A DNA stretch of 34,896 nt, from assembly GCA_026196615.1 (NCBI GenBank), contig JAPHSW010000192.1:1-34896 (forward strand), in the 5' to 3' direction. The notes beneath the pieces are model-generated. The model was not told the origin of the DNA and did not search any database. It was given only the letters and a program-made list of their open reading frames with translations. The first letter of the stretch is position 1, and every line of letters begins with the position of its first letter. Below are positions 1-34,896 of this stretch, piece by piece. The position numbers were made by a program, and so were the translations under genes. This DNA comes from Gammaproteobacteria bacterium. Its GTDB lineage: Bacteria > Pseudomonadota > Gammaproteobacteria > GRL18.

Positions 1-974
1 AGGAAATCACTTACAACTTGAGCAGCACATCGGTTAACAATGTCTTTAGCAGTGTTCAAAGCGGTCATTCCATCAAGGTGGAAGAGGAGCAATCCCAAAA
101 TACTGAAGTGAATCATGTCCATGAAACCGTTGCGACCTTAAACCTTCAAAATCACCTCTTTGCTCAAATGAATACCACCAATGATGATGATAGTGCGGCT
201 TTACGTCGTCAGTCGACGGTGACACCTGATGTGATTGCAGTGGAAAATGCGGCCTTATTCTACTATCATAATGACCATCTGGGGACACCACAAACAATAA
301 CAGATGAAAACCAACAAGTGGTCTGGCAAGGGCATTATTCGCCGTTTGGGGAAGTGACGCTCTCCACCGCGATGATTGAAAACAATCTGCGGTTTGCGGG
401 GCAGTATTTTGATGATGAGAGTGGGTTGCATTACAACTACTTTCGGTATTATGACCCTCAGTTAGGAAGGTACATTACCAGTGACCCCATTGGGCTTAGT
501 GGCGGCTTAAACACTTATGGTTACGTTTATCAAAATCCTCTTAGATGGATAGATCCTTTTGGTCTTGAAACAAACTTGATAACAACCCGTGACTACGGAG
601 TTGGTAGCCATTCAGCTATACATATTGATAGAGGTAATGGTGAGCCTATACTATATGACCCCAATGGTTCATATAGACCACCGAGCAAAATACCTCGTGG
701 TTCTGGCGATATATATTCTGGAGATGATGCCAATTTAGATGATTATATGCAGCATCATAAAGAAAGTGGTAGTGAAGTAAGTAAAACACCACTTAATTTG
801 ACTCCAGAACAAGAGCGCCTATTAGAAGAAAATATAATAAACCAACCTTCTAGTCCTCCTTTTGGTTGTGCAATACAAACATCAAGTGTCATTGGTGGTG
901 TTTGTAGTGATATATCTCCTACTTGGCTTCCTGGCACCCTTGAAGATCAGGCAAAAAAATCAAGCTGTCCTTAA
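1..974 (+). CDS. Rhs protein C-terminus with permuted papain-like toxin tip (5' partial)
   Basis: The reading frame is open to the left edge, so this is the 3' end of a larger rhs gene; the first in-frame TTG (18) is probably not the true start. Numbered from that TTG, residues 82-112 carry a YD/Rhs repeat (HNDHLGTP), and 125-183 are the conserved Rhs core with [11 protein letters not shown] and the closing DPFGL motif, where family members self-cleave. The last 135 residues are the variable toxin. SHSAIHI (His198), YDPNGSY and a later FGCAIQTSS (Cys284) follow the His-then-Cys order of permuted NlpC/P60-like papain folds seen on other Rhs tips. The likely role is a contact-delivered effector that cuts an amide or ester bond; the substrate is unknown. 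Base composition drops from fairly GC-balanced core to AT-rich tip, as is usual for swapped rhs tips. The next gene is the likely immunity gene. Confidence 0.9.
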   Translation, partial: EITYNLSSTSVNNVFSSVQSGHSIKVEEEQSQNTEVNHVHETVATLNLQNHLFAQMNTTNDDDSAALRRQSTVTPDVIAVENAALFYYHNDHLGTPQTITDENQQVVWQGHYSPFGEVTLSTAMIENNLRFAGQYFDDESGLHYNYFRYYDPQLGRYITSDPIGLSGGLNTYGYVYQNPLRWIDPFGLETNLITTRDYGVGSHSAIHIDRGNGEPILYDPNGSYRPPSKIPRGSGDIYSGDDANLDDYMQHHKESGSEVSKTPLNLTPEQERLLEENIINQPSSPPFGCAIQTSSVIGGVCSDISPTWLPGTLEDQAKKSSCP

Positions 975-1002
975 TAACTTCACTAGGATATAGAAATAAA
1001 AT

Positions 1003-1443
1003 ATGGCTCATTATTTTAAAAAAAAAATAATAGTAACATTAATGGTTATATCCTTTTTTTTACTATTATCTGAAACAATACTTCTACCTTGGTTTAAAGC
1101 ATTTATTAAGACAGGAGATCATCAGGTTTATCTGATTATCTACTATCTACTCATGTTTTTATTTTTACCTCTTATATTAAAAATTGAAAAAAAGCCATTT
1201 TTATTGGTAGCTCTAATAGGTTTATTATTAGGATTGCTTTTTTCTTTAATATCAATAATATTTTTAGGGATTTATCAAGGAGGAATAGATATATGGATCA
1301 ATGCTTATAATAGTTATGGAATATCATATTTTATTAGTACTATATGGGGAGCATTTATATTAGGTGGTTGGCTGTTTGGACTATTAATATTTGTTCTATC
1401 AAGATTTTCAATAAGATATATTAAAAATATTAGACAGTCATAA
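1003..1443 (+). CDS. Small four-TM membrane protein, putative Rhs immunity protein
   Basis: 146 residues with about four hydrophobic helices (around 8-30, 43-60, 66-92 and 108-133) and a basic C-terminus, so an inner-membrane protein. It starts 28 bp after the rhs stop and is very AT-rich, which is typical of the immunity gene that travels with an rhs tip. I do not recognise its family. The role as immunity protein rests on position alone: the gene directly after an Rhs toxin end usually encodes its antidote. A multi-TM immunity protein would suit a toxin acting at or beyond the inner membrane, but this is inference. No good ribosome binding site is visible; AGGAT lies about 14 bases upstream. 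Confidence 0.6.
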   Translation: MAHYFKKKIIVTLMVISFFLLLSETILLPWFKAFIKTGDHQVYLIIYYLLMFLFLPLILKIEKKPFLLVALIGLLLGLLFSLISIIFLGIYQGGIDIWINAYNSYGISYFISTIWGAFILGGWLFGLLIFVLSRFSIRYIKNIRQS

Positions 1444-1471
1444 CTTGAATGTGTGTATGATGACAAACTAA

Positions 1472-2056
1472 AATAGTGTATTAATACACTACAACTACCA
1501 TCGGTACTATGACCCAAGTTTAGGGAGATACATCACTTCTGACCCTATTGGTTTAGAAGGTGGACTCAATACTTATTCTTATGTTGAAAATAACCCCCTA
1601 AACTGGGTAGATCCCTATGGTTTAATACGTTGGAGTGGAAGCTATAAATCAAAAGGTGGTAGCCTTGGAATTGGAGGTACAATAATTGAATATGAACTGA
1701 CATCTGAATGTATTAATGGAAAAAGAGCTGTTATTAAAGTAAGGCTTACTGGTGGAACAATTGGAAAAGGATGGGGAATTACTGATAGCAGAGGCCCGAT
1801 AGCATTTGAAGATCATAAAGATAAAATTGATCCAGATATTTTTAATGGTTCAGGGGGATCAGTTGGGGGCAGCATAGTTATTGGGAAAGGCGGAGGTGTT
1901 AGTAAGACAAGACTGGGAGATGCCTTTTCAAGACCTGCTAATGGTGAGACTAAAGGTCTTGAAGTAGGAGTTGGGATTTCACAAGGATATTCAAGAAGAG
2001 TAGGCCCTGTTCGTTGGGAAGATTGTGATCCTTCATCTTGTTTGACAGGGATATAA
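1472..2056 (+). pseudogene. Orphan Rhs tip: core fragment plus second toxin end, no start codon
   Basis: An open frame follows a stop at 1469-1471 and has no ATG, GTG or TTG ahead of the Rhs homology. Translation gives the end of an Rhs core ([19 protein letters not shown] at about 1487-1543, closing with DPYGL at about 1613-1627), then about 142 residues of different C-terminal domain. That domain is glycine-rich with [18 protein letters not shown] and GGSVGGS, ends in two cysteines near the terminus, and is of no family I recognise. Over 47 core residues it matches the upstream Rhs at 37 positions, yet the DNA differs at many silent sites, so it is not a fresh duplication of the resident core. 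This is the pattern of an orphan rhs-CT/contact-dependent toxin cassette: silent by itself, and able to replace the active tip by recombination in the shared core. Confidence 0.8.
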
Positions 2057-2163
2057 TGATATTTTATTTATCATATAGCAATTTTAACTTTCTGTAGACG
2101 TGACTAGTAGGGATTAAAGTGAACTTATTTATAACTTTAAACTATCTGTTGAATAAAACTGTT

Positions 2164-2688
2164 ATGAAGAATATTTCTTTTTGTTTTTTGATTTCTTTTT
2201 TAATTGGTTGCAGTGAACCATATGATGATTTAGAAAAAGATTTTTTTGCTAAATCCAAAATCGAAGGAAAAATAATAAAGTCAAAATCAATTACGCTTAC
2301 AAGCACTTATAATCAGGATGTTTATGACTTTCGAGATAATTCAACAGTAAAATTATCACCCCAATTTGTTGAAATTGATATAAACATTCCAACTTATGAA
2401 AAAGTACAAATACCCCATGAAAAAATTAGTGGTTGCGGAATGACTTGTTTTGACTCTAATACTTGGTATTCGGATATTTTACTCGGCTCTAAAGGCATAG
2501 AGATTAGTTTTTATAAGTCAAATGAAATTATAGATTGGTGTTGGGAAGCTGGATTACCTATGATTACAGGTAAAGACAAACGGAATTGGATGTATAACGG
2601 TGATAGCCTCCCAAACTCTGAAGGTTATATTCAAGTTGACAGAGAAGAATATAAACGACAGACGATACGTAGATGTCAAGGTTATTAA
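2164..2688 (+). CDS. Small lipoprotein, putative immunity protein of the orphan Rhs tip
   Basis: I start it at ATG 2164, because this gives a normal lipoprotein signal: a short basic N-end (MKN), a hydrophobic stretch and a lipobox L-I-G-C, with the acylated cysteine at residue 16. An in-frame GTG at 2119 has a better ribosome binding site (TAGGGA) but would put 15 extra residues in front of the signal. The mature part is about 159 residues and carries a CGMTC pair and a C-terminal R-R-C; no family is recognised. It sits about 110 bp after the orphan Rhs tip, where an immunity gene is expected, and is AT-rich. If it is immunity, its periplasm-facing location suggests the orphan toxin acts in the periplasm. 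That is inference. Confidence 0.6.
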   Translation: MKNISFCFLISFLIGCSEPYDDLEKDFFAKSKIEGKIIKSKSITLTSTYNQDVYDFRDNSTVKLSPQFVEIDINIPTYEKVQIPHEKISGCGMTCFDSNTWYSDILLGSKGIEISFYKSNEIIDWCWEAGLPMITGKDKRNWMYNGDSLPNSEGYIQVDREEYKRQTIRRCQGY

Positions 2689-2691
2689 CAT

Positions 2692-2919
2692 ATGAAATGT
2701 CCAAATTGTGAACATGAAATGACCCCTGGCCATATAAAAATTAAAGGTTCGATATTGGGGTTTATTATCATTGGATTATCATGGATGCAATTATATTTTT
2801 ATCCAAATGGAGATAAAACAAAGAAAATAGCGTTAGTTGAACCATATGAGAAAAAAGTAAGTCATTATTGTTCAATATGTAAATCTGTTTTTATAACAAA
2901 GAAAGATAAATATTATTAA
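2692..2919 (+). CDS. Small zinc-ribbon protein with one membrane segment
   Basis: 75 residues. It has CPNC at the N-end (Cys3, Cys6) and CSIC near the C-end (Cys60, Cys63), a split four-cysteine metal-binding knuckle. Between them lies one hydrophobic stretch (about 19-37). The arrangement resembles small DUF6487-type zinc-ribbon proteins, which are often found in toxin-immunity neighbourhoods; that family name is from memory and unchecked. The start is 3 bp after the lipoprotein stop, so the two are probably co-transcribed. It could be a second immunity protein or cargo from an earlier tip exchange. Confidence 0.55.
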   Translation: MKCPNCEHEMTPGHIKIKGSILGFIIIGLSWMQLYFYPNGDKTKKIALVEPYEKKVSHYCSICKSVFITKKDKYY

Positions 2920-2995
2920 ATAAACGGCAATTAATTGAAGCCCCCATTAAATGAATCACCCAAAGTTCTGCTTCCACAAGGCTTTTTAGTTATTA

Positions 2996-3241
2996 TCAAC
3001 TTGCTTTAGCTTTGATTTGATCAGCTTCAATAAAGGTATCAATAATTTGTAATAACTGCCGTTTCTTTGTTGTCTCCATTTTATCAATCTGATGAATGCG
3101 CCGATGTAATCGTGTATCAGGTTGTCTGCTCTTCTTTAACGGTGCGATCCCTAATAACTCATCAGAAGTCACATTCAAAACATCGACCATCACAGGCAAT
3201 AATGATGATGGTGGATACTCAGTACAATATATCCAGGCCAC
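2996..3241 (-). pseudogene. C-terminal remnant of an XRE-type transcriptional regulator
   Basis: The readable part, from YPPSSLLPVM to the end, matches the tail of Cro/C1-type repressors: the last helix of the HTH domain (LLPVMVDVLNVTSDELLGI) followed by the charged tail helix of such regulators (RRIHQIDKM, RQLLQIIDTFIEADQ). The first three helices, including the recognition helix, are missing. Ahead of YPP the frame reads unrelated residues (MAWIYCTE) and soon meets stops. The nominal ATG is therefore not a real start and the gene is broken, probably by the same event that left the repeats at 3427-3498. Nothing suggests it is expressed. Confidence 0.7.
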
Positions 3242-3719
3242 CCATCAAATAAAAACTGATTGAGTGGCTTTCGTTTCTTCGTAAAAAACACCATATTTCT
3301 GAGCTTTCTTAACCCCACTTTCATGACTCCCTCCAAGCTATATTGACACATATGATGCAGGCATTATTTCTGCCTTCGAAACAGCTTCTGCTATTCAATA
3401 AATTCCCAATTTAGTGCAGTACAAAACAGAATGGGGTGCAGCCTTAAACAGCACAGGGGGTTCAATGAGGCCAGCACGGGGTGCAATTAGGGCCAGCAAA
3501 TGCACTAAAATAAGCTAATTATTATGGGAACCCCATATATAATATCCGTATTTGAATTGCCTTTAGTAAATCATCTAATGCACAATTGAAGAAATTCGAT
3601 AAATTTATAACCCTAATCCATTCTTTTCGGTAATTTAGCCGACTTAAGCTCTTCCACTCAACGCTAAAATCAACGATAATGCTCTCCTCTTCTTTAGGAC
3701 TATTTGGTAATATTTAACC
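3242..3719. other. Gene-free stretch between XRE remnant and P-loop gene
   Basis: About 480 bp without a convincing reading frame on either strand. It holds the imperfect direct repeats listed separately (3427-3498). The - strand at about 3250-3340 reads a short open stretch (ESGVKKAQKYGVFYEE) that may be debris of another gene but is not one I recognise. The right part (3500-3719) is AT-rich and presumably contains the promoter of the next gene. No consensus promoter stood out. Confidence 0.5.
3427..3498. repeat. Cluster of about 22-bp imperfect direct repeats, possible IS end
   Basis: Two abutting units, GGGGGTTCAATGAGGCCAGC (3456-3475) and GGGGTGCAATTAGGGCCAGC (3478-3497), share the GGGGT-CAAT-GGCCAGC pattern. 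A third, poorer unit (GGGGTGCA...CAGCA, 3433-3453) precedes them. Repeated transposase-binding units of this size near an end are a known trait of IS21-family elements. No transposase gene is in the window, so at most this is a remnant or a solo end. It is more GC-rich than its surroundings. Confidence 0.4.
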
Positions 3720-4568
3720 ATGAAATTTACGATTGATGAATTCCGTCACTGGGAAAACAAAAAAGTGACATTACTCGGTATGTCAGGTGTTGGTAAAACT
3801 TATCTATCAACACTTTTAAGGGATTCACAGTGGTTCCATTTTTCTGGTGACTATCGAATTGGTACTCGATATCTTGATGAACCCATCATGGACATGATAA
3901 AACAGCAAGCAATGCAAGTTCCTTTTTTAAAAGAATTGCTCCGAAATGACTGGATTTCCATCGAAAACAATATCAAAGTTCATGATTTGGGACCTGTTTT
4001 AAGTTACATTGGAAAGTTAGGTAACCCTGAGCTTGGTGGCATTGAATTAGAGGATTTTATCCATAGACAAAACTGTTATCGTGAAGGTGAAGTGGCTACG
4101 ATGATGGAAGTACCAAGTTTTATTAACAAAGCACAAAACATCTATGGCTATAAACATTTTGTAAATGACGTGGGTGGTAGTCTCTGTGAGTTAGATGATC
4201 CTAAAGTCATTAATACACTGGTCGATCACACCTTAATTCTTTATATTCAGGTCACCAATAAAGAAGAAGAAGATAAACTGATTCAGCGTGCACAAAGTGC
4301 ACCCAAACCTCTTTATTATCGCCCAGAATTTTTACAAAAAGAACTGGCAGTGTATCTCAGGGAAAATAATATTGATTATGCTGCACAAATGGTTCCTGAT
4401 GATTTCACTCGATGGATTTTTCCCAGACTATTCCATTCAAGAGTACCCAGGTATGAGCAAATAGCCCAGCCTCATGGTTATACTGTCACATCTGAAGAAG
4501 TCAGTCAGGTTCGTGATCAACAAGATTTTTTACATTTACTTGAAACAGCAATAGCTAGAGCAAACTAA
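3720..4568 (+). CDS. P-loop ATPase of unknown function encoded next to metA
   Basis: 282 residues, soluble, with a Walker A motif GMSGVGKT at 20-27 close to the N-terminus. After it comes FSGDYRIGTRYLDEPI, similar in layout to the substrate-binding part of small-molecule kinases. A VNDVGGSLCELDD segment (about 149-161) could be the Walker B/switch-like region, followed by a hydrophobic strand (HTLILYIQVTN). I know of no assigned function. It lies 83 bp before metA on the same strand, so co-expression is likely. A kinase or nucleotide-dependent helper for sulfur amino-acid metabolism is only a guess from position. Confidence 0.75.
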   Translation: MKFTIDEFRHWENKKVTLLGMSGVGKTYLSTLLRDSQWFHFSGDYRIGTRYLDEPIMDMIKQQAMQVPFLKELLRNDWISIENNIKVHDLGPVLSYIGKLGNPELGGIELEDFIHRQNCYREGEVATMMEVPSFINKAQNIYGYKHFVNDVGGSLCELDDPKVINTLVDHTLILYIQVTNKEEEDKLIQRAQSAPKPLYYRPEFLQKELAVYLRENNIDYAAQMVPDDFTRWIFPRLFHSRVPRYEQIAQPHGYTVTSEEVSQVRDQQDFLHLLETAIARAN

Positions 4569-4596
4569 AATTTAGTTTTAAACGAACTTCTTTATA

Positions 4597-4611
4597 AATC
4601 ACTCAGTGATT
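4597..4611. promoter_or_regulatory. 15-bp palindrome upstream of metA (possible operator)
   Basis: AATCACTCAGTGATT is a perfect 7+1+7 palindrome located 41 bp before the metA start. A one-base centre is too tight for an RNA hairpin loop, so it looks more like a binding site for a dimeric regulator. It does not match the MetJ box (AGACGTCT-type repeats) and I cannot name a regulator. Confidence 0.3.
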
Positions 4612-4651
4612 CACCGATTACAGGTTCAAATTAAGCAGAGAATTAAACAAT

Positions 4652-5743
4652 ATGCCATTAGTTGCACACAATCAATTACCTTCATTTGAACGTCTACGAG
4701 ACGAAGGAATTAAAGTATTAACTCCTGTTACTGCACAACATCAGGATATACGTGAGTTACATATCGGTTTATTGAATATGATGCCTGATGCTGCACTCAG
4801 TGCAACTGAAAGGCAGTTTTTTCGTCTTATTGGTGAAAGTAATCCTATCGCACAGTTTTATGTCCACCCATTTACTCTTGATGAAATCCCACGTTCAGAC
4901 AAGGCTCGTGATTATTTATCTCAATATTATGAGTCGTTCGAAGATATCAAAAAAATGGGACTTGATGCTTTGATTATTACCGGTGCTAATGTCTCAGGTT
5001 CAGAACTTTCCAATCAATCTTTCTGGAAACCTTTGATAGAAGTCTTTGATTGGGCATGGAACAATGTCACCTCAACACTATGTTCTTGTCTAGCAACTCA
5101 CGCCGTTATGGAGTTTCGTTATGGTCAAAAGCGTATCCTTCAGGACAAAAAAACCTGGGGAGTTTTCGCTCATCACCTGGTTGCAACAAAGTCAAATAAA
5201 AAACACAGCAAGCAACACCCTCTGATTAAGGATATTAATACTCGTTTTGACGTACCTCATTCACGTTGGAATGTTGTTACATCAGAACAATTTAAACATA
5301 AAAACCTTAAAATATTAGTTGAATCAGATGATGAAATGGTTCACCTTGCCACAAGTCCAGATGGGTTTAGACACGTTTTATTTCAGGGTCACCCTGAATA
5401 TGATCCCATTTCATTACTCAAGGAATACAAACGTGAAGTGATGTTGTATCAGCAAGGTCAGCTGGAACAATATCCTCCATTCCCTGAACATTATCTTGGT
5501 GTTTTTGAAAAAGCTATTTTAAGTGAATATGCTTTTCGATGTGATGAAGCACGTCAACAAGGAAACGAGTTACCTGAATTTCCAGAAGCACTTGTTAGCC
5601 AAAATATCGATATTACCTGGCATGATACGGCAGTAGAAGTGGTTGGTAACTGGATGGGTTTAATTTATCAAATAACTCATAATGATCGTCATATTCCTTT
5701 CATGGATGATATTGATCCTGAAAATCCACTGAATTTGGAATAG
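4652..5743 (+). CDS. metA: Homoserine O-acyltransferase (MetA family)
   Basis: Transfers an acyl group from acyl-CoA to the hydroxyl of L-homoserine, the committed step to methionine; cytoplasmic. The MetA family is clear from the N-terminal RELHIGLLNMMPDAALSATE, the GANVSGSE loop (111-118) and the STLCSCLATHA segment, whose Cys146 aligns with the E. coli nucleophile (Cys142). FQGHPEYD supplies His247 and Glu249 of the active site. At 363 residues it is longer than E. coli MetA (309), with an extended C-terminus. The residue that tracks succinyl (Gly) versus acetyl (Glu) preference in characterised enzymes appears to be Ser115 here, so the acyl donor is open. The product's substrate is made by the pathway of the hom gene at 23580. 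modA starts 5 bp downstream. Confidence 0.92.
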   Translation: MPLVAHNQLPSFERLRDEGIKVLTPVTAQHQDIRELHIGLLNMMPDAALSATERQFFRLIGESNPIAQFYVHPFTLDEIPRSDKARDYLSQYYESFEDIKKMGLDALIITGANVSGSELSNQSFWKPLIEVFDWAWNNVTSTLCSCLATHAVMEFRYGQKRILQDKKTWGVFAHHLVATKSNKKHSKQHPLIKDINTRFDVPHSRWNVVTSEQFKHKNLKILVESDDEMVHLATSPDGFRHVLFQGHPEYDPISLLKEYKREVMLYQQGQLEQYPPFPEHYLGVFEKAILSEYAFRCDEARQQGNELPEFPEALVSQNIDITWHDTAVEVVGNWMGLIYQITHNDRHIPFMDDIDPENPLNLE

Positions 5744-5748
5744 TTCAA

Positions 5749-6513
5749 ATGCCAAAAAGATACTTATTTCTTTTTTGTATATTACTGAGTTCACTCAACA
5801 TTTCTATTGCTGATGAAATTCGGATCGCAACAGCAAGTAATTTTACTGAACCTTTAAAAATCATCGCTCAACAATTTGAACAGAAAACTGATCATAAAGT
5901 CACTATTATTTCTGGTTCAACTGGTAAACTCTATGCTCAAATAAAACATGGTGCACCATTTGATGCCTTTTTTTCCGGAGATATTAAAAGAGCAGAGTTA
6001 TTAGACAAAGAAAATGTCGCAATACCCAATAGCCGCTTTACCTATGCCATAGGAAAATTGGTTTTATGGAGTCCAATAAAAAACTACATCGACCAACAGG
6101 AACAAACACTTCAGCACAAACAATTTCGATATCTTGCCATTGCAAATCCTAAACTCGCTCCTTATGGTAAAGCAGCTCAAGAATTTTTACAAAAACAACA
6201 TCTTTGGGAACAATTAAAAAATCGTATGGTTCGTGGTGAAAATATTAGCCAAACTTTCCAGTTTGTAAAAAGCGGTAATGCTGAATTAGGTCTTGTGGCA
6301 TACTCTCAAATCAAGAAACCCAATTCTCCCATTGAAGGCTCTTATTGGAAAATTCCAAAGACATTTTATACACCAGTCAAACAACAGGCAGTACTACTGA
6401 ATGATAAAAAACCTGTTCATGATTTTTATGACTTTGTTAAAAGCCCTGAGTCACTCAATATCATTAAAAGTTATGGCTATAGCCTTGATATAAAAGATTC
6501 CCATGCTCAGTGA
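5749..6513 (+). CDS. modA: Molybdate ABC transporter substrate-binding protein
   Basis: Periplasmic oxyanion-binding protein that delivers molybdate (or tungstate) to ModB. 254 residues with a cleavable signal peptide (hydrophobic about 5-20, cleavage near IADEI at 21-23). The ligand-site motifs are visible: [10 protein letters not shown] after the first strand, [11 protein letters not shown], and [11 protein letters not shown], which are the family's anion-binding loops. The start lies 5 bp after the metA stop and overlaps its ribosome binding region (GGAATAG), so it may be read through from metA. The end overlaps modB by 11 bases, typical of coupled translation. Confidence 0.93.
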
Positions 6514-7195
6514 TTCCGATCTAACAGCTCTTCTCATCACATTAAAGCTAGCGGCTGTAACAACCGTCATTTTGCTTTTAATTGGGACACCCATTGCCTG
6601 GTGGCTGGCACGTTCTCGTTGGCGTTATAAATTTTTTATCGAAGCTATCATTGCTCTACCACTTGTTCTCCCCCCCACTGTTCTGGGGTTTTATTTATTA
6701 ATTGCACTTGGTCCCAATGGTCCAATTGGTGGCTTTATGCAACTGTTTGGTGGTCAACCACTTGCCTTTACTTTTACAGGTTTAGTCATTGGCTCAGTTT
6801 TCTACTCAATGCCATTTGTCATACAACCTTTGCAAAGTGCCTTCCATGCCATTGGACACAGACCTCTCGAAGTTGCAGCCACTCTTGGAGCATCACCTCT
6901 TGATCGTTTTTTTACTGTAGCTGTCCCTCTTGCTCGCCCAGGTTTTTTAACAGCAACCGTTCTCGGCTTTGCTCATACTATTGGTGAATTTGGGGTTGTA
7001 CTCATGATTGGAGGTAATATTCCAGGACAAACTCAAGTCTTGTCTATCGCCATATATGATCACGTAGAAGTACTTGAATACTCTCAAGCTCACTGGTTAT
7101 CAGGTGGCTTATTAATATTATCATTTCTCATGTTGATCAGTGTTTATGCACTTAATCGTCGCTTTGCATTACCGAAAATTGGTGGTGATTTATAA
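6503..7195 (+). CDS. modB: Molybdate ABC transporter permease
   Basis: Inner-membrane channel subunit of the ModABC importer. 230 residues with about five membrane helices (12-32, 48-70, 86-105, 147-165 and 198-215). The cytoplasmic coupling motif for the ATPase is seen at [20 protein letters not shown] followed by ARPG, the EAA loop of this family, and [11 protein letters not shown] is also characteristic of ModB. It overlaps modA by 11 bases, and its stop (7193-7195) is one base before the modC start, so the three genes form one unit. Confidence 0.94.
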
Positions 7196-7196
7196 C

Positions 7197-8264
7197 ATGA
7201 CAATTGACGCACGTTTTAAAATAATACGAGATAACTTTACTCTCGATGTTGAATTAAATATTCCAGATACTGGTGTTACTGCAATTTATGGTGACTCAGG
7301 TTGTGGTAAAACGACATTACTAAGAGCAATAGCTGGACTTGAATACAGCCCTACAAGTTATCTTCGAGTAGGTCACAAAATATGGCAAGACAGCTCAACG
7401 TTTATCCCACCAGAAAAACGTTCTGTAGCTTATGTCTTTCAGGAAGCCAGTTTATTCTCTCATCTAAGTGTTCGAGGAAATCTTGAGTATGGACTTAAGC
7501 GAGTGCCAAAAAACAATAGTAAGGTCTCTCTTGAGCGTGCCATTGATTTACTCGGTATCAGTCATTTATTAGATCGTAACACGGATCAACTTTCAGGTGG
7601 AGAACGTCAGCGGATTGCCATTGCCAGAGCATTGGCAATAAGTCCCAGACTTCTTTTGATGGATGAACCTTTGGCTGCATTGGATCTCAAGAGAAAACAT
7701 GAAATCATGCCGTATCTAGAGTCATTACATGATGAACTTAAAATACCTGTATTATATGTTAGCCATGCACCTGGTGAAGTTGCACGTCTTGCCGATCACC
7801 TTATATTGCTGGAGAACGGTCAACTTAAGGCATCTGGCAAACTCGACCAAATGTTAACTCGCCTTGATTTACCATTAGCACACGGAGATAAAGCCGCGGC
7901 AGTAATCCATGCAACCGTAGCAGGCCATGATACTGAATTTGACCTTACCTATCTGGATTTCCCTGGTGGTCGTTTCACAGTTGCTCATAAAGATTTAAAA
8001 GTAAATCACCCTGTTCGATTACGTGTTATTGCGAGAGACGTCAGTTTAACTTTAGAGCAACAATCTAACACCAGTATTTTGAACATATTTCCAGCAATAG
8101 TTGACGAAATGACACCAGAAGGAAAAGCTCAGGTAATGATACGTTTATTAATAAATGGCATTCCACTATTAGCACGCATCACTCGTAAATCAGCTTCCCT
8201 TCTTGAATTAGCACCTGGAAAACATCTATATGCTCAAGTTAAATCTGTTGCTTTACTTTCTTAA
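7197..8264 (+). CDS. modC: Molybdate ABC transporter ATP-binding protein
   Basis: ATPase subunit that powers ModB. I start it at ATG 7197, two bases after the modB stop, giving 355 residues, the usual ModC size; an upstream start at 7140 would only add residues encoded inside modB. Walker A GDSGCGKT is at 32-39, a Q-loop at YVFQEASLF, the ABC signature LSGGERQR at 132-139 and Walker B LLLMDEP at 152-158. The C-terminal part (about 285-355) is the Mop/TOBE oxyanion-binding domain found in ModC (SILNIFPAIVDEM). No ModE site could be recognised. Confidence 0.94.
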   Translation: MTIDARFKIIRDNFTLDVELNIPDTGVTAIYGDSGCGKTTLLRAIAGLEYSPTSYLRVGHKIWQDSSTFIPPEKRSVAYVFQEASLFSHLSVRGNLEYGLKRVPKNNSKVSLERAIDLLGISHLLDRNTDQLSGGERQRIAIARALAISPRLLLMDEPLAALDLKRKHEIMPYLESLHDELKIPVLYVSHAPGEVARLADHLILLENGQLKASGKLDQMLTRLDLPLAHGDKAAAVIHATVAGHDTEFDLTYLDFPGGRFTVAHKDLKVNHPVRLRVIARDVSLTLEQQSNTSILNIFPAIVDEMTPEGKAQVMIRLLINGIPLLARITRKSASLLELAPGKHLYAQVKSVALLS

Positions 8265-8280
8265 ATAAAATGGTAGACAA

Positions 8281-8294
8281 AGGAGTAAACATTG
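8281..8294 (+). promoter_or_regulatory. Strong ribosome binding site deciding a TTG start
   Basis: AGGAG at 8281-8285 lies six bases before TTG (8292-8294). There is no ATG or GTG in frame near the N-end of the S4-domain protein, so this site supports TTG as the real start codon. Confidence 0.7.
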
Positions 8295-8501
8295 GAACAA
8301 TTTGAACTTAATGCTCATGACTATATTGAGCTCAATAATTTATTAAAGGTAACAGGTCTATGTGAAAGTGGTGGCATTGCAAAAATGTTAATTGCTGATG
8401 GCCAAGTTAAAGTGGATGGTGTAGTTGAATTACGTAAGCGTTGTAAAATTAGAAAAGGGCAAATTGTTTCATACAATAATTATCAAGTACAAGTAAATTA
8501 A
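8292..8501 (+). CDS. Small S4-domain RNA-binding protein (YbcJ-like)
   Basis: 69 residues, almost entirely an S4 fold: FELNAHDYIELNNLLKVTG, then GGIAKMLIADGQVKVDGVVELRKRCKIRKGQIV, the helix-turn-strand RNA-binding signature. It resembles E. coli YbcJ and the stand-alone S4 proteins thought to bind structured RNA such as rRNA; its precise target is not known. Initiation is at TTG with a strong AGGAG ahead. It starts 27 bp after modC, so it probably shares the transcript, although no molybdate link is evident. Confidence 0.85.
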   Translation: MEQFELNAHDYIELNNLLKVTGLCESGGIAKMLIADGQVKVDGVVELRKRCKIRKGQIVSYNNYQVQVN

Positions 8502-8511
8502 TTTTCCCCAC

Positions 8512-8994
8512 ATGAATAAAGCACTTCTACATGAACAAATATTTTCAGAACTTGAAATGGTATATAAAAATGCCATAGATTCAGCTCAACGAGCTTATGA
8601 TACAGCTATTGATGAAGAAAATGAGGCTGAAAACAAATATGATACCATGGGCCTTGAAGCATCTTATCTGGCACATGGTCAATCTCAACGTGTCAACGAA
8701 TGTAAGAATGATTTAGTTGAATTTAAAAAATTAAAAGCTCTTCAATTTTCACCAGAAACACCGATAAGTCTTGGTGCATTAATTTATATTGCTGATGACA
8801 GTAATCATCAGCAATGTCTTTTTTTAAGCCCGGTAGCCGGGGGACTTAAAATTTTTTTTCAAGAAAAAGAAGTCACACTGGTCACTCCATCATCCCCTCT
8901 TGGCAAAGCTCTATCATCCAGTATGACAGGAGATGAAATTGAAATTATGGTAGAAAAAGAAAAGAAGTATTATGAAATAACAGCAGTTTATTGA
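8512..8994 (+). CDS. GreA/GreB-like C-terminal domain protein
   Basis: 160 residues. The first 80 form a charged coiled-coil hairpin (AIDEENEAENKYDTMGLEA, then RVNECKNDLVEFKKL). The rest matches the FKBP-like C-terminal domain of GreA/GreB transcript-cleavage factors (ISLGALIYIADDS, TPSSPLGKALSSSMTGDEIEI). Gre factors enter the RNA polymerase secondary channel and rescue backtracked complexes. This shorter relative carries acidic residues near the coil tip, but whether it cleaves RNA is unknown. Homologues in proteobacteria are, as I recall, often mislabelled as 3-oxoacyl-ACP synthase. It lies 10 bp after the S4 gene with no clear ribosome binding site, so coupled translation is possible. Confidence 0.8.
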   Translation: MNKALLHEQIFSELEMVYKNAIDSAQRAYDTAIDEENEAENKYDTMGLEASYLAHGQSQRVNECKNDLVEFKKLKALQFSPETPISLGALIYIADDSNHQQCLFLSPVAGGLKIFFQEKEVTLVTPSSPLGKALSSSMTGDEIEIMVEKEKKYYEITAVY

Positions 8995-9111
8995 TCTTAA
9001 AGAAATCACTATATTCAAGTCATAACTCATCAATGTAAAACGCTCAAAACAATACCGTATCATCGTAAACAAATAAGCATCTAATTTTTAAAAATTTACT
9101 ATCACTTGTTG

Positions 9112-10002
9112 TCATTGCTTATTTATCTGTAAATCAGTCATTTGATGTTGATCATCAAGAGTAATAATAGCCTCTGCTATTTTAGGGATTGTTATCAAAC
9201 AATGTTCTGTGAGACGTTGATAATGTTCAATAAATATTTTTAATTGTTGTTCATTTAACACATTTTTTTTGGAGCCAAACTCCATTTCAAGTGATTGAGC
9301 CAACTTCTTTTCTTGTAATAAACGCCACTCATAAACAACATCAAAACTGGGTGCTTTTAACATGATAAGCCAATTAATTTTTTTAAAAAGCAGTTGGTAT
9401 TCATCAAGTAAAAACTGATTTATAGCTTTTCGCCAGATTCCTTGTTCATCCTCAATTTTTTCTAAATTATTAATGGGTTCATATAATATTTTGCTATCAA
9501 GTGGTGGAGCCCCGACACACCATCCTTCAAATATAATAATGGATACTGGCTCTTGAATTTTATCCCATTCATGTTCAGGCCTTCTATCATCAGTTGCTTT
9601 ATCAAAACGAGGAATATGAACCGGTTCATTTTTGGACGCAGTCTTTAACTTATCTATGGTTTGAAGTGCTAAATTAACATCATGGGTTCCAGGAACACCA
9701 CGGGTTACAAACAAGGGGTGAACTGTTTGAGATAATTGAGTGCGCTTCTTTTTGGTATGATAAAAATCGTCAATTGAAAGAATGGCCACGCGATGATCAT
9801 ACCTGGTTTCTAGTATTGCTTTTAAAATAATAGCAGAAGTCGTTTTACCAGAACCTTGTGAACCATTAATTCCAATAACAGAGGTGGAATAATATCGAGA
9901 CTGTTTATCAATCCTTGTAGCAAGAGGCTCAAGATAAAGCGAAATATAGTTTGAATACTTCTCAGGTAAGGCAAGTTTTTTTATTAAATCTTTATAATTC
10001 AA
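9112..10002 (-). CDS. D-glycerate 3-kinase family P-loop kinase
   Basis: 296 residues. Walker A GSQGSGKT is at 47-54, followed by ILSIDDFYHTKKKR, the DDFY signature of the PRK/uridine kinase/glycerate kinase group. HPLFVTRGVPGTHDV and IPRFDKATDDRRP match class III glycerate kinases (plant GLYK, E. coli YggC), and IIFEGWCVGAP is the Walker B region. The expected reaction is ATP plus D-glycerate to 3-phosphoglycerate, which would feed serine or photorespiration-like salvage; bacterial members are mostly uncharacterised. The start is TTG (10002-10000), supported by AAGGA ending nine bases upstream; no ATG fits. It follows the hybrid kinase gene by about 100 bp, with a possible promoter of its own. 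Confidence 0.83.
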   Translation of the reverse strand: MNYKDLIKKLALPEKYSNYISLYLEPLATRIDKQSRYYSTSVIGINGSQGSGKTTSAIILKAILETRYDHRVAILSIDDFYHTKKKRTQLSQTVHPLFVTRGVPGTHDVNLALQTIDKLKTASKNEPVHIPRFDKATDDRRPEHEWDKIQEPVSIIIFEGWCVGAPPLDSKILYEPINNLEKIEDEQGIWRKAINQFLLDEYQLLFKKINWLIMLKAPSFDVVYEWRLLQEKKLAQSLEMEFGSKKNVLNEQQLKIFIEHYQRLTEHCLITIPKIAEAIITLDDQHQMTDLQINKQ

Positions 10003-10065
10003 AAAAATGAATCCTTGAACGTTTTATTTTTATTAAATACTAACAAGAGAAAAAGCATTCAATAT

Positions 10066-10071
10066 ATTATA
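10066..10071 (-). promoter_or_regulatory. Candidate -10 box for the glycerate kinase gene
   Basis: On the - strand this reads TATAAT, 64 bp before the TTG start. No good -35 hexamer is seen 16-18 bp upstream of it, so it is a weak call. It would let the kinase be expressed separately from the sensor kinase gene before it. Confidence 0.3.
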
Positions 10072-10105
10072 CCTTGATATAAACAGAAGTGAAGATTATA
10101 AGATA

Positions 10106-12814
10106 TTATCCCAATAACTCTTCAACCCTTTTTAAAAGAGTTTCTGAGGTATAAGGTTTCGTCAGCATTTTTTTATGCAATGAGTCATCAACAAAATTTA
10201 TATGGCGATCATCATTAAAACCGCTAGATAACTGAATTTTAATATCTGGATATTTTTCAGAAACAATTTTAGATAGTTCATAACCATCCATTTCTGGCAT
10301 TATCACATCACAGATCATTAGTGATATTTTTTTTCTGGTTTGACTTAGCTGCAATTTTTCAAGTGCTATTTTTGCACTATCAGCAGTTATCACATGATAC
10401 CCATGTAAATTTAAAATTTCTTCTCCTAATAACAAGAGTGAAGGTTCATCATCAACAAGTAGGATTTGTTCACCATGGCCATCCAAAATTTCAGAACCTG
10501 TCTCATTATCAGATAATTGTTTTATTGCTTGTATCGGCTTTTCTGTATATTCAGGAAAATACATGGAAAAACTGGTACCATGATCAAGCTCAGAATACAC
10601 ATTGATAGCACCTTCAGCACTTTGAACAAACCCATAAACCTGACTTAAACCTAAACCAGTTCCAATGTCATCTTTTGTGGTAAAGAAAGGATCAAATATC
10701 TGACTACGCGTTTGATCATCCATGCCTGTACCAGTATCAGTGATAGACAAATGAACATGCGGACCAGGCTTAAGATTATGTAATTTAGCTTGTTCGGTCG
10801 ATAAAACAACATTTTCAGTATAAATTGTTAATGTCCCACCTTTTGGCATGGCATGCATTGCATTAATACAGATATTTATAAGAGCATCTTCCATATCACT
10901 TTTATCAAACCAAAGCTTCCAGATGTCATCTTGTAAATTATATTTTAAATCGATCTTCGAGGTTAAACTTTTTGCAAGCATGTGTCGGTTATCATTTAAT
11001 AAAAGATTGAGGTCAACCGCTTCTGATTGCATTTCTTTACGTCGAGAAAAAGCCAGGAGTTTTTGAGTAAGCTTTTTGCCACGCTCACCTGCATGTTGAA
11101 TTTCATCAACATATTTAGATACTTTAGTATTGTCAGTTACTTTCATTGAAATAAGTTCTGAATAACCTAAAATCACTCCAAGCATATTATTGAAATCATG
11201 AGCAATACCACCTGTTAACTTACCAAGCGCATCCATTTTTTGTGAACGACGAAACTGTTCTTCCTGATATTTTTGCTCAGTTCTATCTGAACAAGAGCAG
11301 ATATAGTGTTGAGTCCCATTTTTTTCGAGGCTAAGTCTTGCCAAAGAAAGACGAACAGGAAAAGTTTTCCCATCTTTTCTTTCTGCATCCAAATCAACAA
11401 ATACTTCATTTTTATCTTGCCGACGTATACCTATCAAATCAAAAACATCTTCTTCTTCATTAGAACGACTATCAGGAATTAAAGAATATAAGTTGGATGC
11501 CGAAAGCAGCATTGCAAATGATTTGTTTTTGAGCTCAGAAAAAGTATAACCAAATATTTTTTCTGCAGCTGGATTACACGTTAAAATAAGACCATTTTCA
11601 TCAAGAGTTAACACACCATCAAGAATATTGTCTAAAATTTCACTTTGTTCCCGCTCTTTTTCAAGAAGTATATTTTCAAAATTCTTTTGTTGGCTTATAT
11701 CACGAGCAATACCTTCAACTGACACCACATGATCATCTTTGTCAAAAACCGGAACCTCTGTAATATTTAGCCAGATTTTATCACCATTTTTATGATAAAT
11801 TTCAATTTCATAAGATGGTTGCAAGTGACCTTTAATGCTATTTTGTATGTGTCGCTTTGCTAGTTCATTAACAGGATGGAGTGTAAGAAAGCTTGCACAA
11901 TCAATTTTAAATTCTTCAGGTGTATAACCTAAAATTGTTTGTACTGACTCTGTTGCATAAGTAAAAACACCTTCACAATCATGAGAATACAAGAAATATT
12001 CACTACTAAGACCTTGAACTAAGCGTCTAAATTTAACTTCACTTTCGACTAAAGCTTCATGAGACTGTATGACTTTTTGTTCATGTTCTTTGATACTTAA
12101 CAACATCAGGTTAAAATCCTGACTCAAAGTACCAATTTCATCCTGTCTGTCAATAACACATTTAACATCACGTTCACCCCTAATCACTTGTTGAATAGCG
12201 AGTGTTAATCGTCGTATTGCACTGGTCAAATTTCTTGCCATAAACCAGGCAAAAATAATCCCTATGCTAATAGCAATCATGGTATAAATGAGACCATTTT
12301 TAGTTACCAAATCAAGGCTCTGAACAATTTCATTACGATTGACACCAACTCGTGCCCATCCAATTTGTTGATTTTTTATCATCACAGGAGCAGCAACATC
12401 TATAAAGGAAGAGTTATTGATCAATAACTGAGTTCTTGAAGGCAAATTGAATAAAGATTGACTAATTGAATCCTTAATGAATAAGCCAACTTTCTCTCTC
12501 TGTGTATAGCCTAAAACCTTACCGTTCATATCAAGAAACATCGCATAATCCAGCCCAGGAAATCGTGACTGAGAGCGAATAACTTCTTCAACACCAACGA
12601 TATCATTAGATAAAATCCAGGATGTACCGTTTGCAGCCAAAGTTTCGGCTAAACCTTTAACCTGAGATGTACTCTGTTCAATCATGAATTCACGTTGACG
12701 CTCGACCAGATCAAAAACAAAAATACTCATCAAAACAGCATGAACTAATGCAATTCCAAGAATAAGTTGTCGCGCAACAGATGCTGTCCAGATATTTTTT
12801 AATTCATTTATCAT
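10106..12814 (-). CDS. Hybrid sensor histidine kinase (TM-sensor-TM-HAMP-PAS-PAS-HisKA-HATPase-REC)
   Basis: 902 residues. TM1 is about 17-37, an extracytoplasmic sensor part about 38-172, TM2 about 174-196, and HAMP about 195-248. PAS1 is about 258-375 (LGYTPEEF, ending RDISQQK) and PAS2 about 388-515 (FGYTFSEL, ending CSDRTEQK). The phosphoacceptor is His539 in GGIAHDFNN. The ATP-binding domain has an N-box with Asn651, DTGTGMD (693-699) and GTGLGLS (718-724). A C-terminal receiver has DDE at 788-790, phospho-acceptor Asp836 and Lys886. The HDFNN H-box places it among kinases that commonly carry fused receivers. Its gene is the last of a trio with a lone receiver and a PhnD-like lipoprotein, which suggests that the lipoprotein binds a ligand and presents it to the sensor domain. 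No DNA-binding output is present in the trio. Confidence 0.92.
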   Translation of the reverse strand: MINELKNIWTASVARQLILGIALVHAVLMSIFVFDLVERQREFMIEQSTSQVKGLAETLAANGTSWILSNDIVGVEEVIRSQSRFPGLDYAMFLDMNGKVLGYTQREKVGLFIKDSISQSLFNLPSRTQLLINNSSFIDVAAPVMIKNQQIGWARVGVNRNEIVQSLDLVTKNGLIYTMIAISIGIIFAWFMARNLTSAIRRLTLAIQQVIRGERDVKCVIDRQDEIGTLSQDFNLMLLSIKEHEQKVIQSHEALVESEVKFRRLVQGLSSEYFLYSHDCEGVFTYATESVQTILGYTPEEFKIDCASFLTLHPVNELAKRHIQNSIKGHLQPSYEIEIYHKNGDKIWLNITEVPVFDKDDHVVSVEGIARDISQQKNFENILLEKEREQSEILDNILDGVLTLDENGLILTCNPAAEKIFGYTFSELKNKSFAMLLSASNLYSLIPDSRSNEEEDVFDLIGIRRQDKNEVFVDLDAERKDGKTFPVRLSLARLSLEKNGTQHYICSCSDRTEQKYQEEQFRRSQKMDALGKLTGGIAHDFNNMLGVILGYSELISMKVTDNTKVSKYVDEIQHAGERGKKLTQKLLAFSRRKEMQSEAVDLNLLLNDNRHMLAKSLTSKIDLKYNLQDDIWKLWFDKSDMEDALINICINAMHAMPKGGTLTIYTENVVLSTEQAKLHNLKPGPHVHLSITDTGTGMDDQTRSQIFDPFFTTKDDIGTGLGLSQVYGFVQSAEGAINVYSELDHGTSFSMYFPEYTEKPIQAIKQLSDNETGSEILDGHGEQILLVDDEPSLLLLGEEILNLHGYHVITADSAKIALEKLQLSQTRKKISLMICDVIMPEMDGYELSKIVSEKYPDIKIQLSSGFNDDRHINFVDDSLHKKMLTKPYTSETLLKRVEELLG

Positions 12815-12841
12815 ATGATATTGTTCTAATAACCAGTTAGG

Positions 12842-13792
12842 TTAATTAATCGGTCTCACTTTTTTTATAAACTGTTTTACAAAGTCACGCACAGGTTGAT
12901 AAGTCGCATTGTTTGCTGTTTCAAATCGTGATAAGTGCATATTTGATAAAATTGCTTTTCCTTCATTCGTATTGTGAAAATCAAATAGCAATTGACTGAC
13001 TTTATTAACTATAGATTCAGGAACATCTGGAAGAACAATTAAACTATTATTCGGTAAAAAAGAGGTTTGCCAAATCACCTTTAGCTCCCGTTTTAATTCA
13101 GGGCGCTCCTGGGATAAAGCTTCCCAGGGTGGTGGCCATGTTGAACCCGCCACAGTATTTTTAAGATAGACATTCATTATAGAAGATTCCTGAGAGCCAA
13201 CATAACGATTATCCAAATCTTCCATGACATTAACACCATGTGATTGTAAATAATACTGAGGCATCATAGTCGCAGCTAATGCTGTGGGGGCAGGATAACT
13301 CACGGCTTTACCAATTAAATCAGTTTCTTTTTCAATACCACTATCCTTACGCACTAAAATAATTCCACGAAAATTTTCATCATCTGCCATTTTTCCAAAG
13401 ACTTTATAACCCTTATCAACAGCATTAATCGTCTGAAAAGGATTAGGAAGAGAAAAATGAAACTTATGTGCATACAGTTTTTCATCATAAGTCGCATAGT
13501 TTCTTGATGCTTCTAACTTAAACTGAGCATAAGGAATATTATCACTGAGATAATTCATCAAAGGACCAAATACCTCCTGTAACCTTTGAGGATTATGTAA
13601 TGGATGAATACCAAAAATATATTCAATATTTTTCATTTTTGGAGGTGTTATCGTAAATTCTGGTATGTAATTTTTAGAGTTATTATATTCCTTATTATGA
13701 TCATCGTTACATGATAATAGCAGTAAAGTAGTACCTATAAAAAAAAATAAAAAAAGGTGTTTAAAAAAATAGGTCAGCTTGATGAAGTTCAT
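12842..13792 (-). CDS. PhnD-like substrate-binding lipoprotein, probable sensor partner
   Basis: 316 residues with a lipoprotein signal: MNFIKLTYFF, a hydrophobic core and lipobox L-L-S-C with the acylated cysteine at 28. The mature part matches PhnD-type (phosphate/phosphonate-like) binding proteins: YIFGIHPLHNPQRL at the start, LVRKDSGI, a DLIGKAVSYPAPTA segment, and a late LPDVPES. No ABC permease or ATPase gene accompanies it. Instead it lies between a receiver gene (26 bp upstream) and a hybrid histidine kinase gene (27 bp downstream), so it more likely serves signalling than transport. The ligand cannot be told from the sequence; PhnD-like proteins bind varied oxyanions and organic ligands. 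Confidence 0.83.
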   Translation of the reverse strand: MNFIKLTYFFKHLFLFFFIGTTLLLLSCNDDHNKEYNNSKNYIPEFTITPPKMKNIEYIFGIHPLHNPQRLQEVFGPLMNYLSDNIPYAQFKLEASRNYATYDEKLYAHKFHFSLPNPFQTINAVDKGYKVFGKMADDENFRGIILVRKDSGIEKETDLIGKAVSYPAPTALAATMMPQYYLQSHGVNVMEDLDNRYVGSQESSIMNVYLKNTVAGSTWPPPWEALSQERPELKRELKVIWQTSFLPNNSLIVLPDVPESIVNKVSQLLFDFHNTNEGKAILSNMHLSRFETANNATYQPVRDFVKQFIKKVRPIN

Positions 13793-13818
13793 ATAGTATT
13801 ACAATGCTTAAAAGTTAT

Positions 13819-14190
13819 TTATAAAGTATTCTTTAAGTTTTCTAAAAGTTGAATAACATCTGAAATATTTAATGGCTTGGTTAGAGCATCAATAACTTCT
13901 AAGTTATATCCTTGTGCAATTCGTTTAGCCGTTTGCAATAGAACCTCATCAAACCCACTCATGAGAATGAGAGAGGCTTTACTTTGTCTTTTCCCTAATT
14001 CTGAGATAACTTCAATACCATCAATATCTGGTATAGTCAGATCAAGAAAAATAATGTCAGCCTCAAAATTTTGTTCAAGAAACTTTCTGGATTCAGTATA
14101 AATGACCGTGTCAAAGCCACACATATGAGCTACTTCAGCTAACATTTCAGCAAATTGGAATTCATCATCAATGATTATAACTTCAGGCAT
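13819..14190 (-). CDS. Stand-alone response regulator receiver domain
   Basis: 123 residues, a single CheY-like receiver: acidic pair Asp8/Asp9, phospho-acceptor Asp50 in IIFLDLTIPDIDG, MSGF for the Thr/Ser position, and Lys105 in LTKP. No output domain follows. It is the first gene of the receiver, lipoprotein and hybrid kinase set. It may be a phosphate sink, a relay between the hybrid kinase and another regulator, or act by protein contact. Confidence 0.9.
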   Translation of the reverse strand: MPEVIIIDDEFQFAEMLAEVAHMCGFDTVIYTESRKFLEQNFEADIIFLDLTIPDIDGIEVISELGKRQSKASLILMSGFDEVLLQTAKRIAQGYNLEVIDALTKPLNISDVIQLLENLKNTL

Positions 14191-14309
14191 TATTCTTTAT
14201 GTTTCCAATTTGTATTACATGCAACAATCAAACTAACCGAACTAATTATGTCAGTAGATAACGTTTACAGATAAGCTTTAGCAGAAAAATATAGACACAA
14301 AGGAATTTA

Positions 14310-15095
14310 TTAATTATTAAAGCCAATATGATTGAATAGTTTTTCATCAAGAAACTTCAGCAGTAAGTGCTCATTTGAATGAATAAAAAAATGATCACCC
14401 GCTAACTTCTTACTCTCAAAGTGACCATTTGTTAATTCCTGCCATGCTGAAACATGACTGCCTTGAGCTTTATGATCATTATCTCCTTCAAAAGCAGTAA
14501 TATTAATTGCTAATTTATTATAGTCATCATCATGAGAATAGGTATCACATAACTGAAAATCTGCACGTATTACAGGTAAAATCAGACTCATTAAGTCTTT
14601 ATTATCCAACACCTCAGCAGGTGTTCCGTTAAGTTGACGCAATTTCGATATCAATTTTTCTTCAGATAAGTCATAAATTGGCTTAGCATCTGAAGCAATG
14701 TGCATCGCCCTACGCCCGGATACAAATAAATGTGAAGCTTGTTGTAATCCCCTATTCTGAATTTCCTGAACTAATTCGTATGCTAACAAAGCCCCCATAC
14801 TATGACCAAATACAGCATAAGGTTTATCCATATAGTCACTCATACTATCAAGCACTTCTGTTACAATTTGTTTATGATGAGTATATGGCTTATCGGCATA
14901 TCGAGTTCCTCGCCCTGGTAATTGAATGGCACAAACTTCAATCCATGGAGATAGTTTTGACTGCCATGGAAAAAAAATATGTGCCCCACCTCCAGCGTAA
15001 GGAAAACAAAAAAGTCTCAAACGAGCTTCAGGGTTTGGTTTTGGAAAACAGAGCCATTTATTTGTTTTTTTTGTAAAGCTATCCTTGCTTTTCAT
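14310..15095 (-). CDS. Type II thioesterase (GrsT/RifR-like alpha/beta hydrolase)
   Basis: I choose ATG 15095, which has GGAG six bases upstream; the ATG four codons earlier (15107) has no such site. This gives 261 residues. Family marks are LRLFCFPYAGGGA, IQLPGRGTR, the nucleophile elbow GHSMGA with Ser99, a late Asp (Asp207 in EGDNDH) and the catalytic His235 in GDHFFI. Such enzymes hydrolyse mis-primed or stalled acyl groups from carrier proteins of NRPS/PKS lines, or release products. No synthase, carrier protein or phosphopantetheinyl transferase gene is in the window, so its partner must lie elsewhere or it has another acyl substrate. It is on the same strand as, and 119 bp ahead of, the receiver gene. 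Confidence 0.88.
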   Translation of the reverse strand: MKSKDSFTKKTNKWLCFPKPNPEARLRLFCFPYAGGGAHIFFPWQSKLSPWIEVCAIQLPGRGTRYADKPYTHHKQIVTEVLDSMSDYMDKPYAVFGHSMGALLAYELVQEIQNRGLQQASHLFVSGRRAMHIASDAKPIYDLSEEKLISKLRQLNGTPAEVLDNKDLMSLILPVIRADFQLCDTYSHDDDYNKLAINITAFEGDNDHKAQGSHVSAWQELTNGHFESKKLAGDHFFIHSNEHLLLKFLDEKLFNHIGFNN

Positions 15096-15342
15096 TACTA
15101 ACTCCATGTTTTTGATTTTGAGTCTTTTTCAAATGAATTTTATCCAACAATAAATTAAAACACCATTAGGGAGTCACCTAGATCATCCCCTGAAAAACCA
15201 TTGCTATGATCTCATTTTATAAAAAAAGACTATAAATACACACATTTATAGTGCTTTTATTACAACGATTTGATATAGTTGAAATATCACAGTATTTTAC
15301 TTGGTTATTATTATTTATATTTAAACAAATCAGGAATTTAAG

Positions 15343-15693
15343 ATGAGCACAAAAATATATCATAACCCACGTTGTTCCAAGTCTCGCAAGACATTACAAC
15401 TATTAGAAGAAAATGGTGTAGAACCTGAAATCATCGAATACTTAAAAACTCCACCTTCTAAAAGTGAGCTAAAAGCCATTCTACAGGCATTAGACATGAA
15501 CCCCAGAGATCTAATGCGCAAGGGTGAAGCAGAATACAAAGAAAACAATTTAGCTGATGAATCCCTTAGTAATGATCAACTGATTGACGCCATGCTTAAA
15601 CATCCTAAGTTAATTGAGCGACCAATTGTGGTCACACCTGAAAACAAATTTGCTCTAGGACGTCCACCAGAAAATGTATTAGATATTATTTAA
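15343..15693 (+). CDS. arsC: Glutaredoxin-dependent arsenate reductase family protein
   Basis: 116 residues of the ArsC/Spx thioredoxin-like fold. The catalytic cysteine is Cys11 in YHNPRCSKSR; Arg in RPIVVT and the GRPPENV loop complete the oxyanion site. ArsC reduces arsenate to arsenite using glutathione and glutaredoxin. This short form is closest to E. coli YfgD-like stand-alone members, and no arsR, arsB or acr3 gene is nearby, so a role in arsenic resistance is not assured. The start has AGGAA seven bases upstream. Confidence 0.88.
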   Translation: MSTKIYHNPRCSKSRKTLQLLEENGVEPEIIEYLKTPPSKSELKAILQALDMNPRDLMRKGEAEYKENNLADESLSNDQLIDAMLKHPKLIERPIVVTPENKFALGRPPENVLDII

Positions 15694-15727
15694 ATATTAT
15701 ACGTTTAACATAGAATGAGATTATAAA

Positions 15728-16135
15728 ATGACCACTTTAAGCCAGTCTGATGACACTAATGCAAATAGTGCCATACAACAAAAAGATACGAATATAGCAA
15801 TGTTGGCTGAAGCATTATTCCTTGCAAATCTTTTACTGATTCCAGTCATCCCTTTTCTGGTGTTATTTTATCTCTTCAGAAAACAGGCACAGAATCCAAA
15901 TTCTGTTGCCTACAATCATTTAAGGCAAACTTTTATTGCTAGTATTCTTGCTGGAATTTTTATTGTTATTATTGCCGCTGTTTTTTATTTTTTCAGCAGC
16001 ACTAGTGCCGCAATCACCTGGACAATAATATTAACCTATCTAACCTGTGTGCACAGTGTTTTTGTTATGTTGGGGATTTATGGTTTATCCAAGGCAATGG
16101 CGGGGCAAAAAGTGAAATTTCCACTAATAAATTAA
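15728..16135 (+). CDS. Small integral membrane protein, unknown function
   Basis: 135 residues: a polar N-terminal tail of about 24 residues, then three predicted membrane helices (about 26-50, 70-93 and 98-122) and a short basic C-terminus. The loop after helix one (FRKQAQNPNSVAYNHLRQ) is positively charged, suggesting a cytoplasmic position. I do not recognise a named family. It begins 34 bp after arsC and ends before a good terminator (16208), so the two probably form one transcript. Confidence 0.7.
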   Translation: MTTLSQSDDTNANSAIQQKDTNIAMLAEALFLANLLLIPVIPFLVLFYLFRKQAQNPNSVAYNHLRQTFIASILAGIFIVIIAAVFYFFSSTSAAITWTIILTYLTCVHSVFVMLGIYGLSKAMAGQKVKFPLIN

Positions 16136-16207
16136 TAGATTAAAGACAACACACGTAACACACATTACAAACGGTATACCTATGCCTGTCCTCAAATAAT
16201 ATGAAAC

Positions 16208-16240
16208 AGATAAGGTGATACCCACCTTATCTATTTCTTT
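16208..16240 (+). terminator. Rho-independent terminator between convergent genes
   Basis: A perfect 10-bp stem (AGATAAGGTG / CACCTTATCT, 16208-16217 with 16223-16232) has a five-base loop and is followed by ATTTCTTT. It ends the arsC/membrane-protein unit, and with the moderately T-rich other side it may also stop thrC transcription from the right. Confidence 0.7.
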
Positions 16241-16263
16241 GTAATTAAGTTTCTAGCTTCTGA

Positions 16264-17733
16264 TTATAAAAAAGCTAAAATCTCTTTTTCTATGTCCTGC
16301 TTATCTATTATCGTCTTCTGAGTAATTTCTTTATCAAATAACTCACTAATAATTGCCGGAATTGAAATATCGGCTTCTTTTGCTATTGATTTCAAAGCAT
16401 CAAGATCGTGAGTATCTTCTTCACCTGTTAATGCATTAGCAATCGTTGGTGAGAACTTAGTCCATTCAGCTGTTGAATATGCAATAGTTGTTAATTTCTT
16501 GTCACGACAAGTATCATATGCTTTAAAGCAAGTGGCAGTGTGAGGATCCATCAAATAACCATCAGAAAATGCATTTTTAATGTACTGCTTACCCTCTTCA
16601 TCTTCACAGAAATCAGCAGCAAAAACAGATTGCAGTTGAGCCAATTCTTCAGCATTTAACTCATAGTGATTTTCTGCATCAAGCTGAAACATGAGTTCTT
16701 TAGTACGCTCAGCACCAAACATATCAAATAAAATACGTTCTACATTCGATGATTTTAAAATATCCATTGCAGGTGAGCTCGTTGAAATAACTGACATCTC
16801 ACGTAAGTCATATTGACCATATTTAATTAACTGTGTTAAAACATTATTTTTATTCGAAGCAATTAAGATCTTTTCAACAGGTAAGCCCATTTTCATTGCA
16901 TAATAACCACCTAATGCATTACCAAAGTTACCACTGGGTACGTCTAAATATACTTTCTCACCAAACTTAATAGCTTCCTTACGAACAAGTTCAAGATAAC
17001 TATGGATATGATAAATTAACTGAAAAATAATTCGTCCAAAATTCACAGAATTAGCAGCGGACAGATGAATGTTTTTTTCTTTTAACTGAGCCTTAAATGT
17101 TGCAGAGCCTAATAAACGCTTCAGAGCACTTTGAGCATCATCAAAGTCACCATGAATACCGATAACCTTCAAATTTTTAGCATCTTCTGTCACCATTTGC
17201 AGACGCTGAACATCAGATGTACCACCATCTGGATACAAACAGGAAACTTGAACATTGGCACGATTTTTAAAAGTTTCTAATGCCGCAGGTCCAGTATCAC
17301 CACTGGTTGCCGCCATAATGAGATAGTTTTCATTTCTTTTTTGAGCCAAAGAAGACAGTACAACGCCAAAAGGTTGTAAAGCCATATCTTTAAAAGCTCT
17401 TGTAGGACCGTGATACAGCTCACTGACATAAAGATCATCTTTAACTTTTACAAGGGGTACAGGATTGTTTGAATCATCAAATTCATCATACAAATTTAAT
17501 GCTTCATCAATAACATCTGAGTCAATATCTATCTCAAATGCTGATAATACATCTTTCGCAAGTGTCTTGTATCCTGAATTAATATGCTTTTGTAAAAAAT
17601 TATCACCTAATTCAGGCAAAGATTTAGGGACATAAATACCACCAAAAGAAGCAATAGGCGCAAGAATAGCAGAAGAAAAGCTTACTTCTAAAGGATGTTC
17701 TCCATCATTACCGCGAGTTTCAATAAAATTCAT
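16264..17733 (-). CDS. thrC: Threonine synthase
   Basis: PLP enzyme converting O-phospho-L-homoserine to L-threonine; cytoplasmic. I start at ATG 17733, which has AAAGGA seven bases upstream and gives 489 residues; an in-frame start at 17790 would add 19 residues with no family match. The N-terminus (FIETRGNDG, SFSSAILAPIASFGGIYVP) is that of the longer class of threonine synthases. The PLP lysine is Lys115 in HGPTRAFKDMALQ. Further marks are ATSGDTGPAA and the phosphate-loop LDVPSGNFGNALGGYYA. hom, which feeds it, lies about 6 kb away on the same strand with mfd and two other genes between. Confidence 0.95.
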   Translation of the reverse strand: MNFIETRGNDGEHPLEVSFSSAILAPIASFGGIYVPKSLPELGDNFLQKHINSGYKTLAKDVLSAFEIDIDSDVIDEALNLYDEFDDSNNPVPLVKVKDDLYVSELYHGPTRAFKDMALQPFGVVLSSLAQKRNENYLIMAATSGDTGPAALETFKNRANVQVSCLYPDGGTSDVQRLQMVTEDAKNLKVIGIHGDFDDAQSALKRLLGSATFKAQLKEKNIHLSAANSVNFGRIIFQLIYHIHSYLELVRKEAIKFGEKVYLDVPSGNFGNALGGYYAMKMGLPVEKILIASNKNNVLTQLIKYGQYDLREMSVISTSSPAMDILKSSNVERILFDMFGAERTKELMFQLDAENHYELNAEELAQLQSVFAADFCEDEEGKQYIKNAFSDGYLMDPHTATCFKAYDTCRDKKLTTIAYSTAEWTKFSPTIANALTGEEDTHDLDALKSIAKEADISIPAIISELFDKEITQKTIIDKQDIEKEILAFL

Positions 17734-17865
17734 ATTTTTCCTTTTGTTATCTAAGAGCCTGTGCCTAAGTGTAAAGATTTCAACAACCACTAATTATACC
17801 TAAGGCATTAACTAAGAGCACTCAAAATAATCAATTTTCGCCTACTAATGTCACTATAGATTCAT

Positions 17866-17871
17866 TATAAT
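17866..17871 (+). promoter_or_regulatory. Candidate -10 box for mfd
   Basis: TATAAT at 41 bp before the mfd ATG, in the 179-bp gap between the divergent thrC and mfd genes. No clear -35 hexamer at the right spacing, so confidence is low. Confidence 0.3.
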
Positions 17872-17912
17872 TGCCCCTTTAAAATCATTCGCCTGAAAAT
17901 ACCTGATAAGTC

Positions 17913-20900
17913 ATGGATAAACTTTACTCACCTCTGAGCCCCGAATTCGTCAATAAACCCGGCATGAAAAGCCAATGGGGTAAACTCTATGGCAGTGCTT
18001 TAACTCTGGCCATTAGTAATTTGGCTCATCAATCTGATCAGTTTATTACGCTGATTACTTCTGATATGCCATCAGCTCAAAAACTGAAATATGAGTTATC
18101 ATTTTTTTTGGAAGAGCCCAAATTCAACATATTGACATTACCCGACTGGGAAACATTGGCTTATGATCAGTTTTCTCCTCATCAGGATATTATTTCTGAA
18201 CGTTTAGCAACACTGTATCACCTTCCACATTTGAAAAAAGGGGTATTGATTGTGCCTTTGAGCACCTTGATGCATCGTCTGATGCCTCTTGATTACATCA
18301 ATAACAATACCTTACTGCTTGATACTGGAATGACTTTGGACATTGCACAGTTTCGAAGAGATTTAGAAAAAAGAGGTTATCGCTGTGTCGCTAATGTTTA
18401 TGAGCATGGAGAGTTCGCTGTACGAGGCAGTATTATAGATTTATATCCAATGGGTAGTAACCTACCCTATCGTATTGATCTCTTTGATGATGAAATTGAC
18501 TCTATTAAGACTTTTGATATAGATACACAGCGATCAATCAAAAACATTAATTCTATTAATATGATGCCCGCTAGAGAATTTCCTTTGGATAAGGAAAGTA
18601 TCGACCTGTTTCGTGAACAATATCGTAATAATATAGGTGGAGAACTCACCGATAGTGTCATTTATAATGAAGTGGGTCAGGGAATATCCCCTGCTGGCAT
18701 CGAGTATTACCTTCCTCTTTTTTTTACACAAACAACCACTTTATTCGATTTTTTACCCGAAAAAAACATCATAGTTAATTTTACTGATCTCGAAGCAGTA
18801 ACCGATCAATTTATAAATGATACTGAGGAACGCTATGAACAATATCGACATAACGTTACTCGCCCCATTCTTGAACCATCTAAATTATTTTTGAAAACAG
18901 ATGAATTATTTTCTCATCTCAAAAAATATCCACGTATTATTTGTCAAAGTTTTGAGTTTCAGGATAAAGCGGGAGTCTTTAATTTTTCCACGGAAAAACC
19001 ACCAGCACTCACCATTGCAACCCAAACAGCAACTCAAATTGAATCAGCACTGGATAAATTACTACAATATATTGAAACAGCTAAACAGGAAAAACAACGC
19101 ATTTTATTTTGCGCTGAAACAGCAGGTCGCCGTGAAACCCTGTTGGAGTTATTTAAACCATACAAAATTTATCCAAAAAATTTCAATAGTTGGAATGATT
19201 TTCAAAGCTCAACTAAAGCGATGGGAATTTGTATAGCACCTCTAGATGAGGGTTTTCAGCTAGAAGATATTATTTTAATCAGTGAATCCCAACTCTACGG
19301 CTTGCAGGTCATGCAACGTCGCCGTCGAAAGAATAAGTCTCAAGATAATGATGCCATTATCAATACACTTGCTGAACTGCAAGTTGGTGCTCCTGTTGTA
19401 CATGAAGATAATGGAGTTGGTCGATATTTAGGACTTGAAACAATCACTCTTGGAGATGAAACAACCGAGTTTCTATCTCTTGAATATGCTGGTGGTGATA
19501 AACTTTATGTACCCGTCGCCTCATTACACCTAATTAGTCGTTATACCGGTTCCAATCCTGACACTGCCCCATTGCATAAGTTGGGTAGTGGTCAATGGGA
19601 AAAAGCGAAACGCAGGGCTCGTGAAAAAATCCGTGATGTTGCCGCTGAATTATTAGAAATTTATGCCCAACGTGAAGCTCAACAAGGCTTTATTTATCGT
19701 TATGATGAACAGCATTATCATGCTTTTGCCAGTGAATTCTCTTTTGAAGAAACGCCTGATCAACAAAAAGCAATTGAAAATGTTATTGAAGACATGTGTG
19801 GTCCAAAACCCATGGATCGATTAATCTGTGGTGATGTCGGTTTTGGTAAAACCGAGGTCGCTATGCGTGCCGCTTTTCTTGCAGTGTCTGGTGGAAAACA
19901 AGTCGCCATCCTGGTGCCCACAACTTTACTCAGTCAACAACATACAGAGAATTTTCAAAATCGATTTGCTGAATGGCCTATAAAAGTTGCAGGCCTGTCT
20001 CGATTTCAAACAAAAAAAGAGCAGGAGCTTATATTAAAAGATGTTGCTAATGGCATTATTGATATAGTCATTGGTACACATAAATTACTCCAGGAAAGTA
20101 TCAAATATAAACAGTTAGGAATGGTCATTATTGATGAAGAACATCGTTTTGGTGTCCGCCAAAAAGATCGTTTTAAGAAACTCCGCAGCAAGGTTGACAT
20201 TCTGACATTAACTGCAACCCCCATTCCAAGAACACTCAATATGTCTTTGTCCGGTATTCGTGATTTTTCCATCATTGCAACACCTCCAGCACGTCGCCTA
20301 TCCATTAAAACATTTGTCCAACAGTGGAGTAATGATACGCTCAAGGAAGCTTGCCAACGTGAAATAATGCGTGGTGGACAAATTTTTGTGTTACATAACA
20401 ATGTTCAAACAATCGGTAAAAGAGCACGCGAACTTACAGAACTAATACCTGAAGCAAAGGTTGATGTTGCTCATGGTCAGATGCGAGAAAAAGAACTAGA
20501 ACAAGTCATGAGTGATTTTTATCATCAGCGATTTAATATTTTAGTGTGTACAACAATTATTGAAACGGGTATTGATATTCCTACAGCCAATACCATTATC
20601 ATTGAACGCGCCGATCGATTTGGACTCGCACAACTTTATCAATTACGTGGACGCGTTGGCCGTTCTCATCATAAAGCCTATGCCTATCTAACCGTACCTG
20701 CAAAAAAATCAATGACAGCTGATGCTATAAAACGTCTTGAGGCAATTGAATCTATTGAAGATTTGGGGGCTGGATTTACTTTGGCAACTCATGATTTGGA
20801 AATACGTGGTTCAGGTGAACTATTGGGTGAAGGACAGAGTGGTCAAATTCATGAAATTGGTTTTACACTATATACCGATTTATTAGAAAGAGCAGTTAAG

Positions 20901-21383
20901 TCATTAAAAGAGGGTAAAGATCCTGAACAGGAAACCGCTGCACACCATGGCACTGAAATTGACATGCATATTCCAGCATTAATTCCTGATGATTATTTAC
21001 CAGATATCCATACCCGCCTTGTAATGTACAAACGAATAGCAAACGCACGTGATGATGTTGCCCTAAAAGACATACAGGTAGAAATGATTGATCGCTTTGG
21101 TCTACTAACAGATCAGATAAAAAATTTATTTGCCGTCACTTCTTTAAAACTTAAAGCAACACCTCTGGATATTTTAAGTATTGATTATAGTGCAAATGGA
21201 GGACGGATAATATTCAGCGACAAGCCAAATATAGATCCTATGAAAATCATTAATTTAATTCAGACTAAATCAGTTCTCTATAAGTTAGATGGGAATAGTA
21301 AGCTAAAGTTATTAAAAATGGAAAGTGACGTACCTAAACAGTTCCAATATCTCAATGGGTTATTGGACCATCTGGCTAGTTGA
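17913..21383 (+). CDS. mfd: Transcription-repair coupling factor
   Basis: 1156 residues, the full usual length. It removes RNA polymerase stalled at DNA lesions and recruits UvrA. The domains in order are a UvrB-like N-terminal module (about 1-340), a linker, the CarD-like RNA-polymerase interaction domain (about 487-570; VHEDNGVGRYLGLE), superfamily 2 helicase motor domains with Walker A GDVGFGKT (640-647), DEEH box (IIDEEHRFGV), TATPIPRTL and QLRGRVGRS, and the C-terminal TRCF domain (about 1010-1110; EIDMHIPALIPDDYLPD). No frameshift is seen. It is flanked by genes on the other strand on both sides and is thus its own transcript. Confidence 0.97.
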   Translation: MDKLYSPLSPEFVNKPGMKSQWGKLYGSALTLAISNLAHQSDQFITLITSDMPSAQKLKYELSFFLEEPKFNILTLPDWETLAYDQFSPHQDIISERLATLYHLPHLKKGVLIVPLSTLMHRLMPLDYINNNTLLLDTGMTLDIAQFRRDLEKRGYRCVANVYEHGEFAVRGSIIDLYPMGSNLPYRIDLFDDEIDSIKTFDIDTQRSIKNINSINMMPAREFPLDKESIDLFREQYRNNIGGELTDSVIYNEVGQGISPAGIEYYLPLFFTQTTTLFDFLPEKNIIVNFTDLEAVTDQFINDTEERYEQYRHNVTRPILEPSKLFLKTDELFSHLKKYPRIICQSFEFQDKAGVFNFSTEKPPALTIATQTATQIESALDKLLQYIETAKQEKQRILFCAETAGRRETLLELFKPYKIYPKNFNSWNDFQSSTKAMGICIAPLDEGFQLEDIILISESQLYGLQVMQRRRRKNKSQDNDAIINTLAELQVGAPVVHEDNGVGRYLGLETITLGDETTEFLSLEYAGGDKLYVPVASLHLISRYTGSNPDTAPLHKLGSGQWEKAKRRAREKIRDVAAELLEIYAQREAQQGFIYRYDEQHYHAFASEFSFEETPDQQKAIENVIEDMCGPKPMDRLICGDVGFGKTEVAMRAAFLAVSGGKQVAILVPTTLLSQQHTENFQNRFAEWPIKVAGLSRFQTKKEQELILKDVANGIIDIVIGTHKLLQESIKYKQLGMVIIDEEHRFGVRQKDRFKKLRSKVDILTLTATPIPRTLNMSLSGIRDFSIIATPPARRLSIKTFVQQWSNDTLKEACQREIMRGGQIFVLHNNVQTIGKRARELTELIPEAKVDVAHGQMREKELEQVMSDFYHQRFNILVCTTIIETGIDIPTANTIIIERADRFGLAQLYQLRGRVGRSHHKAYAYLTVPAKKSMTADAIKRLEAIESIEDLGAGFTLATHDLEIRGSGELLGEGQSGQIHEIGFTLYTDLLERAVKSLKEGKDPEQETAAHHGTEIDMHIPALIPDDYLPDIHTRLVMYKRIANARDDVALKDIQVEMIDRFGLLTDQIKNLFAVTSLKLKATPLDILSIDYSANGGRIIFSDKPNIDPMKIINLIQTKSVLYKLDGNSKLKLLKMESDVPKQFQYLNGLLDHLAS

Positions 21384-21408
21384 TAAAAGTTTTTTCAGCT
21401 TGTAATAA

Positions 21409-22254
21409 TTAGATTTGTTCCTGGCGCAACATATCATAATAAGCAGCAGCTCCACCCTTCATGAAATAGTAGTTTTTCAGTCCCTGAGATTCAAGAGTGT
21501 ACTGCAACCATCTAACTTGCTTGCCTTTTTGATCATAAAAATAAAGCGTGGTATCGCTTTCTACCGCTTTTTTAATAAGACGATTCAACTTGTTTATATT
21601 TGCTAGTTCAACATTTTTATCTCTAAACATAAACAATCCACTGCCACCACGTCGTTGCTCTCGATCTCGTATATCATAAATAATCGAATTCTCTTCCAAA
21701 GATTTTTCTGAAAATTCCTTTGGAGCTAGTTGACGTGATTTGAATTCTTCTTTTGATATAATACGTTCTTTTGCAACTGGTGTTTCAGTCAATAGCACAG
21801 CTTGTTCAGGATAGGCTAAAGCCCACTCAAAAACACCTGCATCGTAAGAAAAACAATTCTTTACATTATAATTAAGTGCTTTTATGCCCGCTTTATAAGA
21901 CTTATAACAACTTCGACCATTACAGTAAAAAACAATATCTTTTTCCGTCCCTTCACGTAATTTTTTTAATTCCGTAGGAAATGATTTTTTTGCAACAGGA
22001 ATATTAATTGCATTTAACACTTTTAATGTTTGATATTCATATTCAGAGCGAACATCAACAACAATCACATCATCACTTTTTATTTTTTCATAGAGCTGTT
22101 CAATACTCAAAGTTTGAACTTTTGGATAAATTTTACGCCCTGGGAAGCCTTCATCAGCAAACGAAGTGCTAAACAAAAGACATGAGAGAATCAACAAAGA
22201 AATTTGAAGCATTGAATTACGGCAAATAAATATTTGATAAGGATGACGAATCAT
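21409..22254 (-). CDS. Exported tandem rhodanese-domain protein
   Basis: 281 residues with an N-terminal signal (hydrophobic about 16-32, possible cleavage before DEGFPG), so probably periplasmic. Domain 1 (about 48-150) is a rhodanese with VDVRSEYEY and an active loop C-N-G-R-S-C, the catalytic cysteine being Cys111. Domain 2 (about 170-275) has the IYDIRDREQRRGG strand but no cysteine in the loop position (LYFYDQKGK), so it is likely non-catalytic. The role would be sulfur transfer or thiol chemistry outside the cytoplasm; the substrate is unknown. ATG 22254 has AAAGG about 11 bases upstream; a start at 22215 would give a shorter signal peptide but has no site. It ends 25 bp from the convergent mfd. 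Confidence 0.8.
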   Translation of the reverse strand: MIRHPYQIFICRNSMLQISLLILSCLLFSTSFADEGFPGRKIYPKVQTLSIEQLYEKIKSDDVIVVDVRSEYEYQTLKVLNAINIPVAKKSFPTELKKLREGTEKDIVFYCNGRSCYKSYKAGIKALNYNVKNCFSYDAGVFEWALAYPEQAVLLTETPVAKERIISKEEFKSRQLAPKEFSEKSLEENSIIYDIRDREQRRGGSGLFMFRDKNVELANINKLNRLIKKAVESDTTLYFYDQKGKQVRWLQYTLESQGLKNYYFMKGGAAAYYDMLRQEQI

Positions 22255-22357
22255 GGGTATAAACCTTTATGTAGTACTTTTTATTGGTGAGTATAACTAC
22301 AGATCTAATTAAATCAATACATTTGATACACTTCAAAAACAATCAATAGTATTATAT

Positions 22358-23557
22358 CTAAAAATGCATACTAGCACACAAAATTGAATGATATTGTTGC
22401 TTTTTCTTCCACCATCGTTTTAACAATTTTTTTGTAAACAAGAGATGACGTCCTGAAGGTGATATAAATTTAACTTGAGAAATTGTTCCACTATCAAGTC
22501 CATTAAGTATATGAACAAGATAATTTTTTTCAAATTGTTCTAATAAACCCACCCAGGTAAAAACATCCTTATTTTTTAATGCCAGATCAAAGTCTTCTAT
22601 TGTATATATAATATCCGGAGTATTTTCATTGAGTTTTTGTCCTCTTGCATTTAAAACAAACACCTTGGGTAAAGGATCGCATTGAAAATTTTGTAAAGCA
22701 GCTAATTGTTGGACAAATTGATGATTAGAATAAAAACATTTATGATCATCTTTACATATATCGAAATTTGAACAACAGACACCTTGACCAGCCCCCCAAA
22801 ACCAAAGACTATTTATCGGTGTCTTTTTTAATTCAATTCTTTTTTTATTAATATCACTTTTATGTAAAATCATTTGAAATTCATTAAATAAATTCAGCCA
22901 ATGACTGACTGATTCATTTATTGAAGACGTTTCTATAAATGCTTTATCATTAAACAAAAACGAGCGTATTGGTTGCCCCAAAACATTTTCTGGTGGAACT
23001 GACTGAATAGAAATAGGTTTATCAGACACGATATACCAACGATCAGGTGAAACAACCTTTAACGTCCAAAAGTTTTCTTCTTGATAGCCATCAAAAAACT
23101 GATTGATTTCTTCAGCCAACTGTTTAGCTTCTTCAATCGAAATATCTAAAGAACCCGTTCGTGCTAAAACGAGTTGATCTCTATCTGCAACCAGAAAACT
23201 GGGATCAGCCCTCATAATCCATTTATTTTCGATAGACTCAACTAATTTAATACCCAAATTTAATCGCTCAGATTCTGATAATTTATAAACGTCAGAAAAA
23301 TAAGATAAACTGGCAATTGGCAGATGTGGAGCATCGCGTCTAAAATCATCCATTGATTTAAACTCTTTCATCACATTTGAATAAAAATTATTAGGTGATG
23401 TATCAATATGCTCTGATGTAGAAAAATTTCCCCGAGACAAAACCGTGGAAAATAAAGGGAGTTGAGGGAGATCCTGAACAGGTAATTGATTTAGATAAGG
23501 TACCGGATCAATAAGACCCGGTACAATAAAAGTGAGCGAACTTGCTGCTCTTTTCAT
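22358..23557 (-). CDS. RpfE-type/cofactor-independent phosphoglycerate mutase-like protein
   Basis: 399 residues. The opening LTFIVPGLIDPVP, the RADPSFLVADRDQLVL block (about 115-130) and NSLWFWGAGQG (about 249-259) match a proteobacterial family annotated as RpfE-type regulatory or cofactor-independent phosphoglycerate mutase proteins. Those members are often encoded near hom and recJ. The metal-binding residues of true alkaline-phosphatase-superfamily mutases are not obvious to me, so enzymatic activity is uncertain. A CCSNFDICKDDHKC cysteine cluster follows the WGAG motif and is unusual. It starts 22 bp after hom ends, implying co-transcription. Confidence 0.65.
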   Translation of the reverse strand: MKRAASSLTFIVPGLIDPVPYLNQLPVQDLPQLPLFSTVLSRGNFSTSEHIDTSPNNFYSNVMKEFKSMDDFRRDAPHLPIASLSYFSDVYKLSESERLNLGIKLVESIENKWIMRADPSFLVADRDQLVLARTGSLDISIEEAKQLAEEINQFFDGYQEENFWTLKVVSPDRWYIVSDKPISIQSVPPENVLGQPIRSFLFNDKAFIETSSINESVSHWLNLFNEFQMILHKSDINKKRIELKKTPINSLWFWGAGQGVCCSNFDICKDDHKCFYSNHQFVQQLAALQNFQCDPLPKVFVLNARGQKLNENTPDIIYTIEDFDLALKNKDVFTWVGLLEQFEKNYLVHILNGLDSGTISQVKFISPSGRHLLFTKKLLKRWWKKKQQYHSILCASMHF

Positions 23558-23579
23558 ATATTTTATTTACAAAAAAGAA

Positions 23580-24905
23580 CTAATCTGCATCAAGATGTTC
23601 TAAACGAATTCGCACAACATCACCATTAACAGCTTCTAAAGCGTTAATTTTTGCAATGGCTTCGTTCATATTTTTTTCAATCGTTGTATGCGTAATAATG
23701 ATAATAGCTGCTTTCTCATCAGACTTGTGTTCTTTCTGCAACATAGAATCAATACTAATTCCATTGTCAGCAAGTATTGTTGTAATGTTAGCCATCACTC
23801 CTGCCTTATCAGATGCTGCAATACGTAAGTAATAAGCAGTTTCAACTTCATCAATAGGTAAAATAGATAAATCAGACAGTGACTCAGGCTGAAATGCAAG
23901 ATGAGGTACGCGATTTTCAGGGTCTGAAGTTAATACACGTACCACATCAACGATATCTCCCACAACTGCTGAAGCTGTTGGTTCTGCACCTGCTCCAGCA
24001 CCATAATATAAGGTTGGCCCTACAGCATCACCCTTAACAAGAACAGCATTCATTACCCCATCCACATTCGCAATTAAACGACGCTTAGGAATTAAAGTTG
24101 GATGGACACGTAACTCAACACCAGCATCCGTAATACGAGATAATCCAAGATGTTTTATGGTGTAACCCAGTTCACTGGCATAATCAACATCTTCACCTGT
24201 GATTTTACTAATGCCTTCCGTATAGACTTTTTCAAATTGAAGAGGAATACCAAAAGCAATTGAAGCAAGAATGGTCAGCTTATGTGCGGCATCAATACCT
24301 TCGACATCAAAAGTAGGATCAGCTTCTGCATAACCTAGACGTTGAGCTTCAGCAAGCACAGAGTCAAAGTCACGTTGCTTGTCACGCATTTCTGTCAGAA
24401 TAAAGTTACCTGTACCATTAATAATACCCGCTAACCATTCGATTTGATTTCCAGCAAGTCCTTCTCGAATCGCTTTGATAATGGGTATACCACCTGCTAC
24501 TGCAGCTTCAAAAGCAACCATAACACCTTGCTTTTGTGCCGCTGAAAATATTTCATTTCCATGTTTAGCAATTAATGCTTTATTTGCTGTGACAACATGC
24601 TTACCATTTGCAATTGCTTTAAGTACTAATTCACGTGCCAGGGTGTCACCACCAATGAGCTCAACAACAATGGAAACTTCAGGATCACTCACCACATCAA
24701 TGGGAGTTTCAGTTAATTGAATATCATCTGTTTTACAGATACGAGGTTTATTAATGTCACGAGCTGAAGCATGACTGACAATTATGCCACGCCCCGCTCG
24801 ACGTGAAATTTCTTCTGCATTACGTTGCAGAACATTAACTGTGCCACCACCAACTGTACCTAAGCCTAATAAGCCTACCTTAACGGGTTCCAATAGATTC
24901 TCCAT
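23580..24905 (-). CDS. hom: Homoserine dehydrogenase
   Basis: NAD(P)-dependent reduction of aspartate semialdehyde to homoserine, the branch point to threonine and methionine. 441 residues: the Rossmann GLLGLGTVGGG motif is at 11-21, the catalytic domain contains GIINGTGNFILTEM, EAQRLGYAEADPTFDVEGIDAAHK and the Lys/Asp active residues, and a C-terminal ACT domain (about 357-432; AASDKAGVMANITTILADNGI) gives threonine feedback control in relatives. There is no aspartokinase fusion. It lies between alaC (85 bp upstream) and the iPGM-like gene. Its product supplies metA and thrC in this window. Confidence 0.96.
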   Translation of the reverse strand: MENLLEPVKVGLLGLGTVGGGTVNVLQRNAEEISRRAGRGIIVSHASARDINKPRICKTDDIQLTETPIDVVSDPEVSIVVELIGGDTLARELVLKAIANGKHVVTANKALIAKHGNEIFSAAQKQGVMVAFEAAVAGGIPIIKAIREGLAGNQIEWLAGIINGTGNFILTEMRDKQRDFDSVLAEAQRLGYAEADPTFDVEGIDAAHKLTILASIAFGIPLQFEKVYTEGISKITGEDVDYASELGYTIKHLGLSRITDAGVELRVHPTLIPKRRLIANVDGVMNAVLVKGDAVGPTLYYGAGAGAEPTASAVVGDIVDVVRVLTSDPENRVPHLAFQPESLSDLSILPIDEVETAYYLRIAASDKAGVMANITTILADNGISIDSMLQKEHKSDEKAAIIIITHTTIEKNMNEAIAKINALEAVNGDVVRIRLEHLDAD

Positions 24906-24989
24906 TCTGTTATTTATAACGATGTTTCAAAATTTTTGCGCAGCTATTATAGCAAAGCTTTATCTTAAATTAAGAAAAATTTAGATATA

Positions 24990-26189
24990 TTATGCTTTAA
25001 AGGCACCTACACCATCTTTTTTGAACATTTCTCTCAAACAACGCATCGCCTGACGAGTTCGATGCTCATTTTCAATCAAACTAAATCGAACATGATCATC
25101 GCCATATTCACCAAAACCAATACCAGGAGAAACAGCAACTTTTGCTTCAGTGAGCAATTTTTTTGAAAATTCTAACGATCCCATTTCTTTATATTCATCA
25201 GGAATGGGTGCCCAAAGAAACATGGTAGCTTTAGGCTTTTCAACTATCCAGCCTATAGAATCGAGGCCAGCACATAGCACATCGCGACGAGCCTGATACA
25301 TATCACAAATTTCTTTCACACAATCCTGTGGACCATCCAGAGCCTGAATTGCAGCCACCTGAATTGGTGTAAACATGCCATAATCAAGATAGGATTTCAT
25401 ACGAGTCAATGCCGCAACCAATGTTGGATTACCACACATAAAACCAACACGCCACCCAGGCATATTGTAAGTTTTAGAAAGAGAATAAAACTCTACGGCA
25501 ATATCTTTGGCACCTGGAATTTGTAGAATTGATGGTGCTTTGTAGCCATCAAATGCAATTTCAGCATAAGCAATATCATGTACCACCCAAATACTGTGTT
25601 CACGAGCAATTTTGACCACTTTTTCAAAAAAGTCTAATTCCACACATTGTGTTGTAGGATTTCCAGGGAAATTCAATACCAACATTTTTGGTTTTGGCCA
25701 TGAATCTTTAATCGCTTTTTCTAATTCAGCAAAAAAGTCAACATTCGGCGTCATGGGTACATGACGAATATCAGCACCTGCAATCACAAAACCATAAGGA
25801 TGAATTGGGTAAGATGGATTTGGAACAAGCACAGCATCGCCTGGACCAACTGTCGCTAAAGCCAGATGTGCCAGACCTTCCTTTGAACCAATTGTAACAA
25901 TGGCTTCAGATTCTGGGTCAAGATCGACATCATAACTGCGTTTATACCAATTACAAATGGCTTTGCGCAATCTAGGTATACCACGAGACACTGAATAACG
26001 ATGTGTATCATTTCTTTGAGTTGCCTCAACCATTTTATCAACAATATGTTTTGGTGTTGGCTGATCCGGATTACCCATACCAAAATCAATGATATCTTCA
26101 CCGCGGGCTCGTGCTTTTGCTTTCAATTCATTAACAATATTGAAAACATAGGGTGGTAAACGTTTAATGCGCTGAAAATCGTCGTTCAA
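24990..26189 (-). CDS. alaC: Alanine transaminase (AlaC-type aminotransferase)
   Basis: Class I PLP aminotransferase, 399 residues. [31 protein letters not shown] is the AlaC N-terminus, here split by family marks rather than by domain. Lys239 in [13 protein letters not shown] binds [12 protein letters not shown] is the substrate and cofactor segment, and the C-terminal VRFSLIENE carries the carboxylate-binding Arg. Known relatives make alanine from pyruvate and glutamate. The start is TTG 26189, supported by GAGG eight bases upstream and by length match with E. coli AlaC; no ATG is in frame before it. It heads the alaC-hom-iPGM-like run. Confidence 0.92.
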
Positions 26190-26441
26190 AAATATGGCCT
26201 CGTCAAATACCTGAGAAATTAGTCATAAAGAACATAGTGAGTTCTAGATCAGGTTTTAATATTAAAACATTGTAAAATACTTACCCGAAAGGTTTCTGTC
26301 AATCTCTAATAGCACTTTTTTATGATTTTTTTCAAAAATAAGCCTCAAGTACTAAAATTTCATGATTTTGTACTATGTATTTTAATAAAATGCCCCTAAA
26401 ATGGGTTTCATTTCTAATCTAACTATCACAAGAATTCTATT

Positions 26442-26855
26442 ATGTTGCAACTAGAAAACATCGAAAATGCTTACTCTTTTCATTCCTATGATGAACATAG
26501 TGCAAAACTCATCACACCTGATAAGAACATTCATTCAAACTCCCCTACTGAGGATAACTTGCTTGAAATCAAATCAACCACATTTATCTATCAGGAGCTT
26601 ATTGAGTCTGAGCTATTTCCATCTAGTTTTGAAAGTTTTGATGAAAACTGCATTAACGAATTAATTAAGCATGATGCAGAAATATTTCTCATAGGGACTG
26701 GCTCAAAATCACGATTTCCAAAAAAAGAGATTTTACAATTTATTGCAAAAAACAAATTATCTATTGATTTTATGGATACTGGTGCGGCATCTCGCACCTT
26801 CAATATTCTTACTGCTGAGCAGAGAAAAGTTGCTGCTCTCATTTTTTTTAAATAA
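26442..26855 (+). CDS. Mth938-like (DUF498) domain protein
   Basis: 137 residues, soluble. The C-terminal two thirds match the Mth938/NDUFAF3 family: EIFLIGTGSKSRFPKKEIL, then a MDTGAASRTFNILTAEQRKVAALIF segment, the conserved end of these proteins. Eukaryotic NDUFAF3 helps assemble complex I; the bacterial role is not established. It stands alone on the + strand, divergent from alaC across 252 bp. Confidence 0.85.
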   Translation: MLQLENIENAYSFHSYDEHSAKLITPDKNIHSNSPTEDNLLEIKSTTFIYQELIESELFPSSFESFDENCINELIKHDAEIFLIGTGSKSRFPKKEILQFIAKNKLSIDFMDTGAASRTFNILTAEQRKVAALIFFK

Positions 26856-26967
26856 AGTAATATTTTACAGTTCAATGCTCAATACATAGTCGTCATTAGA
26901 ATTAAAAAACAATACTTGTTATGATATATTCAGATTCACTAATTATGGATAATTAAAGGATTAAATC

Positions 26968-27300
26968 ATGGAAGGCTTAAAAATATTTCTCGATATTGGA
27001 AAAACACTTAAAATCATTCGAATTTCCACGGGACAAATTCAATTACGTTTTTCTTTATACAGCCTTCCATTAATTAAACAACTCTCTGTTGTACCACCAT
27101 TCAACCACATTACTGTTGATCAATTTATTAACTCTCTTGATGGCATTAATCATATTAAAGTTAACCAATTTCTCGCTAGTGCAACGATTCAATATGATAC
27201 ATCGATTTGGTGTTCAACTATGTGGGAAAGTTTTTGTAACGGTAAAGATAACCCTGACCTCATAAAAAAAATATCTGAAGCCATTGAGAAAACAAGTTGA
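26968..27300 (+). CDS. Small HMA-2-like protein lacking the metal-binding CxxC
   Basis: 110 residues. SLDGINHIKVNQFLASATIQYD (about 51-72) follows the strand-helix-strand pattern of heavy-metal-associated HMA-2 domains, with a tail TMWESFCNGKDNPDLIKKI, but there is no CxxC, and the only cysteines are near 82 and 90. Metal transport therefore cannot be claimed. A clean AAGGA lies eight bases before the ATG. It ends shortly before the bidirectional terminator at 27383 and has no obvious partner gene. Confidence 0.55.
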   Translation: MEGLKIFLDIGKTLKIIRISTGQIQLRFSLYSLPLIKQLSVVPPFNHITVDQFINSLDGINHIKVNQFLASATIQYDTSIWCSTMWESFCNGKDNPDLIKKISEAIEKTS

Positions 27301-27379
27301 CAATTTTTGCAGTAAATATCTAATGGGTTAATAATTATCAATTCATTCCATTTACCCATCAACAGCACATAATATAACC

Positions 27380-27420
27380 AATAAAAAAGGGAGAAAATAA
27401 TTTTTTCTCCCTTTTTTATT
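27380..27420. terminator. Strong bidirectional terminator
   Basis: An 18-bp inverted repeat with a GGGAG/CTCCC centre flanked by A-runs and T-runs (left arm core AAAAAAGGGAGAAAA at 27383-27397, right arm TTTTCTCCCTTTTTT at 27403-27417, five-base loop). The T-tract on each strand lets it stop the HMA-like gene from the left and the CBM-protein gene from the right, which converge here. Confidence 0.85.
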
Positions 27421-27435
27421 GCTAGTTTGTTAAAA

Positions 27436-29160
27436 CTATTTTGCTCTTAATTGCACATTATCAATACTAAAATCAGAGGCTGAGACAATGCCATAAAACT
27501 TCAAATCAACCAAACTTGCATTGTCAATATCTGGTAAAGTCACTTCCATAGTCACATGATTCCAGGCATCTGGTTGAATTGTTTGTTTGCCAACACGTGT
27601 AAACGTATTCTTGGCACCTACTCGAGATTTTACCTCAGCAATTAAGGCACTTGATGTACCACCATGTTTATAAACATCAACATCCAGGATATAAGTTGTA
27701 TTTGAGTTAACCTTATTTAGAATAGATTTGTACAATCCATGCATAGATGAGCCACGAGCAGAATTACGAATACTGTATGAGCTTTGGCTTCCAAAAGTCT
27801 CAACAGTATTAACACCGCCAGAACTATTCCATGATTGTTTATCGCCTGTTTCAAAATCATCATTTAATAAATAGCCATTAGGATCAATGGGTTCTGGTTC
27901 TGTTGTGGTAGTAGCTGCAGCTTGCCCTACTATACTTATATTATCAATATAAAAATCAGCAGAGGTAATGAAACCATTGAGTAAAATTTCAACTGAGGAG
28001 GCTTGTGAAATATCTGGAGTATTGAACTCCATAACAACATGATGCCATTCATTTGGAGTTAAAATTTCTTTTCCGATGGTTGTATAAGTGTTTTTTGCAC
28101 CTGTACGAGATTTAACCTTGGGATAAAATGTGGCATTATTGCTACCAGTGACAAAGATATCAGCTTCAAGTGTATAAACTTCATTACTCAATAAAAGATC
28201 TTTGCCATCATAGACCAATCCAGAATTTGAACTTGTACGATTACTGACATAAATACTCTTGCCACTTAAAGAAAAAGTGTCCTCTGATGCGGTACCACCA
28301 TAAATGCTAGACCAACCACCCAGTAAATCACTTGAAGTACCATCCAAAATTGAACCGTTTCCAGATGAAGTCGTTGTTCCTTGAGGCTCCATCAAGAAAC
28401 TAAATTCAGGGTCCAGATATTCATCTTGAATGCCTCCAGATAATAGAGCTGGCGTAGGGTTATATGTAATCACACCGTCTGAAAGCGTGAGATTCATATT
28501 CGTCAATGCAGTTAAAAACTCATTACCTTTAAATTTAATAACATCTAAATACCCCTCATAACCAGGAATAGTGATATCTGTAATAGGAACTAAATTTTCA
28601 TCAACTCCATTGACATCGGTATTCAGAGCTAAACTCACGCCATTAAGATCTTTTGTGACATCAGTACCTGTTACATCCAGTGTAAATTGAGCAACACCAC
28701 TCACTGATGAAACATAACTGAGTTTAGCTTCTACAGCAATTCCTGCAAACGAGTGAGATCCACCATCTTCTTTTCCGTAAAAATCATAAACAGGATCGAC
28801 ATCAGTCACAACTATATCAAAATACAAAAATACGTAACCATCCGCATCAATCGTATTGGTGAGCACACCATCCACTAAAGTGAAATTTGCAGCATAGTTA
28901 ATAACAACGTTAGATATAAGTTCAGGAGATGCAACAATGGATACTTTAGAATCCACCATTTGATAACCTTTATTCACATCATCAGCAACTGCAGCACGTC
29001 CTAATCCCATTGGACCAGTCGCTTCGTAACTAAAGTTATTGAGGGTGCTCATGAATATTCCAGCCATCGCATAATGAGGCAAGGCAAGTAATGAAAGTCC
29101 AAGAATTTTGGCAGGTAAATTTTTTACGCACGCAGGCGCGGTCAGTTTATTAAAAAACAT
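27436..29160 (-). CDS. Secreted protein with two C-terminal CBM4/9-like domains
   Basis: 574 residues with a signal peptide (basic N-end, hydrophobic about 18-30, likely cleavage after HYAMA). Residues 35-270 form a beta-rich region of unknown family, containing a Gly/Ser-rich linker near 265. Two related jelly-roll-like modules follow (about 275-415 and 430-572). Each repeats KSR-GAKNT, a W-H-V-ME line and a closing SADFYIDNI / ASDFSIDNV, as in CBM4_9 carbohydrate-binding modules; a Thr/Pro linker (TTTTEPEPIDP) joins them. No catalytic glycosidase motif is seen, so it may be an adhesin or a surface or matrix sugar binder. The gene ends at the strong terminator at 27380-27420. Confidence 0.75.
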   Translation of the reverse strand: MFFNKLTAPACVKNLPAKILGLSLLALPHYAMAGIFMSTLNNFSYEATGPMGLGRAAVADDVNKGYQMVDSKVSIVASPELISNVVINYAANFTLVDGVLTNTIDADGYVFLYFDIVVTDVDPVYDFYGKEDGGSHSFAGIAVEAKLSYVSSVSGVAQFTLDVTGTDVTKDLNGVSLALNTDVNGVDENLVPITDITIPGYEGYLDVIKFKGNEFLTALTNMNLTLSDGVITYNPTPALLSGGIQDEYLDPEFSFLMEPQGTTTSSGNGSILDGTSSDLLGGWSSIYGGTASEDTFSLSGKSIYVSNRTSSNSGLVYDGKDLLLSNEVYTLEADIFVTGSNNATFYPKVKSRTGAKNTYTTIGKEILTPNEWHHVVMEFNTPDISQASSVEILLNGFITSADFYIDNISIVGQAAATTTTEPEPIDPNGYLLNDDFETGDKQSWNSSGGVNTVETFGSQSSYSIRNSARGSSMHGLYKSILNKVNSNTTYILDVDVYKHGGTSSALIAEVKSRVGAKNTFTRVGKQTIQPDAWNHVTMEVTLPDIDNASLVDLKFYGIVSASDFSIDNVQLRAK

Positions 29161-29519
29161 AGCGGTACTAGTCCCTTATCTGTAAGCAATAAGATCAAAG
29201 AAGTCTATTTCTTTAATCAGGTCCATTTATTGCCAGAATTTCAATTAATCCGATATTGAAAATCCGAGCAACTTTTTTTATTGATAGTGAGTGTAATTCA
29301 ATATTGTTCTCATGTAAACCATTAATATACATATCTTTTTTATATTATTATTATATTAATATATTATTAATATTTATTACATAAAAACAAAGAAGGAATA
29401 AATAATAGGTTTAATTTACTAATTAAATCAGATAAAAACAAACTTAAACTATGCTAATATATTGAAAATAATGATCAAAATTAAATCCGCACAAAACAAA
29501 TCATGATTTACGTTTTTAC
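29161..29519. other. AT-rich intergenic stretch between divergent genes
   Basis: About 360 bp with no plausible gene, between the CBM-protein start and the btuB promoter. A run of T/A-only sequence lies around 29335-29380 (repeats of TATTATTA/AATATT), which could bend DNA or bind an H-NS-like protein. The - strand promoter of the CBM-protein gene must be here, but I could not fix its position. Confidence 0.5.
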
Positions 29520-29548
29520 TTGACAGGTATTTTATTAATCTCTAGAAT
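29520..29548 (+). promoter_or_regulatory. Sigma-70 promoter of the B12 uptake operon
   Basis: TTGACA at 29520-29525, a 17-bp spacer, and TAGAAT at 29543-29548, matching consensus at 11 of 12 positions. Transcription would start near 29554-29556, just before the first paired base of the riboswitch (29559), so promoter and aptamer positions support each other. Confidence 0.8.
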
Positions 29549-29558
29549 GGCCTCAAAT

Positions 29559-29778
29559 TTTTATGGTGTTTTATTTCTTGTCTTCACAAAAAATAAAACT
29601 GGGAAGTTGGTTAAATTCCAACGCTGCCCCCGCAACGGTAATTGATTGTACGATATTAAAGCCACTGAATGACTCAACGTTAGAACTGATACGTTAATCG
29701 TTTGGGAAGGCATTATCACCAAGTTTTTATAAAGTATTACTACTTTATCCTTCATTAGCCCGGAGACCTGCCATAAAA
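29559..29778 (+). ncRNA. Cobalamin (AdoCbl) riboswitch aptamer
   Basis: The closing P1 stem pairs TTTTATGG (29559-29566) with CCATAAAA (29771-29778). Between them are the conserved parts in order: GGGAA with GGTT...TTCCAACGC, the B12 box-type GCCCCCGCAACGG at about 29625-29637, GCCACTG, GGGAAGGC, and AGCCCGGAGACCTGCC at about 29757-29772. It binds a cobalamin in the nascent mRNA and lowers expression of the following B12 uptake genes when the vitamin is plentiful. The next gene is a TonB-dependent receptor, as expected. Confidence 0.95.
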
Positions 29779-29806
29779 AACTACCTTAGCTATGCGGTGG
29801 GCGTGC

Positions 29807-29829
29807 AACGGGTCAGACAGCCATCCGTT
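29807..29829 (+). promoter_or_regulatory. Hairpin after the aptamer, possible expression platform
   Basis: A 7-bp stem (AACGGGT with ATCCGTT, one G-U pair) with a nine-base loop lies 28 bp after P1. A second short inverted repeat, ACACAC/GTGTGT around 29935-29950, sits just before the btuB ribosome binding site. Neither has a T-run, so control of translation start is more likely than termination. No clear anti-Shine-Dalgarno was found. Confidence 0.35.
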
Positions 29830-29964
29830 TGTGACTTTCACCATTCCGGCCTTTTGATCCTTTGCTACAGAATTCATGTAATATCATAACATGTCATTCT
29901 GATTACTCCCCCACATAAATTGTTATACATTTATACACACGGGGTGTGTGTTTCAGGGAACATT

Positions 29965-31851
29965 ATGACTCAAAACTTACCCAATTTTCTGACTCTCTCA
30001 ACAATAGCAAGCTCAGTATTAGCAGCTTGTTTGAACCCAATTAATGTCCATGCAGGACAAATTGATAACAGTCCACAAATTATTGTAACAGCCAACCGAA
30101 CCGCCACAACAGTTGATGAAACACTTGCACCTGTCAGTATTATTACTAAAGAAGACATCCAGCGCTCTCAGGCCAGTTCTGTGACAGACATATTAAAAAC
30201 AACTCCCGGCATGAGTCTTTCTGGCAGTGGTGGTTTTGGTAGTAGTTCAGGTTTTTCGATGAGGGGCACCAATACTGACCATATACTTTACCTTATTGAT
30301 GGAGTTCCCATAGGTTCTGCTACCAGTGGTCAGACATCAATCCAATACCTTCCCGTCTCACAAATTGAACGAATTGAAGTTGTGCGTGGACCACGATCTA
30401 GCCTATATGGTTCTGATGCCATTGGAGGTGTTGTTCAAATTTTTACCAATAAATCCGGTGAAAAAAAGATTACAGCTAGTGCTGGATATGGTTCAGACAA
30501 TACCCGAGAAATGACCGCCAGTTATTCTAATGGAAACGAGAAATCTTATTTTTCAGGTGGAGTTTCCACATTTAACACTGATGGTTATGATTTTTACGGT
30601 TATCAGACAGGTTTTCCTGCACCAACTGCAAATGCAGCTGATGAGGATGAGGATGGCTATAAAAATTATTCAATCTCTTTAAATGGTGGTTACGAGTTGA
30701 ATGATTCCTTGAAACTATCCGGTGTATTTTTACGAAGTCAGGGTGAAAACGAGTTTGATGGCTATGCCAATAAAGATTCTCAAACTGAATTTACAGATCA
30801 AATAATGAGTGGTATTGCTGATTATAAAGTAAACGATATCTTCAACACACAGTTAAAAATAAGCCGTAGTTATGATAAACAATATAATCAGTTACAAGAA
30901 AACACATCAAAAACACGTTTTAATACCAAATCAGACTTAGTCAGCTGGCAAAATGAAATCGTTATCCGTGAATACGATTTATTAACACTTGGTCTGGATT
31001 ATAAAGACGAGAAAATTGACAGCAGTACTGACTATTCTGAAGAAAGTCGCTGGAATCAGGCAGCATTTGCGCAATATCAGTATGTAGGCGATGTATTCGA
31101 TACACAAGTATCTTTCCGACATGATGATAACGAGGAATTTGGAACCCATAATACCTGGAGCTTTGGCACAGGTTTTAACCTTGATAAAAATGTCCGAATT
31201 ACAACATCTTATGGAACAGCATTTAAAGCACCTACTTTTAATGATATGTATTGGCCTGCTGATTTCTTTTTTACCGGAAACCCAGATTTAAAACCAGAAG
31301 AATCTGAAAGTTTTGACTTTGGTGTGGAATTAACAACAGGCGAAACAATTTGGACTGCCCATTATTTTGACACAAGCATTAGAAACTTAATTACTTATGT
31401 TAATTCCTACCCCTCTATTAGTAAAATGGAAAATGTCAGTAAAGCCGATATTGATGGTCTTGAGTTAACCGTTTCCACTGATATTTATGGTTGGAAATTA
31501 AATGCTAATGCCTCATTTACTGATCCTATAGATACTGAAACTGGTCTAATGTTATCAAGAAGAAGTAAAAGAAACCTGAATATCTCTCTTGATAAATCAA
31601 CAGGTGCCTTTAGCTATGGTGCTTCAGTGATAGCCAGCTCAGAACGTTACAATAAAGTAGGAGAAGATGAGCAATTACCTGGCTTTGGTTACATGAATAT
31701 AAGAGCAGCCTGGGAGATGAACAAGCAATGGACTATCAAAGCAAAAGTTGATAACCTTTTTGACAAAGAATATGTTCTGTCTCAAAATGGTGGAATTGAC
31801 TATAAACAACCTGATCGTTTTGTATTTGCATCCATCCATTATCAAATGTAA
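29965..31851 (+). CDS. btuB: TonB-dependent vitamin B12 receptor
   Basis: Outer-membrane barrel that imports cobalamin with TonB energy. I start at ATG 29965, which has AGGGA seven bases upstream and a normal signal peptide (cleavage near VHAGQ, about residue 30); the TTG at 29920 lies ahead of this site. 628 residues: TonB box PQIIVTANR at 37-45, plug domain about 45-160 (SMRGTNTDHILYLIDGVPI, VRGPRSSLYGSDAIGGVVQIFT), then the barrel to the end, with the TonB-receptor C-terminal motif LFDKEYVLSQ. The last residues are SIHYQM, ending in Met rather than the usual Phe/Trp. The riboswitch ahead and the ABC genes behind specify B12 rather than iron. Confidence 0.94.
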   Translation: MTQNLPNFLTLSTIASSVLAACLNPINVHAGQIDNSPQIIVTANRTATTVDETLAPVSIITKEDIQRSQASSVTDILKTTPGMSLSGSGGFGSSSGFSMRGTNTDHILYLIDGVPIGSATSGQTSIQYLPVSQIERIEVVRGPRSSLYGSDAIGGVVQIFTNKSGEKKITASAGYGSDNTREMTASYSNGNEKSYFSGGVSTFNTDGYDFYGYQTGFPAPTANAADEDEDGYKNYSISLNGGYELNDSLKLSGVFLRSQGENEFDGYANKDSQTEFTDQIMSGIADYKVNDIFNTQLKISRSYDKQYNQLQENTSKTRFNTKSDLVSWQNEIVIREYDLLTLGLDYKDEKIDSSTDYSEESRWNQAAFAQYQYVGDVFDTQVSFRHDDNEEFGTHNTWSFGTGFNLDKNVRITTSYGTAFKAPTFNDMYWPADFFFTGNPDLKPEESESFDFGVELTTGETIWTAHYFDTSIRNLITYVNSYPSISKMENVSKADIDGLELTVSTDIYGWKLNANASFTDPIDTETGLMLSRRSKRNLNISLDKSTGAFSYGASVIASSERYNKVGEDEQLPGFGYMNIRAAWEMNKQWTIKAKVDNLFDKEYVLSQNGGIDYKQPDRFVFASIHYQM

Positions 31852-31914
31852 TGTCATTACTGATACCTTTTTTTATAATAAAGAGAAGGTATCAAATAGG
31901 CACTTTGGAATTTA

Positions 31915-32892
31915 ATGAAGTTAAAAAATCATCCCTTTATTTTTTTAACCTGCCTAATATTTCTGGTGATAGCTGGTTTTATTTTTGCTCTCTTAACGGG
32001 TTCAGGTCATTTATCTTCACAAGAACTCATTTCTTTATTTAATGGTACCGCCTCTCCCCTTCATCAAAGTTTAGTTTTTGAACTTCGTTTACCAAGAGCA
32101 TTGGCTGCTTTTGCAGCAGGAGCACTTTTGTCCATTGCTGGTGTCTTAATGCAAGTTTTATTAAGAAATCCATTAGCCGATCCCTATGTTCTTGGAGTAT
32201 CAGGTGGTTCAGCTCTTGCTGCTTTACTAGCCATGTTGATGGGGGTTAATACTCTGTGGTTAACAGGAAGCGCTTTTCTTGGTGCACTAGTCTCAATTTT
32301 TTTGGTTTTTTCATTTGCCCATAGCAAAGGCTGTTGGACAATCTCCCGCTTATTACTCACTGGAATTATCCTTGCTTCTGGCTGGGGTGCATTGATTAGT
32401 TTTGTTTTAGTCATCTCACCTGCTGAAAAAATACATGGTATGTTGTTTTGGCTTATGGGTGATCTCAGTTATGACCGCCCATTGTTACCTTCGTATTTCA
32501 TCTTATTCTTCGGTTTTGTTTTTGCAATGACTATTAGCCGTCAACTTAACATCTTGTTATGGGGAGATGTTCAAGCAGGTAGTTTAGGTATTAATACCAA
32601 ACGATTAAGAGGCTATATTTTTTTCCTGTCTTCGTTATTAACAGCCGGTGCAATCACTTTGGCCGGTAGTATTGGTTTTGTAGGTCTTGTCATTCCTCAT
32701 TTAGTTCGATTAATCATTGGAACTGATCACCGTATGCTCATACCTGCAAGTGCTCTTATGGGCGGTGCTTTATTAATCATTGCCGATACTCTGGCAAGAA
32801 CAGTATTAGCTCCACAACAACTTCCCGTCGGTGTACTCACAGCACTTATTGGTGTTCCGTTGTTTCTTTATTTATTAAGAAGGAGTCAATAA
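31915..32892 (+). CDS. btuC: Vitamin B12 ABC transporter permease (FecCD family)
   Basis: 325 residues with about nine or ten membrane helices. FELRLPRALAAFAAGALLSIAGVLMQVLLRNPLADPYVLGVSGG is the FecCD/BtuC hallmark (given here in one line but spanning several motifs, about 56-98). GFVGLVIPHLVRLIIGTDHR near 255 is the coupling region to the ATPase. FecCD permeases serve B12, haem or siderophores; the riboswitch-led btuB upstream points to B12. It starts 64 bp after btuB and ends one base before the ATPase start. Confidence 0.9.
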   Translation: MKLKNHPFIFLTCLIFLVIAGFIFALLTGSGHLSSQELISLFNGTASPLHQSLVFELRLPRALAAFAAGALLSIAGVLMQVLLRNPLADPYVLGVSGGSALAALLAMLMGVNTLWLTGSAFLGALVSIFLVFSFAHSKGCWTISRLLLTGIILASGWGALISFVLVISPAEKIHGMLFWLMGDLSYDRPLLPSYFILFFGFVFAMTISRQLNILLWGDVQAGSLGINTKRLRGYIFFLSSLLTAGAITLAGSIGFVGLVIPHLVRLIIGTDHRMLIPASALMGGALLIIADTLARTVLAPQQLPVGVLTALIGVPLFLYLLRRSQ

Positions 32893-32893
32893 A

Positions 32894-33682
32894 ATGTCCC
32901 TCAAAATAAATAATTTAAGTCTTTCCATTGCAGATAAAGTCATTTGCAAAGAACTTAATATTCAGTTTAATCAGGGGGAGTTCTGGGGAATTATGGGGGT
33001 TAATGGTGTAGGTAAAACAACCCTGCTACAAACCATAATTGGCCTTCCCAATAACAGTACACATATTGACACCAATATGGCTTTAATTACTCTTAATGAT
33101 AAAAATATTTTTGGTTTCAAGCGCATCGATTTAGCAAAAAAAATGGGCTTGATGTTACAAGAATATGAATATAACTTTCCTTCCACAGTTCTTGAAGCTG
33201 CATTGATTGGTCGTCATCCATTTATTAATCATTGGCAATGGGAAAATGAAGATGATAAGACACTTGCCAGCCTAGCTTTAAATGAAGTAGGTCTTAAAAA
33301 TTTTTATCAGCGTGAGGTTAATACTCTATCTGGTGGTGAAAAAAGACGACTTAACTTAGCTACTCTTTTAACTCAAAATCCTGATTACTATCTTTTAGAT
33401 GAACCTGTTAATCATCTAGATATAAAGGCTCAACTTGAAATTCTTAGCTTACTGAAAAACAAGTTTTCTCAGAACAAGCAAGGAGGCATTATGGTCATTC
33501 ATGATCCAAATTTAGCTTACCGTTACTGTGATCATATGTTACTACTCTTCGATAATGGTCAATGGCTTTCGGGTAAAACAACAGATATTCTCAACAAGGA
33601 TAATCTTGGACGTTTATATAATTGCCCTATTCATCAATTAAACGATGAGCAACATACTTTTTTTGTTCCTCAGCATTCTTAA
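32894..33682 (+). CDS. btuD: Vitamin B12 ABC transporter ATP-binding protein
   Basis: 262 residues. Walker A GVNGVGKT is at 35-42, the Q-loop at LMLQEYEY, the ABC signature LSGGEKRR at 145-152, Walker B YYLLDEP at 165-171, and a switch His in MVIHDPN. It belongs to the FepC/BtuD type. AGGAG lies eight bases before ATG, inside the end of btuC, so the two are tightly coupled. Ligand assignment follows from the operon. Confidence 0.9.
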   Translation: MSLKINNLSLSIADKVICKELNIQFNQGEFWGIMGVNGVGKTTLLQTIIGLPNNSTHIDTNMALITLNDKNIFGFKRIDLAKKMGLMLQEYEYNFPSTVLEAALIGRHPFINHWQWENEDDKTLASLALNEVGLKNFYQREVNTLSGGEKRRLNLATLLTQNPDYYLLDEPVNHLDIKAQLEILSLLKNKFSQNKQGGIMVIHDPNLAYRYCDHMLLLFDNGQWLSGKTTDILNKDNLGRLYNCPIHQLNDEQHTFFVPQHS

Positions 33683-33696
33683 TAAAAATAGATTCA

Positions 33697-34602
33697 ATGA
33701 ACAATAATAATAAAATTATACAACATAAATTTTTTCAATTTTTTATGGTTTTGCTGGCACTGGTTTTTAGTGCACCAGCTATTTCACAAATTAAAGTCAC
33801 TGATGACACTAATCAAATTATCACTCTGAACGCTCCTGCAAAAAAAGTTATTACCTTATCCCCTGGGCTCACTGAACTGATTTATGCCGCTGGTGGAGCA
33901 AATTATATTAAAGGAGTTGTCAGTTATAGTGACTATCCTGAACAAGCAAAAAAATTAGCTCAGGTCGGTAGTTATAATGCTCTTGATATTGAAAAAATAC
34001 TGGTTATGCAACCTGACCTCATCATTGCCTGGAAAAGTGGAAACCCGAAACATCAAATTGAGCAATTAATAAAATTAGGGCTTACCGTTTATATCAGCGA
34101 ACCCAAAGATTTTATGGACATTCCTGTTACTATCAAAACATTTGGTCAATTAATGGCTACTGACACAATTGCCAAGCAAAATGCTGATCGTTTTACAAAA
34201 GATTTTAATGATATAAAAAAGACTTATCAAACTGATCAGGAGAAAGAGTTAAAACGTACTTTTATTCAAATTTGGGACAACCCTGTGATGAGTGTCAATG
34301 AAGATCATTTAATATCTAAAGTCATTACTCTTTGCGGCGGTAATAATATTTTTTCCCACACTAAAGGCTTAACTAACTCACCTTCTATTGAATCTATATT
34401 GGAATATGATCCCGAAATCATAATAGCAACAGGAATGGCTGATTCATCTCAAGAGTGGCTCAATCGATGGGAACAATGGAAGTTTTTAAATGCCGTAAAA
34501 AATCAACGCCTTTATGCAACAAACCCTGATCATTTGGTACGTCATACTCCAAGAATATTGAAAGGCATTAAGGATGTATGTCAGTTAATTCATGGTGAGT
34601 AA
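33697..34602 (+). CDS. btuF: Cobalamin-binding periplasmic protein (BtuF-like)
   Basis: 301 residues with a signal peptide (hydrophobic about 14-30, cleavage near PAISQ). It has the helical-backbone binding-protein family pattern: KKVITLSPGLTELIYAAGG, VVSYSDYPEQA, LQPD-like MQPDLIIAW, a long bridging helix (about 140-175), and a C-terminal LVRHTPRILKGI. It would capture cobalamin after BtuB and hand it to BtuCD. It starts 14 bp after btuD and is the last recognisable gene of the operon. Family members also bind haem or siderophores, but the riboswitch makes B12 the best reading. Confidence 0.87.
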   Translation: MNNNNKIIQHKFFQFFMVLLALVFSAPAISQIKVTDDTNQIITLNAPAKKVITLSPGLTELIYAAGGANYIKGVVSYSDYPEQAKKLAQVGSYNALDIEKILVMQPDLIIAWKSGNPKHQIEQLIKLGLTVYISEPKDFMDIPVTIKTFGQLMATDTIAKQNADRFTKDFNDIKKTYQTDQEKELKRTFIQIWDNPVMSVNEDHLISKVITLCGGNNIFSHTKGLTNSPSIESILEYDPEIIIATGMADSSQEWLNRWEQWKFLNAVKNQRLYATNPDHLVRHTPRILKGIKDVCQLIHGE

Positions 34603-34896
34603 GTTGAAATCTACTCAACCGCCTAAGTAGTAATTTTAATCAAATTTTGGACCCCACCCTACCTCACCACCTTCTTAACGACATCACATTTCTCATTGGG
34701 AGTGGAAAGTCAAAAGCAAAGAATAAAGCCAAAGCTAGAGTGCTATTTCTTATCTTTAAACTTATTTTTTTGACTTATTCTTTTTGATATTGCTCTTTTA
34801 CCAATAGTGAGAAACATGACGCAGCAAGGAAGGTTCGGTGGTCTAGTGGACTTTTCAGGGGCTTTTCGAGGCAGGACGCCGAGGATGAGCGCTACA
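34603..34896. other. Noncoding tail, possible start of an interspersed repeat
   Basis: About 290 bp with no supported gene. The first part is AT-rich with no good terminator hairpin. The last 70 bases become GC-rich and contain GAGGCAGGACGCCGAGGATG near the edge, a style of GGACG/GGATG-punctuated sequence that I associate with dispersed noncoding repeats in gammaproteobacterial genomes. The window stops before its end. Confidence 0.35.

Follow-up and report, generated by a model that had tools for sequence, protein, structure and literature searches.

A PhnD-fold lipoprotein and the sCache_3 domain of a hybrid kinase as a likely two-protein receptor with exchangeable output

The use of a separate binding protein acting on a membrane signalling protein is an architecture already known from XAC2383-XAC2382, AioX-AioS, and NspS-MbaA. 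NspS is a PotD-like binding protein, and for XAC2383-XAC2382 an interaction with the periplasmic cache domain has reportedly been described, together with homologous pairs carrying varied output modules. According to PMC5908839, AioX-AioS-AioR, ArxXSR, and ArrXSR place a PhnD-fold binding protein beside a sensor kinase for sensing rather than import, and in TorT-TorS and LuxP-LuxQ structurally distinct binding proteins act on a sensor kinase. In PMC9993111, NspS-MbaA is presented as a polyamine receptor in which a separate binding protein feeds a membrane protein that changes c-di-GMP, and the tetrathionate and thiosulfate kinases TtrS and ThsS employ a PhnD-like domain for sensing (PMC5408782).

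A related arrangement is encoded in the window, that is, the whole 34,896-nt stretch of DNA analyzed. Here three genes follow one another on the minus strand, encoding a lone receiver, a lipoprotein of the PhnD type (PF12974), and a hybrid kinase, with intergenic gaps of 26 nt (receiver/lipoprotein) and 27 nt (lipoprotein/kinase) (Table 1). Open reading frame coordinates and Pfam assignments thereby bear out the trio with 26-27 bp gaps given in the preliminary description. Its TM-PAS-PAS hybrid kinase is indeed hybrid and has two PAS domains, but the sCache_3 and HAMP domains had been left unnamed, and residues 38-172, put forward for co-folding with the lipoprotein, correspond to sCache_3, a known sensor fold with HAMP after it. 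The kinase carries ATPase motifs, the HDFNN H-box, and DVIMP (D836) in its receiver, and the lone receiver has DLTIP (D50), so that, judged from the sequence, the motifs expected of an active phosphotransfer system are present in the trio. A CckA-type kinase was considered and rejected, because the NCBIfam CckA models gave 315.7 and 235.5 bits where their cut-offs are 1000. The end of a thioesterase gene lies 119 nt upstream of the trio on the same strand. No Rfam matches were found within the trio, and promoter-like sites between 9800 and 15400 (27 observed, 26.1 expected) yielded nothing usable.

Table 1. Coordinates of the gene trio and of its domains in the window.
Feature	Position	Strand	Evidence or remark
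Stand-alone receiver, 123 aa	13819..14190	-	Response_reg 5.4e-13 (Pfam); acceptor D50
PF12974 (PhnD-fold) binding lipoprotein, 316 aa	12842..13792	-	PF12974 4.9e-52, aa 60-298
Lipobox Cys28 codon	13709..13711	-	LLLSC in translation
Hybrid histidine kinase, 902 aa	10106..12814	-	Pfam domains and motifs
Kinase periplasmic sCache_3 (sCache_3_2), aa 44-167; proposed docking partner of the lipoprotein	12314..12685	-	PF17203 5.2e-9
Kinase HAMP, aa 191-242	12089..12244	-	PF00672 1.9e-7
Kinase PAS 1, aa 285-370	11705..11962	-	PF08447 4.5e-13
Kinase PAS 2, aa 399-513	11276..11620	-	PF13426 5.9e-27
Kinase HisKA, aa 530-592, HDFNN H-box at aa 539	11039..11227	-	PF00512 8.9e-10
Kinase HATPase_c, aa 637-755	10550..10906	-	PF02518 8e-16
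Kinase C-terminal receiver, aa 784-898, D836	10121..10465	-	PF00072 1.3e-16

Comparison with the 80 best-matching named loci (79 genomes) among 336 related loci revealed that 77 of them have the same sCache-HAMP sensor module immediately after the lipoprotein. Coming from the best 80 of 336, this pairing rate describes at most the closer half of the family. Within this sample the pairing is kept across phyla, with a median of 4 nt from lipoprotein stop to sensor start (76 of 78 within -20 to +70); at one locus (L106) the lipoprotein is present without the sensor. The reverse search in 57 related genomes returned seven sensor matches above 200 bits, the next match scoring 95 bits. Five of the seven adjoin the lipoprotein and one a lipoprotein fragment, and the last opens a contig, the lipoprotein of that genome being near the end of a different one. 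Lipoprotein distances also correlate more closely with those of the sCache domain (partial r 0.54) than with those of the ATPase domain (0.29; n = 34), although such a correlation is expected from shared descent as well. The 77 paired loci, together with the receiver-lipoprotein-kinase order seen again at L067 and L068, indicate more than a chance arrangement. The earlier proposal that the lipoprotein belongs with the outer domain of the kinase, and not with a transporter, is thus upheld by the 77 of 80 loci and reciprocally in the 57 genomes, whatever the output. Six further PF12974 matches in the window's own genome are likewise tied to signalling frames, and fused PhnD-like/sensor versions also occur there.

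Structural modelling of the lipoprotein (pLDDT 94.4) gave PtxB (Z 28.7), ArrX (26.8), AioX (25.4), and XAC2383 (25.2) as neighbours, and by sequence it resembles PhnD, PtxB, and ArrX (E 1e-19 to 1e-13) more than XAC2383 (E 7.3e-5). Of 81 aligned rows, 60 have a cysteine at the lipobox position, and a strict pattern detects a clear lipobox at 57 of the 80 loci. The stretches lining the cleft are nearly invariant across the alignment, from Gammaproteobacteria to Campylobacterota and Nitrospirota. His157 of the E. coli PhnD ligand site aligns with Gln201 of the window protein; glutamine fills this column in all 81 rows, a count inflated because the column is part of the search pattern, while the window protein has the glutamine regardless. 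Assignment as the PhnD phosphonate importer subunit was rejected on this replacement, on a TIGR03431 equivalog score of 69.6 bits where 261.1 is the cut-off, and on the lack of a linked permease and ATPase apart from the modABC genes of the window. The label "phosphonate ABC transporter binding protein", borne by models that this lipoprotein family matches, is probably wrong for it; the protein looks like a receptor subunit. On the kinase side, the sCache_3 model (pLDDT 91.8) matches CitA with Z 15.3, and PF17203 was detected in 67 of 74 proteins scanned, the window kinase counted. Alignment of the sCache pocket to DcuS/CitA gave weak matches only (best E 0.0017).

What follows the sensor varies. 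The output of the 80 loci is a kinase at 49 and GGDEF(-EAL) at 21, with 10 unscored, and both kinds occur in one genome, that of the culturable Thiomicrorhabdus cannonii (L108, L116). Output switches eight times on the lipoprotein tree compared with 18.3 in shuffles, three of the switches being forced by well-supported branches. Because the same pair precedes GGDEF/EAL enzymes in relatives, the receptor pair is, in gene content, a plug-in module with exchangeable output.

Several other readings of the locus have to be weighed. PF12974 is named for importers, and whole-genome searches found PF00528 permeases somewhere in all 79 genomes behind the 80 loci, so the lipoprotein might still serve an ABC importer encoded elsewhere and merely be co-regulated with the kinase. 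This is very unlikely in view of the neighbourhoods. Conserved linkage to ABC permease genes, which the preliminary description had named as the finding that would speak against its sensing device, was looked for around the 80 loci (863 kb), and the only permease detected was the window's own modB neighbour, using a home-made profile whose 10 seed sequences all come from one genome, that of the window, and include modB, the positive control. No permease appeared among the 25 commonest of the 142 and 140 Pfam families in 235 flanking ORFs, lists that could hide permeases in roughly two ORFs per set at most, and none of the other six PF12974 matches in the window's genome shares a contig with a PF00528 match. 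Among the window ORFs scanned, the only permease and ATPase are those of modABC, which has its own binding protein. A sensor for arsenic oxyanions resembling AioX or ArrX, with the neighbouring arsC (TIGR00014 7.3e-46, 15343-15693) as target, is suggested by the structural neighbours ArrX and AioX and by arsC lying near the trio in the window and at L049, but we consider it extremely improbable. Of the five orthologue loci L048-L052 (two of them short), L049 alone shows arsC. Cys28 is the sole cysteine of the window lipoprotein and no other cysteine column is conserved in the 81 rows, whereas AioX holds arsenite via Cys106 (PMC5908839). The absent cysteine tests AioX and ArxX best, because ArrX uses the same pocket residues for arsenate, and arsenate binding of the ArrX kind would still be compatible; with arsC at one locus of five, it means that arsenic sensing is not the default reading. 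The product of arsC is a cytoplasmic detoxification enzyme, and in the subset of window ORFs scanned no aio, arx, or arr oxidoreductase was named.

The sCache domain could also sense the signal itself, the lipoprotein only delivering or concentrating the ligand or setting a threshold. The sCache fold in relatives such as CitA itself binds small molecules, and the nearest structural matches of the sensor model are ligand-binding domains of the CitA and WalK types. Invariant sensor columns are few (W66, D71, G74, G213, and E226 in 57 rows) against the nearly invariant lipoprotein cleft, which makes this reading unlikely, while a second ligand would still be compatible. A better case can be made for a true three-part device in which the lone receiver is the dedicated, required phosphate acceptor of this kinase: the receiver residues are conserved, and the window, L067, and L068 have the same gene order, with receiver-to-lipoprotein spacings of 26, 28, and 15 nt, respectively. 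However, a lone receiver directly upstream of the lipoprotein was found in only these two of the 80 loci, both nearest kin, and other kinase loci have different next genes (REC-HD at 5 of 42, REC-GGDEF at 1 of 42). The three-part device of the preliminary description is not supported as the conserved unit, which consists of two proteins; it may hold locally, though this is less likely than not. Its relay to a protein elsewhere, drawn from the absent output domain, is plausible. Stand-alone HPt frames are present in the window's genome.

Since the pairing is conserved and the lone receiver is not, the lipoprotein and the kinase likely constitute a two-protein receptor, a type with known precedents. 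In the periplasm the membrane-tethered lipoprotein, PhnD-like in its modelled fold, would bind a small molecule that is probably an anion and, as the conserved pairing suggests, dock on the kinase sCache_3 domain. Docking would alter the signal that reaches the kinase core by way of HAMP and PAS, by activation or inhibition, and phosphate could then pass to the kinase's own receiver, perhaps to a separate HPt, and on to another regulator. The small upstream receiver of the window lineage is likely to act as a further acceptor or phosphate sink, and in relatives the same receptor pair would drive GGDEF/EAL enzymes instead. A broader and rather speculative proposal sees in the pair a widespread receptor for just one extracellular anion, reporting into c-di-GMP either directly (GGDEF(-EAL)) or via kinases feeding REC-HD/REC-GGDEF. 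By name, and without statistics, many host genera are sulfur, iron, or methane oxidizers, which hints at a redox-gradient compound as ligand. As one receptor serves both kinases and c-di-GMP enzymes, a ligand screen of a single lipoprotein would inform many signalling proteins (336 related loci), and such lipoprotein-sensor pairs would offer parts for built sensors. The literature searched on PhnD-like proteins with diguanylate cyclase or sensor yielded no description of this large lipoprotein-sensor family.

Among the described systems, XAC2383-XAC2382 shares with the window a PhnD-fold periplasmic protein (XAC2383, Z 25.2) and a membrane signalling protein; as in pairs of that kind, the binding-protein gene is adjacent and co-directed (27 nt) and the partner has a cache domain. 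The window differs in having a lipoprotein, closer in sequence to PhnD, PtxB, and ArrX than to XAC2383, and a hybrid kinase. The Aio, Arx, and Arr systems share the PhnD-fold binding protein adjoining a sensor kinase, but the window lipoprotein is without the arsenite-binding cysteine, the trio is without a DNA-binding regulator, and the family output is often GGDEF/EAL. NspS-MbaA resembles the window pair in a separate binding protein acting on a membrane protein, whereas the window binding protein belongs to a different family and its partner is a kinase. TtrS and ThsS hold the PhnD-like domain fused in one chain, in contrast to the separate lipoprotein of the window, and TorT-TorS and LuxP-LuxQ combine, like the window, a binding protein with a kinase but are unlike it in binding-protein structure.

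In the window, the PF12974 (PhnD-type) lipoprotein is preceded by a stand-alone receiver and followed by a hybrid kinase. The compact arrangement noted in the preliminary description is borne out, with all three genes on one strand and measured gaps of 26 and 27 nt between receiver and lipoprotein and between lipoprotein and kinase, respectively. Since the kinase H-box HDFNN (from residue 539) and the acceptor residues D836 of the kinase receiver and D50 of the lone receiver are all present, no signalling part of the trio looks inactive at the sequence level. The window is a complete contig of a 4.96-Mb genome (288 contigs), and the closest named lipoprotein loci belong to uncultured Gammaproteobacteria.

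Features of the window and of selected related loci (L-numbers)
Feature	Location	Position	Strand	Remarks
Stand-alone receiver, 123 aa	window	14190-13819	-	Pfam Response_reg
Lipoprotein, 316 aa	window	13792-12842	-	Pfam Phosphonate-bd PF12974, 4.9e-52
Hybrid kinase, 902 aa	window	12814-10106	-	Pfam sCache_3_2, HAMP, PAS, PAS, HisKA, HATPase_c, Response_reg
Type-II thioesterase-like gene	window	14310-15107	-	PF00975, 1.4e-44; 119 nt upstream of receiver
P-loop kinase, PRK/uridine-kinase sort	window	9112-10002	-	after hybrid kinase; TTG start as called
Cobalamin riboswitch	window	29547-29789	+	RF00174, 89.2 bits
TonB-dependent receptor gene	window	29920-31851		downstream of riboswitch
Tandem lipoprotein copies, then one sensor	L086	5971-7865		
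Tandem lipoprotein copies, then one sensor	L130	923-2823		
Lipoprotein without sensor	L106	5971-6891	+	
PF12974 fused to von Willebrand A domain	L056	6057-7598	-	DUF4261 protein next
PF12974-kinase fusion, then 204-aa receiver protein	L158 (contig C44 of the window's genome)	1814-6828		641-aa ORF with twin-arginine-like start beside fusion

A profile of six lipoprotein orthologues retrieved 336 related loci from the genome collection, and in 77 of the best 80 the sensor module (sCache_3-HAMP, taken as kinase residues 1-250) followed the lipoprotein on the same strand, its start lying from 60 nt before to 440 nt past the end of the lipoprotein match. Two of these modules are partial, being cut by the contig end (L077) or limited to the first 43 residues (L091). 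Of the three remaining loci, L086 carries its sensor behind a tandem of two lipoproteins, L087 is truncated at its contig end, and L106 lacks a sensor. The median distance from lipoprotein stop to sensor start is 4 nt, with 76 of 78 values between -20 and +70. By record titles and NCBI ranks the hosts span Pseudomonadota (gamma, beta, alpha, Magnetococcales), Campylobacterota, Thermodesulfobacteriota, Myxococcota, Nitrospirota, and Muiribacteriota, many records being metagenome bins whose individual taxon names are therefore uncertain. The L106 record is named Helicobacter cetorum, with an isolate name suggesting a cave metagenome bin. The tandem lipoproteins perhaps provide two ligand specificities on one receptor.

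The reverse search, with a profile of 57 sensor modules against 57 related genomes including the window's own, agrees with conserved pairing. Among the score-sorted matches listed, seven exceeded 200 bits, the next reaching 95 bits, and a lipoprotein adjoined five of the seven. The match on contig C274 of genome G018 adjoins a lipoprotein fragment interrupted by an internal stop; that on contig C337 of genome G005 lies near the contig start, the G005 lipoprotein being near the end of another contig. Among 13 distant PF12974 loci of related genomes (L053-L065, chosen from the upper part of a PF12974 match list), a kinase or GGDEF protein came next in 10, the L057 partner being assigned by likeness to that of L058, and not in L056, L061, and L065. 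The L056 fusion is an odd use of the PF12974 fold, and L158 resembles the TtrSR/ThsSR loci.

The paired lipoprotein is very unlikely to be a transporter part. It had been described as lacking a transporter, and this held when permease linkage was sought in relatives: a home-made permease profile run over 863 kb of the 80 loci found one permease only, at L067, and this corresponds to the modB gene close to the pair in the window. Gene order of modABC is shared by the window and the orthologue locus L049; when the 80 loci were searched with ModC of the window, ABC ATPases turned up only in L067, L111, and L100. PF00528 was not among the 25 commonest Pfam families in either of two sets that together hold 235 flanking ORFs (150-600 aa, at most two per side, some being short sensor partners). 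Within the window's genome, the six other PF12974 matches, the weakest (C168) below the Pfam cut-off, share no contig with the 12 PF00528 matches and are tied to signalling; five fall in ORFs 647-1317 aa long that also encode kinase or GGDEF domains, whereas the 275-aa ORF on C230 overlaps a GGDEF ORF by 4 nt.

The proposed three-part device of receiver, lipoprotein, and kinase fails as a general unit. Across the 80 other loci, a stand-alone receiver was found directly upstream only in L067 and L068, both nearest kin, with upstream sequence scant or absent in some of the 78 others (L066, L134, L122); the trio is thus local. Where a kinase locus extended 600 nt or more past the kinase (42 loci), the next gene encoded REC-HD in five, REC-GGDEF in one, REC-HATPase in one, and a protein with a receiver alone recognised in two. 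An adjacent regulator, where there is one, is thus often a c-di-GMP enzyme, but most kinase loci are without any. Stand-alone HPt frames occur in the window's genome on contigs C20 (117 aa) and C180 (124 aa).

The lipoprotein-sensor pair occurs with exchangeable outputs. Profiles built for the output domains from stretches confirmed by Pfam scored 49 kinases (some truncated) and 21 GGDEF proteins (most with EAL) among the 80 loci, leaving 10 unscored through truncation, a missing partner, or no recognised output. Pfam analysis of the window kinase and 73 partners (n = 74) gave sCache_3_2 in 67, HAMP in 64, HATPase_c in 45, HisKA in 44, GGDEF in 20, and EAL in 16; L076, L077, L087, L092, L101, L106, and L136, without a clean partner ORF, fell outside this set. 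On a lipoprotein tree (81 proteins, 71 labelled), eight output changes were counted, where shuffling gave 18.3 on average; output is thus clustered yet repeatedly switched; three changes are forced by well-supported branches alone, many forks being weak. One Thiomicrorhabdus cannonii contig carries a kinase and a GGDEF-EAL version (L108, L116) separated by about 12 kb, whose lipoproteins share 55.5% identity, and in G018 a lipoprotein of 47% identity is followed by an sCache-HAMP-PAS-GGDEF-EAL protein. The L108/L116 versions sit in one cultured strain and make a good test case. Lipoprotein distances at 34 kinase loci correlated with those of sCache (r 0.67, partial r 0.54) and the ATPase domain (r 0.53, partial r 0.29), which supports a putative lipoprotein-sCache contact but is no proof, shared descent contributing.

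The lipoprotein model (pLDDT 94.4) has as neighbours PtxB (Z 28.7), PhnD (27.1, 7s6g), ArrX (26.8), AioX (25.4), and XAC2383 (25.2), with Foldseek concurring. CitA (Z 15.3) and WalK domains are neighbours of the sensor model (pLDDT 91.8), for which a full-length integrative model of WalK-YycH (Z 18.2) ranks first. Near-invariant lipoprotein stretches comprise HPLHNP (63-68), EASRNY (94-99), PNPxQT (116-121), PAPTALAATMMPQ, YVGSQESS, and TWPPPW (218-223); the search patterns LAA[TC][MI]MPQ and N[RQL]YVGSQE inflate the counts at their own stretches, an effect that the others escape. PhnD position 157, mutated in the open unliganded H157A form (3s4u), aligns with Gln201. AioX holds arsenite via Cys106 (PMC5908839), whereas the family alignment has no conserved cysteine in the mature lipoprotein. 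Judging from the modelled fold, a small anion would be the likeliest ligand class.

Elsewhere in the window, the riboswitch and TonB-dependent receptor form an ordinary B12 uptake locus. The thioesterase-like gene, missing from L049 despite otherwise conserved flanks there, is likely a local insertion; the PRK/uridine-kinase-type gene is also absent at the equivalent place in L049.

Sensing by a PhnD-fold protein is already known, and the window's system joins that kind; no description of the large sequence family of its pair was found in the literature searched. The XAC2383-XAC2382 pair also senses through a PhnD-fold protein, reportedly by interacting with a cache domain, and its homologues are said to come as pairs with varied output modules. 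The window's system probably works like this pair and like AioX, ArxX, and ArrX, described as PhnD-fold proteins used in sensing (PMC5908839), TtrS and ThsS, whose PhnD-like sensing domain is fused within the kinase (PMC5408782), and NspS-MbaA, in which a different binding protein serves the same logic (PMC9993111). Activation of kinases by an adjacent binding protein is described as common (PMC11113362).
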